Assembly (NCBI GenBank): GCA_030834695.1
Contig: JAUQXK010000014.1
Span: forward strand, 27,501 to 91,500
Source of the DNA: Desulfobacterales bacterium
GTDB taxonomy: Bacteria > Desulfobacterota > Desulfobacteria > Desulfobacterales > SpSt-501
Direction of reading: 5' to 3'
Length of the DNA: 64,000 nucleotides
Part shown: positions 1 through 64,000 of the stretch, in pieces
Numbering within the stretch: the first letter of the stretch is position 1
Layout: every line of letters begins with the position of its first letter
The notes under the pieces: model-generated
Database searches by the model: none
What the model saw: the letters and a program-made list of their open reading frames with translations, nothing else
What the model was told of the DNA's origin: nothing
Made by a program: the position numbers and the translations under genes

Positions 1-744
1 CATATCGGCCCAGACATGGTTCATGCCGTAATAGGTGAAACGGCCCCCGATGGCTCTGCGGACACGAAACTGAGCCCCGAGACGGAAAAGAGGTGCCGAT
101 CGTTTAAGCGCTGTTTGCGCAACGACGGATAGGGCGGATGCCTGTCTAACTCCGGTGACCACAGGTCGGCGGCGTTTAATGACACCGGCCTTTTCGAAGG
201 CGATCTCGCGCAGGGTGCGGCCCAAATATTCGCGGTGCTCCAGAGATATATTCGTTATGATCGACAATGCCGGCGTGAGGATGTTGGTGGCGTCCAAACG
301 GCCGCCCATGCCGGTTTCAATGACGGCCCAGTCGACCTTACGGTGGCTGAATTCGTCGAGTGCCATGGCGGTGGTGAACTCGAAAAAGGTAGGCTCACGG
401 CCGATCGGGAGGGCCTGCCTCACGCGACGGTAGAGCCGCACGATGTCTGCGTCGGTGATATCCTTTCCGTCGATTTTGATACGCTCGTTAAAGCGAACGA
501 GGTGAGGCGACGTATATAATCCGACGCGGTAGCCGGATCGCATGAGGACCGCTGCGAGATTTGATGCCACCGAGCCTTTGCCATTCGTGCCGGCGACATG
601 GATGCAAGGGTATCGGTGATGGGGGTTTCCTAATCCAGCCAGCATCCTACGGATGGTGGCGAGTCCCAGTTTGATTCCGAATCGCCTCAAGGCAAACATG
701 CGATCAAGGCATTCAGTGTGCGTTTTGCGGCGGGGCATCGGCAT
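1..744 (-). CDS. folC: Bifunctional dihydrofolate/folylpolyglutamate synthase, 5' part only
   Basis: This gene runs off the left edge: 248 codons are visible without a stop, against about 420-430 in the family. FolC adds glutamate to dihydropteroate and to folates using ATP, in the cytoplasm. The ATP-binding motif HVAGTNGKGS lies at residues 49-58, and GGRLDATN and FEKAGV, typical of Mur-ligase relatives, follow. The conserved N-terminal helix (ECLDRMFALRRFGIKLGL) requires a start at ATG 744 or ATG 738. Neither has a clear ribosome binding site, because the rpsU terminator ends directly in front of ATG 744. FolC is therefore probably translated from read-through transcripts of rpsU. The family call is firm; the start is less certain. 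Confidence 0.93.
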   Translation of the reverse strand, partial: MPMPRRKTHTECLDRMFALRRFGIKLGLATIRRMLAGLGNPHHRYPCIHVAGTNGKGSVASNLAAVLMRSGYRVGLYTSPHLVRFNERIKIDGKDITDADIVRLYRRVRQALPIGREPTFFEFTTAMALDEFSHRKVDWAVIETGMGGRLDATNILTPALSIITNISLEHREYLGRTLREIAFEKAGVIKRRRPVVTGVRQASALSVVAQTALKRSAPLFRLGAQFRVRRAIGGRFTYYGMNHVWADM

Positions 745-745
745 G

Positions 746-774
746 AAAAAACCCGGCGGGAATCCCACCGGGTT
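746..774 (-). terminator. Intrinsic terminator after rpsU
   Basis: On the minus strand an 11-bp stem (AACCCGGTGGG pairing with CCCGCCGGGTT, one G-T wobble, loop ATT) is followed by six T. It lies about 20 bases after the rpsU stop and touches the folC start codon. Confidence 0.85.
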
Positions 775-794
775 CTGTCTTTTGGGTTTGGAGG

Positions 795-1001
795 TTAACG
801 CCTGCGCGCGGCTCGCGCTGCTGCAATGCGCTCTCTTCTCTGCGCTTCTCGCTGCTTGCGACGCCGGTGCTCGCTTGGCTTCTCGTAGCTCTTTTTCAGT
901 TTCAAACGCTTGAAGAGTCCGTCATTCTGGATTTTCTTCTTCAGAATGCGCATGGCCTTTTCGATGTCATTGTCGATGACTTTGACCTCGATTTCTTTCA
1001 A
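795..1001 (-). CDS. rpsU: Small ribosomal subunit protein bS21
   Basis: This is a 68-residue, very basic protein starting MKEIEVKVIDNDIEKAMRIL and ending in an Arg/Ala-rich tail (RERIAAARAARRR), as expected for bS21. bS21 sits on the 30S platform near the anti-Shine-Dalgarno helix. Two adjacent TTG codons (1004 and 1001) are possible starts. AAAGGGG lies 8 bases before the second, so 1001 is preferred and gives the usual MKEIEVK N-terminus. No ATG is available. The gene is divergent from adk and ends at a strong terminator. A perfect TATAAT on the minus strand (1077-1072) may be its -10, but no good -35 is visible. Confidence 0.93.
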   Translation of the reverse strand: MKEIEVKVIDNDIEKAMRILKKKIQNDGLFKRLKLKKSYEKPSEHRRRKQREAQRRERIAAARAARRR

Positions 1002-1138
1002 CAATATCGCCCCTTTCGTGCCGTCGGAAGGTAACGTTAGATCGTTTTTCCGTCGGTTATTTTAATGAAAAATTATAAGACAAAACTAATACTGGATAAT
1101 TTCCGTCTTTGCAAGAAAAAAAGTAAGGCTACAATTGA

Positions 1139-1894
<756 letters not shown>

Positions 1895-1910
1895 GAAGAG
1901 CGCTCTACTA

Positions 1911-1949
1911 AAAATCCTGCCTGCGATGGAACGAGGGCAGGATTTTTTT
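1911..1949 (+). terminator. Intrinsic terminator after adk
   Basis: AAAATCCTGCC and GGGCAGGATTTT form a stem with a 13-base loop, followed by a run of seven T. It begins 17 bases after the adk stop. Confidence 0.88.
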
Positions 1950-2321
1950 ATGCATGAAGGATGGTCAGGGTGAGCGCAAATCAGGCCTGTCACCGATGAT
2001 ATTTCTTCCGATGATCACTTGCCTTATGCGGTTGGCAGGCTTGGTTTCGATTTCAGCCGCCCCGGTCGATGCAGCTGCGAGCAGACAGGCCAACTGGCGG
2101 CGCGTTTCTAAGGATGGCCATATCGTATTCCTACCAAACAGTCTCCAGCGACTGCTTGGATCCAGTTTGGCAGCTGGTTTATCAAGTAGCATTGCTCATG
2201 CCGTTCGGCCGCATCGACATGTCGGGCCGGGAATTTTGTTGGAACCGACTTGATCGGCTCTTTTTTCGCACAACCGGGAGAATCGTAATACGGTTTTTCG
2301 CATCGAAAAACACGAAACTGC
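1950..2321 (+). other. Gene-poor stretch between adk and the rho promoter, with hairpins
   Basis: No recognisable gene was found; the open frames on both strands lack a ribosome binding site and familiar sequence. A terminator-like hairpin (GAACCGA/TCGGCTC, one mismatch, loop CTTGA, then six T) lies at 2242-2266 on the plus strand. This may mean that something short is transcribed in 1950-2266. A perfect 8-bp inverted repeat, GTTTTTCG-CAT-CGAAAAAC, lies at 2293-2311, just before the rho promoter. Confidence 0.35.
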
Positions 2322-2350
2322 TTGACAGGAACGGCTTGGAGATATTAAAC
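2322..2350 (+). promoter_or_regulatory. Sigma-70 type promoter for rho, with long leader
   Basis: TTGACA at 2322-2327 is followed, 17 bases on, by TTAAAC (2345-2350), or 15 bases on by TATTAA. The leader to the rho start would be about 325 bases (2357-2682), and no gene is seen in it. Long rho leaders are autoregulated in enterobacteria. Whether this one is cannot be told from sequence. Confidence 0.55.
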
Positions 2351-2682
2351 TAATAAACAAGACTAGAGGAAGTGGTCAACCCGCCGTCTGTGAGGATTCT
2401 TTTTTCATTAAACGTCTTAACATCCTCCTGCACAACCGACATGGATCCTGTCCGTTCACCAATTGATTTTAAGCACGTCGGTTGATTTTTCCCTGTTGGG
2501 GTGCGCTGATAGATCGGGCTCCGTTCAAACGCAATCCTAAGGCACGCAATAGCTTCGTTGGTCGCGATAACGAACCAACGAGGGGCATGTCAGGTGAAAA
2601 CAATCAAACCGGCCGCCTTCAAGCGCCGATACCGTCGGCGGGCAATCGATCGTCCGCTGAGAAATTGAGGGGAAATGGTTTA

Positions 2683-3930
2683 ATGAATATCGCTGAGCTG
2701 AAAGAAAAGAAGATCAACGAACTGATGCAGATGGCCAGGCAGTTCAACATTGAGGGTGCCTCAAATATGCGCAAACAGGAACTGATGTTTGCCCTGCTGC
2801 AGGGACAGATCGAAAAGAACGGTATGATTTACGGGGAGGGAACCCTGGAGATTCTGCCGGACGGATTTGGGTTCTTGCGTTCACCCAGTTCAAATTACTT
2901 GCCAGGGCCGGACGATATATACGTCTCGCCTTCCCAAATCCGGCGTTTTAATTTGCGCACCGGCGACACCATATCTGGACAAATCCGTCAGCCCAAAGAA
3001 TCTGAGCGTTATTTCGCATTGTTGAAGGTCGAGGCAGTAAATTACGAAGACCCCGAGGTGGCTCGCGACAAGATTCTATTCGACAACCTGACCCCGCTTT
3101 ATCCTGAGCGAAAGATGGGCCTGGAGGCCGATTCGGACAATTACTCCACACGGATACTGGACCTCATGGTTCCCATTGGTTTCGGCCAGCGTTGTCTTAT
3201 CGTCTCACCACCGCGATCCGGTAAAACCATGCTGCTTCAGGCCATCGCCAATTCCATTATCAAGAGCCACAAGGACGTGGTGCCGTTTGTGCTGTTGATC
3301 GACGAGCGGCCGGAAGAGGTGACCGACATGGAGCGCACCGTAAACGCGGAGGTCATCAGTTCCACCTTTGACGAGCCTGCCGAGCGGCATGTGCAAGTGG
3401 CCGAGATGGTCATCGAAAAAGCCAAACGGCTGGTTGAGCATAAAAAGGATGTCGTTATTCTATTGGACAGCATCACCCGTCTAGCCCGTGCGCACAATTC
3501 AGTGGTGCCTCCAAGCGGCAAAATTCTCTCCGGTGGGGTCGATTCTAACGCGCTGCAGCGGCCCAAACGGTTTTTCGGCGCCGCACGCAATATCGAAGAA
3601 GGCGGCAGCCTCACCATCGTCGCCACCGCTCTGGTGGATACCGGCAGCCGCATGGACGAAGTCATTTTTGAAGAATTCAAGGGCACCGGCAACGCCGAAA
3701 TCCAGCTGGACCGCAAACTGGCCGACAAACGTGTCTTCCCGGCGGTCGATATCAAGCGTTCCGGCACCCGCAAGGAGGAATTGCTGCTTGCCGAGGATGT
3801 GCTTAATCGCGTCTGGATCCTGCGCAAGCTGCTGACCACGCTCAATACGGTCGACAGCATGGAGTTTTTGCTTGAAAAAATGAAGGGAACCAGAAATAAT
3901 AAAGATTTTCTGAATTCCATGAACGCTTAA
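2683..3930 (+). CDS. rho: Transcription termination factor Rho
   Basis: Rho is a hexameric RNA-dependent ATPase that ends transcription of untranslated RNA. The 415-residue protein begins [18 protein letters not shown] (Rho N-terminal helical domain). It has the RNP1-like DGFGFLR of the OB fold near residues 60-66, the Walker A PPRSGKT, and [13 protein letters not shown]. The open frame extends 67 codons upstream, with another ATG at 2587. ATG 2683 is chosen because GAGGGG precedes it and the N-terminus matches the family. Confidence 0.98.
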
Positions 3931-3981
3931 TCATAGAATTCGCAAGACCATTAGACCGCCAAAAAAGGGGGTTCCGATTAA

Positions 3982-4203
3982 ATGAAAGCAGATATCCATC
4001 CAAAGTACCAGTTGACCCAGATTCGTTGCGCCTGCGGCAATGTGATTGAGACCGGCTCCACCAGGGACAATATCACCGTTGAAATCTGCTCCAACTGCCA
4101 TCCATTTTTTACCGGCAAGCAGAAACTGGTCGACACCGCTGGCCGCATCGAACGGTTCCGCAAAAAATATCAAAAATTCCAAAGCAAGGAAAAAGCATCG
4201 TAG
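3982..4203 (+). CDS. rpmE: Large ribosomal subunit protein bL31, zinc-binding form
   Basis: The 73-residue protein starts [20 protein letters not shown] and continues to [15 protein letters not shown]. The CxC plus CxxC pattern is the zinc-containing (C+) type of bL31, which bridges the subunits on the 50S side. It lies 51 bases after rho, as in many proteobacteria, and is probably co-transcribed with it. A terminator follows. Confidence 0.97.
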
Positions 4204-4382
4204 TAGTTTCCTCCGTGGAACTTCGTCAACGACGCGGGCTCAGCCGGACCGCGTGTCAGCCGTTTTGGCTTTTCCCCAATAAAAAGGGCTGGCGCTGGCG
4301 CGGCGGGGGTCCACTTTGTTGATCCGTGCCCAGGCTGCCTGCGAAGATGAGCCTGCAGGCATTGCGGACCGATGAAATCCCG

Positions 4383-4410
4383 AGCCCGCATTGCCCGGCG
4401 GGCTTTTCTT
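4383..4410 (+). terminator. Probable intrinsic terminator between rpmE and prfA
   Basis: AGCCCGC (4383-4389) and GCGGGCT (4398-4404) form a 7-bp stem with an 8-base loop, followed by TTTCTT. It ends about 28 bases before the prfA start, so prfA may depend on read-through or on an unseen promoter in 4204-4382. Confidence 0.55.
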
Positions 4411-4438
4411 GTGTGCTTGGGGCGAAGGTGTCTGGTCT

Positions 4439-5518
4439 ATGTATGACAAACTGGAAGGCGTCGAGCAACGTTACATCCAACTGGAGCAACGCCTGAGTGA
4501 TCCGGCCGTCATCGCCAACCGGGATGCCTACCAGAAGGCGGTTCGCGAGCATTCGGACCTCGGCAAGATCGTCGCAGCGTTCCGCCGTTACAAGGAAGTT
4601 GTTCATCGAGCCGAGGAAAGCCGCCAGCTTCTGAACGATGAGGATGCGGAGATCCGCACCCTTGCGAAAGACGATCTGGCTGCTCTCACGACTGAGAAGG
4701 ATCAACTGGAGAATGATCTGAAGATCCTCCTTCTGCCGAAAAATCCCAATGACGACAAGAATATTCTCTTGGAAATTCGGGCGGGAACTGGCGGCGAGGA
4801 GGCGGCGCTGTTTGTCGGCGATTTGTTCCGCATGTACGGCCGATTTGCAGAAGAGTGCGGCTGGAAGGTTGAAATTCTCTCGCAGCACTCAACCGGGGTC
4901 GGCGGCCTGAAAGAAATCATCGCCATGATTCAGGGACGGGGTGCATACAGCGTTCTCAAATACGAAAGCGGGATCCATCGTGTACAGCGGGTTCCGGTCA
5001 CCGAAACCCAGGGACGCATTCACACTTCGGCCGTTACCGTAGCGGTTCTACCGGAGGCCGAGGAAGTGGATGTGGACATCCAGCCCAACGATCTGCGCAT
5101 TGATGTTTATCGTTCGGGCGGCCCCGGCGGTCAAAGCGTCAACACCACCGACTCGGCCGTGCGGGTCACCCATTTGCCGTCCGGCCTGGTGGTTATCTGC
5201 CAAGACGAGAAATCTCAGCTTAAAAATAAGAACAAGGCTCTCAAAGTGCTGCGCGCGCGGCTCCTGGACATGAAGATTCAAGAGCAGGAAAATAAGCGCG
5301 CGGAGGAGCGCAAAAGTCAAGTTGGGACCGGTGACCGCAGCGGTCGCATCCGAACTTACAACTTTCCTCAGAACCGGGTCACCGACCACCGCATCGGGCT
5401 GACCCTTTACAAGTTGGACAGCATCATGCAAGGCGGCATCCGCGAGTTGATCGAACGGCTGACTGCCTATTTCCAGGCTCAAGCGCTTCAGAATGCCGAA
5501 CCCGCCGCTCCGCACTAA
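4439..5518 (+). CDS. prfA: Peptide chain release factor 1
   Basis: RF1 recognises UAA and UAG and triggers peptide release. The 359-residue length is typical. The catalytic GGQ is at residues 230-232 within [14 protein letters not shown]. The PxT codon-recognition motif appears as PVT in [12 protein letters not shown]. The start at ATG 4439 ([10 protein letters not shown]) has GAAGGTG upstream and the family length; an earlier frame opening at 4391 gives an unlikely extension. It overlaps prmC, which modifies the GGQ glutamine. Confidence 0.98.
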
Positions 5519-6413
5519 CTCTGAATGGACTATTCTGCGGGTCCTGCAGTGGGCCGCCAGCTATCTCAAGAAACGTAGGATCGAAGGCCCGCGTGCCGCA
5601 GCCGAAATCCTGCTGGCGCATGCGCTCGGGACCGATCGTGTCCACCTTTATATCCAACACGACCAGCCCCTGGATAAAACTGAACTCGCGTTGTTCAAGA
5701 CTCTCATCCAGAGGCGCCTACAACGGGAACCGGTCGCTTATATCGTCGGACATAAAGGGTTTTGGTCCGTGGACCTCGGCGTGACTCCAGCCGTGCTGAT
5801 TCCTCGGCCGGAGACCGAACGCTTGGTGGAAGCGGCCCTGACATGGCTGGCCGGTCGAGTCGCTGGGCCAACAGCCGACGTCATGGACTTGGGGACCGGG
5901 TCGGGCGCCATCGTAGTGGCCATTGCCTCTGAGGCGGGCGCGCATCGGTTTTTCGCTTCGGATGTTTCACCGGAAGCAATCACGATCGCTCGGTGCAACG
6001 CTGCGACGGCCGGTGTCGCCGAGCACGTGCGCTTCTTCGTCGGCGATTGGCTCTCTGCCGTGCGCCAGGGCCCGATCTTCGACCTGATCGTAACCAATCC
6101 ACCCTACGTCGCTTCGGGTGAGTGGTCTGAATTGCAGCCGGAGATCGTTCACCATGAGCCGAGACTGGCGCTCGACGGTGATGAAGACGGGCTGCGAAGC
6201 TACCGGGCCATTGTCGGCACGGCTCACCGCTACCTCAAGCCGGGCGGGGCGCTGATGATGGAAATCGGTTGTCGCCAGCGAGAGGCGGTCCAGTTTATTG
6301 CGGACCAGAGCGAGGCCTACGACACCTATAACTGCCTCAAGGATTATAGCGGCCATGATCGCGTGGTGACAATGCAGAAAAAAAATATTGCATCTGTTTA
6401 TAAAGACTGCTAA
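5493..6413 (+). CDS. prmC: Peptide chain release factor N5-glutamine methyltransferase
   Basis: PrmC methylates the glutamine of the GGQ motif of release factors using S-adenosylmethionine. The 306-residue protein has an N-terminal helical domain, the SAM-binding DLGTGSGAI (132-140) and the amide-binding NPPY at 202-205. It begins inside the 3' end of prfA (26-base overlap), so the two are translationally linked. A tail of about 15 residues after RVVTMQK is unremarkable. Confidence 0.96.
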
Positions 6414-6475
6414 TAAAACCTGTTTCAGTTAAATCGTAAATTTGTCATCCATACCATTACACACGCCACCGGACG

Positions 6476-6504
6476 CACCTCCCGGTGCCTCGCGAGATCG
6501 AGGC
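6476..6504 (+). other. Hairpins in the rpsB leader
   Basis: Two adjoining hairpins precede rpsB: CACC/GGTG (6476-6487) and GCCTCG/CGAGGC with loop CGAGAT (6487-6504). Leaders of rpsB-tsf operons bind S2 in some bacteria. This one is only a structural candidate. Confidence 0.3.
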
Positions 6505-6559
6505 TGGGGGTGGGAATGACGGCGGCGGTGGAGCCAACCGAAACGAAGGGAGAATCAAA

Positions 6560-7465
6560 ATGGCGTATGTCAGCATGAAGGAACTGCTCGAGGCCGGGGT
6601 GCATTTCGGCCACCAGACGAAGCGCTGGAATCCGAAAATGAAACCCTATATCTTTGGCGCTCGGAACGGGATCTACATCATTGATCTGCAAAAGACGGTC
6701 AAAATGTTCAAGACTGCCTATGATTTTATGATGGAAACGGCAGCTGCCGGAAGATCGGTTCTTTTTGTCGGGACCAAGAAACAGGCCAAGGAAGCCATTT
6801 ACGAAGAGGCCAACCGCGCTGAAATGTTCTACGTCCAAAACCGCTGGCTGGGCGGGATGCTCACCAATTTCCAGACGATTCGCAAGAGCATCGAACGCCT
6901 GAACTACCTCAACACGATCCACAACGACGGAGCCATCAACTTGTTCCCCAAGAACGAGCGCATCAAACTCGCCAAAGAGCGCGAAAAGCTCGACGACAAC
7001 CTGGGGGGCATCCGGAACATGAAGCAACTTCCGGGTGCGGTTTTCATCATTGACCCCAAGAACGAGGCCATCGCAGTCCACGAGGGCCGCCGGCTTAAGA
7101 TCCCCATTGTGGCCATCGTCGACACCAATTGTGACCCGGATCAGATCGACTACCCGATTCCAGGCAACGACGATGCCATTCGCGCGATCCGGCTGATGAC
7201 TTCGCGCATGGCCGATGCGTGCATCGAGGGACGGCAGAAATGGCTGGAGCGCCAGCAAGCCGATTCGGATAAAACGCCGCCGGAGGATCTTAAACCGTTG
7301 AGTGCCGCGATGGATCTGAAGCCCGGCGAGCGGAAAGTGATCTCAGACGGCGCTGCAGGTCCGGTGGTTGAAATCATTCGTCGATACCCAACGGAGGCGG
7401 ATGCCTCCACCGCCTCTGGGGATCCGACCGATGGTGTTGCGGACGAGACGACAGGAGAGAGATGA
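6560..7465 (+). CDS. rpsB: Small ribosomal subunit protein uS2
   Basis: The protein has 301 residues. [20 protein letters not shown] and [10 protein letters not shown] are diagnostic. A tail of about 60 residues beyond the usual S2 core (from about residue 240, rich in Glu, Asp and Pro) makes it longer than the 240-residue E. coli protein. AAGGGAGA precedes ATG 6560; an open frame extends 25 codons further up but is Gly/Asn-rich and unlike S2. The stop codon overlaps the first of two tandem ATG codons before tsf. Confidence 0.97.
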
Positions 7466-8061
7466 TGGCAGAGATCAGCGCAAAACTGGTGAAAGAGCTC
7501 CGCGAAAAGACCGGAGCCGGCATGATGGACTGCAAGGAAGCCTTGGTTGCCTCCGGGGCGGACATGGCCCAGGCGGTTGATTTCCTGCGCAAGAAGGGAT
7601 TGGCCACCGCTCAAAAACGCGCTGGCCGCGCTACGAGCGAAGGCACATTGGCCGCCTACATCCACATGGGCGGCAAGCTCGGCGTGATGGTGGAAGTCAA
7701 CTCCGAGACCGATTTTGTAGCCAAGAACGATCAATTTCAGGAATTCGCCAAGAACATTGCGATGCATATCGCAGCATCGAATCCGCTCGGCATCCGGCCC
7801 GAGGATGTACCCCCCGAGGTTGTGGCCAAGGAACGGGAAATCTATGCCGCCCAGGCCAAAGAGACCGGAAAACCGGAGAAGGTCATCGAAAAGATCGTTG
7901 AAGGCAAGCTCAAGAAGTTTTTTGAGGACAACTGCTTGCTGCAGCAACGCTATGTCCGCAATCCGGATATCACGGTGGGCGACCTGCTCAACGACTTGAT
8001 CGCCAAAATCGGTGAGAATATTTCCATTCGGCGTTTTGTGCGTTTTCAAGTGGGAGACTAG
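7465..8061 (+). CDS. tsf: Elongation factor Ts
   Basis: EF-Ts exchanges GDP for GTP on EF-Tu. The 198-residue protein has the N-terminal KLVKELREKTGAGMMDCKEAL and the core motif SETDFVAKND. It is the short form with a single core subdomain, as in cyanobacteria and many deltaproteobacteria, against 283 residues in E. coli. Two tandem ATG codons at 7462 and 7465 are possible; AGGAGA is 6 bases from the second. Translation is probably coupled to rpsB. Confidence 0.97.
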   Translation: MAEISAKLVKELREKTGAGMMDCKEALVASGADMAQAVDFLRKKGLATAQKRAGRATSEGTLAAYIHMGGKLGVMVEVNSETDFVAKNDQFQEFAKNIAMHIAASNPLGIRPEDVPPEVVAKEREIYAAQAKETGKPEKVIEKIVEGKLKKFFEDNCLLQQRYVRNPDITVGDLLNDLIAKIGENISIRRFVRFQVGD

Positions 8062-8067
8062 ACAGCC

Positions 8068-8784
8068 GTGCAATCAGCTCGCTACAAACGTGTGGTCATC
8101 AAGCTCAGCGGTGAAGCGCTCATGGGGAACCAGGAGTTCGGCATCGGGCCGGACATGATCCGCTTCGTCGCCGAGGAAATCCGTTCGGTTGTGGCGCTGG
8201 GCGTCCAGGTGGCGATCGTGGTGGGGGGCGGCAACATCTTTCGTGGGATTGCCGCCAGTTCCTACGGCATGGATCGAACCTCCGCCGACCATATGGGCAT
8301 GCTGGCCACCGTGATCAACAGCCTCGCGCTGCAAGACGCTCTGGAAAAGCATGACGTTCAAACCCGCGTCCAGACAGCCATCGCCATCCATCAGGTTGCG
8401 GAGCCTTATATCCTGCGCCGGGCCATCCGGCATTTGGAAAAAGGTCGTGCCGTCATTTTCGCCGCCGGTACGGGGAACCCTTATTTTACCACCGATACCG
8501 CAGCCGTATTGCGTGGCCAGGAAATTCACGCCGAAATCCTGCTCAAGGCGACCAAGGTCGACGGCGTTTATGATGCGGATCCCATGAAGCATAAAGACGC
8601 CAACCTGCTGAAACGGATCAGCTACATGGAAGTGCTCGAGCGGCAGCTTAAAGTAATGGATACGACAGCGATATCCCTGGCCATGGATAACGAGTTGCCC
8701 TTGGCCGTTTTCAAACTCAAAACCCAGGGCAACATTCGGCGCGTGGTATGCGGGGAAGATATCGGGACACGGATCCATACGTAA
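8068..8784 (+). CDS. pyrH: Uridylate kinase
   Basis: PyrH phosphorylates UMP to UDP as a hexamer. The 238-residue protein has the amino acid kinase motifs [12 protein letters not shown] (9-20) and [10 protein letters not shown], and the [12 protein letters not shown] segment. It starts at GTG 8068, six bases after the tsf stop; no ATG fits. The order rpsB-tsf-pyrH-frr is widely conserved. Confidence 0.97.
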
Positions 8785-8854
8785 GGCTCCCGCGCCGGAT
8801 TGGAAGTCCTGATGCCAGGAAGTGCTGGGCCAATGAAAATGTGAGGAGAATGCC

Positions 8855-9412
8855 ATGATCGATTCCATTTACCAGGACACCCGTGAGAGCATGGAAAAGT
8901 CGATCGCCACCCTGAAAAAAGATCTCAAACGGGTTCGAACCGGAAGGGCATCCTTGTCCCTTCTAGACGGCATCAAGGTAGACTATTATGGCACCTTGAC
9001 GCCTCTGAACCAACTGGCGACCCTGGCGGTTCCGGAAAGTCGGTTGATCACGATTCAGCCATGGGATGCAACCGTCCTCAAAGAGATGGAAAAAGCCATT
9101 CTCAAATCCGACCTCGGGCTCACTCCTTCCAGTGATGGCAAAATCATGCGGATTGCCATCCCGCCGCTAACCGAGCAGCGGCGCAAGGAACTGGTCAAGG
9201 TGGTCCACAAGATCTGCGAGGAATACAAGGTGTCGATCCGCAACATCCGGCGCGACTCAAACGAAATGGTCAAGGAACTGAAAAAGGACGGACAGGTATC
9301 GGAAGACGATGCCTTCAAGTCCCAGGAGAAAATACAGAAGATCACCGACGATCACATCCGGCTCGCCGACGAGTGTTACAAAGAAAAAGAGAAAGAAATC
9401 CTTGAGTTCTAA
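8855..9412 (+). CDS. frr: Ribosome recycling factor
   Basis: RRF splits the post-termination ribosome together with EF-G. At 185 residues it has the usual length. GRASLSLLDGIKVDYYG and the C-terminal triple-helix segment (RRKELVKVVHKICEEYKVSIRNIRRD region) identify it. GAGGAGA lies before the ATG. The last codons overlap the start of uppS. Confidence 0.98.
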   Translation: MIDSIYQDTRESMEKSIATLKKDLKRVRTGRASLSLLDGIKVDYYGTLTPLNQLATLAVPESRLITIQPWDATVLKEMEKAILKSDLGLTPSSDGKIMRIAIPPLTEQRRKELVKVVHKICEEYKVSIRNIRRDSNEMVKELKKDGQVSEDDAFKSQEKIQKITDDHIRLADECYKEKEKEILEF

Positions 9413-10145
9413 CGACGCGTCTCAACAGCGGCGCGCAGAAACAGATGCCCGGTTGCCGGTTCATGTGGCCATTATCATGGACGGCAACGGGCGCTGGGCG
9501 CAGAAACGGCTGCTGTCCCGCATCCTGGGCCATGAAAAGGGGGCCGAGGCCGTGCGGATGGTCGTCCGAACCTGCCGTGAGTTGGGGATCGCCTACCTAA
9601 CGCTCTACGCATTTTCTACGGAAAACTGGCAACGATCCAAGGCCGAGGTGGATGGCCTCATGCGGTTGCTGCGTCGTTTTTTAAAAACCGAGATGCCGGA
9701 GATGCTTCAGAACAATATCCGCCTGCATGTCATCGGTCGTACCGAAAAACTGCCGTTGGATGTGCAGCAGGTCTTGAGCCAGACGATCGCCGCAACCCAG
9801 GCGAATACGGCTCTGCAGCTTAATCTGGCGTTGAGCTACGGCGGGCGGGATGAAATCACCCGTGCGGCGCGGGCACTGGCGGCCGAGGTCCAAGCCGGTA
9901 TCATCGCGCCTGAAGACATCTCCGAAGAGCGAGTCGCCTCACGTTTGGACACTCGCGGTATCCCCGACCCCGATTTGCTCATACGCACCGGCGGCGACAT
10001 GCGCATCAGCAATTTCCTGCTCTGGCAACTTGCCTACACTGAATTTTTCGTCACCTCCACCCTTTGGCCGGATTTTGACCGTGAGCAGTTTCTGAAGATT
10101 CTCGACGACTTTCGAACTCGGGAGCGGCGCTTCGGCCGCGTCTAG
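9402..10145 (+). CDS. uppS: Isoprenyl (undecaprenyl) diphosphate synthase
   Basis: This cis-prenyltransferase makes the lipid carrier for peptidoglycan by adding isopentenyl units to farnesyl diphosphate. The 247-residue protein has IIMDGNGRWA, with the catalytic Asp, and the C-terminal PDLLIRTGGDMRISNFLLWQ. No ATG or GTG precedes the catalytic motif at a sensible place. TTG 9402, inside the last frr codons and after an AAGAGAAAG stretch, gives the normal length. Confidence 0.93.
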   Translation: MSSNDASQQRRAETDARLPVHVAIIMDGNGRWAQKRLLSRILGHEKGAEAVRMVVRTCRELGIAYLTLYAFSTENWQRSKAEVDGLMRLLRRFLKTEMPEMLQNNIRLHVIGRTEKLPLDVQQVLSQTIAATQANTALQLNLALSYGGRDEITRAARALAAEVQAGIIAPEDISEERVASRLDTRGIPDPDLLIRTGGDMRISNFLLWQLAYTEFFVTSTLWPDFDREQFLKILDDFRTRERRFGRV

Positions 10146-10162
10146 GTTCTGGCTGGAGGCGG

Positions 10163-11002
10163 ATGGCATCCATGGTTCTCAAAACTAAGAGCCAGGACCA
10201 CCTCAAGCGCTGGCTCACCGGGCTGGCGGCCCTGCCGGTGTTGATCGGGTGCGTGGTCGCCGGCGGCCTTCCTTTCACGTCATTGGTCGCACTCGCCACT
10301 CTGGCAAGTCTCTGGGAATTTTATCGCATTGTTGTCCCGCCTGGTGCTCCTGTATTCAAACAGCCTGTGATTTTTGTGGGCTTTGCCGCCGGCCTCGGAC
10401 TAATTCTTTGTGCGCATGCCGGTCGACCGGAGGCTATCGGAGTGGTGCTGGGCCTGAATGTCGGAATTTCCGGCTTCTTATCCTTGCGACGGTTTGTCTC
10501 CGACCGGATGGTGCTGGAGTGCGCCGCCCGACAGGTCCAGGGGGTCTGTTACATCCCGTTGTCTTTGTCTCTGCTGATCCTGATACGATCCGCTGCAGAT
10601 GGGGTCACCTGGATTTTTCTTCTGTGCGCGATCATTTTCGCCGGAGACACCGCGGCTCTGTATGCAGGGACCCTCTGGGGCCGTCACCGGCTCAGCCCGA
10701 CCATCAGTCCGGGAAAAACTATCGAAGGCTCCGTTGCCGGCCTGGCGGCGGGTTTGGCGGTCGGTCTGGTTGCGAAGGCTCTTTTCCTGACCGAATGGTC
10801 GTGGCCGGCCTGCATACTCTTTTCGGTCACAGTGGGAGTCGCCGGGCAGGTTGGCGATTTGTTTGAGTCCGCGCTTAAGCGTGCGTCGAACGTAAAAGAT
10901 TCCGGTACGTTGCTGCCGGGTCACGGTGGGGTGCTCGACCGCATTGATGCCCTGCTGTTTGCGGCGCCGGTGGCTTTCGGATTGCGGATGTATATTTTAT
11001 GA
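10163..11002 (+). CDS. cdsA: Phosphatidate cytidylyltransferase
   Basis: CdsA makes CDP-diacylglycerol, the precursor of bacterial phospholipids, in the inner membrane. The 279-residue protein has several hydrophobic segments and the family signature near its end: GDLFESALKRASNVKDSG followed by LLPGHGGVLDRID. ATG 10163 follows GGAGG closely; ATG 10172 is an alternative. The stop overlaps the dxr start (ATGA). Confidence 0.96.
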   Translation: MASMVLKTKSQDHLKRWLTGLAALPVLIGCVVAGGLPFTSLVALATLASLWEFYRIVVPPGAPVFKQPVIFVGFAAGLGLILCAHAGRPEAIGVVLGLNVGISGFLSLRRFVSDRMVLECAARQVQGVCYIPLSLSLLILIRSAADGVTWIFLLCAIIFAGDTAALYAGTLWGRHRLSPTISPGKTIEGSVAGLAAGLAVGLVAKALFLTEWSWPACILFSVTVGVAGQVGDLFESALKRASNVKDSGTLLPGHGGVLDRIDALLFAAPVAFGLRMYIL

Positions 11003-12162
11003 AATCGATCTCAATTCTGGGCTCTACAGGCTCTATCGGCCGCAATGCGCTCGAAATCGTACGAAGATTCCCGGAGCGTTTTGGCGTGAAGGCCGTGGCC
11101 GCCAAGCATAATGTGACGCTGCTGGCCGAGCAGATCCGGGAGTTCGCGCCCGAGGCTGCCGCTGTTTTTGATGCGAGCACCGCTCGCCAGCTCGGGCAGC
11201 TCCTGCCCACGGGATGCCGGACCCGAATCCTATACGGCGCGGAAGGGTACAACACCGCAGCTTCCTGGGAATCGGCGGAGCTGACGCTTACCGCCATGGT
11301 CGGCGCGGCCGGGCTGTTGCCGACCCTGGCCGCCATCGATTCCGGAAAAACCGTTGCTCTGGCCAACAAGGAGACTCTGGTCATGGCGGGATCGGTGGTG
11401 ACCGCACGGGCCGCCGCCCGAGGGGTCGTCATCCTTCCGGTGGACAGCGAGCATAGCGCTATCTTCCAGTGTCTGCAGGGCCAGCGTCGGGAGGATGCGG
11501 CTCAGATTCTGCTGACCGCCTCCGGCGGACCGTTTCATCTGCGCGCCCGTGAGGAATTCGCCGCGATCACACCGGCCGAGGCGCTGCGGCATCCGAATTG
11601 GTCTATGGGCGCAAAGATTACGATCGACTCTGCTACCCTGATGAACAAAGGGCTTGAGGTGATCGAGGCCAAATGGCTGTTCGGGATACCACAGGACAGG
11701 ATTCGCGTCGTCGTGCATCCCCAGAGCATCATCCATTCGATGGTCGCCTTCAGGGACAGCTCGGTGATCGCCCAATTGGGTGTTCCGGACATGAAAGCAG
11801 CGATCGCCTATGCCCTTTCTTATCCCGAGCGACTGGCGCTGGGGCAGCCGCTACCCACTTTTTCAAGCGATACGCACCTGACCTTTTCAGAACCGGATCT
11901 GGTGAAATTTCCCTGCCTCGATCTGGCGTATGAGGCCTGCCGCAGAGGCGGCACCCTGCCGGCCGTGCTGAACGCCGCCAACGAGATTGCCGTGAATGCC
12001 TTCCTGCAGGAGCGGACGGCCTTCACGGCGATCCCGTTGATCGTCCGGGGTACGATGGAGGCCCATGTGCCGGTGAGCGATCCCGGCCTTGAGGATATCC
12101 TCGCCGCCGACCGTTGGGCGCGCAAGAAGGCCAGTGAGTTGACAAGCTCAGGCGGTCGGTAG
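10999..12162 (+). CDS. dxr: 1-deoxy-D-xylulose 5-phosphate reductoisomerase
   Basis: Dxr makes methylerythritol 4-phosphate from DXP with NADPH, the committed step of the non-mevalonate isoprenoid path. At 387 residues it is full length. ILGSTGSIGRNALEIV is the NADPH-binding N-terminus, with LANKETLVMAG, the metal-binding PVDSEHSAIFQ and SMGAKITIDSATLMNKG. It overlaps cdsA by four bases and shares the isoprenoid theme with uppS two genes upstream. Confidence 0.98.
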   Translation: MKSISILGSTGSIGRNALEIVRRFPERFGVKAVAAKHNVTLLAEQIREFAPEAAAVFDASTARQLGQLLPTGCRTRILYGAEGYNTAASWESAELTLTAMVGAAGLLPTLAAIDSGKTVALANKETLVMAGSVVTARAAARGVVILPVDSEHSAIFQCLQGQRREDAAQILLTASGGPFHLRAREEFAAITPAEALRHPNWSMGAKITIDSATLMNKGLEVIEAKWLFGIPQDRIRVVVHPQSIIHSMVAFRDSSVIAQLGVPDMKAAIAYALSYPERLALGQPLPTFSSDTHLTFSEPDLVKFPCLDLAYEACRRGGTLPAVLNAANEIAVNAFLQERTAFTAIPLIVRGTMEAHVPVSDPGLEDILAADRWARKKASELTSSGGR

Positions 12163-12287
12163 AGCGGCTGCGGGACTCACCCGAGAGCTGTGCAGGATCG
12201 CCGGCCTAATTTCAAAGCTCCCGGTTCCTCGATCGCCGGCGTTTTTGCATTATATTTTAACTGAGGAAAGGAATTGACTGTAGATAT

Positions 12288-13358
12288 ATGACACACAGTG
12301 TTTTCGCATTCCTAGTCGTGCTGGGCATCCTCATCTTCTTCCACGAGTTCGGACATTTTCTGATTGCGCGGTTGTTCGGGGTGGGTGTTGAGAAGTTTTC
12401 CCTGGGTTTCGGGCCCCGACTGATCGGAAAAAAAATCGGTATCACCGACTACCGTCTCTCTCTCGTGCCCTTGGGCGGATACGTGAAAATGGTGGGCGAG
12501 GAGCCGGATGAAGAGCTGGATCCAAATCTTGTGCCCTTCTCATTCACCCACAAACATGTCTTGAAACGCTTTCTGATCGTCTTTGCCGGCCCATTTTTCA
12601 ATGTCCTGCTGGCTGTGCTGATATTTTTCGTCATCTCCTGGGCCACCGGCATCCTGATCCTCAAACCCGCAGTCGGCTCGGTGAAAGAAGGGTCTCCCGC
12701 ATTCCTGGCCGGGTTCAAGAAAGGGGACCTCATCACCGCCATCAACGGAGTGTCGGTTGAAACCTGGGAGGAAATGGCGGATCGGATTGGCCACAGCAAC
12801 GGGCAGCCGCTGGAGATAGCCGTTGCGCGACCGGAGGGCACTCTCGTGTTGCCTGTTACTCCGGAGTTGATAACGGCCAAGAACCTGTTGGGGGAGGACA
12901 TCCGGCGCTACGTCATTGGAATCGGAACCGCCGGGGAAACCTATTCCAAGAGACTTTCTTTGCTGGAGGCTGTTTCTGAAAGCTTCCGGCAGACTTATGC
13001 CATCGTTGAGTTGATGGTGGTCATCGTGGTCAAATTGTTGACCGGCGATATCTCCATCGATACCGTCGGTGGACCCATTATGATCGCTCAGATGGCCGGT
13101 GACCAGGCCAAGGCCGGCGCCAGCAGTCTGTTCCAGTTCATTGCGGTCATCAGCGTCAACCTGGCGGTCATCAACCTGCTGCCGATTCCGGTGCTGGACG
13201 GCGGCCACCTGCTGTTTTTTCTGATCGAGGCTGTTAAGGGCCGTCCCGTCAACCTAAAAGTTCGCGAGATCGCCCAACAGGTCGGGATGGTCATCCTGAT
13301 CATGCTGATGATCCTGGTGTTTTACAATGACATCATAAGGCTGTTTTTCAGCTCCTGA
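12288..13358 (+). CDS. rseP: Site-2 intramembrane zinc metalloprotease RseP
   Basis: RseP cleaves membrane-embedded anti-sigma factors and signal peptide remnants. The 356-residue protein has the zinc motif HEFGH (residues 19-23) in the first membrane helix, one central PDZ domain (about 118-200), where E. coli has two, and the second catalytic motif NLLPIPVLDGGHL near the end. It has at least four membrane segments. AGGAAAGGAA precedes the start. It follows dxr by 125 bases, a common arrangement. Confidence 0.96.
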   Translation: MTHSVFAFLVVLGILIFFHEFGHFLIARLFGVGVEKFSLGFGPRLIGKKIGITDYRLSLVPLGGYVKMVGEEPDEELDPNLVPFSFTHKHVLKRFLIVFAGPFFNVLLAVLIFFVISWATGILILKPAVGSVKEGSPAFLAGFKKGDLITAINGVSVETWEEMADRIGHSNGQPLEIAVARPEGTLVLPVTPELITAKNLLGEDIRRYVIGIGTAGETYSKRLSLLEAVSESFRQTYAIVELMVVIVVKLLTGDISIDTVGGPIMIAQMAGDQAKAGASSLFQFIAVISVNLAVINLLPIPVLDGGHLLFFLIEAVKGRPVNLKVREIAQQVGMVILIMLMILVFYNDIIRLFFSS

Positions 13359-13390
13359 TCGCTTTGAACCCCTTGCCTGAGAAGAGCACC

Positions 13391-16387
13391 ATGCCCTCCC
13401 GACTGGAAATCGCGCTCAAGGACCAGCTGGTCGACGCTGAAGGTGAAGGCCTCCGGAAGAAAACCCGGGCGTATTTCGGCATCGAGCTGGATCGGGTCCG
13501 TGTCGTGAACGTGCTGACAATGGATGTGGACCTTGCACCGGCCCAACTCGAAACCATCCGGAAAGATATTTTCACCAATCCGGTCACGCAGGTATCTTCT
13601 TACCGCCCGCTGTCCGTGGACGGGGATTGGATCGTCTGGGTCGGCTTCCGCCCAGGTGTGAAGGATAACCCGGGTGCCACGGCCATGGAAGCCATCGAGG
13701 ACCTGCTCGGCATTCGCCTGGGAGGGGGGGAGGCGGTGTACACCTCCAAGCGCTATTGCCTGAGCGGCCGGCGCTTGACCCGAAAAGACGTCGAAAAGAT
13801 CGCCGGTGAACTGCTGGCGAATGATATCATTCAGCAATGGCGGGTCTGGTCGAAACAGGGATGGGATCCGACTGTCGGCATCGGCGTCATCGTGCCAAAG
13901 GTGCGCCTGAATCACGCTCCGACGGTGACGGTCATCCCGATCGACAGCGACGCAACCCTAAAGCGTGTCAGCGATGAGCGCCATCTGGCGTTGAACCCAA
14001 ACGACACCCCTGTCATCCGCGCCTACTTTTCCGATCCGCGGGTGCGTGCCGAGCGCGCGGCGGTGGGGTTGACCGATCCGACCGATGTCGAAATCGAATA
14101 TATTTCTCAAGCTCGCAGCGATCACTGCAACCACAACACATTTCGGGGGCTGTTCCGCTACCGAGAGGCCGGCGGCGATCGATCCGAACTCGTGGACAAC
14201 CTTTTCAAAACCTGCATTGAAGCTCCGACGCTGGAATTGGTGGAGAAGAAGCCCTGGGTGGTTTCGGTTCTGTGGGATAATGCGGGCGTAGGGCGCCTGG
14301 ACGATAAGAACTACTATGTCATTACCGGGGAGACACACAATTCGCCTTCCAACATGGAAGCCTATGGCGGAGCCATCACCGGCATTGTCGGTGTCTATCG
14401 CGACCCGCTTGGGACCGGCAAAGGGTCCAAGCTCGTCATGGGCAGCTACGGCTTCTGTGTCGGTCCTCGGGACTATGCCGGTCCGCTGATGCCGAGGCTG
14501 CATCCGCGCCGGCTTCTGGACGGGGTCATCGAAGGCGTTCGGGACGGCGGCAACAAGAGCGGCATCCCAACGACGTTCGGACAGGTGATTTTTCACCCCG
14601 GCTACATGGGCAAGTGCCTCGTCTTCGTGACCGCGGTCGGAGTGATGCCGGCTCACATCGGAGGCCAGCCGGCCGACCAGAAGCAGACCTCTCCGGGCGA
14701 TCTGCTCCTCATGTGCGGGGGGCGGGTCGGCAAGGACGGCATCCACGGCGTGACCGCCTCCTCAGAAGTTTTTTCCGAACATACTCCAGCCGGCCATGTT
14801 CAGATCGGCGATCCGTACACCCAGAAGAAGATGCACGATTTTTTGCTCGAGGCCCGGGATGCGGGTTTGATCCGGTTCATAACAGACAACGGCGGCGGCG
14901 GCCTTTCTTCTTCGGTCGGAGAATCGGCGCGGTTTTCGAATGGAGCCGAAGTCGCCCTCGATCAGGTGCCGCTTAAGTATGAGGGGCTCGACCAATGGGA
15001 GATATGGGTTTCGGAGTCCCAGGAACGCATGACGGTCGCCGTCCGGCCCGACGATGCTGAAACCTTTCTATCTCTGTCCCGGAAACACGCGGTTGAAAGC
15101 ACGGTGATCGGGCGCTACACCGACTCCGGGAAGCTGCACCTCACCTACGATGGAAAGACCTGCGCATATGTGGACATGGACTTCCTGAAATCCGGCTTTC
15201 CCCAATGGGAGTTCGAGGCCGAGTGGGTGGCGCCGGAGCAACGCGGGTTGTATGAACCTGTGGTCAAGTGCCCAACGGATTTTAGAAACCTGCTGATCGA
15301 TATGCTGCAGCGCCCCAATATTTGCTCGACGGAGTGGATCACCCGCCAGTATGATCATGAAGTCCAGGGGACGAGTGTCGTCAAACCGTTGACGGGTGCC
15401 GATCGGGACGTCGACAGTGACGCTGCGGTGCTGCGGCCACTGCTGGACTCGATGCGCGGGTTGGCTTTCGCCCAAGCGCTGCTACCGGCCTACTCTGGCA
15501 TCGATGCCTATCATATGGCGGCCTGCAGCATCGATGAAGCCGTGCGGCGAGTCTTATCCGTTGGCGGTGATTGGAGTCACATCGGTGGGGTGGATAATTT
15601 CTGCTGGCCCAACATCCAATTTGATGCCGAAAGCAACCCGGATGGCAAGTTCAAGGCCGCTCAGCTGGTGCGCGCCTGCTGGGCGCTTCGCGATATCTGC
15701 CGTGCTTACGAAATCCCGCTCCTATCGGGCAAGGACAGCATGTACGTGGATGGGCATCTGGCGGGGCGTTATGGAGAGACCCACAAGGTGTCGGCCCTGG
15801 AGACCCTGCAGTTCGCAGCTATTTCGGTGGTGCCCGACATAGCTCGCTGCGTGAGCATGGACAGCAAAATGGCCGGCGATCTGGTCTACGTAGTCGGCCT
15901 GACCCGCGATGAACTGGGCGGTTCTGAATATTACCAACACCTGGGCTACGTGGGGTTGAACGTTCCCCGGGTGCGCACCGAAAAGTTCGTTTCGATCTAT
16001 CGGGCGATGAGTCAAGCCGTTGCGAAGGGCCTGGTGGCGTCCGCACATGGTGTCTACCGGGGAGGCCTGGGAGTGCATCTGGCCATGGTGGCTCTGGGCG
16101 GTGGGCTCGGCCTGCATGTGGACCTGCGCAAGATACCGGCTGAAACGGTCGAGCGCAACGACACGGTTTTATTTTCGGAATCAGCGGGCCGTTTCATCGT
16201 CACCGTCGACCCACGCTGCCAAGTCGAATTCGAAGACGGCTTCAAGGCAACCCCTTGCGCCTGTATCGGGTGCGTTACGGCTGATCCGGTCTTGAAAGTT
16301 GACGGCCTGCGCGGAGAAGCCTTGTTGTCTGTTTCGATTTCCGAATTGAAAACGGCCTGGAAGATGCCGTTCGGCAATTTGGTTTGA
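13391..16387 (+). CDS. purL: Phosphoribosylformylglycinamidine synthase, fused PurS-PurL
   Basis: This is the synthetase part of FGAM synthase, step four of purine synthesis. The 998-residue protein begins with about 180 residues resembling duplicated PurS domains, followed by two AIR-synthase-like halves. ARSDHCNHNTFRG, the ETHNSPSNMEAYGGA stretch, DNGGGGLSSSVGES and LSGKDSMYVDG are visible. It has no glutaminase domain; purQ supplies that separately. ATG 13391 follows AGAAGAG; a TTG at 13364 would add nine residues. The fusion is known in deltaproteobacteria and clostridia. Confidence 0.95.
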   Translation: MPSRLEIALKDQLVDAEGEGLRKKTRAYFGIELDRVRVVNVLTMDVDLAPAQLETIRKDIFTNPVTQVSSYRPLSVDGDWIVWVGFRPGVKDNPGATAMEAIEDLLGIRLGGGEAVYTSKRYCLSGRRLTRKDVEKIAGELLANDIIQQWRVWSKQGWDPTVGIGVIVPKVRLNHAPTVTVIPIDSDATLKRVSDERHLALNPNDTPVIRAYFSDPRVRAERAAVGLTDPTDVEIEYISQARSDHCNHNTFRGLFRYREAGGDRSELVDNLFKTCIEAPTLELVEKKPWVVSVLWDNAGVGRLDDKNYYVITGETHNSPSNMEAYGGAITGIVGVYRDPLGTGKGSKLVMGSYGFCVGPRDYAGPLMPRLHPRRLLDGVIEGVRDGGNKSGIPTTFGQVIFHPGYMGKCLVFVTAVGVMPAHIGGQPADQKQTSPGDLLLMCGGRVGKDGIHGVTASSEVFSEHTPAGHVQIGDPYTQKKMHDFLLEARDAGLIRFITDNGGGGLSSSVGESARFSNGAEVALDQVPLKYEGLDQWEIWVSESQERMTVAVRPDDAETFLSLSRKHAVESTVIGRYTDSGKLHLTYDGKTCAYVDMDFLKSGFPQWEFEAEWVAPEQRGLYEPVVKCPTDFRNLLIDMLQRPNICSTEWITRQYDHEVQGTSVVKPLTGADRDVDSDAAVLRPLLDSMRGLAFAQALLPAYSGIDAYHMAACSIDEAVRRVLSVGGDWSHIGGVDNFCWPNIQFDAESNPDGKFKAAQLVRACWALRDICRAYEIPLLSGKDSMYVDGHLAGRYGETHKVSALETLQFAAISVVPDIARCVSMDSKMAGDLVYVVGLTRDELGGSEYYQHLGYVGLNVPRVRTEKFVSIYRAMSQAVAKGLVASAHGVYRGGLGVHLAMVALGGGLGLHVDLRKIPAETVERNDTVLFSESAGRFIVTVDPRCQVEFEDGFKATPCACIGCVTADPVLKVDGLRGEALLSVSISELKTAWKMPFGNLV

Positions 16388-16410
16388 GCGGATGGCCAAT
16401 CCGCTTTTTT
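16387..16410 (+). terminator. Intrinsic terminator or attenuator between purL and purQ
   Basis: AGCGGAT (16387-16393), loop GGCCA and ATCCGCT (16399-16405) are followed by a run of six T. The stem starts on the last base of the purL stop codon, so it could lower purQ expression relative to purL. Confidence 0.7.
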
Positions 16411-16462
16411 ATTAATTAATCAAATTGGATATGCTTCGCTGATCAGTTGAAGAGGTAATTAA

Positions 16463-17281
16463 ATGGCCAAGGTCAACGCTCTCGTTCTTACCGGTTTCGG
16501 ACTCAACTGCGACGGCGAGACGGCCCGTGCTTTTGAACTGGCCGGTGCCTTCTCTCACCGTGCCCATATCAATTCACTGATCGAAGGGTCGATCCGCCTG
16601 GAGGATCACCATATCCTGGTTTTCATCGGAGGCTTTGGATGGGGGGATGATCACGGCGCGGGAGTCATTCAGGCCGTGCGATTAAAGACTAAACTAGGCG
16701 ACCGGATTTTGGAATTCATTGAACGGGGCCGCCTCGTTATGGGCATCTGCAATGGATTCCAAGCCTTAGTAAATCTAGGACTCTTGCCGGGATTTGACGG
16801 CGACTACCAAACCCGATCCATCGCGCTGACCCCTAATGCATCCGGCAACTTCCGCGACCAGTGGGTTCGCCTGCGGGTCAATGAGAAATCACCCTGCGTC
16901 TTTACGCAGGGAATCCCTGAAGCAGATTTCCCCGTTCGCCACGGCGAAGGCCAATTCTACGCCGAGGATGCCGTTATTCACCGTTTGCAGAACGAACACC
17001 AGATTGCACTGCGATATGCGCTTCCGGATGGCAGCCCTGCAGCGGGGCGATTTCCCTATAACCCAAACGGTTCCGTGGACGACATCGCCGGCATATGCGA
17101 TCCGACCGGTCGAATCTTCGGGTTGATGCCTCACCCGGAAGCTTATCATGACTGGACCAATCACCCCGACTGGCTGCGCGAACGTGAACGCGCTCGGCGT
17201 GAAGGTCGACCATTCGGAGAGGGCCCGACCGTCGGCGTCCGCCTGCTTTCGAATGCGGTTCGATACATGCAAGGAAAATGA
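16463..17281 (+). CDS. purQ: Phosphoribosylformylglycinamidine synthase, glutaminase subunit PurQ
   Basis: PurQ hydrolyses glutamine and feeds ammonia to PurL. The 272-residue class I glutaminase has its nucleophile at Cys96 in MGICNGFQAL and the His/Glu pair in MPHPEAYHDW. The start GFGLNCDGE and the loop GFGWGDDHGAG differ slightly from the commoner GGFSYGDYLRAG version. It is longer than B. subtilis PurQ (227), with a C-terminal Arg/Glu-rich stretch. AGAGGTAATTAA lies upstream of the start. Confidence 0.96.
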   Translation: MAKVNALVLTGFGLNCDGETARAFELAGAFSHRAHINSLIEGSIRLEDHHILVFIGGFGWGDDHGAGVIQAVRLKTKLGDRILEFIERGRLVMGICNGFQALVNLGLLPGFDGDYQTRSIALTPNASGNFRDQWVRLRVNEKSPCVFTQGIPEADFPVRHGEGQFYAEDAVIHRLQNEHQIALRYALPDGSPAAGRFPYNPNGSVDDIAGICDPTGRIFGLMPHPEAYHDWTNHPDWLRERERARREGRPFGEGPTVGVRLLSNAVRYMQGK

Positions 17282-17310
17282 AAAAAGGTGCGCCGGAGCC
17301 GGGCGCACCT
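17281..17310 (-). terminator. Intrinsic terminator of the LysM gene
   Basis: Read on the minus strand, AGGTGCGCC and GGCGCACCT form a 9-bp stem followed by six T. It lies between the convergent LysM gene and purQ, and may also end purQ transcripts weakly. Confidence 0.8.
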
Positions 17311-17343
17311 CTCGCAAGTTCAAACGTCGGGTTTGAATCGAAT

Positions 17344-18384
17344 TCAGCGCAGGGCCAGAGGCGTTCTGACCCGGGTTCCCACGTGAGACTCCTTCTTCGA
17401 ATCGGTGATCAATACCGTTGATGTATCGTCTTCCGTGTGAAGGACCAGCAGTTCACCGTAATCGAAGAGAATTGCAATTGTCTGGGGCGATGCTGCGTTG
17501 CCGAAATTGTGCTCGTCCGAACGGTAGATGCTGTATATCTGGCCGGGTTTGATGCCGTGACGTCTGCCCTGGTTGATGAAGACGACGTGGGATTCAGCGA
17601 AAATGCTCAGGTGCTCTTCCGCCAAAATCAACTTCCCTTCGATTCCCGGCTGACTGTCCTGAATTTCGATCCGCTGGGAGCGTCTTTGATAGGGCATCAA
17701 AAGATCCCCAACCTCGATGGGCCGGTAGGATTCAAGCACCTTGGCGATAGCATACTGAGGTTCTCTCTGAACAATCTCCAGAACCCCGCATAGGAGATGC
17801 TGGGTGCCGATCAACTCCTTGGTCTGCTGATCGATGAGCGGCTTGAATGTGCGGTAGATCGTCAAGCGCTGGCCCCGGCTGAGAGCGGCATTGCCGTCCG
17901 GGCGGACATAGATGATATCGCCCTCGCTGATCATCTGTCGGCCGGGGTCCTGCAATTTAAAGATGATCCCCTCGGGAGTTGCCGGCACCTTGCGGATGAA
18001 GCCGTACTGGTCGCTTGTTGAAAAATAGTAATGAATGCCGGCGACCGGTGGTTCCGATGCAACTCCAGCCGAACGACCGCCAGCGATGCGTGTCAATCGG
18101 ATCTTCTGCCCAGGATAAATCAAATGGGGATTAGCGATCGCCTCACTGTTTTCTTCCCACAACTCCGGCCAGACCCAGGGAGTCGCCGAGAATCGCCTGG
18201 AAAGATCCCAGAGGGTGTCGCCTTTCTGAACCGTATAGTAGTAACCGTTTTCGGTTTCAGCGGCAGTCGGGCGAATCCCAGGCCGTGCGGCTTCGGCGGC
18301 ATGACTGACGCTGCGTGCGCCAGATAGAATTCCGACGAAAGCTAATGTCAACAACAGACTTTTGAGGATGAATTTCGGGTTCAT
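17344..18384 (-). CDS. Secreted LysM domain protein
   Basis: The 346-residue protein has a signal peptide (MNPKFILKSLLLTLAFVGIL, cleavage probably after SVSHA) and one LysM domain at about residues 48-97 (YTVQKGDTLWDLSRRF to LIYPGQKIRL), which binds peptidoglycan. The remaining 240 residues form a beta-rich domain of unknown function also seen in other deltaproteobacterial LysM proteins. It stands alone between terminators. Its upstream gap (18385-18585) has AT-rich sequence with TATAAT-like boxes but no convincing -35. Confidence 0.85.
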   Translation of the reverse strand: MNPKFILKSLLLTLAFVGILSGARSVSHAAEAARPGIRPTAAETENGYYYTVQKGDTLWDLSRRFSATPWVWPELWEENSEAIANPHLIYPGQKIRLTRIAGGRSAGVASEPPVAGIHYYFSTSDQYGFIRKVPATPEGIIFKLQDPGRQMISEGDIIYVRPDGNAALSRGQRLTIYRTFKPLIDQQTKELIGTQHLLCGVLEIVQREPQYAIAKVLESYRPIEVGDLLMPYQRRSQRIEIQDSQPGIEGKLILAEEHLSIFAESHVVFINQGRRHGIKPGQIYSIYRSDEHNFGNAASPQTIAILFDYGELLVLHTEDDTSTVLITDSKKESHVGTRVRTPLALR

Positions 18385-18585
18385 GGATGACTCCCACTTG
18401 CATAGAAGGTTGGTTTGAAGCCTTAAGCCGTCGCCAAAAAAAAGTTGCTAAAATAAGGGGATCCGTTCGTCTATATCGTCATTACGCGCAATTTCTTAAG
18501 CTCTATTTCACGCGATGGGCGGTTAGGAAAATTTTTATTATATTATCAGCTGGATATAACTAAGAATAACCGTTGCTACAGATGC

Positions 18586-18624
18586 AAAAAGCCCTTGTGG
18601 CTTGACTCGCCACAAGGGCTTTTT
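18586..18624 (-). terminator. Intrinsic terminator after groEL
   Basis: A 15-bp perfect stem, AAAAAGCCCTTGTGG pairing with CCACAAGGGCTTTTT, has a 9-base loop. T runs on both strands make it potentially bidirectional. Confidence 0.9.
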
Positions 18625-18655
18625 AATTGGTGCGGGGATGCGGATTGAGACGGTG

Positions 18656-20329
<1,674 letters not shown>

Positions 20330-20617
20330 TTATTCGATGATGCCCAGTACGTCGTCTTCCCGCAGGATAAGGTATTCCTCTCCCTCGATCTTGACTTCCG
20401 TACCGGCATATTTGCCGAAAAGTATGCGGTCACCCTTCTTGATCTCCAGAGGGATGCGCTTGCCGTCTTCACCCACTTTGCCGTTACCGACAGCTACAAC
20501 CTTCCCCTCGGCCGGCTTTTCCTTGGCGGTGTCCGGTATGATAATTCCGCCTTTGGTGGTCTTTTCTTCCTCGATGCGCTGAACCAGAATTCGATCCTGT
20601 AACGGTTTAAGCTTCAT
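20330..20617 (-). CDS. groES: Co-chaperonin GroES (10 kDa)
   Basis: The 95-residue lid of the GroEL chamber, [19 protein letters not shown]-like start, mobile loop [15 protein letters not shown] and [14 protein letters not shown] end. AAGGAG precedes the ATG. No CIRCE element (TTAGCACTC-N9-GAGTGCTAA) was found in the 250 bases upstream, so HrcA control of this copy is not supported. No clear sigma-32 promoter is seen either. Confidence 0.98.
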
Positions 20618-20637
20618 GTTTCATCATCTCCTTCATT

Positions 20638-20703
20638 TTAAATTTCTTGATGTGACAAAACCGTGATCCGCTTTGCATGGGATAACGATTCCCGAATAAG
20701 CAT
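20638..20703 (-). CDS. Possible 21-residue leader peptide upstream of groES
   Basis: An open frame MLIRESLSHAKRITVLSHQE plus Ile ends 20 bases before groES. A near-ideal ribosome binding site, GAGGT, lies six bases from its ATG, and a second GGGAGGTGG lies a little further up. No homologue is recognised. It may be a translated leader, or the good ribosome binding site may be coincidental. Confidence 0.3.
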   Translation of the reverse strand: MLIRESLSHAKRITVLSHQEI

Positions 20704-20867
20704 AATTTTACCTCGGTTGATCGCCACCTCCCTTCATGTCAGAAAAACGTTTTTGGCATTGAAGCATTTCTGAATATAACTGCAAAATTAACCCTGCGCG
20801 GTTCCCGTCCGGAAACCCGAGGGTTCACACTGCGACGGCGTTATCGGGTCGGTTTTTCAGCCGATCA

Positions 20868-21146
20868 TCAAGCAGAGTCTTTTGAGGTGCCAGAACTTGC
20901 GGACGATGTGCCCGAATCCGATTTTGCGCTTTCTGCTTTTTGGGGCTTGGACGAAGATGTTTTGGATTTATTGGCGTAATCGGTGACGTACCAACCGGAT
21001 CCTTTCAGATGAAACGCGCTTTGTGAAATCAGCTTGTGAAGTTTTCCCGAGCAGTGCCTGCACTTGGAAAGCGGCTTATCCGAGAACCGCTGGATGGCTT
21101 CTTCCACTCTCCCGCACTTGGCGCACTCATACTCGTAAACTGGCAT
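20868..21146 (-). CDS. FmdB-type zinc ribbon protein
   Basis: The 92-residue protein begins MPVYEYECAKCG and has a second pair, CRHC, making a C4 zinc ribbon, followed by SGWYVTDY and a low-complexity Ser/Lys tail. The family is named for FmdB, a putative regulator in formamidase operons, but its biochemical role is unclear. GGGAGGT is well placed before ATG 21146; an open frame extends 43 codons further up without support. It is preceded by the groES control region and followed by a HExxH gene on the same strand. Confidence 0.85.
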   Translation of the reverse strand: MPVYEYECAKCGRVEEAIQRFSDKPLSKCRHCSGKLHKLISQSAFHLKGSGWYVTDYANKSKTSSSKPQKAESAKSDSGTSSASSGTSKDSA

Positions 21147-21213
21147 AACAGCGACCTCCCAAAGTAAGAATCTGAATTCGGTCGGCGGTAATATAGGCAG
21201 GCTATCCCCTTTG

Positions 21214-21780
21214 TCAAGGATGGTAGTCGATTTGTTCGTAAACCCGGCGCCAATCACGGTAAAAATAAAGCACATCCGGCAATCCCGTCAGTTTCAGGCC
21301 AAGCAGAATGTCGTGCGTTCGCGCATGCACCCGCTGCTCTTCGGCCAGGCGTTCATCCGCAGAAGCATCAAACCCCTGCAAAAACTTGCTGAAGCGCACG
21401 ATATGGATCAACTCATGGGTGATGATGTACAGTACGAACGGCAGCAGCTGAAGGTCGGGGTTCTGGCGGAGCGCTGAAAGGATGGCATGGTCCTGCAAAC
21501 AAATTTTGTAGAAATCGTAAGACGATGACGTCAGGCTGGCCGATTTCGGTTGGCCCTGGTAGCGGATGATCTGTGCAAAAGGCCCATCGACGATTTCCGC
21601 CGGTTCCAATTCGGCCAGGGTTTTAACATCATACTTCGGCCGCAGCCACTGGCTGGCCGACATTTTGTAGTGGTTGCTGACCAGTTCTTCAGCGATGCCC
21701 ACTGCATGGGTAACAATGGGCAGTTGCCCGGACGTGAACGGGGTTTGACGCTCCTTCGAAAATACCGGTGTGGAATCCAT
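21214..21780 (-). CDS. Conserved hypothetical protein with HExxH metalloprotease-like motif
   Basis: The 188-residue protein is not assignable to a named family by eye. HELIH lies at residues 122-126 after a hydrophobic stretch (FVLYIIT), with acidic and histidine residues downstream (AEEQRVHARTHD, 146-157) that could be the third ligand. This is the layout of a small zincin. No signal peptide is present, so it should be cytoplasmic. ATG 21780 follows AAGGGTGG; an upstream ATG would add an unlikely 33 residues. Confidence 0.6.
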   Translation of the reverse strand: MDSTPVFSKERQTPFTSGQLPIVTHAVGIAEELVSNHYKMSASQWLRPKYDVKTLAELEPAEIVDGPFAQIIRYQGQPKSASLTSSSYDFYKICLQDHAILSALRQNPDLQLLPFVLYIITHELIHIVRFSKFLQGFDASADERLAEEQRVHARTHDILLGLKLTGLPDVLYFYRDWRRVYEQIDYHP

Positions 21781-21997
21781 GATGGCGCCACCCTTACCAC
21801 AATTGCGAATTAGATTCCAGCCCCGCGGCCCCGGTTCCCCATTCGTCGGCACGGCGAGCGCCGGCCAATGCCTCCGCAATATTTCCCGCTTTTGCGTTCA
21901 GCGGAACCGAAAAAACTATGGACAAGCGATCGGATGCTATGTTAACAGTTGCATTTACGTCAACGAATCCTGATGTTGCTGGAGGGGAGGTGATTGT

Positions 21998-22093
21998 TTG
22001 GGCAGTGTGATCAAAAAACGCAGAAAAAAGATGCGGAAACACAAACATAGAAAACTGCTGGCCAAGACCCGCCATCAGAGGAGAAGCAAATAA
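21998..22093 (+). CDS. AURKAIP1/COX24 domain microprotein (bS22-like)
   Basis: This 31-residue, extremely basic protein reads MGSVIKKRRKKMRKHKHRK and then LLAKTRHQRRSK. The pattern is that of the COX24/AURKAIP1 domain (formerly DUF1713), whose mycobacterial member is the 30S protein bS22. The start is TTG 21998 with a strong GGGAGGTGA site four bases away. It is alone on the plus strand between minus-strand genes and has its own terminator, so it is an independent transcription unit. A ribosomal role is inferred from the family. Confidence 0.85.
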   Translation: MGSVIKKRRKKMRKHKHRKLLAKTRHQRRSK

Positions 22094-22125
22094 GGCTCAA
22101 CAGGCCGTCTCACGTCTGCAACTTA

Positions 22126-22163
22126 CCGCACCGGCTGGCACCTCATGCCGGTGCGGTTTTTTT
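22126..22163 (+). terminator. Intrinsic terminator after the bS22-like gene
   Basis: CCGCACCGGC (22126-22135) and GCCGGTGCGG (22147-22156) form a 10-bp stem followed by seven T. It overlaps the hflC stop codon on the other strand. Confidence 0.9.
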
Positions 22164-23112
22164 ACTTCAATTTCGGAGAAATGCCTTTGAAGTATTTCAA
22201 GAACTCCGAGTCGGTCGACAAGAGCAGGGTGGTGTCCTTGTTCAGCGACTCGTTGTAGATTTCCAGGGTTTGCGTGAAGGCATAAAAATCCGGATCGATC
22301 CCATAAGCCTCCGCATAGATTTTAACGGCATCGGCATCGGCCTTGCCTTTGACCTCTTGTGAAGTCCGATAAGCTTCGGAAGTGATCTGTTGCAGGTCTC
22401 TTTCCTTCTGGCCGAGTATTTTCTGGGCCTCTCCCTTGCCCTCCGAGCGAAATTTCTCCGCGATCTGCTTGCGTTCGGCGATCATGCGGTCGTAGACGGA
22501 TTTGCGGACCTCCTCCACGTAGTTGATACCCTTGATTTTTACGTCCACCAGTTCGATTCCGAACTGGGACACCTTGGGTTGCGCCTGCTCAAGGATCCCC
22601 TGGGTGATCTTTTCTCGGCCGAGGCTGATGACATAATGGCTTTGCGGCTTTTTTTCCTGGTCTTCCAGGCCGACCTCGGAGGTGTCCAACTCCCGGTTGG
22701 ATTTGCGCACAGCGTCAATCAGCTTGTAGGACGTGATGAAATTGCGCACGGCCGGATCGATAATGTCGTTCAAGCGGCTGACGGCATTAAAGCGGTTGTT
22801 GACGGTCTGGAAAAACTTCACGGGGTCGACGATCTTCCAGCGGGCAAAGGCGTCCACCCAGATGAAGGTCTTGTCCAGCGTCGGGATCTGCCCGGGCTCT
22901 CCGTCCCATTCTTGAATGTTTTTCGGGAAAAAGCTGGCCTTCTCGATGAAAGGCACTTTGAACTTGAGCCCCGGATCGACGATGGGGTCCCGGACGATCC
23001 TTCCAAACTGGGTGATCACCACCTGCTCGGTTTCACTGACCACGAAGGCCGATTCGTACACGACGACGACGGCGGCGATCAGGACGGCGACTAAAATTCC
23101 TTTGGTTTTCAT
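22162..23112 (-). CDS. hflC: Membrane protease regulator HflC (SPFH family)
   Basis: With HflK, HflC forms a membrane cage around FtsH and modulates its proteolysis. The 316-residue protein has one N-terminal membrane segment (GILVAVLIAAVVVVYESAF) and an SPFH/band 7 domain (from VVSETEQVVITQFG). A long helical region (EKFRSEGKGEAQKI) follows. ATG 23112 lies one base after the hflK stop, so the two are translationally coupled. An alternative start at 23178 would lie inside hflK. Confidence 0.96.
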   Translation of the reverse strand: MKTKGILVAVLIAAVVVVYESAFVVSETEQVVITQFGRIVRDPIVDPGLKFKVPFIEKASFFPKNIQEWDGEPGQIPTLDKTFIWVDAFARWKIVDPVKFFQTVNNRFNAVSRLNDIIDPAVRNFITSYKLIDAVRKSNRELDTSEVGLEDQEKKPQSHYVISLGREKITQGILEQAQPKVSQFGIELVDVKIKGINYVEEVRKSVYDRMIAERKQIAEKFRSEGKGEAQKILGQKERDLQQITSEAYRTSQEVKGKADADAVKIYAEAYGIDPDFYAFTQTLEIYNESLNKDTTLLLSTDSEFLKYFKGISPKLK

Positions 23113-23113
23113 A

Positions 23114-24139
23114 TTATTTACCACCCGGTTTCGTGAAGTTGAGCAATGGCAGCGTGTTTTTCTGCTCGGAGTCGACAATGTAGATCGGCCCCAGCTTGGG
23201 CATCAGACTGCGCATGTTTTCAAGGTAGAGGCGGGTTTTGGTGATATCCTTGGCCTTGCGGTATTCTTCGTAGACGTCTCGGAATCGTGCGGCATCGCCG
23301 ATGGCCCGGTTGACGCGGTTCAGGGCATAGCCCTCGGCCGACTTGATCGTCCGTTCCGCTTCGCCGCGTGCCGTTGGAATTGCCTTGTTGTAATCTTCGT
23401 TCGCCTGGTAAATCATCTGCTCCTTTTCCTGGGTGGCCTGGTTGACCTCGTTGAAGGACGGTTGGACGGCGGACGGCACGTTGGTCTTCTTCATCTCGAT
23501 CGTGACGACATGAATCCCGGTTTCGGCCTGGTCGAGTTCGCGCTGGAGCAGGCCCATGGCCTCGATGGCGATTTCATCGCGTTTGCTGATGACTTCGTTG
23601 ATGCTCCGATCGCCGACCACCAGGCGCATGGCCGCCTCGGACATGTCGGTGAGCAGCTTGCGTACGTTGGCGACCTTGAAGAGAAAATCATAGGGGTCTT
23701 TAATCCGGTATTGCACGATCCAGGGGACGACCGCAACATTCAGGTCGCCGGTGAGCATCAGCGCGACGGACGCCCCTTCTGGGCCGGGCTTGGCTCGGGT
23801 CCTGAAGTCCACCTCGGCCACGGACGCTCCGAATTCTTCCGTCTGAACGCGCTTGACATTCACTTTGGTTACGGTATCGATGCCCAGCGGGAGCTTGAAA
23901 TTCAATCCTGGCTGCGTGGTTTCAATATAGCGTCCGAAGCGTTGCACGATGCCGACTTCATCCTGGTTGACCGTATAGAAGGCCGTCAGCCCCATCAATG
24001 CAAGCACGATGATTCCCAGTGCCAGCGGACCGCCAGGGAGTCTGAATTTTTTGAATTGCTTCACCATTTCATCCACCTGGGGGGGGATGCCGCCCGTGCC
24101 GCGCTGTTGTTGCTTCAGTTTTTCCCAATCCCAACTCAT
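23114..24139 (-). CDS. hflK: Membrane protease regulator HflK (SPFH family)
   Basis: This is the HflC partner, 341 residues. A short cytoplasmic N-terminus (MSWDWEKLKQQQRGTGG) precedes one membrane segment at about 38-58 and an SPFH domain (YTVNQDEVGIVQRFGRY). The helical stretch with AIPTARGEAERTIKSAEGYA is characteristic. AGGAAATCCGGC precedes the start. Confidence 0.96.
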   Translation of the reverse strand: MSWDWEKLKQQQRGTGGIPPQVDEMVKQFKKFRLPGGPLALGIIVLALMGLTAFYTVNQDEVGIVQRFGRYIETTQPGLNFKLPLGIDTVTKVNVKRVQTEEFGASVAEVDFRTRAKPGPEGASVALMLTGDLNVAVVPWIVQYRIKDPYDFLFKVANVRKLLTDMSEAAMRLVVGDRSINEVISKRDEIAIEAMGLLQRELDQAETGIHVVTIEMKKTNVPSAVQPSFNEVNQATQEKEQMIYQANEDYNKAIPTARGEAERTIKSAEGYALNRVNRAIGDAARFRDVYEEYRKAKDITKTRLYLENMRSLMPKLGPIYIVDSEQKNTLPLLNFTKPGGK

Positions 24140-24400
24140 GCCGGATTTCCTATTCAGTGGTTGCTTGGTTTAAGCCGCGCATGCCAATCGCTGCCTTGGG
24201 TGACCACCGTCATCTGCCTGCACCCGCGGCCCTCGGACGTTTTCCGCCATATGGGGGATACGGCCGCACAGCGACTCTCTTGGTCATCTCGTGTTCATCA
24301 ATGTTATACTTGTTAAGTTACCCTCTGCAGCAAGTCAAGAAAAAAGCAGTGCAAGCGCTCTCGGCCATGGCTGGATTAAGGCTGTATCCACCGGTTTTTC
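24140..24400. other. Divergent intergenic region between hflK and dciA
   Basis: No gene is seen. On the minus strand TATAAC, with a TTGCTG 19 bases upstream of it, could serve hflK, but it is weak. The dciA promoter lies at the right end. Confidence 0.4.
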
Positions 24401-24429
24401 TTGACATTACTGTGCATTGCTGCCTTAAT
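24401..24429 (+). promoter_or_regulatory. Sigma-70 type promoter for dciA
   Basis: A perfect TTGACA (24401-24406), a 17-base spacer and CTTAAT (24424-24429), about 27 bases before the dciA ATG. Confidence 0.55.
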
Positions 24430-24455
24430 GCAGCGCAGGGCTATGAGGGCTATGA

Positions 24456-24767
24456 ATGATGGATAAGAAATCTGAGGGCGCCACCCACATCGGCGGGATT
24501 CTTCCCGGCTTGCTGCAGCGATACCGACCCGAGGCGGACCAGGGAATGCTGCGGATATGGCGAGTATGGGATCGTCTCGTCGGGGAGGATATCGCCCGTA
24601 ACGCCCGGCCTGCCGCATTTAAGGGGTCCCTTCTGCTGGTTTACGTCACCAGCTCCGTTTGGGTCCACCATTTGCAGTATTTGAAGAAAGAGATCGTAAG
24701 TCGCCTGAATGACGATTTTGGACAACCGCTGGTCAGCGACATCAAATTCAAGGTCGGGTCGTTCTGA
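24456..24767 (+). CDS. dciA: DciA-type helicase loader (DUF721)
   Basis: The 103-residue protein matches the DUF721 pattern: ILPGLLQRYRPEADQGMLRIWRVWDRLVG, then NARPAAFKGSLLLVYVTSSVWVHHLQYLKKEIVSRLN. DciA is the ancestral loader of the replicative helicase DnaB in bacteria without DnaC or DnaI. Two tandem ATG codons (24456, 24459) are possible. It lies five bases before a methyltransferase gene, so they probably share a transcript. Confidence 0.85.
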   Translation: MMDKKSEGATHIGGILPGLLQRYRPEADQGMLRIWRVWDRLVGEDIARNARPAAFKGSLLLVYVTSSVWVHHLQYLKKEIVSRLNDDFGQPLVSDIKFKVGSF

Positions 24768-24772
24768 TTAAG

Positions 24773-25552
24773 ATGGACCGTCCTTCCTGCAGCGGCGCCT
24801 CGATGCCCGCGGAGTTGATTGAACCCGGCTTGGAGCAGCTGACAACAGACACCTTTTTCAGCGGCGGCATCCGCTTGAGGCAGCAGCGCCGCGGCTACCG
24901 CTTTTCGATCGACGCGGTCATCCTGTCGGGTTGCCTGCATCCGCGCCCGGGTGAGACCATCGTTGATCTCGGAACCGGATGCGGCGTCATTCCCATCCTG
25001 CTGGCGTTTCGCCGGCCCGACGTGCGGGTCTGGGGAGTCGAGGTGCAAGAGACGCTGGCTGCGTTGGCCGCCGAGAACGTTCGCACCAACGGAATGCAAT
25101 CGCGAGTGACCGTCCTGGGCGCCGATCTGCGCGACCTAGGCGCCGATACTTTTGGGGGGCCGGTCGATTGGATCGTTTCCAACCCCCCCTATCGACGCAG
25201 CCAGTCCGGTCGGGTCAATCCCAACGTCGAGCGGGCGCTGGCTCGCCATGAAATCGCTATGACCCTGCCGGATCTCATCGGAGCTGCGCGCCGGTTGCTT
25301 AAAACCGGCGGTCGTTTTGTCGCCATTTACGCCGCCGAGCGCGTTGCGGAGCTTTTATCCCAGATGCGCTTGGAGCATATCGAGCCGAAATGCCTGCGAA
25401 GCATCCATTCCGACCGCGGATCGAACGCCTGTCTGATTCTGGTCGAGGGTATCAAGAACGGCGGGCCAGGGGTGGTCCTGCCGCCGCCGTTGATCATCTA
25501 CGACGAAAGCGGAGGCTACTCGAAAGAAGTCCGGAGCCTGATTTCGCCCTGA
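24773..25552 (+). CDS. TrmN6-like SAM-dependent methyltransferase
   Basis: The 259-residue protein has LTTDTFFSGGIRLRQQRRGYRFSIDAVILSG, the N-terminus typical of the TrmN6/YfiC group. The SAM motif DLGTGCGVIPILLAF and the adenine-N6 motif NPPYRRSQSG follow. E. coli TrmN6 methylates A37 of tRNA-Val. Substrate identity here is by family only. The start could be ATG 24773 or ATG 24803 (MPAELIEPGL). It follows dciA by five bases and precedes two tRNA genes. Confidence 0.85.
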   Translation: MDRPSCSGASMPAELIEPGLEQLTTDTFFSGGIRLRQQRRGYRFSIDAVILSGCLHPRPGETIVDLGTGCGVIPILLAFRRPDVRVWGVEVQETLAALAAENVRTNGMQSRVTVLGADLRDLGADTFGGPVDWIVSNPPYRRSQSGRVNPNVERALARHEIAMTLPDLIGAARRLLKTGGRFVAIYAAERVAELLSQMRLEHIEPKCLRSIHSDRGSNACLILVEGIKNGGPGVVLPPPLIIYDESGGYSKEVRSLISP

Positions 25553-25690
25553 AAGCCGCTGCGACCGAAACCAGGTGGCAGTGTGTTAAGGTTCTTTCGG
25601 GTCTTTCAGCACACGGTTCATTCAGCACAATTGACAAGTCGCGGCTGAGGCGATATAAAAACGATTTGCCGCTCGCTGAGATGTGGCCCC

Positions 25691-25783
25691 GGAGAGGTGG
25701 CCGAGTGGCTGAAGGCGCCGCTCTCGAAAAGCGGTATCCTGTCAAAAACGGGATCGTGGGTTCAAATCCCACCCTCTCCGCCA
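25691..25783 (+). tRNA. tRNA-Ser (anticodon CGA)
   Basis: Acceptor arms GGAGAGG (25691-25697) and CCTCTCC (25773-25779) pair fully. The anticodon stem CCGCT/AGCGG encloses loop CTCGAAA, giving anticodon CGA for UCG codons. A long variable arm (TATCCTGTCAAAAACGGGAT) marks the serine class, and TTCAAAT is in the T loop. Discriminator G and CCA are encoded. Confidence 0.96.
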
Positions 25784-25916
25784 TTCCCGCCAGGCGTTAA
25801 GCAGTCGCCCGAGCGGGCCGATGGAGGCGGGTTTCTGCCGAAGGAACCGATTCCGACGATGGAAAGGGGCGCGACCGGCAGGGAAGTTGTTTAGTTGCAT
25901 CGCGCGGCAAAATTGC

Positions 25917-26010
25917 GGAGAGATGTCCGAGCTGGCCGAAGGAACACGACTGGAAATCGTGTGTGCTGCTAACACCGGCACCGTGGGTTCGAACCCCACT
26001 CTCTCCGCCA
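25917..26010 (+). tRNA. tRNA-Ser (anticodon GGA)
   Basis: Acceptor arms GGAGAGA (25917-25923) and TCTCTCC (26000-26006) pair fully. The anticodon stem CACGA/TCGTG holds loop CTGGAAA, giving anticodon GGA for UCC and UCU. A long variable arm and T loop TTCGAAC are present, and CCA is encoded. It lies 133 bases after tRNA-Ser(CGA) and just before dnaX. Confidence 0.96.
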
Positions 26011-26100
26011 CCATTATCATGGCCTCCCGGCGGTCGATCGCGGTCCTTCGGAATTTTCTGCTGTTTGGACTCATCTGAACGAAACCCGGCATCCAGTGAT

Positions 26101-27804
26101 ATGTCCTATCTCGTATTAGCTCGAAAATACCGGCCTCAAAGCTTTGCGGACGTTCTCGAGCAGGAGCACATTACTCGCACCCTCGGCAATGCGATTGCCG
26201 CCGGACGGGTGGCGCATGCGCTGCTCTTCTCGGGTCCGCGGGGAACGGGCAAGACCACCGTTGCACGTATTCTGGCCAAGGCGCTGAATTGTCGGTCGGA
26301 GTCGTCGGCCGCTCCCTGCAACCTATGCCGCTCCTGCCAGGACATTACCGCCGGCCATGCGGTGGACGTTTACGAAATTGACGGTGCTTCCAACAACAGT
26401 GTGGATCAGATCCGAGAGCTGCGGGAGAACGTCAAATACATGCCGGCCCACAGCCCTTACAAGATTTATATCATCGACGAAGTTCACATGCTCAGCACGC
26501 CGGCCTTCAATGCGTTGTTGAAGACGTTGGAGGAGCCGCCCGCGCATGTGATATTCATGTTCGCCACCACCGAACCGCATAAAATCCCGATCACCATCTT
26601 ATCGCGTTGCCAGCGCTTCGATTTCCGACGTGTTCGGGTATCCGCCATCGCGGGGTATCTGGCGACAATCTGTCGCCGGGAGGGGGTTGAAATCGGCCCG
26701 GAGAGCCTGGATGTGATCGCGCGGGAATCCGGCGGAAGCGTACGCGACAGCCTGAGTTTGCTGGACCAGGCCATCGCCTGCGGGCAGAAAACGATCCCGC
26801 ATTCCCAGATCCTGGAAACGCTTGGGGTTATCGACCGCAACCAGCTGCGGCAGCTGGCGGACGCACTGCTGGCGGGTGAACCGCTGCCGTTCCTGGCCGG
26901 CCTTGATGAGCTTTTCGACCGCGGCCACGACATCAAGAAGCTGTTCGCAGATCTGCTCGAGTATTTCCGGGATCTATGGGTGGTTCAGACCAGCTCGGAA
27001 CCGCGCAAAGCTGTCGATTTGCCGGCCGACGAAATCGATGCCCTGCAGGCCCAGAGCGGCCAGGTCTCGAGTGTTGCTCTCCAGCAGATCCTGGATATTC
27101 TTTATCGAGAGGAACCCATTGTTCGGCTTTCACCTCAGCCCAAGCTGGCGTTGGAGATGGCGTTCTTCCGAACACTGCATGCGCGGGCGGCGCTCTCCAT
27201 CGACACGCTCATCCGCAAGGTGGAGGATCTGCGACAGGAGGTCGGCGGGGCGGGGGGGGATCGCCCGCCGCCCGGTCGTGGAACGTCGCAAGCGGATGCC
27301 GGACGATCGGCCGAGGCACTCCGCCGGCCTGGCGCTTCGCCGCTGCCCGATGCGGCACCGGCGGCAGAGACGGTCCCGGCGGGGGGCGGTGGCGGATTGG
27401 CGGCGGATCCGCAAAATCCGCTCGCGGCGGCGTGGCAGGCCATTGTCCAGAGCGTTTCCCGGAACTACCCCAGCCTGGGCGCGAACCTCAAGAAATGCTG
27501 TCTTCGCCATGCCGATTCCAAGCGGGTGGAGATCATTGCTCCGGCCACCCCATTCATCCGCTCCATGTTGCAGCGTGAAAAGAATTTATCGCTATTGAAA
27601 AAAGTTTGTGCGGAAGTGTTCGGTGGGCGGCCGGATGTGATCGTGACCACCGCCGACGAATGCGGTGACTCATCGGCCGAGCGGCGCGATCGCCATCACA
27701 GCCGGGTCCAAGAGACGCTCAATCACCCGGTGGTGGCTGACGCCATCGAAATCTTCAACGGCAAGCTCGTGGACGTGCAGATCCGACAGGAGGTGGATAA
27801 ATGA
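26101..27804 (+). CDS. dnaX: DNA polymerase III subunits gamma and tau
   Basis: DnaX is the ATPase of the clamp loader and links polymerase cores. The 567-residue protein has Walker [10 protein letters not shown], the zinc module cysteines (C...CNLC...C), DEVHMLS (Walker B) and [10 protein letters not shown] (SRC motif). A Pro/Gly/Ala-rich linker (about 385-450) leads to a C-terminal tau-like domain. No in-frame shift site of the E. coli A-AAA-AAG kind was found in the linker, so a short gamma form is not supported. ATG 26101 ([12 protein letters not shown]) has only a weak upstream site. Confidence 0.97.
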
Positions 27805-28112
27805 AGGGCATGGGCCAAATGATGAAGCAGGCGCAGCAACTCCAGGCGCGCATGCTCAAGCTACAGGCCGAACTGGGTGAACGGACGGTGGAGTCCGCCG
27901 TCGGCGGCGGCATGATCAAAGTGGTGGCGAATGGCCGCCAGCAGGTCGTATCGATCCGGATTGAGAAGGAAGTGGTCAATCCCGAGGACGTGGAGATGCT
28001 GCAGGACTTGATCCTGGCCGCCGTCAACGACGCGCTGACGAAGTCGCAGGAAATGGTCAGCTCAGAAATGGGCAAGCTGACGGGCGGCCTGAATCTGCCG
28101 GGGTTGATGTGA
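27801..28112 (+). CDS. ybaB: YbaB/EbfC family nucleoid-associated protein
   Basis: The 103-residue protein starts [20 protein letters not shown] and carries the [19 protein letters not shown] core. YbaB/EbfC proteins are small dimeric DNA binders usually encoded between dnaX and recR, as here. The start overlaps the dnaX stop by four bases, and recR follows after four bases. Confidence 0.96.
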
Positions 28113-28116
28113 TCGC

Positions 28117-28719
28117 ATGAGCATCTATCCAGCCCCCATCCGCCAGTTGATCAAACACATGGCACGGCTTCCCGGGATCGGGGAGAAGACCGCCGAGCGC
28201 CTGGCGCTCCATCTGCTTTACACGGCGGACCATTTCGTGGAAGAACTGGGCCGCAGCATTCTCGATGTCAAGCGCAACGTCCGGCTTTGTTCCCGCTGTT
28301 TTTCGCTGGCTGACAGAGACCTTTGCGCCATCTGCAGCAATCCGGCGCGCGATGGTTCGGTGGTGTGCGTCGTCGAGCAACCGGGCGACATGGTCGCCTT
28401 GGAGAAATCCGGCGCATTCAATGGTCACTATCATGTGCTTTCCGGGGTGCTGTCTCCCATGAATGGGGTGGGTCCGGATGATCTTCGGATCCGGGAGCTT
28501 CTTCAGAAAGTCACTGCCGGCGGGGTTCGCGAGATCGTGCTGGCCACCGGCACCAGCGTCGAAGGCGAAGCCACCGCCGCTTATATTGCCGGTCAATTGG
28601 AAAGCCGACCGGTAACCGTGACCCGGATCGCCGCAGGGGTCCCCATGGGCGGCGATCTGAAATACGTGGACCAGGTGACCCTCAAGAAGGCCATGGAGTC
28701 GCGTCGTGCCATCCCATAG
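28117..28719 (+). CDS. recR: Recombination mediator RecR
   Basis: RecR acts with RecO and RecF to load RecA at gaps. The 200-residue protein has the helix-hairpin-helix LPGIGEKTAERLALHLL, a C4 zinc finger (CSRCFSLADRDLCAIC, 58-73) and a Toprim domain with VVEQPGDMVALEKSG. Length is normal. The next gene starts inside its last codons. Confidence 0.97.
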   Translation: MSIYPAPIRQLIKHMARLPGIGEKTAERLALHLLYTADHFVEELGRSILDVKRNVRLCSRCFSLADRDLCAICSNPARDGSVVCVVEQPGDMVALEKSGAFNGHYHVLSGVLSPMNGVGPDDLRIRELLQKVTAGGVREIVLATGTSVEGEATAAYIAGQLESRPVTVTRIAAGVPMGGDLKYVDQVTLKKAMESRRAIP

Positions 28720-29122
28720 CCTGGCTGCGGAAGATCTGTTCCGCTGCACGCTCTGCGGCGATTGCTGCCGGGGATTCGGCGGGACTTACGTCAGCCGTGA
28801 AGACGTCCGATCCATTGCCGCGTTTCTGGCAACCGATCCCTCCGACTTGATCGATCGCTGCTGCCACCGTTCCGGCGGGCGCTACCTGCTGGCACAGCGG
28901 GCGGACGGGTACTGCATCTTTTGGGATAAGACCTGCACCATTCATCCGGTGAAACCCCGTATGTGCCGCCGCTGGCCGTTTATCGAAAGCGTGGTGACGG
29001 ATGCGTTCAACTGGAAGATCATGGCGTCCCTCTGCCCCGGCATGCGCGCCGATGTGCCACTCGATTCCGTACGGGAGTGCGTTCAGAGGATTCTGGCCTC
29101 CGAAGCACCGGAACCGACGTGA
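28706..29122 (+). CDS. YkgJ-family cysteine cluster protein
   Basis: The 138-residue protein has the CxxCxxCC cluster (RCTLCGDCCRGFGG, 14-27), then YCIFWDKTCTIHPVKPRMCRRWPF, the signature of the YkgJ/Fe-S oxidoreductase-like cysteine cluster family (PF03692). These cysteines may bind zinc or an iron-sulfur cluster; the function is unknown. It starts at GTG 28706, overlapping recR by 14 bases, which suggests translational coupling. Confidence 0.82.
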   Translation: MPSHSLAAEDLFRCTLCGDCCRGFGGTYVSREDVRSIAAFLATDPSDLIDRCCHRSGGRYLLAQRADGYCIFWDKTCTIHPVKPRMCRRWPFIESVVTDAFNWKIMASLCPGMRADVPLDSVRECVQRILASEAPEPT

Positions 29123-29203
29123 CCGTGCTGGCCGTCGAACCGGGATCACCGCCGGTTGGCCTGCGCCGGGTCCTATGAAGCATCGCACGGTTGCGGGGTG
29201 GCC

Positions 29204-29986
29204 ATGATTGGAGTCATCGATGCCGGAGTCGGCGGGCTGCACCTCGTTGATGCGCTTCTGAAGCAACTGCCCGACCAGGACATTGTCTACTACGCGGATA
29301 CGCTCCGCGCACCTTATGGCAACCGAAGCGCCGAAACGATCGTGCGCGGGGCGCTCGAAGCTGCGGAACGGGTGTGGCACAGCGGCGCTCGGGTCTTGGT
29401 GGCGGCCAGTCACACGATATCCGTTGTCGCCTTTGAGGCGCTGTCGCGCCGTTTTGGCGATGCGCTTTTCGATGTGGCGACGACGGCCGTGCAGGCCGCC
29501 ATCGAAAACTCACACGGCCAGCGCATCGGCCTGGTCGCCTCCCGTGCAACCGTCGAAAGTCGACGTTACGAAGAGTTGATCCGGGATCGCTGTCCTCGGG
29601 CCAACCTCTTCGTGGCGGCCTGCCCCCTGTGGGGGGCCCTGGTCGAGGAAGGATGGCATAAGCGACGCGAAGCCGCATGGGTCGTTAAGCGCGGCGTTCG
29701 TGAGATAAAGCAGCACCGGGTGGATACGCTGATTCTCGGAAGCAATACGTTTGCTGCGCTGCAGCCGGTGATTCAACGCAAGGTCGGACCTCAGGTAATC
29801 CTGGTGGAGGCTTCCGCCAACCTGGCTTCCCGGGTGGCGGAGCACCTCCGGTTTCAGGAGCCTCCGCCCGCTGCGGAGCGCGGCGGTCGGAAGGTCCAAT
29901 TATGGGTTTCGGATCTCACGCCCCAGGTGGCGCAGACCGCCCGACGGTTCCTGGGTCGGAATGTGACATTGGAGCGGGCGGATTGA
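29204..29986 (+). CDS. Glutamate racemase-like protein lacking both catalytic cysteines
   Basis: The 260-residue protein follows MurI along its whole length: IGVIDAGVGGLHLVDALLK, DTLRAPYGNRSAETI, ACPLWGALVEEG and a normal C-terminus. The two cysteines that racemise glutamate are replaced. ACNTA reads ASHTI, with Ser69, and LGCTHYP reads LGSNTFA, with Ser180. The substrate loop Thr/His residues are also changed. It is therefore unlikely to be a MurI that supplies D-glutamate to peptidoglycan. It could bind a ligand or partner, or catalyse another reaction. ATG 29204 with GGGGTGG upstream gives the conserved N-terminus. Confidence 0.8.
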   Translation: MIGVIDAGVGGLHLVDALLKQLPDQDIVYYADTLRAPYGNRSAETIVRGALEAAERVWHSGARVLVAASHTISVVAFEALSRRFGDALFDVATTAVQAAIENSHGQRIGLVASRATVESRRYEELIRDRCPRANLFVAACPLWGALVEEGWHKRREAAWVVKRGVREIKQHRVDTLILGSNTFAALQPVIQRKVGPQVILVEASANLASRVAEHLRFQEPPPAAERGGRKVQLWVSDLTPQVAQTARRFLGRNVTLERAD

Positions 29987-30061
29987 ACGGCCGGAATCCA
30001 CGCAGCGGGCGGTCTCCATCGCGGCTGCCGCGATGGACCACTGGAACAGGGATAGCTACCC

Positions 30062-31330
30062 ATGACCGATGACCGCTTCGTTCCGGCCAAACGGGCTTCG
30101 AAACCAGCGGACCGCTGCGAGGAATGCCGGCGATTGGAATCCCTGCTGCGCAAGACCGAGCTGGCTCTGGGCGACGCCGAGCGACAGCTGCAGCAAGCCC
30201 AGAAAATGGAGGCGCTCGGGACCCTCGTGGCCGGCGTGGCGCACGAGATCAACAATCCGCTCAATCTCATTCTCTACAACCTGCCGTTGCTGCAAAAAAC
30301 GTGGGCGGATTTGCTGCCGGTGCTGACCGCCCACCGCCGCCATGAGCCCGCGAAGAAGTTCGGCGGATTCACGTACGACTTCCTTCAGGAGCACCTGCCG
30401 CAGCTGATCGCCGATATGGAAATGGCCGCTCAGCGGATGGCCAAAATCGTCTCCGATCTTAAGAATTTTTCGCGTCAGTCCAACATCTCGGATCAGGGCC
30501 CGCTCAATATCAACGCGGCGGTCCGCAATGCCCTGCGTTTATCCCAGAGCACGCTGCGCAAGGCCGGGGTGGCCGTTCATATGGGGCTGGCGGAAGACCT
30601 GCCTGACGTCAGAGGAAATTTGTACAACCTCGAGCAGGTGGTTTTAAACCTGGTGATCAACGCGGCCCAGGCCATCGATCACGCGAACGGGGAAATCTCC
30701 ATCCGCACGGGCGTGACGTTCAACGACGGACGGGTGTGGATTCAGATCTCGGACAACGGGTGCGGTGTCTCGCCCGCCATCGCCGACCGCATCTTCCTGC
30801 CCTTCGTCAGCGACAAGCAGGCTCAGGGAGGAACCGGGCTCGGCTTGTCCGTGACCTACAGCCTGGTAAAAGCCCACGGTGGAGATGTTGCCTTTGAGAA
30901 TCGGCCCGGCGGCGGTACAATTTTTACGGTGCGGCTGCCCAGCTTGATGGAGCGCCAAGCTGCCAAGATTCTCGTGGTGGACGACGACCCGATGGTCCGC
31001 CAGATCCTGATGGAAGCGTTGGCTCTGCCGCGTGCGTATTTGCTGGAAGAAGCCGCCAACGGCATCGAGGCATCGATCCGGCTGGGGACCTACCGCCCCG
31101 ATCTGCTCATACTGGATGTGTTCATGCCGGAGATGGATGGCCTGGAGGTCTGCCGGAGCATCCAGACCGAGCCGGCGCTTGCCGGAGTCAAAGTGATCAT
31201 CACAACCGGCTATCCGGGTCATCCCAAGCTGGACGAACTGGCGGCACTCGGGTTCAGCCACGTGCTGGCCAAACCGTTCGACCTTCCGCTCCTGTTGCAG
31301 ACCGTTCAGGCCCTCCTGGCGCAACGCTGA
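30062..31330 (+). CDS. Hybrid sensor histidine kinase with C-terminal receiver
   Basis: The 422-residue soluble protein has no membrane segment or PAS domain. It contains a CEEC pair (19-22), a coiled coil (23-50), and a HisKA-like helix with the phosphorylated His61 in GVAHEINNPLN. The HATPase domain has VVLNLVINAAQA, the G1 box SDNGCGV and the G2 box GGTGLGLS. A receiver domain (302-420) has DDD and the acceptor Asp352 in LLILDVFMPEMDG. No separate response regulator is adjacent, and the signal is unknown. Confidence 0.9.
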   Translation: MTDDRFVPAKRASKPADRCEECRRLESLLRKTELALGDAERQLQQAQKMEALGTLVAGVAHEINNPLNLILYNLPLLQKTWADLLPVLTAHRRHEPAKKFGGFTYDFLQEHLPQLIADMEMAAQRMAKIVSDLKNFSRQSNISDQGPLNINAAVRNALRLSQSTLRKAGVAVHMGLAEDLPDVRGNLYNLEQVVLNLVINAAQAIDHANGEISIRTGVTFNDGRVWIQISDNGCGVSPAIADRIFLPFVSDKQAQGGTGLGLSVTYSLVKAHGGDVAFENRPGGGTIFTVRLPSLMERQAAKILVVDDDPMVRQILMEALALPRAYLLEEAANGIEASIRLGTYRPDLLILDVFMPEMDGLEVCRSIQTEPALAGVKVIITTGYPGHPKLDELAALGFSHVLAKPFDLPLLLQTVQALLAQR

Positions 31331-31375
31331 AATCCCCGGGGTTTGTCGGGAGCGGGGCTGCAGTCGAAACCCCGC

Positions 31376-31431
31376 CCCGCCAACGCATAGCACCCCCGCC
31401 GCGTGCAACGGGGGGGCTATGAGCTGGCGGG
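31376..31431. terminator. Long inverted repeat between convergent genes
   Basis: CCCGCC, CATAGC and CCCCCG on the left pair in nested order with CGGGGG, GCTATG and GGCGGG on the right, around a 10-base loop. It lies between the histidine kinase and sdhB, which converge. There is no clean T run, so efficient termination is uncertain, though position and strength fit a bidirectional terminator. Confidence 0.5.
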
Positions 31432-31435
31432 TATC

Positions 31436-32196
31436 TTAGTTTTCTTGAGAAATAAAGGCGGCCTTGAAGTACTCGCGGTTCAGCCGTGCGATGTTGACGA
31501 TGGAGATCTCTTTCGGGCAGGTTTTCTCGCACTCGCGGTGATTGGAGCAGTTCCCGAACCCGCAGGCATCCATGGCCCGCACCATGCTGAGTGCCCGCCG
31601 GGCGGCCTCCGGACGGCCGTGGGGCAGCAACGCCAGTTGGGAGACCTTGGCGCTCACAAACAGCATGGCGGAAGCGTTCGGGCACGAAGCAACACAGGCC
31701 CCGCAACCAATGCAAGCGGCGGCGTCCATGGCTCGCTCGGCCCGATCCTGCGGAACCGGCAAGGTGTTGGCTTCGGGCGCATTGCCCGTGTTGACGGAGA
31801 TGTAACCTCCGGCCTGGATCACACGATCCAGGGCGCTGCGATCCACCACCAGATCTTTAATCACCGGGTAGGCTCGGGCGCGGAACGGTTCGATCACCAG
31901 GGTATCGCCGTCCGCGAAATGGCGCATGTGCAGCTGGCACAAAGTGGTGCCCTTGAGCTGGCCGTGGGCACGGCCGTTGACCATGGTGCCGCAGGTGCCG
32001 CAGATGCCCTCGCGGCAGTCGTGTTCGAAGGCGATCGGCTCCTTGTCCTCCAGCGTCAGCTGTTCGTTGACCACATCCAGCATCTCCAGGAAGGACATGT
32101 CCGTCGAGATATTCTTGGCCGGGTGGGTTTCGAAACGGCCCTTGTCGCCAGGACCGTTCTGCCGCCAGATCTTCAGCGTCAGGTGAATGGTCTTGC

Positions 32197-32200
<4 letters not shown>
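31436..32200 (-). CDS. sdhB: Succinate dehydrogenase/fumarate reductase iron-sulfur subunit
   Basis: The 254-residue subunit passes electrons between the flavin and the cytochrome b. The N-terminal ferredoxin domain has the 2Fe-2S cysteines ([10 protein letters not shown], then C89). The C-terminal domain has [12 protein letters not shown] for 4Fe-4S and the CGFGNC to ECEKTCP cysteines for the remaining cluster. Its start overlaps the sdhA stop by four bases. Direction of the enzyme in vivo is not shown by sequence; the related Geobacter enzyme works both ways. Confidence 0.95.
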
Positions 32201-34110
<1,910 letters not shown>

Positions 34111-34131
34111 GGGAGGTCCTTTCTGTAAATG

Positions 34132-34773
34132 CTAGTACCGCAGCGCAATGACGAGCGGCAGCAGGCCGAAACCGAGAGCGACGACGGCGCCGGCCGCAAT
34201 GCTGGCGGCTGAAACCGTCGGCATAACCTTGGGGTGATTGACGCCGAGAGTCTGGAACGCACTCCAGAACCCATGCCGGACGTGGAGCCCAACGACGATC
34301 ATCAGGGCTGCATAAAGAAGCACATATGCCGGCTGGTTGAAGGCGGCCGCGACCATGTCGAAAACGGTGGTGGCCGTCTTGTCGACGAACGTAAAATGAA
34401 AGAGATGAAAGATGACGAAAACCAGGATGACGATACCCGTGTAAGGCATGGTGCGGGAGCTGAGCGTTCGTCCGCCGGCCGTGGCGTGCATGCGGTAGCC
34501 GACGGGCCGGGCCCTGCGGTTGAGCCAAAACAGATACAGTCCGGTCAGGACATGCACCAGCGCAAAAGTGATCAGGCCGGCCCGGAAGAGATGGAGCAGG
34601 GGGCCCAAAGATTGCAGCTTTTCAGCGTAACCGTTGAAGGCCGCCTTGCCTCCGTAAATTGTGAGGTTGCCGGCCAGGTGAGCGGCCAGAAAACCGATGA
34701 AGGCCAGTCCGGTCAAGGCCATCATCAGTTTTTTCCCGACGGATGACCCGAGGGCGGCGGAGAACCAGTTCAT
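34132..34773 (-). CDS. sdhC: Succinate dehydrogenase/fumarate reductase cytochrome b subunit
   Basis: The 213-residue membrane anchor has five hydrophobic segments. Histidines at suitable depths (AAHLAGN, LLHLFRAG, LVHVLTG, FHLFHFTF, GLHVRHGFW) can hold two haems, as in the diheme class. It links the dehydrogenase to menaquinone. ATG 34773 is chosen over ATG 34779 because GGAGGT abuts the latter and is six bases from the former. It is first gene of sdhCAB, with a good promoter upstream. Confidence 0.92.
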   Translation of the reverse strand: MNWFSAALGSSVGKKLMMALTGLAFIGFLAAHLAGNLTIYGGKAAFNGYAEKLQSLGPLLHLFRAGLITFALVHVLTGLYLFWLNRRARPVGYRMHATAGGRTLSSRTMPYTGIVILVFVIFHLFHFTFVDKTATTVFDMVAAAFNQPAYVLLYAALMIVVGLHVRHGFWSAFQTLGVNHPKVMPTVSAASIAAGAVVALGFGLLPLVIALRY

Positions 34774-34851
34774 GCGCATACCTCCGGCAATGAAGGCGTT
34801 TTCTTATTGTTGCGGGGGCCGAGTGGCATAAAGCAAACGATCTTTATCTAC

Positions 34852-34880
34852 TAATTAGAAAAATGAGGGTTGCATGTCAA
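34852..34880 (-). promoter_or_regulatory. Sigma-70 type promoter of sdhCAB
   Basis: On the minus strand TTGACA (34880-34875), a 17-base spacer and TAATTA (34857-34852), about 75 bases before sdhC. The -35 box lies inside the stem-loop of the terminator at 34859-34885. Confidence 0.65.
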
Positions 34881-34885
34881 CCCTC
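34859..34885 (-). terminator. Intrinsic terminator of the HD-domain gene
   Basis: Read on the minus strand, GAGGGTTG, loop ACATG and CAACCCTC form an 8-bp stem, followed by A and five T. It starts 34 bases after the HD gene stop and overlaps the sdhC promoter. Confidence 0.75.
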
Positions 34886-34918
34886 AAGACCGACTGAATA
34901 CGCATCGGATTTGCGCGC

Positions 34919-35485
34919 TCAGGTCGACGCTTCCCGAGCCTGGGCGGCCGGCCACCACCAAGCATCCCGGCGCGTGCCCATGATCGCGCCGGCCAGCGAC
35001 CTTCCGGTTTCCGTATGCAGACGGTCCAATACATGCGGCAGCCAGGTCTGGGGAGAGCGATAGCCGATGTCATCCAAGTCTTTCAATTCGAGGATCAGCG
35101 CCAGCTGGTCGGCATCCCGCGCCAATTTAGCCTCCTGAGAGCTGCCGGCGGTGTACTCCTCGATCAGCTCCTGAATCTGCGTGCCGAAGGCGAGTCCTTG
35201 AACCAGGTCGGCAACGGCGCGGGGCTCATCGGCCCGAACGTAAGCCTTGTTCACGGAGTTCAGGTCTCCGGTGCGGGCTTCCGGAAGATCATGCAGCAGG
35301 CACATACAAATCAGTCTGCGGGCGTCGATTTCCGGGCGCAGTTGGGACATCACAAAAGCAATGAAGGTCGTGCTGTATACGTGTTCGGCAATCGATTCAC
35401 GGCCGGCTCCCAGGAAATGAAAGCCTGAGCGCGGGACGTCCTTCAACATGCGGGCTTCAAACAACAGGTCGGCAATTCGTTTCAT
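34919..35485 (-). CDS. HD-domain phosphohydrolase (HDDC2/YfbR-like)
   Basis: The 188-residue protein has the HD metal site: His35 in IAEHVYST, His65-Asp66 in LLHDLPEARTGDL, and Asp126 in RDADQLAL. This is the pattern of small HD hydrolases of the HDDC2/YfbR group, some of which are 5'-deoxynucleotidases. The exact substrate is not known. ATG 35485 follows GGGAG; an earlier in-frame start would add 49 atypical residues. It ends at a terminator before sdhCAB. Confidence 0.82.
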   Translation of the reverse strand: MKRIADLLFEARMLKDVPRSGFHFLGAGRESIAEHVYSTTFIAFVMSQLRPEIDARRLICMCLLHDLPEARTGDLNSVNKAYVRADEPRAVADLVQGLAFGTQIQELIEEYTAGSSQEAKLARDADQLALILELKDLDDIGYRSPQTWLPHVLDRLHTETGRSLAGAIMGTRRDAWWWPAAQAREAST

Positions 35486-35557
35486 GGCGGCTCCCGTTAA
35501 CGCAGAGTCGTTTTTACGCCAGACCGCCTCTGAAGGCAACGCCAAAATTCTTTTTTT

Positions 35558-35585
35558 TTGACTTTTCATGTAGACAAGGTATATT
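35558..35585 (+). promoter_or_regulatory. Sigma-70 type promoter of the tol-pal cluster
   Basis: TTGACT (35558-35563), a 16-base spacer and TATATT (35580-35585), about 118 bases before tolQ. Confidence 0.55.
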
Positions 35586-35708
35586 AAACATTTGGCATTT
35601 CGCGGGCGCTGCCGACAGGGTTCGCCGCGCACAGGCCCGCCCGGCTATGCCTAAAGCTCGCAGGTACGCGCGGTTGCGCATTCGAAAAAGGGGGCCGAGG
35701 TTTCTTTC

Positions 35709-36452
35709 ATGGACTTTTCACAGTTGGATTTGATCCACATGGTCCGCAACGCCAGCATCGTCGTTCAGATGGTGCTCGCGCTGTTGCTGTTCTTCTCGAT
35801 TGTCTCATGGGCCATCATCCTGATCAAGTATCGCTACTTCCGGCGCGCCTTGCGCGAATCGGCCGAATTCAGCGATTTTTTCTGGAAAAGCCGGGATTTC
35901 TCCAGCGCCTTTGCCAAGGCCAAGGCCCTGCCCGGCAGCCCGCTCGCGCGCATTTTTCGCATTGCCTACATGGAGCTGAAAAAGACCAGCCAGGCCGGGG
36001 AGCCGGTGGATTCCGGCGATGCGACGGCGGCTGCTCCTCACCCATCCTTCGCCTTCAGCGCCCGGTTTGCGGCCACCGATAACGTGAAACGTGCGCTCCG
36101 ACGGGCGATCAACACCGAAATGACCCGCATGACCCAAATGGTTCCGTTTCTGGCCACCACCGGCAACACCACTCCTTTCATCGGGCTTTTCGGAACCGTT
36201 TGGGGCATCATGAGCTCGTTCCAGGGCATCGGGCAGAAAGGCTCTGCCAGCCTGGCCGTCGTGGCGCCTGGCATTTCGGAGGCTCTGGTTGCGACCGCCG
36301 CCGGCCTGGCGGCAGCCATTCCGGCGGTGATTGCCTTCAACTATTTCATGAGCAAGATCCGTATCGTCGAAACCGAGTTTCAGAGTTTTTCAGCAGATTT
36401 TCTCAACATCATCGAACGGGACATCCTGCGGGTTGAAAGGAGAAAAGGATGA
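35709..36452 (+). CDS. tolQ: Tol-Pal proton channel subunit TolQ
   Basis: TolQ with TolR uses the proton gradient to drive TolA and outer membrane constriction at division. The 247-residue protein has three membrane segments (about 15-40, 145-170, 185-210), with PFLATTGNTTPFIGLFGTVWG typical of TolQ/ExbB/MotA. The gene order tolQ-tolR-tolA-tolB-pal-cpoB is complete here, which makes Tol rather than Exb the better name. tolR starts inside its last codons. Confidence 0.95.
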   Translation: MDFSQLDLIHMVRNASIVVQMVLALLLFFSIVSWAIILIKYRYFRRALRESAEFSDFFWKSRDFSSAFAKAKALPGSPLARIFRIAYMELKKTSQAGEPVDSGDATAAAPHPSFAFSARFAATDNVKRALRRAINTEMTRMTQMVPFLATTGNTTPFIGLFGTVWGIMSSFQGIGQKGSASLAVVAPGISEALVATAAGLAAAIPAVIAFNYFMSKIRIVETEFQSFSADFLNIIERDILRVERRKG

Positions 36453-36892
36453 GAACCGGCGACAATCACGACAGCTTGATGTCGGAGATCAACGTGACGC
36501 CGTTCGTTGATGTCATGCTGGTTCTACTCATCATTTTCATGGTGACGGCCCCCATGATGATGCAGGGAATGGATGTGGCGCTGCCGCAGGTGACATCCAA
36601 GCCCCTGGAGACCAAGGAAGAGCATCTGATGATCACTCTCAATAAAGACGGAGAGATCTATATCAATGATTTCCAGGTCACCCTTGATACGCTGCAGGAC
36701 AAGCTGGCGAAGATCCTGCAGGGGCGCACGAACCCCGACGTCTATCTGAAAGCGGACCGAGAGGTGCCTTATGGAATGGTGGCCCAGGCGATGGCGCAGA
36801 TCAAGGATGCCGGTGTTGAAAAACTGGGCATGGTGACGGAGCCCGCCGCTCCCGAAAAAGACGGCAAGAAGACCAAGCCGAAACGCGGATGA
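36449..36892 (+). CDS. tolR: Tol-Pal proton channel subunit TolR
   Basis: The 147-residue protein has one membrane segment with the proton-binding Asp in NVTPFVDVMLVLLIIFMVTAP (residue about 21), and a periplasmic domain. The C-terminal Lys-rich tail (KDGKKTKPKRG) is a local feature. Four-base overlaps with tolQ and tolA point to translational coupling. Confidence 0.95.
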   Translation: MRTGDNHDSLMSEINVTPFVDVMLVLLIIFMVTAPMMMQGMDVALPQVTSKPLETKEEHLMITLNKDGEIYINDFQVTLDTLQDKLAKILQGRTNPDVYLKADREVPYGMVAQAMAQIKDAGVEKLGMVTEPAAPEKDGKKTKPKRG

Positions 36893-37809
36893 TGGACCCA
36901 CGCTTTGCGCGCAAGCCCCGGGACCCGGAGAACCCAGCCATGGCCCGTTCCGTGGCCGCTTGTGTGGCCCTATCGTTCGGCCTGCATGCGCTGGTGATCG
37001 GAGCACTTCTGTATGTGCGTGTGGATTTTTCCAAACCGCGCCTGCCGCCGGGTGCCATCAGCGTGAACCTGGTGTCCCTGCCGGGACCCGGACCCGCGCC
37101 GGGGCCGGTGGCCGGCGACGGCGGACCGCCGGCTGAAAAGCCCAAGCCGGTCGAGGCGCCGAAGCCGGCCCCGGAGAAACCGGCGGTTTCCGTGGCGGAG
37201 CCCAAACCCGTGCCGGTGGCACCGCCCAAGCCGGAAGTCTCCACCGCGCCTCCCAAGGTCAAAGAGAAAAAGTCGCTCAAAGAAGCCACCAAAGACCCGC
37301 AGAAGCTGATCGAGCGCGCGATCGAACGAATTGAAAAAAAGGTCGGCGAACCGGACACCAGTTCGGTAGCATCCGCCATTGACCGGCTAAAGAAAAAATT
37401 CGGAGAGACCGAAAGCTCACCGGCGAGACCGGGACCGCCTGGCGCGGCTGCGGGGCAGGGCGGCGGGGGAGGTCCCTTCGGCGGCGGAGGGGGCGGGGGC
37501 GGACCGGGGCAGATCGAACCGATCGACATCTATCGCGCGACGGTGGCCTCGCAGGTTGAGCGCAACTGGGCATTTTCACCCCAGTTGGCCGGCAGCGACA
37601 AAAACCTCAAGGTGGGGCTGGTGTTTAAAGTACTGCCCAGCGGAGAAATAACGGATATCCGTTTTTCAGAACGTTCCAACAACCCTTACCTGGATGACTC
37701 GGCTTACAAGGCGATTGTCAAATCCAGCCCGGTGGCGCCGCATCCGGCGATCATCAGGGCGCCATATGTCACCGTGGCCATTCGGTTCACGCCGGAAGGC
37801 ATCCGCTGA
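36889..37809 (+). CDS. tolA: TolA/TonB-like energy transducer
   Basis: The 306-residue protein has a membrane anchor (about 20-43) and a Pro/Lys-rich stretch (about 65-125). A charged helical part, a Gly-rich linker (PFGGGGGGGGPG) and a TonB-type C-terminal domain (VASQVERNW to VTVAIRF) follow. It should span the periplasm and touch Pal. Position after tolR makes TolA the best name, although its C-terminus resembles TonB more than E. coli TolA. Confidence 0.88.
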   Translation: MMDPRFARKPRDPENPAMARSVAACVALSFGLHALVIGALLYVRVDFSKPRLPPGAISVNLVSLPGPGPAPGPVAGDGGPPAEKPKPVEAPKPAPEKPAVSVAEPKPVPVAPPKPEVSTAPPKVKEKKSLKEATKDPQKLIERAIERIEKKVGEPDTSSVASAIDRLKKKFGETESSPARPGPPGAAAGQGGGGGPFGGGGGGGGPGQIEPIDIYRATVASQVERNWAFSPQLAGSDKNLKVGLVFKVLPSGEITDIRFSERSNNPYLDDSAYKAIVKSSPVAPHPAIIRAPYVTVAIRFTPEGIR

Positions 37810-37886
37810 CGTATTGAAAAATGGATCGATCCGGCCTACTATGATATTTCTTGAATCCTTCAGATCGATCCGACATAGAGGAGAAA

Positions 37887-39224
37887 ATGGCGAAACAGCT
37901 ACCTGTCGCAATCGTGCTGATGCTGGCGGTGATGTTCATCGAGTGGGTCGGACCGGCCGCTGCACAGCAATCCGGTGAAACTTACCAGTATATCGATATC
38001 CGCAACCCGTTCTTGCGCAAAATTCCGCTCGCCGTCCCCCTGTTCAAGAACCTGAACAGCGGGGCACGGGAGGAAGACAACTCGCGCAAGGCGGTGGATT
38101 TTATGGGCAGCAGCCTGGACTTCACCGGGTATTTTAAAATTTTGGATCGCGGGGCGTTTCTCTTCGATTCGCAGAAAAGCGGCGTGTCCGTCACCGATAT
38201 CAATTTCCAGAACTGGACCGTTATCGGCGCCGAGCTTCTTACCACCGGTACGTACGAACAGACCGGAGACACGGTGCAGATGGAACTGCGCCTGTTCGAT
38301 ACCATCAAAGGCCGCCAGATCCTCGGGAAGCGCTATTCGGGCAATGTCTCGGAGACTCGCCGGATGATTCTGCGGTTCTGCGCCGAGGTCGTTTTCTATC
38401 TTACCGGGAACCAGGGCATCTTCAACAGCCGGATCGCATTTGTCTCTACCGGTTCCGGCAAGAAAGAAATCTACACCTGCGATTTCGATGGGTACAACCC
38501 CACCCGGTTGACCTACAACGATTCCATATCGCTTTTCCCGTCTTGGTCCTCCGACGGCCAGTTTATCGCCTACACCTCCTACAAGGGCGGCAAGCCCGAC
38601 ATTTACATCCGCAATCTCTCCGACAAGCGTGAAGCGGTCATCAGCAACGAGGGAATGAACATCACGCCGGTCTTTATGCCGGACCGATTTGAACTGGCTG
38701 CCACCCAGTCTTTTTCCGGAGATCAGGAAATTTATCTGTTGACTGGAACCGGAAAAATGATTAAAAGGCTGACCAACAGCCGTGGCAGCGATGTCTCCCC
38801 CACATGGTCTCCGGACGGCAAAAAACTTGCTTTTGTCTCCAACCGGACAGGAGGTCCTCAGGTTTATATTCTGGATCTCGATTCCGGTAACGAAAGGCGG
38901 TTGACCTTCGAGGGCAAGTACAATACGCAGCCCAGCTGGTCGCCACGGGGCGACAAGATCGCCTACAGCTCGCAAGTAGGCGGATTCCATCAGGTCTTCG
39001 TGATCGGTGCGGACGGGCAGAACCCGGCGCAGTTGACCAGCACCGGAGGAGACAACGAGTCGCCCTCTTGGTCACCGGACGGGAGCTTGATTGTTTTCAA
39101 CAGCACCCGCGAAGGGCCGTCGCGGCTTTATGTGATGACGGCGTTCGGCACCGATCAACGCCGGTTGTTGCTTCTCAACGGCGAGCAAATGAACCCCAAA
39201 TGGTCTTCAGGTATTTTCAACTGA
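37887..39224 (+). CDS. tolB: Periplasmic beta-propeller protein TolB
   Basis: The 445-residue protein has a signal peptide (MAKQLPVAIVLMLAVMFIEW to AAA) and an N-terminal TolB domain. A C-terminal propeller has repeated SPTWSPDGKKLAFVSN-type WD40-like units (five or so between 190 and 440). TolB binds Pal and controls its mobility. GAGGAGA precedes ATG 37887. Confidence 0.95.
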   Translation: MAKQLPVAIVLMLAVMFIEWVGPAAAQQSGETYQYIDIRNPFLRKIPLAVPLFKNLNSGAREEDNSRKAVDFMGSSLDFTGYFKILDRGAFLFDSQKSGVSVTDINFQNWTVIGAELLTTGTYEQTGDTVQMELRLFDTIKGRQILGKRYSGNVSETRRMILRFCAEVVFYLTGNQGIFNSRIAFVSTGSGKKEIYTCDFDGYNPTRLTYNDSISLFPSWSSDGQFIAYTSYKGGKPDIYIRNLSDKREAVISNEGMNITPVFMPDRFELAATQSFSGDQEIYLLTGTGKMIKRLTNSRGSDVSPTWSPDGKKLAFVSNRTGGPQVYILDLDSGNERRLTFEGKYNTQPSWSPRGDKIAYSSQVGGFHQVFVIGADGQNPAQLTSTGGDNESPSWSPDGSLIVFNSTREGPSRLYVMTAFGTDQRRLLLLNGEQMNPKWSSGIFN

Positions 39225-39267
39225 TCACCATCAACCCAAAATCCTTAAACGAAAAAGGGAGGAAGAC

Positions 39268-39774
39268 ATGCAGAAGAAATTTTGGATGGTGTTGGCATTG
39301 CTGCTGGTGATGCCGGGTTTCCTGTTTACCGTTTCATGCCAGAAAAAGGTGCAAGCCCAGGCTCCGGCCCCGGCCCCCGCCGCTCCGGCCCCGGCCCCCG
39401 CCCCGGCCCCTGCGCCCGCTCCGGCCAAGCTTGAAGTCCCGGCGTTCATGACCGAACGGGTTTATTTCGACTTCGACAAGTCCGTCCTGAAGCTGGACGC
39501 CCAGGCCCTGCTGAAGAAAAAAGCGGACTGGCTGAAGGCCAATGCCGCTGCCAAGCTGCTGGTCGAAGGCAATTGCGACGAGCGCGGCACCGCCGAATAC
39601 AACTTGGCATTGGGCGAGCGTCGAGCCGAATCCGCGAAGAAGTTCCTGGTGGACTTGGGAATTGATGCGAAGCGGATCTCCACGATTAGCTATGGCGAAG
39701 AGCGCCCGCTGGATCCCCGCAAGAAAGAGGAAGCCTGGTCGAAGAACCGCAACGCCGGTTTTGTGATCAACTAA
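39268..39774 (+). CDS. pal: Peptidoglycan-associated lipoprotein Pal
   Basis: The 168-residue protein has a lipoprotein-type signal ending FTVSC, with Cys24 the likely lipidated residue, although Thr at -3 is unusual. An Ala-Pro repeat (about 30-53) leads to an OmpA-like domain with VYFDFDKSVLK, NCDERGTAEYN and SYGEERPLD, which binds diaminopimelate in peptidoglycan. The Ala-Pro stretch is encoded by a GGCCCC-rich low-complexity DNA tract at about 39358-39425, a likely site of length variation. Confidence 0.95.
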   Translation: MQKKFWMVLALLLVMPGFLFTVSCQKKVQAQAPAPAPAAPAPAPAPAPAPAPAKLEVPAFMTERVYFDFDKSVLKLDAQALLKKKADWLKANAAAKLLVEGNCDERGTAEYNLALGERRAESAKKFLVDLGIDAKRISTISYGEERPLDPRKKEEAWSKNRNAGFVIN

Positions 39775-39847
39775 AGCCTTTGTGATTGGCCGAGCCCCTT
39801 TGCTGGCAGCATCGGTGGTTCGAGTCCATCGAAAGTGCGGAACCCAT

Positions 39848-39888
39848 CAGACGGCAAACGAATGCGTGACCGCGTCGTTTGCCGTCTG
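39848..39888 (+). terminator. Strong hairpin between pal and cpoB
   Basis: A perfect 14-bp inverted repeat, CAGACGGCAAACGA and TCGTTTGCCGTCTG, with a 13-base loop. The T run after it is poor (TTGTATC), so it may be a pausing or mRNA-stabilising hairpin rather than a full terminator. Confidence 0.55.
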
Positions 39889-39920
39889 TTGTATCGCCTC
39901 CGGGCACCATCGCGAGAGAC

Positions 39921-40787
39921 ATGAGTAGGGTGAATCGTATGGGCCGTTCAGGAAGATGGCAGTGGCTGCTCTTGCCGTTGTTGCTTATGAGCCTCGTTCA
40001 GGGATGTGCCACGCGACGGGATGTAACAACGATCGACTCCCGTTTGAGCGAAATCGAACTGCGCGAATCCGAGGAGCGTCGGCGGCGCGATGAGATCGCC
40101 CGGGCTCGCGAGGCCAATGAACAGGCTTTGCGCCAGTTGTCCGCTTCACTCCGGGCCCAGATCGATGAACTGCGGGAAGAACTTCGAGGGCTTAGCGGCC
40201 GCACCGATGAGATGGAGCATGCGATGCGCCAGAAGACCGGCACGTCCGAATCGGGAGAACGGCCGCGGGAGGACAAACTGGCTCGTTTGGAGGAGGCCAG
40301 CAGTCAGCACGCCCAACGCCTGGCCCGCATCGAAGAGCACCTGAAGCTTGAATCCGGTGGCGGTCCATCCAAGCCAGAATCGAAGATCAAACCGGATACG
40401 CTCGCCAAGGTCCCGTCCGAGGAGGAGCTATACAACCGGGCCAAACAGGCGTTCGACCAGGGCAACTCCGGACTATCCCGCAAGGGGTTTGAGGAGTTGA
40501 TCCAACGCTATCCGAATTCCGCCAACGCCGACAATGCCCAATTTTGGATCGGCGAGACCTTTTTCCGCGAGAAGTCCTACGAAAAAGCCATTCTCGAATA
40601 CCAGAAGGTGATCGAGAAATACCCCAAGGGCAACAAGGTGCCGGCCGCGCTCCTGAAACAGGGACACGCATTTCTCGCATTGGGAGACAAAGTAAACTCG
40701 CGGCTGATTTTTGAAGAACTGGTGCGCAAGTTCCCGCAGACCGCCGAAGCCAAGTCCGCTTCCGACAAACTCAAGGAGCTTCGCTGA
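39921..40787 (+). CDS. cpoB: Cell division coordinator CpoB (YbgF-like)
   Basis: The protein has up to 288 residues. It carries a lipoprotein-type signal peptide (SLVQGC), a long coiled coil (about 35-125), and a C-terminal TPR domain (EELYNRAKQAFDQGN onwards, three units). CpoB links Tol-Pal to peptidoglycan synthesis. Starts at ATG 39921 or ATG 39939 are both possible; the latter has AGGGTG six bases upstream. E. coli CpoB is not lipidated, so the lipobox cysteine is a difference. Confidence 0.88.
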   Translation: MSRVNRMGRSGRWQWLLLPLLLMSLVQGCATRRDVTTIDSRLSEIELRESEERRRRDEIARAREANEQALRQLSASLRAQIDELREELRGLSGRTDEMEHAMRQKTGTSESGERPREDKLARLEEASSQHAQRLARIEEHLKLESGGGPSKPESKIKPDTLAKVPSEEELYNRAKQAFDQGNSGLSRKGFEELIQRYPNSANADNAQFWIGETFFREKSYEKAILEYQKVIEKYPKGNKVPAALLKQGHAFLALGDKVNSRLIFEELVRKFPQTAEAKSASDKLKELR

Positions 40788-40843
40788 TCGGCTGCGGTCC
40801 GACCGCGGACGGCTCGTGGTTCCTCGGCAACCGGTTGGGCGCG

Positions 40844-41347
40844 ATGATCAAAATCATGGGCGTGGATCCCGGGCTTGCGGCGACCGGCGTCGGTTTCGTT
40901 CGCGGCCGGGGTCTTAAGGTGCAGGGTTACTCCTTCGGATGCATCACCACGCCTCGTGCCGCACCCCTGTCCGAACGGCTCGACCGAATCTTCTCCCAGC
41001 TTCTCCAACTGCTTTCGAAAGAAACGCCCGACATGGTCGTGGTGGAAGACGTTTTTTCCTTGAAGGAATATCCCAAATCGGGGATTTCCCTTGGCCAGGT
41101 ATCCGGGGTGGTGATGGTCGCGGCTTCTCAGGCCAGGGTGCAGTGCACCACGATCCCGGTGCGTGAAGCCAAACAAGTGCTCACCGGAAACGGGAACGCT
41201 TCCAAGGTCCAACTGGAAGGTGCTGTGCGCCGGCATCTGAATCACCCGGTCCCCATCCGGCCCTACCATGCATCGGACGCACTCGGATTGGCGATCATTG
41301 GGCTGTTTCGCTGCGTCCATCGACCATCGAGAATCAGCACCGCGTAG
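40844..41347 (+). CDS. ruvC: Holliday junction resolvase RuvC
   Basis: The 167-residue nuclease has the catalytic acids Asp8 in MGVDPG, Glu68 in VVVEDVF and Asp145 in YHASDALGLA; His142 takes the place of one E. coli Asp, as in Thermus. RuvC cuts junctions bound by RuvAB. ATG 40844 gives the conserved start; a TTG nine bases earlier is possible. ruvC, ruvA and ruvB follow each other. Confidence 0.96.
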   Translation: MIKIMGVDPGLAATGVGFVRGRGLKVQGYSFGCITTPRAAPLSERLDRIFSQLLQLLSKETPDMVVVEDVFSLKEYPKSGISLGQVSGVVMVAASQARVQCTTIPVREAKQVLTGNGNASKVQLEGAVRRHLNHPVPIRPYHASDALGLAIIGLFRCVHRPSRISTA

Positions 41348-41443
41348 CGCTGATTTCATCGAAGAGCCCATTGCCACCAGCGGCGTTTCGGCGGCAGGCG
41401 CCGTGATTCCGAAACGGACCGGTTGCACAAGGATGATGTTGCC

Positions 41444-42088
41444 GTGATCGGATACATCCAGGGTAAAATTCTCAAGAAAGAAGACGACCGATTGCTCGTG
41501 CTCGCCAACCAGATCGGCTTCGAGATTCTGGTGCCGGCCGTCGTGATGGACGCTTTGTCCGATCGGCATGTCGGCGATGAACTGGCGCTGCATGTCTATT
41601 ACCAACAGACCGAGCGTCAACCCAAACCCGTTTTGATCGGGTTCATCCAGGAAATCGAAAAGGAGTTTTTCCAGAATTTCATCAGCGTGGAGGACATCGG
41701 CCCGATGAAGGCCGTGAAGGCCATGACGCTGCCCGTCGGCGAGATTGCCAGGGCCATCGAAGCGCGGGATCTGGATGCATTGGCGCGGTTAAAGGGTATC
41801 GGCAAACGGACGGCTCAGAAAATTATTGCCACCCTGGAAGGACGCATGAGCAAGTTCGCCCTGATGCGGGCGGAATCGAAAACTCCGTCACCGGCTACCG
41901 ACGATGTCGCTCAGCAAGTGCTGGACGTCATGGTCAATCAACTGGGCCATCGCGTGGCCGATGCCAAGCGGATGATCGCCGAGGCTTTCAAGCGCAGCAG
42001 CGTCATCTCGACACCGGAGGATCTCTTCGAGGAAGTCTACCGGGGGGAGCTGCCCGGGAGCCAGCGATCCGTCGAGGGGGACGATTAG
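41444..42088 (+). CDS. ruvA: Holliday junction DNA helicase subunit RuvA
   Basis: The 214-residue protein has an OB-fold start (MIGYIQGKIL), helix-hairpin-helix motifs (KGIGKRTAQKII) and a C-terminal RuvB-binding domain. GTG 44 bases into line 41401 (41444) has AAGGATG eight bases upstream and gives the usual MIGY start. The residues before it, in frame, do not resemble RuvA. Confidence 0.93.
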   Translation: MIGYIQGKILKKEDDRLLVLANQIGFEILVPAVVMDALSDRHVGDELALHVYYQQTERQPKPVLIGFIQEIEKEFFQNFISVEDIGPMKAVKAMTLPVGEIARAIEARDLDALARLKGIGKRTAQKIIATLEGRMSKFALMRAESKTPSPATDDVAQQVLDVMVNQLGHRVADAKRMIAEAFKRSSVISTPEDLFEEVYRGELPGSQRSVEGDD

Positions 42089-42185
42089 GCCCCCGGCCCC
42101 TGGCGCGGGCGTCGTTGGGTTTCGGTGGGGTTCCGGCGGCAGAGGGTGGTTGCGCCCGGGGCGGTTCACGCGGTAAGGAAGCTGC

Positions 42186-43229
42186 ATGACCGACGACATC
42201 ATTACGTACACTTCGGACGACAAGCAAGGGCTGGTATCCGGACGGGCGCGCGAGGAGGACCAGGAACCGGAGATCGTGTCGTTGCGCCCCCGGCGCCTGG
42301 TCGATTACGTCGGCCAGTCCGATGTGGTCGAGACTCTAAAAATCGCCATTGAAGCGGCTTCGCAGCGCAGCGAGCCCATTGACCACGTGCTGCTGCACGG
42401 CCCTCCCGGCCTCGGCAAGACGACGCTGGCGCACATTATCGCCAACGAAATGGGATCGAACCTGACGCTTTCCTCCGGCCCGGCGCTCGAAAAGGGCGGA
42501 GACCTGATCGGCATCCTCACGCACCTGGAGTCGGGAGACATCTTTTTTATCGACGAAATCCACCGGCTTCCCAAGCCGGTCGAAGAGCTGCTTTACCCGG
42601 CGATGGAGGATTTCGCTATTGATTTCGTCTTCGACAAGGGCGTTCACGCCCGCAGCCACCGATTTCGCCTGAAACGCTTTACCATGGTCGGAGCCACCAC
42701 CCGCGTCGGCCTACTTTCCGCTCCGCTGCGCGACCGATTCGGTATTTTCCGCAACCTTGATTTTTACGGAATGGACGAATTGGTTCGGATCACAAAACGC
42801 TCCGCTGCATTGCTCGATATCGATATCGGCGATGAAGGTGCTTTCGAACTGGCCCGTCGTTCGCGCGGCACGCCCCGCATTGTCAATCGCCTGCTGAAGC
42901 GCATCCGCGATTACACGCAAGTGCGTTCGCAGGGGGTGATCAACCGGCAGACGGTGGCGGCGGCGCTGGAGTTGGAAGGAGTGGATGGTCAGGGGTTGAC
43001 GGATCTCGACCGGCGATATCTGCGCACCATCATCCAATTCTATCACGGGGGCCCGGTGGGCATCGAAGCCCTGGCGGCCACTCTCCAGGAGGAATCCGAC
43101 ACGCTGGTGGACATCGTGGAGCCCTACTTGCTGAAAATCGGATTCCTCACCCGGACCTCTTCGGGCCGGAAAGCCTCCGAGGCGGCTTACCGGCACCTGG
43201 GGTTCACCGTTCAACAGAAATTTTTTTAA
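42186..43229 (+). CDS. ruvB: Holliday junction branch migration ATPase RuvB
   Basis: The 347-residue AAA+ motor has Walker [10 protein letters not shown], Walker B FIDEIHR, and the C-terminal winged helix ([16 protein letters not shown]). The start [14 protein letters not shown] has no strong upstream site. Its stop codon shares a base with the following gene start (TAATG). Confidence 0.97.
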
Positions 43230-44035
43230 TGGCGATCATCAGTCTCATCACGGATTTCGGCCTCGAGGATGAATATGCCGGGCTTATGAAAGCCGTCATC
43301 CTGGGAATAGACCCTCTGGCGAGGATAGTAGACATCAGCCATGCGATCGAACCCCGGAACATCATCCAGGCGGCTTTCCTGCTGGAATCCTCCTACCGGC
43401 ATTTCCCGCCGGGCAGCATCCACGTGGTGGTGGTGGATCCTGGGGTGGGGACGACGCGGGCACTGATTTATCTCGAGACGAATGCTCACCGTTTTCTGAC
43501 TCCGGACAACGGCGTGCTGTCCCTCGTGATGGATCCGCTCCGGCCGGCATCGCTGCGTCGTCTGGAGAACCCGACCTTGTGGCGCCCCCGGGTGAGCGCG
43601 ACTTTCCATGGTCGCGACATCTTGGCTCCTGCCGCTGCGCATTTGTCCAGGGGAGTGGATGCTCGCGAACTGGGACCGGAGCTGAATCCGGCCGATATGG
43701 CCATGCTGGCCGATATTCGTGCCGAACGGTCCCCGGATGGCGACATCGTCGGACGGATCGTGCACATCGACCGGTTCGGGAACCTGGTCACCAACATTGA
43801 CGCCGCCATCCTGCAGCCGCCAGGAGGGTTTGCGCATGAGCGCCCGGCTACGATCCGATTGGCGGGGCAGGCGATCGTCGGCATCCGCCGAACTTATGCG
43901 GACGTAGAAGCCGGTCGGCCGGTGGCGCTTTTCGGAAGTCGCGGGTATCTCGAAATCGCTGTCAGCTGCGGCAGCGCCCGGTCTTATTTCAACGTTCGCC
44001 GAGGGGATGCCGTGGCAGTGAGGCCTGGCGGATGA
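43229..44035 (+). CDS. SAM hydroxide adenosyltransferase (DUF62 family)
   Basis: The 268-residue protein has ITDFGLEDEYAGLMK at its start, VVVVDPGVGT and the PDNGVLS loop, all typical of the DUF62/SAM hydrolase and fluorinase superfamily. Bacterial and archaeal members hydrolyse S-adenosylmethionine to adenosine and methionine. The C-terminal domain has HIDRFGNLVTNI. It follows ruvB with a one-base overlap; the functional reason for the pairing is unclear. Confidence 0.88.
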   Translation: MAIISLITDFGLEDEYAGLMKAVILGIDPLARIVDISHAIEPRNIIQAAFLLESSYRHFPPGSIHVVVVDPGVGTTRALIYLETNAHRFLTPDNGVLSLVMDPLRPASLRRLENPTLWRPRVSATFHGRDILAPAAAHLSRGVDARELGPELNPADMAMLADIRAERSPDGDIVGRIVHIDRFGNLVTNIDAAILQPPGGFAHERPATIRLAGQAIVGIRRTYADVEAGRPVALFGSRGYLEIAVSCGSARSYFNVRRGDAVAVRPGG

Positions 44036-44907
44036 GCCGTGCGGATAAGAAAGGCAGAAGGTGGGAAGGGGAGGGTCGGACCCCGGATGGGGACCGGCAG
44101 TGGCGCGTGTTATTCATCGGCGATCACGGCAAGGTGATCGGCTTTAAGCGCATCAAGACGCTGATCGCGCTGGCCATCGGGGTTATTGCGACGGCCCTGG
44201 TTACCGTCGTCGTATTGGTGGTCGTCAATGCCAGGCTGCACGCGCGCATGCAGGAGGTTCAGGAGCACCTATCGGCCGCGCAGCTTCAAATTCAGGCGTT
44301 GCGCCAAGAGCGCGACCTGCTCACGGCCCATGTGGTCCTGGCGGAAACGAAGGTGAAGGAGGTGCTGGCCGGTGTGAGCCGGCCGGCAGCCGTGCAAAAG
44401 CCGGATTCGACCGTCGTTGCCGGAAAAGCCGTCGAATCCCGCGGATCACCGCAGCCGCAGGCGGCGACGGAAAATCCGCCGGCATCGACAGAGCCCGCCG
44501 AGAGCGGGCGGCTTCCCGCCGGTATCGAGGAGGCGGTTGCCGTGGAGGATTTCTACGCCGGTTTGGATGCGGCGCGCCGCACGCTCAATCTTCGCTACAA
44601 ATTGGTCGCCACCCGCTCGGCCCGCAAGCCGTTGACCGGGCATGTCGTCGTGGTTTTTAAGAGTCATGACATCGAGCCCGAACGATGGCTGACCATGCCG
44701 CCGGTCGATCTGCCGAAGGGCCGTCCGTCCGGGCGGCAAAAGGGCTACACCTTCTCCATCAGCCATTCCAAAGCATTTTCGCACTCGTTGCCGGCGCCGG
44801 CCGCTTTGCCCGCATACACCCAGGCGGTGCTGTATGTCTTTTCCCATGAAGGGCAGCTATTGATGGCCCGGGATTATGGCGTTGACATAAAACCGGCGGG
44901 CGGATGA
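44032..44907 (+). CDS. Single-pass membrane protein of unknown function
   Basis: The 291-residue protein is not recognised. It has a basic cytoplasmic N-terminus (1-41), one membrane segment (about 42-66), a short coiled coil (67-110), a Pro/Ala/Glu linker (115-165) and a compact C-terminal domain (167-291) with LNLRYKLVATRSARKPLTGHV. The topology suggests a periplasmic C-terminal domain. It overlaps the SAM hydrolase gene by four bases and precedes the rplM promoter, so it is the last gene of the ruv transcript. Confidence 0.7.
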   Translation: MSRADKKGRRWEGEGRTPDGDRQWRVLFIGDHGKVIGFKRIKTLIALAIGVIATALVTVVVLVVVNARLHARMQEVQEHLSAAQLQIQALRQERDLLTAHVVLAETKVKEVLAGVSRPAAVQKPDSTVVAGKAVESRGSPQPQAATENPPASTEPAESGRLPAGIEEAVAVEDFYAGLDAARRTLNLRYKLVATRSARKPLTGHVVVVFKSHDIEPERWLTMPPVDLPKGRPSGRQKGYTFSISHSKAFSHSLPAPAALPAYTQAVLYVFSHEGQLLMARDYGVDIKPAGG

Positions 44908-44922
44908 CACATCTTTTTTTTA

Positions 44923-44951
44923 TTGACATCCTCTATATTATCGCATAAATA
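44923..44951 (+). promoter_or_regulatory. Sigma-70 type promoter of rplM-rpsI
   Basis: TTGACA (44923-44928), a 17-base spacer and TAAATA (44946-44951), about 33 bases before the rplM start. It is among the best promoter matches in the window. Confidence 0.75.
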
Positions 44952-44983
44952 TACACGATTTTGAAAGCACAGGAGCGTATATC

Positions 44984-45418
44984 GTGAAAAAATACACTTA
45001 CAGCGCCAAAGATGGCGACGTTCAGGAAAAATGGTATGTGGTGGATGCCAACGGCGCCGTTCTCGGGCGGCTGGCGTCAGCTGTGGCCGCACGCTTGCGG
45101 GGAAAGCACAACCCGCTGTTCACTCCCCATGTGGATACCGGTGATTTCGTTGTCGTCATCAACGCCGACAAAATCAAGCTGACCGGCAAGAAATGGGTGC
45201 AGAAACTCTATCATCGGCACACCGGCTACATCGGCGGGTTGAAGACCGCCAGCGCCAGGGAGTTATTGGAAAAGCGACCGGAAGAACTGGTCCGCCGGGC
45301 GGTTAAAGGCATGTTGCCCAAAAACAAGCTTGGCAGCCGTCTTTACACGAAGCTCAAGGTCTATGCCGGTGGGGACCATCCCCACCAGGCCCAGCGCCCC
45401 GAATCCCTTCACGTCTAA
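44984..45418 (+). CDS. rplM: Large ribosomal subunit protein uL13
   Basis: The 144-residue protein has [35 protein letters not shown] and the [11 protein letters not shown] and [12 protein letters not shown] motifs. It starts at GTG 44984 with AGGAG eight bases upstream. rpsI follows after 29 bases, the universal pairing. Confidence 0.97.
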
Positions 45419-45447
45419 ACGAATTCGCCCTATCATAGAGGAACCGG

Positions 45448-45843
45448 ATGGAAAAGCAAGCAGCCTACTACGCTACTGGAAAACGCAAATCATCGATCGC
45501 CCGCACCTGGCTCATGCCGGGCAACGGCGCCATCATCGTCAACAATCTGCCGGTGGAAGAATATTTCCCGCTGGAGACCACTCGCCTAGAGTTGGTCCAG
45601 CCCTTAAAATTGACCAACACCACCGGTGCCTACGACGTCAAGGTCACCGTTCAGGGCGGCGGGCCGGTCGGCCAGGCGGCGGCGATCCGTCACGGCATCA
45701 CGCGAGCGTTGATTACCGCCAACCCGGATTTCCGCAGCACCCTCAAGAAAGCCGGTTTTATCAAGCGCGACCCGCGCGTCAAAGAACGTAAAAAATACGG
45801 TCAACGCTCCGCACGGGCGCGGTTCCAGTTCTCCAAACGCTAA
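45448..45843 (+). CDS. rpsI: Small ribosomal subunit protein uS9
   Basis: The 131-residue protein has [16 protein letters not shown], the [14 protein letters not shown] motif and the conserved C-terminus ending FSKR, whose last arginine touches the P-site tRNA. It ends 25 bases before a terminator. Confidence 0.98.
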
Positions 45844-45868
45844 CCTTATTTTTTATCGAAACGCCAAG

Positions 45869-45901
45869 AGGGAACGGGTGGTTTGCCCGTTCCCTTTTTT
45901 A
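45869..45901 (+). terminator. Intrinsic terminator after rpsI
   Basis: AGGGAACGGG and CCCGTTCCCT form a 10-bp stem with a 7-base loop, followed by seven T. Confidence 0.9.
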
Positions 45902-45940
45902 TGATATCAACGACCGAATCCATCACCGGAGGTTTAGCGC

Positions 45941-46723
45941 ATGCTCGTGAGCACCATCGATCTCAATTCGGACGTCGGCGAAAGTTTCGGCAACTACAAA
46001 CTGGGCATGGACGAGGATGTGATCCCGCTCATCAGTTCGGCCAACATCGCCTGCGGCTATCACGCCGGGGATCCGGCCGTCATGCGTCAGACCGTCACAT
46101 TGGCCCGAACGCATGGAGTCGCTCTGGGGGCGCACCCCGGATATCCCGACCTGGTCGGTTTCGGCCGACGAAACATGGGCCTGACGCTGGAGGAGATCAA
46201 GGACCTGGTCGCGGTTCAGATCGGCGCACTCCAGGCGGTTGCGGCCTTGCAGGGAGCGCGGCTCCAACACGTCAAGCCCCACGGTGCGCTCTATACCATG
46301 GCCGTGAAGAACCCCGGCATCTGGGATGCGGTGGCGGAGGTGCTGGCCGGCCTCGATGATCGGCTGATCCTGTTTGTGCTGGCCGGCGGCGACCGCCACG
46401 AACTGGAGTCCATCGCCCAGCGCCGCGGCATCCGCATCGCTTTCGAGTTTTTCGCCGACCGGGCCTACAACCCGGATGGCTCGCTGGTTTCGCGCAAGCT
46501 GGCCGGTGCCGTGATCCACGACAACGACGTGGTGGCGGCCAAGGTGCTGAAGTTCGTCAAGGAAGGCCGGGTCAACGCCATCGACGGGTCTGACATCGCG
46601 CTCAAGGCCGAGACCATCTGCGTTCACGGCGATAACCCGAAAGCCCTGGCCCTGGTGAAAAAAATTCGCGAGACGCTGAATGCGGCCGGTGTGGCGGTGA
46701 AACCCCCGGCAGAGTTTCTTTAA
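45941..46723 (+). CDS. pxpA: 5-oxoprolinase subunit A (LamB/YcsF family)
   Basis: PxpA with PxpB and PxpC opens 5-oxo-L-proline to L-glutamate using ATP. The 260-residue protein has DLNSDVGESFGNYKLGMDED, SANIACGYHAGDP and GAHPGYPDLVGFGRR. GGAGGT lies before the start. The three pxp genes are tightly packed in one operon. 5-Oxoproline arises from damaged glutamine or from pyroglutamyl peptides. Confidence 0.96.
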   Translation: MLVSTIDLNSDVGESFGNYKLGMDEDVIPLISSANIACGYHAGDPAVMRQTVTLARTHGVALGAHPGYPDLVGFGRRNMGLTLEEIKDLVAVQIGALQAVAALQGARLQHVKPHGALYTMAVKNPGIWDAVAEVLAGLDDRLILFVLAGGDRHELESIAQRRGIRIAFEFFADRAYNPDGSLVSRKLAGAVIHDNDVVAAKVLKFVKEGRVNAIDGSDIALKAETICVHGDNPKALALVKKIRETLNAAGVAVKPPAEFL

Positions 46724-47454
46724 TGAAAAGCAATGTGGACGGAGTGCTGAGGGCTGATGGAATCGAAGGGAGTTCAACCGGCCGGCGGCATGCTCCTCTC
46801 AGATTTCGTCCCATGGGCGACCGCAGCTTTCTCGTTGAACTCGGGGAGAAAATCTCACCGGACGTCAACTGCCGCGTGCAGCAGCTCATGCGCCAGCTCC
46901 AGGACGCCCAACTGCAGGGCGTTCGGGAATTGGCCCCCGGCTATCGGTCGCTGCTCGTCGTTTTTGACCCGCTGGCGATCGCCCCTGACCATTTGAAAGA
47001 GCGCATCACCGAAATCGACGCTCACCCCCTTGCGGCCGGTCTGACGCCGGCCAAGCAGCTCACGGTGCCGGTGTTTTACGGCGGGGAATACGGACCGGAC
47101 CTGGAGGCCGTGGCGGCCCAGATCGGCATTTCCACCGACGAGGTGGTCCGACTCCATACCGGGACCGTTTACCGGGTCTACATGATCGGCTTCACGCCGG
47201 GGTACCCTTACCTGGGCGAACTGCCGGCGGAACTGGCTGTTCCCCGGCGCCGCACGCCGCGCACGCGAGTCCCGAAGGGTTCGGTGGGCATCGCTCAGCG
47301 GCAGACGGGCATTTATCCGGTGGAAAGCCCCGGCGGCTGGCAAATCATCGGATGGACCCCCATCGAGCTTTTCGATTCCGGCCGTCCGCTGCCGTCGCTG
47401 CTGGAGATGGGCGATCGGGTTAAATTCGAAGCCGTGCGGCCAGTGGAGATTTGA
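46723..47454 (+). CDS. pxpB: 5-oxoprolinase subunit B
   Basis: The 243-residue protein has the KipI/PxpB features FRPMGDRSFLVELG, GFTPGYPYLGELP and RVPKGSVGIAQRQTGIYP. About 28 residues at the N-terminus precede the usual start and are unlike the family; their DNA shows a faint 7-base periodicity (GTGCTGA, GGGCTGA). The ATG overlaps the pxpA stop by one base (TAATG), which favours the long form. Confidence 0.94.
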   Translation: MKSNVDGVLRADGIEGSSTGRRHAPLRFRPMGDRSFLVELGEKISPDVNCRVQQLMRQLQDAQLQGVRELAPGYRSLLVVFDPLAIAPDHLKERITEIDAHPLAAGLTPAKQLTVPVFYGGEYGPDLEAVAAQIGISTDEVVRLHTGTVYRVYMIGFTPGYPYLGELPAELAVPRRRTPRTRVPKGSVGIAQRQTGIYPVESPGGWQIIGWTPIELFDSGRPLPSLLEMGDRVKFEAVRPVEI

Positions 47455-47457
47455 GAT

Positions 47458-48417
47458 ATGGCGGGCGCGAAGACCTTCGAGGTGCTGTCTCCCGGGATCA
47501 TGAGCACGGTCCAGGACCTCGGCCGGTTCGGCTGCGCGCGATACGGCGTCGCGGCCAGCGGAGCGCTGGACGGATTCGCCACGCGGGTGGGCAACCTCCT
47601 GGTCGGAAACGACGAGAATGCAGCCGTCGTGGAGACCACCCTGATGGGGCTGCGGATGAAGGCCCTCAGGGACACGGTGGTCGCCGTCACCGGCGGGAAC
47701 CTCCAGCCGCGATCGGACCGCGACCTCCTGCCGTTGTGGCGATCGAAACTGGTTCGAGAGGGCGAGATCATCGGTTTTTCGGGGCCTGCGAGCGGATTTC
47801 GTGCCTACCTCGCCGTCGCGGGCGGCTTCAAGGTAGCGTCGGTCATGGGCAGCCGGTCGACCAACCTGGCTTCGGGATTCGGCGGCTTCGAAGGGCGTGC
47901 GCTGCGCAAGGGAGACATCCTCGCCGCCGGGCCTACCGGAGATCCCGTTCGTTTTGCGGACCGGGTCTTCCCGCCGGAGGCGGTCCCCGTCTACGCTTCG
48001 CCCTGGCGCTTGCGGATCCTCTGGGGCCCGCAGGACGACCATTTTTCAGAAGAAGGCCGGCAAACCTTCGTGACAGCCGCATTTTCGGTGTCGCCCGATT
48101 CCGATCGCACCGGCATCCGCTTGAATGGCCCGGCCGTCGGCCGGAAGCCCGGCTTGGACGAATCCATCATCTCCGAGGGGATCCTGTCGGGCGCGATTCA
48201 GGTCCCGGGCGACGGTCAGCCCATTATCATCTTGGGTGAAACGGCTTCGGGCGGGTACCGCAAGATCGCCACGGTGGTTTCCGCCGATTTGCACTTGCTC
48301 GGCCAAATCACTCCCGGGGATGAGATTCGCTTCGAGGCGGTGGCGATGGAGACGGCTGTTCAGGCGTTGCGGGAGTTGCAGAACAAAATCGATAAATTTA
48401 AACGAAGCCTAAAATGA
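47458..48417 (+). CDS. pxpC: 5-oxoprolinase subunit C (biotin-dependent carboxylase-like)
   Basis: The 319-residue protein belongs to the KipA/PxpC family: SPGIMSTVQDLGRFG, GVAASGALDGFATRVGN, and ILGETASGGYRKIATV near the end. It completes the pxpABC set. The intercistronic gap to pxpB is three bases. No terminator is visible before the convergent pilZ gene. Confidence 0.94.
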   Translation: MAGAKTFEVLSPGIMSTVQDLGRFGCARYGVAASGALDGFATRVGNLLVGNDENAAVVETTLMGLRMKALRDTVVAVTGGNLQPRSDRDLLPLWRSKLVREGEIIGFSGPASGFRAYLAVAGGFKVASVMGSRSTNLASGFGGFEGRALRKGDILAAGPTGDPVRFADRVFPPEAVPVYASPWRLRILWGPQDDHFSEEGRQTFVTAAFSVSPDSDRTGIRLNGPAVGRKPGLDESIISEGILSGAIQVPGDGQPIIILGETASGGYRKIATVVSADLHLLGQITPGDEIRFEAVAMETAVQALRELQNKIDKFKRSLK

Positions 48418-48493
48418 AGCAAAGCGGCCGCCAGCCCATGCCGTCCTGAATTCCATGCCCATGGATATCTCTGCAAACGCTCTGGAAGAAAGT

Positions 48494-48922
48494 TCACACC
48501 AAGTCCAATGGACGACCAGCAAGATCTATGCTTCCGGCCGGCACTGCGTTCTGATCGATAAGCCGCTTTCTTCCGTAAAAATAGGCTCTGATGATTTTGG
48601 CGGCAAAATCCGCCTGTTCTAGCTCGGTTCCCTGAAAGCTTAGACCGGTATGGACCAGCCCCTGATCCGTTCCCAAATCCGCCTTCCTTGAATAGACCAT
48701 TTTACAGCCGATCTGGACGACTTTGTTTTCAATATCGATGAAACTGACGCCAACGTATTCGGTAGCAACAAAATCCAAGGATTCAAGCAGAAGCCCGCCG
48801 AGGCTCACATCCAGCGCGATACCGATCGCCTCAGGCCCTGTTTTCGATTGGTCTTCGAACAGCGTGTAGATCACGGGCACGTGAATGTGCACCCGGGGAT
48901 ATTTACGCCGGTTTACGGACAA
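48494..48922 (-). CDS. PilZ domain protein, probable c-di-GMP receptor
   Basis: The 142-residue protein is essentially one PilZ domain: RRKYPR (5-10) fits the RxxxR arm and DVSLGGLLLE fits the [DN]xSxxG barrel motif, both needed for c-di-GMP binding. There is no enzyme domain. The start is TTG 48922 with GGAG seven bases upstream; no ATG is available nearby. It lies downstream of the liv genes on the same strand but with a 311-base gap and its own likely promoter. Confidence 0.82.
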   Translation of the reverse strand: MSVNRRKYPRVHIHVPVIYTLFEDQSKTGPEAIGIALDVSLGGLLLESLDFVATEYVGVSFIDIENKVVQIGCKMVYSRKADLGTDQGLVHTGLSFQGTELEQADFAAKIIRAYFYGRKRLIDQNAVPAGSIDLAGRPLDLV

Positions 48923-48938
48923 TCGACGGCTCCATTTT

Positions 48939-48971
48939 ATTATAGACGGTACACCAAGCGGCTCAGCCGCT
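48939..48971 (-). promoter_or_regulatory. Possible promoter and operator of the pilZ gene
   Basis: A TATAAT lies on the minus strand at 48944-48939, only about 17 bases before the TTG start. The place where the -35 should be is occupied by a perfect 7-bp palindrome, AGCGGCT-C-AGCCGCT (48957-48971). The overlap suggests an operator, or activator dependence, since no -35 consensus is present. Confidence 0.35.
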
Positions 48972-49233
48972 GTGCTGCCTTATTTTTCCAGCTAATCACT
49001 TAAACTCGTTACAAAGATTATCGTTAAACCGGACTCAATTGATATCGGTAGATACCGGTCGATTCTTTAGAGGGTCTTTAAATCTTGCCAGGGAGATGGA
49101 CGGCGCCGGGTAATAAAAATGGCGATTGGGTTCGGTTCAGTGTGTCGGTTGTGTCAATAAATTCGTGGGATCGACCGGTGCTGCCTCTTCAAAATGGAGC
49201 GCGGCCCGGATTGGCAGCTGCTTGCGAAAATGG
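48972..49233. other. Gap between livF end and the pilZ control region
   Basis: AT-richer sequence without a recognisable gene. A 12-base palindrome, CGGTAGATACCG, lies near 49045. No terminator with a T run was found after livF. Confidence 0.35.
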
Positions 49234-49950
49234 CTATATGCCCAAGAACGCCTGCCGGAACGTGTCGCTCGCCAGCAGGGCTTTGCCGCTGCCTTCGCCG
49301 ACCATGCGACCGGTCTGGATCACATAGCCCCGGTCGGCCAGATCCAGCGCTTCGCGCACGTTCTGCTCGACCAGCAGGATGGTCATGCCTTCTTCCTTGA
49401 GGCGCCGGACCGTGTCCAGCACCTCGTCCACCAGTTTGGGGGCCAGCCCCAGCGACGGTTCGTCCAGCATCAGGATCTGCGGCCGCGACATCAGGCCCCG
49501 GCCGATGGCCACCATCTGCTGCTCACCGCCGGACAGGGTGGATGCCGGCTGGAGGCGGCGCTCCCTGAGGCGCGGGAACAACGTGTAGACAAAATCCAGG
49601 CTTTCCTGAATCCGGCGCGCATCCGATAGAATATAGGCCCCCAGCATCAGGTTCTCCTCGACCGCCAGGGGCCGGAAGAGCATTTTCTCCTCGGGGACGT
49701 AGACGATTCCGAGGCGTACGATCTCTTCGGTCCGCAGCCGGTGGATTTCCCTGCCCGAAAAAACGATCTGTCCTTCGAATGCCCGCTGGGTGCCCATGAT
49801 CGCGCGCAGGAGGGTGGATTTGCCGGCCCCGTTGGCGCCGACCACACAAACGGTCTCGCCGGCATTCACCGCCAGGGAAACCCCCTGCAGCACCGGCAGG
49901 CCCGAGTACCTGACTTTGATATTTTTGACTTCAAGAATCGGCGCGGCCAT
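49234..49950 (-). CDS. livF: Branched-chain amino acid-type ABC transporter ATP-binding protein LivF
   Basis: The 238-residue ATPase has Walker A GANGAGKST (38-46), signature TLSGGEQQMVAIGRGLM, Walker B ILMLDEPSLGL and YVPEEKMLFRPLAVEENL, the LivF-type region. ATG 49950 is chosen over 49998 because the latter adds 16 atypical residues. It starts 20 bases before the livG stop, an overlap that suggests coupling. Confidence 0.93.
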   Translation of the reverse strand: MAAPILEVKNIKVRYSGLPVLQGVSLAVNAGETVCVVGANGAGKSTLLRAIMGTQRAFEGQIVFSGREIHRLRTEEIVRLGIVYVPEEKMLFRPLAVEENLMLGAYILSDARRIQESLDFVYTLFPRLRERRLQPASTLSGGEQQMVAIGRGLMSRPQILMLDEPSLGLAPKLVDEVLDTVRRLKEEGMTILLVEQNVREALDLADRGYVIQTGRMVGEGSGKALLASDTFRQAFLGI

Positions 49951-50713
49951 GATGTTCGTGACGATCTCCGTCCGAGGAAACCTTTCGTTCGCGTACATAA
50001 CGTTCCCCCAGGTAAGCCTTGATGACCACAGGATTCCGGGCCACGTCGCGGGGGGGGCCTTCGGCGATCTTCTTGCCGTAGTCGAGGACGATGACCCGCT
50101 GGCTGACGTTCATCACCAGCTCCATGACGTGTTCGATCAGCATCACGGTGATCCCGAGATCCGCGTGAATGTGGCGGATGCCGGCCATGATGTCTTCGAT
50201 TTCGCTGGGGTTCAGTCCGGCGGCCACTTCGTCGAGCAACAGCAGCCGGGGAGATGTGGCCAGGGCCGTGGCCATGGTCACGCGTTTCTGGGCGGCGACC
50301 GGCAGTTCGCTGACGAGATTCAACTTGAGATCCCTTAGACCGATGTCGTCGAGAATGCCCTCCGCCAAGGCTCTGGCCTTGGACTGCGAGCGGGTGTGCA
50401 TGAAGCATCCCACCATCACGTTTTCCAGGACATTGAGATCACCGGCGGCCACGTAAACCTGAAAAGTCCGCGCCAGTCCGCGCCGGGCCATCTCGGGGGC
50501 GCCGAGCGCGGTGACGTCTTCGCCGGCGAAGACGATGCGGCCGGACGTGGGCGGGAACATCCCGGCGATGCAGTTGAACAGGGTGGTCTTGCCGGCGCCG
50601 TTCGGTCCGATGAGGCCCAGCAGTTCCCCCTGGTCCACCGTGAAGGACACGTCGTCGTTGGCCTTGAGGCCGCCGAACGCCTTGACCAGGTTGTGAACCT
50701 CCAGCAGCGCCAT
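49931..50713 (-). CDS. livG: Branched-chain amino acid-type ABC transporter ATP-binding protein LivG
   Basis: The 260-residue ATPase has Walker A GPNGAGKTT (36-44), GLARTFQVYVAAGDLNVLEN, and LLLDEVAAGLNPSE, where the usual LivG LDEP is LDEV. The ABC signature is degenerate: ELPVAAQKRVTMATAL replaces LPYGQQRRLEIARAL. The ATG shares a base with the livM stop (TGATG). Confidence 0.92.
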   Translation of the reverse strand: MALLEVHNLVKAFGGLKANDDVSFTVDQGELLGLIGPNGAGKTTLFNCIAGMFPPTSGRIVFAGEDVTALGAPEMARRGLARTFQVYVAAGDLNVLENVMVGCFMHTRSQSKARALAEGILDDIGLRDLKLNLVSELPVAAQKRVTMATALATSPRLLLLDEVAAGLNPSEIEDIMAGIRHIHADLGITVMLIEHVMELVMNVSQRVIVLDYGKKIAEGPPRDVARNPVVIKAYLGERYVRERKVSSDGDRHEHHGRADS

Positions 50714-51720
50714 CAGATGCGTTTCCTCCGGCGGATCTTTTCGACGATGCCCCAGAGACCGCGAGGCTCGAACGCCGAGATGATCATGATGATGAGGCCG
50801 TAAAGGATCAGGTCGATCCCGACCAGCCCGGCTGCCGCCCCCAGCCACTCCTTCAGGTAGCTCTTCAGCGGGATCAAGACGCCGGCGCCGATGATCGGGC
50901 CCCAAAGGGAGCCGGCGCCGCCGAGCATGGCCATCAGCGCGATCAGGATCGAGATGTCCAAGCTCATGGTGTCTTCCGGCTCGATGTTCTTGACGTAGAC
51001 GGCGTGAAAAGAGCCGACCACGCTGACGAAGGCTGTGGCGATGGCGTAAGTCTTGATCTTGGCCCAGTGGACGTTGATGCCGAGCGAGCGGGCCACCTCC
51101 TCGTTGTCCTTGATCGAGCGCAGCTGGAACCCGAGCCGGGATTTGCGGAACCAGTTCATGTAGAGCAGGCCGATGATGAACAAGCCGAAGATGGTGTAGT
51201 AATAGTATACGTCTTCCTTGAAGATCAGCCGCAGGAAATCGGGCGTCTGGTATTTGAAGGGCAGGATGCCGAGGCCGCGGGCCGCGCCGACGAATTTCCA
51301 GACCTCAAAAATGTCTTTGAGCACCAGCGAGGTGGCGATGGTGGCGATGGCGAAGTAGTGGCCCTTGAGTTGGAACAGCGGGTAGCCGATGATGAACGAC
51401 CACCCGATCGAAAGGCAGGCACCCAACGGCATCGACACCCAGAAGGGGATGTCCCAGCGCAGCAGACAGACCGTGGTGGTGTAGGCGCCGATGCCCACGT
51501 ATTGGGCCTTGCCCAGATCGACCTGGCCGCCGTAGCCGCCGATCGTGTTCCAGCCCATGCCGTAGAGGGAGAACATCAGAAACTGGATCATGGTCGCCAT
51601 GGCAAAGGCGGAGTGCGGAAACAGCGGGAAGGTGACCAGGAGCAAAACCACTGCCAGGGCGACCATGCGGTCGATTCGCGGGAAGTCGGAGAAATCCAGC
51701 GCGTTTCTTATTGCTTCCAT
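50713..51720 (-). CDS. livM: Branched-chain amino acid-type ABC transporter permease LivM
   Basis: The 335-residue permease has eight or so membrane segments and the LivM patterns GQVDLGKAQYVGIGAYT and GNPYFAIATIATSLVL-like KGHYFAIATIATS. The cytoplasmic loop RSIKDNEEVARSLGINVHWAKIK contacts the ATPases. It overlaps livH by 13 bases. Confidence 0.92.
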   Translation of the reverse strand: MEAIRNALDFSDFPRIDRMVALAVVLLLVTFPLFPHSAFAMATMIQFLMFSLYGMGWNTIGGYGGQVDLGKAQYVGIGAYTTTVCLLRWDIPFWVSMPLGACLSIGWSFIIGYPLFQLKGHYFAIATIATSLVLKDIFEVWKFVGAARGLGILPFKYQTPDFLRLIFKEDVYYYYTIFGLFIIGLLYMNWFRKSRLGFQLRSIKDNEEVARSLGINVHWAKIKTYAIATAFVSVVGSFHAVYVKNIEPEDTMSLDISILIALMAMLGGAGSLWGPIIGAGVLIPLKSYLKEWLGAAAGLVGIDLILYGLIIMIISAFEPRGLWGIVEKIRRRKRI

Positions 51721-52622
51721 CCGAACAATCCCCTCGGGCTGATCAGCATGATCACGAAATAGCTGACATAGATCCAGGTGTATTTGAAAGAAGTCATGGG
51801 CACCGCGTCCATCCAGCTGATGTTGAACGTGATGGCGAAGAAATCCCAGAAACCCGGAATCTCCATGATGAACCCCACCACGAGGCCCGCAAAAAAGGCG
51901 CCCGGCACGCTGCCGAATCCTCCCAGCGCCACCACGGTGAAGGCGATCATGGTGAAGATCAGCCCCACGTAAGGATTGACCGACCAGAAGTTGACGATGA
52001 GGGCTCCGGCGATGGTCACCGTGGCGCCCCCGATGCCCCAGGCCAGGGCGTTCATGCGTTCGGTGGGGATGCCCATGTAGCGCGCGCCCTGGCGGTTCAG
52101 GGCGGTGGCGGTGAGCGCCTTGCCGAGCTTGGTCCGGTTCATCAGCAGCCAGACGCCGACGAAAGACAGCACGGCCAGGACGGCCACGGCCAGCTTGGTG
52201 GCCGAGATGATGATGCCCATGCCGACGTCGAAGCTCTTGCCGACGAGCAGGCCATGGTGCAGCGCGCGGTCTTCCGACCCGAAGAAAAGCAGCGCGATGT
52301 TTCTCAGCACCAGCATCAGTCCGAAGGTCCCGAGCAGTTGGGCGATCATCGGTCCGCGCAGGAGGTATTTTACAAACCCGCCGTAGCAGAGGACCCCGAG
52401 CAGGAAGCCGATGCCGGCCGCCAGCGGCAGGGTGAGCAACGGATCCAGCCCCGTGGCCTGGGCGGTGAGCAAGCCGGTGTACATGCCGATCATCAGGAAC
52501 TCGCCGTGAGCGAAATTGACGATGTCCATCAAACCGAAAATGACGGTCAGCCCCAGCGCGACGAGGGACAAAACCATTCCCAGCAGGATGCCGGACGCAA
52601 TGGACCCCAACAGGATGTCCAT
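51708..52622 (-). CDS. livH: Branched-chain amino acid-type ABC transporter permease LivH
   Basis: The 304-residue permease starts MDILLGSIASGILLGMVLSL, with GLTVIFGLMDIVNFAHGEFLM and the loop LTATALNRQGARYMGIPTER, all typical of LivH. The livH-livM-livG-livF order and overlaps match standard operons. livJ lies 87 bases upstream, so the binding protein can be made in excess. Confidence 0.93.
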   Translation of the reverse strand: MDILLGSIASGILLGMVLSLVALGLTVIFGLMDIVNFAHGEFLMIGMYTGLLTAQATGLDPLLTLPLAAGIGFLLGVLCYGGFVKYLLRGPMIAQLLGTFGLMLVLRNIALLFFGSEDRALHHGLLVGKSFDVGMGIIISATKLAVAVLAVLSFVGVWLLMNRTKLGKALTATALNRQGARYMGIPTERMNALAWGIGGATVTIAGALIVNFWSVNPYVGLIFTMIAFTVVALGGFGSVPGAFFAGLVVGFIMEIPGFWDFFAITFNISWMDAVPMTSFKYTWIYVSYFVIMLISPRGLFGWKQ

Positions 52623-52709
52623 GGAACCCCTTTCGTCAAGGTTAAACCTCCGGCCCCCTTCCTCCGTGCGGTTGGAGGACGGGGGCCAGGATGATCCGGT
52701 CGAAGCGCG

Positions 52710-54020
52710 TTAGAACTTCGGGAAAGGGTAGATCATGTTGGCGGTGGCGACATTGAAGGGGTAAACGATTTCCAGATCGATCTTGCCGTCAGCCGCCTTC
52801 TGGTACTGGCCGATCAGCCCCATCCCCAGCGTGTTCTGGCCGATGTCTTCGCCCGAGGCGGCGAATTTGATCCCCTGCCAGGGCACCACGAGCTCATCGC
52901 CCGGGATTTCGATGGCATTGGCGGCCTTCTGAATGTCGGCCGGTTTGACGGATCCGGCTTTTTCGAGAACATGAACCCAGGCCTGCAGCCCGGTGAACGA
53001 CCGGGCGGAGGCGCCGCTTAAATCGTTGCCGGTCTTGGCCTTGTACATGGCGTTGATCTTGGCGGCGACGGGCTTCACCTGAGCAATTTTGGGAATGAAG
53101 ACGGTCCGGGTGAGGGATCCGACCGTGGTGTCGCCGAGCGTGCTCACGAATTCAGGCACTTCGAACCCGGCATTCTGGCCCCATAGGAGCTTGGGGGCGG
53201 CTTTCTGGTCCTTGAGGGTCTTCATCATCAGGATCGCATCGGAGGTGTAGGAAGCAAACAACATCGCATCCGGTTTGACCGCGATCAGGGAGCGCACCTC
53301 GCTGGAAAGGTCGGTGGCCTTGGCCGCGTAGAGGATCGACTTCTTGACCTCGAATCCGTAATCTTTGCCGAATTTCTCGATCAGTTCGGAGACCGCGGCC
53401 CCCCACTCGGTCTTCTCGCAGGCTGAAGCCAGGTTGGTGATGTCTTTCTTGGGCACGGCGGCAAGCCCCTTGACCTTGCCTTCGGTCATCCCCTTCAAGA
53501 ACTCGAACAGGTCCTTGGTGAAATAGACGTCATGCGGCGTGGTGCGCCAGAACCACTTGTACCCTTGCTTGGTCAGCTCGGGGGAGGTCGAGGAATCGTT
53601 GATCAGGGGGATGCCGTACTGCTCCGCCACGGCGCTGACGGCCTTGGTCACCGAACTGTGGTAGGCGCCCATGAGACCGTGGACCTTGTCGTCGAGGATA
53701 AGTTTTTTGGCCAGGTCGGCCCCCAGGGTGGGATTGCCCTCGTGGTCCTTGAAGATGAGCGTGATCTTGGCGCCGCCCATGCTTTTGATGCCGACGTTCT
53801 TGGCCATGGTCATGTTGATGTCGGGCATCGCGTTGTTGGCGATGTCGAGGGCCAGCTCCGCACCCGAGCGCAGTTCGCGGCCGGCCGCGGCCGCGCCGCC
53901 GGTCAGCGGGAACAGAACGCCGATCTTGATTTCCTCGGCCATCACCGCGCCGGTACATGCCAGCGCGGTTAACAGAGTGATGCCCATCAGCAACCGTGCA
54001 CATTTTAGCGAACGTCTCAT
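52710..54020 (-). CDS. Amino acid-type ABC transporter substrate-binding protein
   Basis: The 436-residue periplasmic binding protein has a signal peptide (cleavage near AVMA-EE), then IKIGVLFPLTGGAAAAGRELRSGAEL and PLINDSSTSPELTKQG, the type I fold of LivJ/LivK. It is longer than E. coli LivJ (367). Ligand cannot be read from sequence; branched-chain amino acids, amides or aromatic acids are all possible for this class. AAGGAGG is six bases from the ATG. Confidence 0.9.
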   Translation of the reverse strand: MRRSLKCARLLMGITLLTALACTGAVMAEEIKIGVLFPLTGGAAAAGRELRSGAELALDIANNAMPDINMTMAKNVGIKSMGGAKITLIFKDHEGNPTLGADLAKKLILDDKVHGLMGAYHSSVTKAVSAVAEQYGIPLINDSSTSPELTKQGYKWFWRTTPHDVYFTKDLFEFLKGMTEGKVKGLAAVPKKDITNLASACEKTEWGAAVSELIEKFGKDYGFEVKKSILYAAKATDLSSEVRSLIAVKPDAMLFASYTSDAILMMKTLKDQKAAPKLLWGQNAGFEVPEFVSTLGDTTVGSLTRTVFIPKIAQVKPVAAKINAMYKAKTGNDLSGASARSFTGLQAWVHVLEKAGSVKPADIQKAANAIEIPGDELVVPWQGIKFAASGEDIGQNTLGMGLIGQYQKAADGKIDLEIVYPFNVATANMIYPFPKF

Positions 54021-54048
54021 GGCTGGCCTCCTTAAGGTGAGTTGATCA

Positions 54049-54142
54049 GGGTTCGGTGGTTTGAGATACAGGGTTCCGGGTTCAGGGTTCAGTGGCTAAA
54101 CTGATACAACCGGGAACCGTTGAACGGTGAACCTGATTAGAA
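54049..54142. repeat. Heptad-unit inverted repeat element A
   Basis: Left units GGGTTCC, GGGTTCA, GGGTTCA run back to back (54071-54091), with a further GGGTTCG at 54049. Right units AACCGGG, AACCGTT, GAACGGT, GAACCTG (54108-54135) are their approximate reverse complements. The middle reads GTGGCTAAACTGAT, a motif shared with element B. It lies between the DUF1445 gene and the transporter binding-protein gene. Confidence 0.75.
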
Positions 54143-54236
54143 CCTGCCGCAATTCCGACGAGTTGGATACGGTTACAGTAAGCGTTTCGGCCTGTCAAGA
54201 AATTTGACGCGATAATGTTTTATGCCAGGCGTAAAG

Positions 54237-55019
54237 TTACAAAATTGTCAAATCCTCATCTTTCAGATCGGACACGAACATGTACCCGGGGGAATGGGTG
54301 ATCACCAGCGGCAAGGGCAGGGATGTGGCGGCCAGCTGCGATGTGACGCCGCAGGCCCAGAAGACCGAAACTTCGCCGGGTCGAATGGTGACCGGGTCGC
54401 CGAATTCGGGCCGGTCGAGGTCTTTGATTCCGATCTCGCGGTGATCGCCGATATGCACCGGCGCGCCGTGGGTGAGATGAAAGCGCGTGGTGATCTGCAC
54501 GGCGCGGACCGCCTGCGCCGGGGTCATCGGCCGCATGGTGACCACTAGCTTGGATGTGAAGAGCCCGGCCGGCCGGCAGTCGCGGTGGGTGACGTACATC
54601 GACACGTTTTTGCCCTCTTCGATGTTGCGGATCGGAAGCCCGGCGGCCAGCATGGCGTTTTCAAACGAGAAGCTGCAGCCCAGCAGGAAACTGACCATCC
54701 TGCTGTGGGCCAGATCACTGACGTCCGGCACCTCGTCCTTGAGCTTCCCGTTGGCATAGATGCGGTAGCGCGGCAGGTCCGTGCGCAGGTCGGCTCCGGG
54801 TGCGATGGCCGGCTCGAAGCGGCCCGGCTCCAGCACGTCCAGAATCGGGCAGGGTTTGGGGTTGCGCACGCAGAAGAGCAGGAAGTCGAAGGCCTGCTCT
54901 TGCGGCATCATCACCAGGTTGGCCTGGATGTAGCCCTTGGCCGCCCCGCTGGTGGGTTGGGTCCATTGACCATTGCGGATGCGCTTCCTCAATTCGTGCG
55001 GTGATCGTTCGGCTGCCAT
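54237..55019 (-). CDS. DUF1445 protein, D-glutamate cyclase-related putative hydro-lyase
   Basis: The 260-residue protein has the DUF1445 pattern: RKRIRNGQWTQPTSGAAKGYIQANLVMMP, FCVRNPKPCPILDV and FWACGVTSQLAA. Annotated as putative hydro-lyase; the mammalian relative DGLUCY turns D-glutamate into 5-oxo-D-proline. GGAGGAACC precedes the start. It follows the M24 peptidase gene by 42 bases, and the pxpABC operon is 6 kb away, which fits a glutamate/5-oxoproline theme (inference). Confidence 0.85.
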   Translation of the reverse strand: MAAERSPHELRKRIRNGQWTQPTSGAAKGYIQANLVMMPQEQAFDFLLFCVRNPKPCPILDVLEPGRFEPAIAPGADLRTDLPRYRIYANGKLKDEVPDVSDLAHSRMVSFLLGCSFSFENAMLAAGLPIRNIEEGKNVSMYVTHRDCRPAGLFTSKLVVTMRPMTPAQAVRAVQITTRFHLTHGAPVHIGDHREIGIKDLDRPEFGDPVTIRPGEVSVFWACGVTSQLAATSLPLPLVITHSPGYMFVSDLKDEDLTIL

Positions 55020-55061
55020 GCGGTTCCTCCTGATGATGGCCGGGGCGGTTTCGGCGCCGCG

Positions 55062-56315
55062 TTAAACCACGGTGATTTCGTCCGGATAGCGCCCCAATTG
55101 CTCCAGCCCGGTTTTTGTGACCAGGTGGGTGTTCTCGATCCCGACGACGCCGCGGCCGGGAAAAACCAGTTTGGGTTCCAGGGCGATGACCATGTTCTCC
55201 TGCAGCGCCATCGTCTGGCCGGTGTTCAGAAACGGGAACTCGTCCAGCTCGAGGCCGACGCCGTGGCCGACAAACCGCACGCGTTCGTCATTGGCTCCCA
55301 TGAAGTGATCTGCATATCCGCGTTCGGAAACGTATTGCCAAGCGAAGTCGTAGAGCGAACCGGAGACCGCACCGGGCTTGGCCCGTCTTTGGAGCTCGGC
55401 CTGCAGCGCCAGCATGGTGGAATGGGCCTTGACCAGGTCCTCCGGGATCGGTCCCAGCGAGAAAAGGCGGGTGTGGTCGGAAATATAGCCGCGGAGGGAG
55501 AAGACATAGTCCAGCATCACTGGCTCGTTGCGTTGAATGGGCCGGAAACCCGCGCCCTGGGCCACGGCCGGGTTGATGCCGCTGCCGCCGGTGGGCGAGG
55601 AGTGGTAGCTCGGGACCCCGCCCGATGGCCCGGACAACAGGTGCCCGTAAAACAGCTCGCCGCCCCACATCCGCATGCGCACCACTCCCTGGTGCCCCAA
55701 CCGGCGGGCTTCGGCCTCCAAGCGGCCCGCCAGTTCGATTTCGGTCATGCCTTCGCGCAGCAGCAGCGGGACGCAGGCGGCCACCCGGTCGGAGTATCCC
55801 GCGGCCTCGCGGATCACCGCGATCTCGAAGGCAGACTTCACGGCGCGCAACCGCCGGATCTCGGTCGAGATGTCCGTCATTTCAGCGCCGTTGAATACGT
55901 CCCGGTACCTGAAATAAAGACCGGTCGGCAATACATCGAGTTCCAGCCCCAGCCGCGCCGGCATGCGGTACCCGGCCTGGCGGATGATCTCCGGGATCCG
56001 GCTGGGGCTCGGCAGGGCGACAATCCGCTCGATCGATGACTCCGCTTTGGCGCGCTCCAGGATCCGGTTGACCATGAGCATCGGCGTTCCGTTGGCCGGC
56101 ACATAAAGGTTGGCCTGCTGGATCGTTCCGGAAAAATAAAACAGATCGGTTTTCTGGAGGATCAACGCGGCGTCGATGCCCAGGCGGCTGAGCGTGGTCT
56201 GGAGGTTGTGGATGCGTGCGTCGATTTCCGATTTCGGCGTGTTCAAGGATGTATCGTACACCGGCCTGGCTCCCTGCAGTTGGGGACTCCCTGCAACTTG
56301 GTTTCTGTTTCTCAT
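55062..56315 (-). CDS. M24 family metallopeptidase (Xaa-Pro aminopeptidase-like)
   Basis: The 417-residue protein has an N-terminal creatinase-like domain and a C-terminal pita-bread domain with all five metal ligands: Asp269, Asp280, His351 (GHGVGLELDE), Glu380 (ALEPK) and Glu394 (GIENTH). It probably removes N-terminal residues before proline from imported peptides. ATG 56315 lies 26 bases after the dppF stop. Its first codons contain a 17-base-period duplication (CTCCCTGCA at 56270 and 56287 on the plus strand). Confidence 0.88.
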   Translation of the reverse strand: MRNRNQVAGSPQLQGARPVYDTSLNTPKSEIDARIHNLQTTLSRLGIDAALILQKTDLFYFSGTIQQANLYVPANGTPMLMVNRILERAKAESSIERIVALPSPSRIPEIIRQAGYRMPARLGLELDVLPTGLYFRYRDVFNGAEMTDISTEIRRLRAVKSAFEIAVIREAAGYSDRVAACVPLLLREGMTEIELAGRLEAEARRLGHQGVVRMRMWGGELFYGHLLSGPSGGVPSYHSSPTGGSGINPAVAQGAGFRPIQRNEPVMLDYVFSLRGYISDHTRLFSLGPIPEDLVKAHSTMLALQAELQRRAKPGAVSGSLYDFAWQYVSERGYADHFMGANDERVRFVGHGVGLELDEFPFLNTGQTMALQENMVIALEPKLVFPGRGVVGIENTHLVTKTGLEQLGRYPDEITVV

Positions 56316-56341
56316 GCCAAAAACCGAACCTCGAATCAATG

Positions 56342-57325
56342 TCAAATTCTCGTTGAATGCGGCGGCGCCTGCCAGCAACGAACCCAGTGATCGTCGTCGA
56401 CCGGGGTCAGCTCGGGGTTTAGAAGCCGGCAACGATCGTGCTTCTCCGGGCACCTCATCCGGAAGCGGCAGCCCTCCGGCGGCGTGAGAGCGAATTCCGG
56501 ACGTTCGCTTTCAAGTCCGGTGGCCGGCGGTGCTTTCCCGCTCTCCAGATCGGGCAAGGCCGCCAACAGCACGCGGGTGTACGGATGCAGCGGGTTTTCG
56601 AATACTTTTTCGGCCGGTGCGTATTCCATGATTTGGCCCCTGTACATCACGGCCACCTGATGGCAGAGGTACCCCACCACGTTCAGGTCGTGGGAAATGA
56701 AAACATAGCTCAGCCCCAGCCGGTCTTGCAGGTCCTTCAGCAGGTTGATGATCTGAGCCTGGATGGAAACGTCCAGGGCCGAGACCGGCTCGTCGCAGAC
56801 GACGAGCGCGGGCTCGACGCTCAGTGCCCGTGCGATCCCGATACGCTGGCGCTGGCCGCCGCTGAACTCGTGCGGATAGCGGTCGATGGCGGTCGGCGCC
56901 ATGCCGACCAGTCCCAGCAGGCGCTCGATCGGCTCCCGCCGGTCGGTGCGTCCCCGGATTCCTGTTATCCGCAGGCCCTCGCTCAGTGTTTGCCCGACGG
57001 TCATGCGCGGATTGAGCGATCCGTAGGGGTCTTGAAAAACGATCTGGATCTCTTTGCGGAACGGCTTCATGTCCTTGTCGGACAAACCGCAGATGTCGTT
57101 TCCCTTGTAAAGAATCCGGCCGCCATCGGCCGGCAGCAGATTCAAGATCATCCGTGCCACGGTGGTCTTGCCGCAGCCGCTCTCACCGACCAGCCCGAGG
57201 GTCTTTCCACGAGCCAGGTATAGGGAAACGTCTTCGACCGCGCGCACCCAGCCGACCGTGCGTTGAAAAAAGCCGCGCCGAACCGGGAAATATTTTTTCA
57301 ACTTTTCAATTCTAAGAAGATCCAT
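56342..57325 (-). CDS. dppF: Oligopeptide ABC transporter ATP-binding protein (DppF/OppF type)
   Basis: The 327-residue ATPase has Walker [10 protein letters not shown] (47-55), the Q loop QIVFQDPYGSLNPRM, signature FSGGQRQRIGIARAL and Walker B VVCDEPVSALD. The C-terminal cysteine set (GCRFRMRCPEKHDRC) is usual for peptide importers with a 4Fe-4S site. ATG 57325 (MDLLRIEKLKK) is chosen because the earlier ATG 57349 lies inside repeat element B. Confidence 0.92.
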   Translation of the reverse strand: MDLLRIEKLKKYFPVRRGFFQRTVGWVRAVEDVSLYLARGKTLGLVGESGCGKTTVARMILNLLPADGGRILYKGNDICGLSDKDMKPFRKEIQIVFQDPYGSLNPRMTVGQTLSEGLRITGIRGRTDRREPIERLLGLVGMAPTAIDRYPHEFSGGQRQRIGIARALSVEPALVVCDEPVSALDVSIQAQIINLLKDLQDRLGLSYVFISHDLNVVGYLCHQVAVMYRGQIMEYAPAEKVFENPLHPYTRVLLAALPDLESGKAPPATGLESERPEFALTPPEGCRFRMRCPEKHDRCRLLNPELTPVDDDHWVRCWQAPPHSTRI

Positions 57326-57340
57326 GGATTCGGCTTTGTG

Positions 57341-57420
57341 TGGTTCCATGTTCCAGGTTCAATGGCCTAAATGATTCTTGTGATTTTAGAACCGTGGACC
57401 GGCCAACCGTGAACCGCTCA
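57341..57420. repeat. Heptad-unit inverted repeat element B
   Basis: Left units TGGTTCC, ATGTTCC, AGGTTCA, ATGGCCT, AAATGAT (57341-57375) face right units TTAGAAC, CGTGGAC, CGGCCAA, CCGTGAA, CCGCTCA (57386-57420). The centre GTTCAATGGCCTAAATGAT resembles GTTCAGTGGCTAAACTGAT of element A. It fills the dppD-dppF gap. Confidence 0.75.
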
Positions 57421-57428
57421 TGTCGCGT

Positions 57429-58457
57429 TCAAGAGCGGCACCAATCGGTGAGCTTGCGCCCGGCCGCCACCGGACAACGGGCGACCTGACCGTCGTCGAA
57501 CACGCACATCCCCGGGAAGTGCTCGCGGCAGGCGTCGATCGCCCGGGGGCAGCGCGGGTGAAACGGGCAGCCGGCCGGCTTGTAGGCCGGGTGCGGCACG
57601 GAGCCCGGAATGCTGTAGAGCCGTCGGCCCCGTTTCCTGCGGTTGGGCAGGGAGTCGAGCAGCGCCCGGGTGTAGGGATGCCGGGGGTTGCGCAATACCG
57701 GTTGGGCCGCACCGGTCTCGACGATCACGCCGGCATACATGACATATACCCGGTCCGCGATCTGGGATACGACGCCCAGATCGTGGGTGATATAGAGCAC
57801 CGACATGTCGTGGGCATGCTGCAGCCGGTTCATCAGACTCAGAATCTGGGCCTGGACGGTCACATCCAAGGCGGTGGTCGGCTCGTCGGCAATGATCAGC
57901 TCGGGGCCGCAGGCCAAGGCCATGGCGATCATCGCGCGCTGGCGTTGACCGCCGCTCAGCTGATGCGGGTAGGCCGCCAGCCGCTGCTCCGGCGAATCGA
58001 TCCCGACGTCGTGGAGCAGCTGCAGGCAGCGCTGCCGGATTTGGGACTCGGGCAGCTCCAGGTGGACCCGCAGCGGCTCGGCGATCTGCTCCCCGATGGT
58101 GAACACCGGGTTCAGGGACGTCAAGGGCTCCTGAAACACCATCCCGATGCGGCGGCCGCGGACGACCTGCAGGGCCTCTTCATCCCGATCGAGCAGGTCG
58201 TCGCCGCAGAAGCGCACGCGGCCTCCGGCGATTTCTCCCGGCGGGCGGGGAAGCAGGCCCAGCAGCGCCAGGGCCGATACGGTCTTGCCGCAACCCGATT
58301 CTCCGACCAGGCAGACCGTCTCGCCTCTCCGCACCTCGAAGTCGACGCCGTCCACCGCCCGCGCGACTTCCTCCTCGTTGCGGAAATAGACTCTCAGACC
58401 TTCGACGGAGAGTACAACCTCTTGCGGTGCATTCATGGCGTCGACATTCATAGGCAT
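57429..58457 (-). CDS. dppD: Oligopeptide ABC transporter ATP-binding protein (DppD/OppD type)
   Basis: The 342-residue ATPase has Walker [19 protein letters not shown], the Q loop [14 protein letters not shown], signature [15 protein letters not shown] and Walker [14 protein letters not shown]. The cysteines in [15 protein letters not shown] fit the peptide-importer cluster site. Starts at ATG 58457, 58451 or 58436 are possible. Confidence 0.92.
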
Positions 58458-58560
58458 TTAGGCTGAAGTCTGAAGGCTAAAAGCAAAAAAACTTTGCGAC
58501 CATGAATCTTAAGCATCTCAGACCGTCTAAGCCTTCAGTCTTGGGTCTTCAGTCTTCATT
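58457..58560. repeat. Heptad-unit inverted repeat element C
   Basis: Left units TTTAGGC, TGAAGTC, TGAAGGC, TAAAAGC (58457-58484) face right units GCCTTCA, GTCTTGG, GTCTTCA, GTCTTCA (58531-58558), their approximate reverse complement. It fills the gap between dppC and dppD up to the dppC stop codon. Confidence 0.78.
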
Positions 58561-59727
58561 TTACTGCCTCTCCCGCAACCTGGGATTCAGGATGTCCCTC
58601 AACCCCTCCCCGAAGAGATTGAACGACAGCACCACGATCAGGATGGCCGCGCCGGGAATGAACGTCAGCCAGGGGGCGTCGAAGATGAAACGCTTGCCGT
58701 CGGAAAGTATGTTCCCCCACGTGGCATGCGGCGGCGGCACGCCAAATCCCAGAAAGCTCAAACCCGCTTCGGTCAGAATGGCGGAAGCGACCCCCAACGT
58801 GGCGGAAACCAGCACCGGTGCGATGGCATTGGGCACCATGTGGCGGAAGATGACCCGGAGATTACCGACGCCCAGGGCCTTGGCGGCCGAGACGAAATCC
58901 TGCTCGCGCAGGGACAGGAACTCCGCGCGCACGAAGCGTGCCGTGCCTTCCCAGCTGGTCAGCCCGATTACGATCATGATGTTGTAAATGCTGGCCGGCA
59001 GCAGGGCCACGACCGTGAGGATCAAAAAGAAACTCGGAAAGCAGAGCATGATGTCCACGAAGCGCATGATGAGGGTGTCCACCATGAGGGTGTTTTTGCG
59101 CAGGAACCGCAACCCGGCCGGCAGCGACTTTCGGCATCGAATCCCCCAGGGCGAAATCGACCAGAAGAGCCAGGCGTGACCCAGCACGAGCATCCAGGCG
59201 CCGGAGGCCCGCCAGCCGGCCGTGAGCAGACTGGCTCCGGCCAGCAGCACGGCCGTCACCAGCAGCTGCTCGAGGCGGATGCGGCGGTCGCCGTAGAATC
59301 CGGCCAACCCGCCCATGAAGATGCCGATCGCCACCGAAATGCCGACCGCGACGAAGCCTACGGTCAGCGAAACCCATGCGCCCTGGAGCATGCGGGCGAA
59401 GACGTCACGGCCGAGGTCGTCGGTGCCGAAGAGATACCTGCCGCCAACGGGCCGTTCTTCGGGCTTAAGCGATGTCGCCTGCGGCGTCGCAAGCGGAGGG
59501 CGCAACTTTTCCTGCAGGCGCACCAGGGCCGGGTCGAACAGGGGCCGGTTTCCGGACGTGAGCACCCAGCCGACTACGGCGCTGCCGAAAAAAAAGGCGA
59601 AGATGACCAGGCCGGCCAGGGCCATGCGATTGCGCCGGAACAGGCGCCAGAATTCCTCGAAGCGGGTGCGCTTCGGCGCCGCCGGCTCCTCCAGGCCGAA
59701 TGCTCGAGAAGTCGTCTCCGGGCTCAC
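58561..59727 (-). CDS. dppC: Oligopeptide ABC transporter permease (DppC/OppC type)
   Basis: The 388-residue permease has the DppC N-terminus with one early membrane segment, FGTDDLGRDVFARML, and the EAA loop (REQDFVSAAKALGVGNLRVI). GLSFLGFGVPPPHATWG follows. An insert of about 65 residues (about 148-216) with two hydrophobic stretches sits between GLAGFYGDRR and VDTLIMRFVDIML, where the family is continuous. It starts four bases inside dppB. Confidence 0.9.
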   Translation of the reverse strand: MSPETTSRAFGLEEPAAPKRTRFEEFWRLFRRNRMALAGLVIFAFFFGSAVVGWVLTSGNRPLFDPALVRLQEKLRPPLATPQATSLKPEERPVGGRYLFGTDDLGRDVFARMLQGAWVSLTVGFVAVGISVAIGIFMGGLAGFYGDRRIRLEQLLVTAVLLAGASLLTAGWRASGAWMLVLGHAWLFWSISPWGIRCRKSLPAGLRFLRKNTLMVDTLIMRFVDIMLCFPSFFLILTVVALLPASIYNIMIVIGLTSWEGTARFVRAEFLSLREQDFVSAAKALGVGNLRVIFRHMVPNAIAPVLVSATLGVASAILTEAGLSFLGFGVPPPHATWGNILSDGKRFIFDAPWLTFIPGAAILIVVLSFNLFGEGLRDILNPRLRERQ

Positions 59728-60683
59728 AGGCGAATCCTCGGGTCCACGATCACGTAAAGAATGTCGGAGACAAACGTTCCGATCAGCACCAGTACGGCCG
59801 CGATGAAATTGATGGTCAGGATGACCGGGTAGTCTCTGGCGAGGATCGCCTCATAGGCCATGCGGCCCAGCCCCGGCCACGAAAATATGGACTCGATGAT
59901 CACCGAGCCGCCGATGAGTCCCGGCAGGATGAGGCCGAACATGGTGACGAACGGCAGCAGGGCGTTGCGCAGGGCGTGCTTGTAGTGCACCATCTCCCAC
60001 GGCAGGCCCTTGGCGCGCGCCGTGCGCACGTAGTCCTGGTTTTCGACCTCAAGCATCTGGCTGCGCACATAGCGTGACAGCACGGCGATGCCGCCGGTGG
60101 CGCCGAGCATCGACGGCAGCAGCATGTGCCAGAGACGGTCGTTCAGTCTGAAAAACCAGGGGGTGTCGGTCATGCCGAACGTCTGCATGCCGATCACGGG
60201 CACCTGGAATTGGCCCACGACGAAGATGATGAGCATGTAGGCAAAGAAAAAGCCGGGGATGGAGATCAGCACGTAGGAAAGCAACGTGGCGCTGCGGTCG
60301 TATGCCCCCCCCCGGAAAATGGCCGAGCGGATCCCCACGGGGAAGGAAACGGTCCAGGTGATGAGGGTGCCGACGATGAAAAGCGGCAGGCTGTTGAAAA
60401 AGCGCTCCCCGATCTTGTGAAGCACCGGCTGGTTGTCTTTCCAGGAGACCGTGTTCCCGGTGAGGAGGTCGCGGTAGAAAAATGCGTACTGGACGTAGAG
60501 GGGGCGATCCAGATGAAAGGCCTGGCGGAAACGCTCCACCATCTCCGGGGTGAACTTGGGATTGAGCGGATCCACCTGGCTGGGCTCCCCGGGAGCGATA
60601 TGGATGATGGCGAAGGACACGACCGACACGAAGAAAAGCGTGACTATTTTTTGAATCACGCTGCGACCGATGAAGGCGAGCAC
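59724..60683 (-). CDS. dppB: Oligopeptide ABC transporter permease (DppB/OppB type)
   Basis: The 319-residue permease has the N-terminal segment FIGRSVIQKIVTLFFVSVV, IHIAPGEPSQVDPLNPKFTP, the EAA loop ENQDYVRTARAKGLPW and the end ILYVIVDPRIRL. The PGEP motif replaces the commoner PGDP. It overlaps dppC by four bases. Confidence 0.92.
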   Translation of the reverse strand: MLAFIGRSVIQKIVTLFFVSVVSFAIIHIAPGEPSQVDPLNPKFTPEMVERFRQAFHLDRPLYVQYAFFYRDLLTGNTVSWKDNQPVLHKIGERFFNSLPLFIVGTLITWTVSFPVGIRSAIFRGGAYDRSATLLSYVLISIPGFFFAYMLIIFVVGQFQVPVIGMQTFGMTDTPWFFRLNDRLWHMLLPSMLGATGGIAVLSRYVRSQMLEVENQDYVRTARAKGLPWEMVHYKHALRNALLPFVTMFGLILPGLIGGSVIIESIFSWPGLGRMAYEAILARDYPVILTINFIAAVLVLIGTFVSDILYVIVDPRIRL

Positions 60684-60700
60684 CCGATCAATCCTCCTTG

Positions 60701-60801
60701 AAGGCGGAATTCGAAAGGCGGAAGGGGGAAGGCGGAAAAAAGATACCCCATTTTATTCTCATGCCGTTTCCAACTTCCGCCCCCCGCCTTCCGAATTCTT
60801 T
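60701..60801. repeat. Heptad-unit inverted repeat element D
   Basis: Left units AAGGCGG, AATTCGA, AAGGCGG, AAGGGGG, AAGGCGG, AAAAAAG (60701-60742) face right units CTTCCGC, CCCCCGC, CTTCCGA, ATTCTTT (60774-60801). The arms start and end at a GAATTC and pair well in register. It fills the dppA-dppB gap and reaches the dppA stop codon. Confidence 0.82.
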
Positions 60802-62926
60802 ACTGGTGGAACTGCGGCGCGTCCGCCAGCTTGGTCCATTGGTTGAAGTAGAACATGTAGTTGCCGGTCCGAGTCGGCTGGATCGGCCGAAAGCGGTCCT
60901 TGCCCCCAGGATCGGTTTCGCGAATGACGATGCGCCGGTCCAGCACGGCCGTCCATTTGCCGACATAAAGAAAGGTGTAGGGCAGATCCCCCGCGATGAT
61001 CGCATGCAGCCGGTGGCACAGCGCGACCTTGCGGTCGAGGTCGTATTCCTGTCGGATGCGGATGATGAGATCGTCGGCTTCCGGGTTGCGGTATCCTGCG
61101 AAGTTGAGCTGATGCGGACCGGTCTGGCTCGAATGCCAGATCTGGTAGAGGTCCGGATCGATTCCCATGGACCAGCCCAGCACGACGGCGTCGAAATCGA
61201 GCTTGTTGATCCGCTCCTTGATGAACACCGACCATTCCACCAGATCGGTGCGCACGTCGATGCCGATCTGCTTCCAGGCATCCTGGGCGATCGCCAAGAT
61301 GGATTTGCGGGTGTCGTTGCCGCTGTTGGTGATCAGGGTGAATTGCAGTTTTTGTCCACCCTTTTCCAGGCGGCCGTCGGCGTTGCGGCGCCAGCCGGCC
61401 TCGGCCAGCAGCTTTAAAGCCCCCTCGGGGTCGCAAGAGACCGGTGCGATGGCGTGGTTGTAGTATTCGGTCTGTTTTAGAAAGGGCCCGGTCGTGCGCT
61501 CCCCCTGCCGGTAGAGGATGAAATCGATGATGCGGTCGACGTCGATGGCCATCGCCAGCGCCCGCCGCACCCGCGGGTCGTCGAAGGGCGGGCGCCGCAG
61601 GTTGTAGCCGATGTAGGCATAGGCGTAAGAGGTGCCCGAGAAATTCTGAAAGCGTGGATCCTGTTGGAGCCTGGCCACCTGATAGGGCTGCACGCCGTAG
61701 GCGTCGATGGTGCCGGCGTAGAACTCCATCTCCTGGGTCAGCAGGTCGGGGAGGATCCGGTAGATGTAGCGTTTGTAATTGGGGGCGCCTTCCCAATATT
61801 CTGCAAAGCGGTCCAGGGTGATGTATTGGTCGGACTTCCATTCCCGGAAAACGAAAGGTCCGCTGCCGACCGGCCGTCGATTGAACTCGCTCTGCCGCAT
61901 GGAAAACGCCGCAGGGTCCCTGCCGGTGCGCAGGGCTTCCTGGCGCAGCCGGTCTTCGTTCAGCAGGTGCTCGGGCAACAACCCCATGGCCCAGGTTCCC
62001 ACTGCAGGCGAGTGAAGCCGCTTGTAGACGATGCGGACGGTGTGCGGATCGATGATCTGGATGTCTTTGACCGGCTCGTAGTCGGCCACCCGCGGGGAGA
62101 GATTCTTGGGATCCATGATCGCATCGTAGGTGAATTTAACGTCCTTTGCCGTGACCTCCCGGCCGTCGTGGAATTTGACGTCGGGACGGAGCCGGAACTC
62201 GATCACGGGGTTGTGCTCAACCGCCGGCAGCAGGTCCTTCGCCAAGAGATCGAGCTCGGTCTGCGCGATGGGGGCGGGCACGGAGACATAGCGGCGGGGC
62301 TGAAAGGAGCTGAAATAGTCCGGCCCCAAAACCTCGGCCAGGTGCGCGAAGAGGTTCGGATCGACGTCCCGCAAGGTCAGTTTAACTCGGGGCGGAGCCG
62401 TCACCCGGATGGTCAGATCAACCGCCTCCCGGCCGGCGGCCGCCGGCTGCTGCCGACGGACGGTATCGGTACGGGCCGGAACCAGCGATATCTCGCGGAT
62501 GTTGCCAAACGCCCCCTGAAGGTTTTCAGGCAAAGACGCCGGTTGGTTCCGTAGTGTCTGAAGATAAGCCACCAGTGCCTCGACGTCTCCATCCCCGGAA
62601 CCGGGCGCCGGCTGCGCGGTGTTGATGAAAAAATAGGCCTCTTCGGAGACCGTCCAGGACTCGGCCACGCGGCCGCGGAACCGCAGGTTCTCATCGCGGT
62701 CAATGAGGCCCTCGAAAATGAGATTCTCGATTTCGGAGCTGGCCGAATCGGCCGAGAGGATCGGGTTCAGGATGCTGGCGTCACCGATGGAGGCGTTGAT
62801 GAATTCCTCCAGACGGCCGGCGTTGCCCCGGGATTGTTCCTCGTAAGAAGGCACCCAGAAATAGGACTGGAGCAGGATCAGGCTGAGCCCAACGGGGACC
62901 ATTATGAGGAACCGACGGATGCTCAA
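60800..62926 (-). CDS. dppA: Oligopeptide ABC transporter substrate-binding protein with inserted domain
   Basis: The 708-residue protein is the periplasmic binding subunit. An uncleaved-looking N-terminal hydrophobic segment (FLIMVPVGLSLILLQ) without lipobox cysteine may act as anchor. SBP family 5 motifs include DASILNPILSADSAS, FRLRPDVKFHDGREVTAKDV and GSGPFVFREW. The stretch 95-240, absent from ordinary DppA/OppA, interrupts the region before FRLRPDV. It is first gene of dppABCDF. Confidence 0.9.
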   Translation of the reverse strand: MSIRRFLIMVPVGLSLILLQSYFWVPSYEEQSRGNAGRLEEFINASIGDASILNPILSADSASSEIENLIFEGLIDRDENLRFRGRVAESWTVSEEAYFFINTAQPAPGSGDGDVEALVAYLQTLRNQPASLPENLQGAFGNIREISLVPARTDTVRRQQPAAAGREAVDLTIRVTAPPRVKLTLRDVDPNLFAHLAEVLGPDYFSSFQPRRYVSVPAPIAQTELDLLAKDLLPAVEHNPVIEFRLRPDVKFHDGREVTAKDVKFTYDAIMDPKNLSPRVADYEPVKDIQIIDPHTVRIVYKRLHSPAVGTWAMGLLPEHLLNEDRLRQEALRTGRDPAAFSMRQSEFNRRPVGSGPFVFREWKSDQYITLDRFAEYWEGAPNYKRYIYRILPDLLTQEMEFYAGTIDAYGVQPYQVARLQQDPRFQNFSGTSYAYAYIGYNLRRPPFDDPRVRRALAMAIDVDRIIDFILYRQGERTTGPFLKQTEYYNHAIAPVSCDPEGALKLLAEAGWRRNADGRLEKGGQKLQFTLITNSGNDTRKSILAIAQDAWKQIGIDVRTDLVEWSVFIKERINKLDFDAVVLGWSMGIDPDLYQIWHSSQTGPHQLNFAGYRNPEADDLIIRIRQEYDLDRKVALCHRLHAIIAGDLPYTFLYVGKWTAVLDRRIVIRETDPGGKDRFRPIQPTRTGNYMFYFNQWTKLADAPQFHQ

Positions 62927-62940
62927 TCAAAAAAATTCCT

Positions 62941-62968
62941 TTGCGCGCATTCGGGTTTACCCTATAAT
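62941..62968 (+). promoter_or_regulatory. Sigma-70 type promoter of larE
   Basis: TTGCGC (62941-62946), a 16-base spacer and a perfect TATAAT (62963-62968), leaving a leader of about 148 bases to the TTG start. Confidence 0.5.
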
Positions 62969-63122
62969 TGAGGATCATGCCGGTTTGCAGGCGGCGATTT
63001 GGCGGCGCAACACCCATCGCAGGCACCGAGGACTACTGCACCCATATAAAAGATCGCCGGTCCCGTGTAAACACCATTTTGACGAACCGCGCGCCAACCA
63101 AACGGCTGTCGAGGTAATCGCC

Positions 63123-63998
63123 TTGAGTGCGGGTAGGAAGAGACGCCTGATCGAAATTCTTAAGGGCTATTCGACCTTGGCCGTGGCTTTTTCCGGCGGA
63201 GTCGACAGCACCTTTCTGCTCGCGGCGGCCAAGGAAGCGTTGGGAGACGGGGCGACGGCGGTCACGGTGGATTCCCCCATTCATTCGCGCCGGGAGATCC
63301 GGGAGGCGCGGGCCATCGCAAAAGACCTCGGGGTCGGGCACATTGTGGTCCCGTTTGGAGAAATAACGGCTCCGGGATTCGTCGCCAACCCGCCCGAGCG
63401 CTGCTATACCTGCAAGCAGCTCATCTTCGCCGAAATTATGCGTGTGGCTGCCTCCCTGCAGATCCAGCGGGTCGCTCACGGTGTGAACTTGGATGACCTG
63501 GAAGATTATCGTCCCGGACTGAAGGCCGCGCAGGAGATGGGCATTGCCTCGCCGCTGGCGGAGGCGGGGTTGACCAAGGCGGATATCCGTGCACTGTCCC
63601 GCAAAATGCAGCTGCCGACCTGGAACAAGCCTTCCATGGCCTGCCTGGCCTCGCGCATTCCGTACGGCCGGCCGATCACGCGCGAGGCCTTGATGATGGT
63701 GGAGATGGCCGAAGAATCCCTTCTGCAGTTGGGATTTAACGGATCCCGGGTCCGGCATCATGGCGCGGTGGCGCGGATCGAGGTGGCGCCGGGCGATTTG
63801 AAGAAGACCCTGCATAAAGACCTGCGGGCGGAAATCCTGAAGCGGTTGAAACAGATCGGATTCAAGCATGTCGCGGTTGACTTGGAAGGCTATGTTCAGG
63901 GCAGCTTGAACCGGGCGATTGCGGGCAAGGGGGCCGAGGGGTCCGGGGGGCAAGGATCCAAGGGTATACCGCCCACGGGAGGGACACCAGCGACATGA
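63123..63998 (+). CDS. larE: LarE-type ATP-dependent sulfur transferase
   Basis: LarE builds the nickel-pincer cofactor of lactate racemase and related enzymes by adding sulfur to the pyridine carboxylates made by LarB. The 291-residue protein has the PP-loop AFSGGVDSTFLL (22-33), RCYTCK (93-98) and Cys174 in SMACLASRIPYG, so it has three conserved cysteines. TTG 63123 is chosen because GAGGT is seven bases upstream. The last 25 residues (from about GKGAEGS) come from a G-rich repeat and are not family sequence. Confidence 0.9.
   Translation: MSAGRKRRLIEILKGYSTLAVAFSGGVDSTFLLAAAKEALGDGATAVTVDSPIHSRREIREARAIAKDLGVGHIVVPFGEITAPGFVANPPERCYTCKQLIFAEIMRVAASLQIQRVAHGVNLDDLEDYRPGLKAAQEMGIASPLAEAGLTKADIRALSRKMQLPTWNKPSMACLASRIPYGRPITREALMMVEMAEESLLQLGFNGSRVRHHGAVARIEVAPGDLKKTLHKDLRAEILKRLKQIGFKHVAVDLEGYVQGSLNRAIAGKGAEGSGGQGSKGIPPTGGTPAT
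63923..63963 (+). repeat. G-rich 8-base repeat forming the 3' end of larE
   Basis: Units GGGCAAGG, GGCCGAGG, GGTCCGGG, GGGCAAGG, ATCCAAGG follow each other, one extra G aside. They encode the Gly/Lys-rich tail of LarE. A partner arm, if any, would lie beyond the window. Confidence 0.6.
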
Positions 63999-64000
63999 GA

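Follow-up and report, generated by a model that had tools for sequence, protein, structure and literature searches.

The window, by which we mean the whole stretch of DNA analysed (64,000 nucleotides), carries a homologue of the glutamate racemase MurI in a conserved run of genes. The genes and codons to which we refer are the following, in window coordinates.

25963 to 27804, forward strand: dnaX, the first gene of the conserved slot (the start is that of the listed open reading frame; an ATG further inside begins the protein proper)
27801 to 28112, forward strand: ybaB-like gene of the conserved slot
28117 to 28719, forward strand: recR, with RecR_HhH, RecR_ZnF, Toprim_4 and RecR_C domains
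28706 to 29122, forward strand: gene for a CxxCxxCC protein (PF03692), here called ykgJ-like, which immediately precedes the murI slot
29204 to 29986, forward strand: Ser/Ser MurI homologue, 260 amino acids from an ATG (the end coordinate includes the stop), a MurI orthologue without the catalytic cysteines
29408 to 29410, forward strand: AGT codon of Ser69, in the place of the first catalytic cysteine (ACNT reads ASHT)
29741 to 29743, forward strand: AGC codon of Ser180, in the place of the second catalytic cysteine (GCTHYP reads GSNTFA)
30062 to 31330, forward strand: gene for a HisKA-HATPase-receiver hybrid protein, which comes straight after the ykgJ-like gene in the five congeners without a MurI-like gene

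The name dnaX is presumed by similarity, and the name ybaB for 27801 to 28112 is our assumption. Between a methyltransferase-like gene and dnaX lies a pair of tRNA-Ser genes with the anticodons cga and gga (25691-25783 and 25917-26010). An RNA element was also sought at the locus, and no Rfam match exceeded its gathering score in 29000-30200.

The first-pass annotation of this DNA described a full-length and intact MurI homologue at 29204-29986, and we agree: the coordinates are right and the frame of 260 codons contains no stop. If translation began instead at the TTG at 29156, the product would have 276 amino acids. The curated model TIGR00067 scores the protein at about 141.2-141.6 bits and so just misses its cut-off of 146.65, and the E. 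coli-type and other equivalog models place it far below theirs, while the broader PF01177 gives 48.5 bits (cut-off 31). A sequence search of the PDB returned 23 chains at E <= 0.001, the best being the MurI structure 2jfu (3.5e-35). The AF2 model (pLDDT 74.3, pTM 0.75), built from an alignment of three sequences and used for the fold, with pocket geometry left aside, matches MurI 3ist with Z 29.8 and rmsd 2.8 over 259 aligned residues. The earlier statement that the fold motifs are kept from end to end needs to be narrowed: the fold does run over the full length, but DSG reads DAG, GDT reads ADT, CNT reads SHT and CTH reads SNT. By descent the protein belongs to MurI, having the full-length fold and a gene in the canonical genomic slot. 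By its sequence it falls outside the glutamate racemases as an enzyme class, since it lacks the two catalytic cysteines and scores under TIGR00067, and it does not have the Thr/Cys catalytic pair of the EcL-DER type either.

That both catalytic cysteines are replaced by serine had been read correctly. Ser69 stands in the context VAASHTISV and Ser180 in LILGSNTFAAL, where the canonical rows of Desulfobacterales have cysteine at each catalytic position in 47 of 47 cases; AGT and AGC are each one step away from a cysteine codon. With neither thiol present, the MurI two-base mechanism as described cannot operate. Around these residues, Ser7 has become Ala, Asn70 His, Thr113 Ser, Thr181 Asn and His182 Thr, and Asp6, Pro37, Tyr38, Gly39, Thr71, Thr116 and Glu148 are retained. 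Among the 14 positions that we take, after MurI structures, to line the pocket, seven have the canonical residue, compared with 39 of 61 among the rest of the highly conserved positions, a difference that for this protein alone is not significant (Fisher 0.37). The closest orthologue, from the congener G005, is 73% identical and carries the same serine pair, which the first-pass annotation had proposed to look for; both of its catalytic sites are AGC codons. At five of the seven pocket positions that have changed, the two species (G000, the genome of the window, and G005) share the new residue, and residues 181 and 182 differ between them. Since the orthologue has serine at both sites in an independent record, a sequencing error or assembly artefact is ruled out.

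The ancestral order of the slot is dnaX-ybaB-recR-ykgJ-murI, and the Ser/Ser gene occupies the place of murI. In the fetched stretches, recR accompanies 40 of 47 canonical murI loci and 19 of 21 cysteine-less loci, the latter count leaving out five loci of family f45. The gene is thus the murI orthologue in its ancestral slot; a stray paralogue was considered and rejected because the gene sits in the canonical place. In a genus sample of seven genomes, the gene is present in the Ser/Ser form in G000 and G005, which are sisters on the tree of neighbouring genes (support 100), and missing in G001, G002, G003, G004 and G006. These five keep the order dnaX-ybaB-recR-ykgJ-HK-frdB-frdA intact, and a search with the Ser/Ser protein found no MurI-like match within the slot or anywhere else in their genomes. 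Its absence from a slot that is otherwise complete in these five genomes shows that the gene is dispensable there.

Where it is kept, the gene is under selection. The pair from G000 and G005 gives dS 1.16, dN 0.171 and dN/dS 0.147 (Nei-Gojobori). Canonical pairs range from 0.049 to 0.187 (14 pairs; two of 16 had saturated dS), and ten pairs with at least one cysteine missing from each row range from 0.147 to 0.38. Constraint on the Ser/Ser form is comparable to that on working racemases, its ratio falling within the canonical range, although the gene has the highest dN among the neighbouring genes compared. Both proteins have Ala7, Ser69, His70, Ser113 and Ser180, so their ancestor very probably had these residues already, and constraint acted on the changed form. 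The earlier claim of selection for another function is therefore supported as regards selection, which acted on a protein that very probably had the Ser/Ser pair already; as regards function, a new catalytic role does not have to follow from the missing thiols, because the supply of D-glutamate is most simply explained by a predicted group II D-amino-acid transaminase (DAAT), to which we return below.

The host genome (5.65 Mb, 149 contigs, 100% complete) was searched for a second, true murI, as had been proposed, and none was found with TIGR00067 or PF01177. With TIGR00067, no second gene comes near the family cut-off: apart from the Ser/Ser gene, its one match is on contig C27, at 31.9 bits. 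A search with PF01177 yields four genes including the Ser/Ser MurI, and the other three are of the aspartate-racemase type (C27), the cysteate racemase CuyB (C34; 246.9 bits, cut-off 190) and the PRK07475 type (C143), so that a second murI among these relatives is rejected. The C27 protein reaches 176.9 bits with TIGR00035 (cut-off 93.1), and its PDB matches are L-Asp/Glu-specific racemases (5ell, 3.8e-34). We also observed that this protein (L003:1468-2199, minus strand) has an SNSPH motif where its relatives have Cys or Thr and reads GCTELP at the second position, which might make a Ser/Cys pair or one related to it.

D-glutamate is needed in the genus, since MurD scores over its cut-off in all seven genomes. 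The host genome has four class IV aminotransferase matches. One of them, a candidate DAAT of 281 amino acids (L080:688-1530), has 7p8o and 7p7x as its best PDB matches, at 1e-47; 7p7x is the DAAT of H. hydrossis, described in the relevant part of its report as strictly D-specific and fast with D-glutamate and pyruvate (PMC8401098). Arg28 and Arg90 of the candidate align with the H. hydrossis enzyme and give the dyad, a first-shell Arg with a second-shell Arg or Lys, by which a section of PMC12429042 defines group II DAATs. A transaminase with this dyad is present in all seven genus genomes, the open reading frame of G005 being cut by a contig end. The candidate lies under all NCBIfam equivalog cut-offs. 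A fold-IV transaminase of Desulfobacula toluolica is reported, in the pertinent passages of PMC11673721, to carry out half-reactions only, with no overall transamination with D-alanine or D-glutamate; its motif differs from the dyad of the L080 protein.

The loss of cysteines extends beyond this genus. From the set of MurI-like proteins of the order, six rows (five distant homologues and one duplicate) were dropped first. One or both cysteines are missing from 26 of the 86 aligned rows, spread over 12 families, and nine of these have serine at both positions; because rows were chosen partly for low scores and the sample is not random, this is not a frequency. Serine stands at position 69 in 17 of the 26 and histidine at position 70 in 15, and the second catalytic position may be Ser, Thr, Gly, Asp, Asn, Glu, Ala, Arg or Cys. 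The scaffold columns Gly109, Leu142 and Lys193 are kept in all 26. The canonical residue is found at a median of 0.48 of the pocket positions and 0.73 of the other conserved positions (p 0.008 including the two cysteines, p 0.034 without them).

Several neighbouring cases deserve mention. Five cysteine-less rows of f45 lie away from the slot tested, and in four of the f45 genomes a second, canonical-looking MurI is retained as well. Within this family, L113 (G207), L111 (G219), L117 (G158) and L120 (G135), all of genus g83, are Ser/Ser MurI-like genes off the usual slot in which Asp6 is also lost; each of these genomes has a second MurI with both cysteines beside the Ser/Ser protein, and three of the four Ser/Ser loci are near members of one membrane-protein-like cluster (C36). 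Divergent in-slot MurI proteins with both cysteines, and valine for the asparagine next to the first, occur at L122, L123 and L100 (G104, G160 and G056), and these genomes carry a separate homologue of about 310-320 amino acids with ACNTLSV and CCTHF (L125, L127 and L129). The Ser/Ser query also matched L079 (JAHFER010000251.1, a record titled Nitrospirae), a MurI with both cysteines that is cut by a contig end.

Two trees bear on the history of the loss. In the MurI tree, made by a quick method, the 26 cysteine-less rows and five divergent Cys/Cys rows form one clade with long branches (SH-aLRT 93). In a tree of three neighbouring genes (recR, ybaB and dnaX; 70 rows), the cysteine-less rows are scattered, and 11 changes between kept and lost are needed, three of them forced by starred branches; here and in the sub-sets G048 is counted as lost, yet its in-slot copy keeps both cysteines. 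A single clade of lost rows is rejected when G009 is in the set (p-AU 4e-14) and marginally so without it (p 0.048). Since the neighbouring genes scatter the lost rows, repeated loss of the cysteines is likely, and the trees do not fix the number of losses.

Across the whole sample, TIGR00067 finds some match in 321 of 389 genomes and scores over its cut-off in 249. With each of the 71 families represented by a single genome, a group I or group II DAAT is present in 20 of the 26 families with weak or absent MurI and in 14 of the 45 with canonical MurI (Fisher p 0.0002), with thresholds set after the gaps in E-values had been seen and with families that are not independent. For genomes at least 90% complete, the counts are 17 of 22 and 13 of 35 (p 0.006). 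Leaving out two genes truncated by contig ends and reassigning G056 (Cys/Cys) gives 20 of 23 and 14 of 46 (p 9e-6). The link is clear only once group I DAATs are added, other families with weak or absent MurI having a group I enzyme instead of group II: the group II query alone gives 11 of 26 against 11 of 45, with p 0.18 at two thresholds and 0.006 at a laxer one, and a rank test gives 0.0076 (0.048 when restricted to genomes that are at least 90% complete). Among ten genomes of genus g4, four without a close MurI have a group I DAAT, three without a DAAT have a canonical MurI and three have both (G231 was taken as absent because it is unlisted). Weak or absent MurI thus goes with DAAT across the 71 families, with exceptions. 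The families f8 (eight sampled genomes) and f38 (two), to which for example G120, G043 and G097 belong, yielded no close MurI and no DAAT of either group, and the same holds for G068; G099, G105 and G152 have a cysteine-less MurI and no DAAT match passing the threshold. Completeness is 79% for G013 and 73% for G152.

The explanation that we favour, somewhat more probable than its negation in our judgement, is that the gene is a murI after the loss of racemase chemistry, with DAAT taking over the supply of D-glutamate and the protein being kept in a non-racemase role. A murI in its ancestral place has lost both catalytic cysteines, part of its substrate pocket has changed, and the genome holds no other close MurI. 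The predicted group II DAAT, so named from its motif and similarity, would make D-glutamate from D-alanine and 2-oxoglutarate, and racemisation of L-glutamate by MurI would no longer be needed. The gene is dispensable in the five of seven sampled genomes whose slot is intact without it, and purifying selection maintains the Ser/Ser form in the two species that keep it. What is maintained would be a MurI-fold protein, most likely binding a ligand or partner through its conserved scaffold, with no 1,1-proton transfer. Purifying selection on the thiol-less form points to such a role, as does the keeping of scaffold columns (Gly109, Leu142 and Lys193) in the cysteine-less rows while their pocket columns erode, and we regard a dispensable non-racemase role as likely from sequence comparison. 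The best-known candidate, by analogy, is control of DNA gyrase, and passages of PMC10886550 report that inhibition of gyrase by MurI is not coupled to racemisation. Against this explanation stand the group II query alone (p 0.18), the exceptions f8, f38, G068, G099, G105 and G152, and the half-reactions of the D. toluolica enzyme. A wider statement, that DAAT-bearing lineages of this order have dropped racemase chemistry, some of them repeatedly, and that selection for a racemase-independent function kept the folded protein, is one that we put forward tentatively, as possible and still rather doubtful.

It is unlikely, in our view, that the gene is a functionless relic, a redundant MurI whose thiols were lost and which is on its way out, so that its completeness is a matter of time. 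Its absence from an intact slot in five of seven congeners and the highest dN among the neighbouring genes also fit slow decay and count against the explanation we favour, and the lower retention of pocket residues than of other conserved ones in the 26 cysteine-less rows (0.48 against 0.73) agrees with decay as well. A relic would hardly show dN/dS of 0.147, within the canonical range, over dS of 1.16 with no stop in either the G000 or the G005 copy; and with five of seven pocket changes identical in both species, the ancestor was probably already changed and constraint fell on the changed form.

Equally, MurI may have been given up in favour of a D-glutamate source other than DAAT, namely the C27 protein, a bifunctional DapF or a route of the MurD2/MurL type, and this too we think unlikely, slightly more so than decay. 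The C27 protein matches TIGR00035 and L-Asp/Glu-specific racemases (5ell, 3.8e-34) and could itself make D-glutamate, which is a point against a bypass by DAAT; bifunctional DapF supplies D-glutamate in C. trachomatis, according to passages of PMC5885031; and f8 and f38, having neither a close MurI nor DAAT I/II, must use something else. Within the genus, G006 (80% complete) has no PF01177 match, yet it has a group II DAAT.

Least probable, and in our opinion improbable, is that the protein is still an enzyme in which Ser69-His70, Ser180, Asp6, Thr71, Thr116 and Glu148 perform other chemistry such as dehydration, slow or one-way racemisation or isomerisation: parts of PMC8142540 describe one-way activity of EcL-DER with one cysteine replaced by threonine and a Cys-to-Thr change that made a related epimerase fold a dehydratase, and Ser69 and His70 recur in 17 and 15 of the 26 cysteine-less rows, but the second position varies over nine residues, so that there is no common new catalytic pair, and even the two congeners disagree at residues 181 and 182.

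No description of a cysteine-less MurI was found in the titles and abstracts of the literature searched, a scope that left subscription papers and preprints mostly outside. MurI is regarded as an essential protein and a target for drugs; the second role reported for it, the control of gyrase, is hard to separate from catalysis. Natural orthologues that are thiol-less and yet constrained would allow that role to be studied without racemase activity. If the wider statement made above is true, a second function of MurI would be the reason for the survival of the gene, and could be tested apart from catalysis. The comparison of the slot within one genus (Ser/Ser in two genomes, missing in five), together with the link to DAAT, would also give a view of a cell-wall step being handed to an unrelated enzyme. 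There is a warning here too, as homology-based annotation calls many of the cysteine-less proteins glutamate racemase.

Compared with known systems, the Ser/Ser protein is closest to MurI itself (TIGR00067; PDB 3ist, 1zuw and 1b73), with which it shares the fold over its whole length, its length, the murI slot of the order and Asp6, Pro37-Tyr38-Gly39, Thr71, Thr116 and Glu148; it differs in the serines at both catalytic positions, in the exchange of Ser7, Asn70, Thr113, Thr181 and His182, and in a score just under the cut-off. With the cysteine-less MurI-like proteins of the 11 further families it shares mostly the same slot, the loss of one or both cysteines and dN/dS below 0.4 in the pairs tested, and the replacement residues are different ones. 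EcL-DER and the aspartate racemases (PDB 5ell, 2zsk and 1jfl) belong to the same Asp/Glu racemase superfamily, with a clearly lower likeness of fold (Z about 16-18). EcL-DER is the precedent for a hydroxyl residue in place of one cysteine, but that type keeps one cysteine and here there is none; in the passages of PMC8142540 on the superfamily, one cysteine is replaced by threonine and never both. The gyrase-inhibiting MurI proteins of E. coli, B. subtilis and mycobacteria are of the same family, and those, in contrast to the putative non-racemase protein described here, are active racemases.
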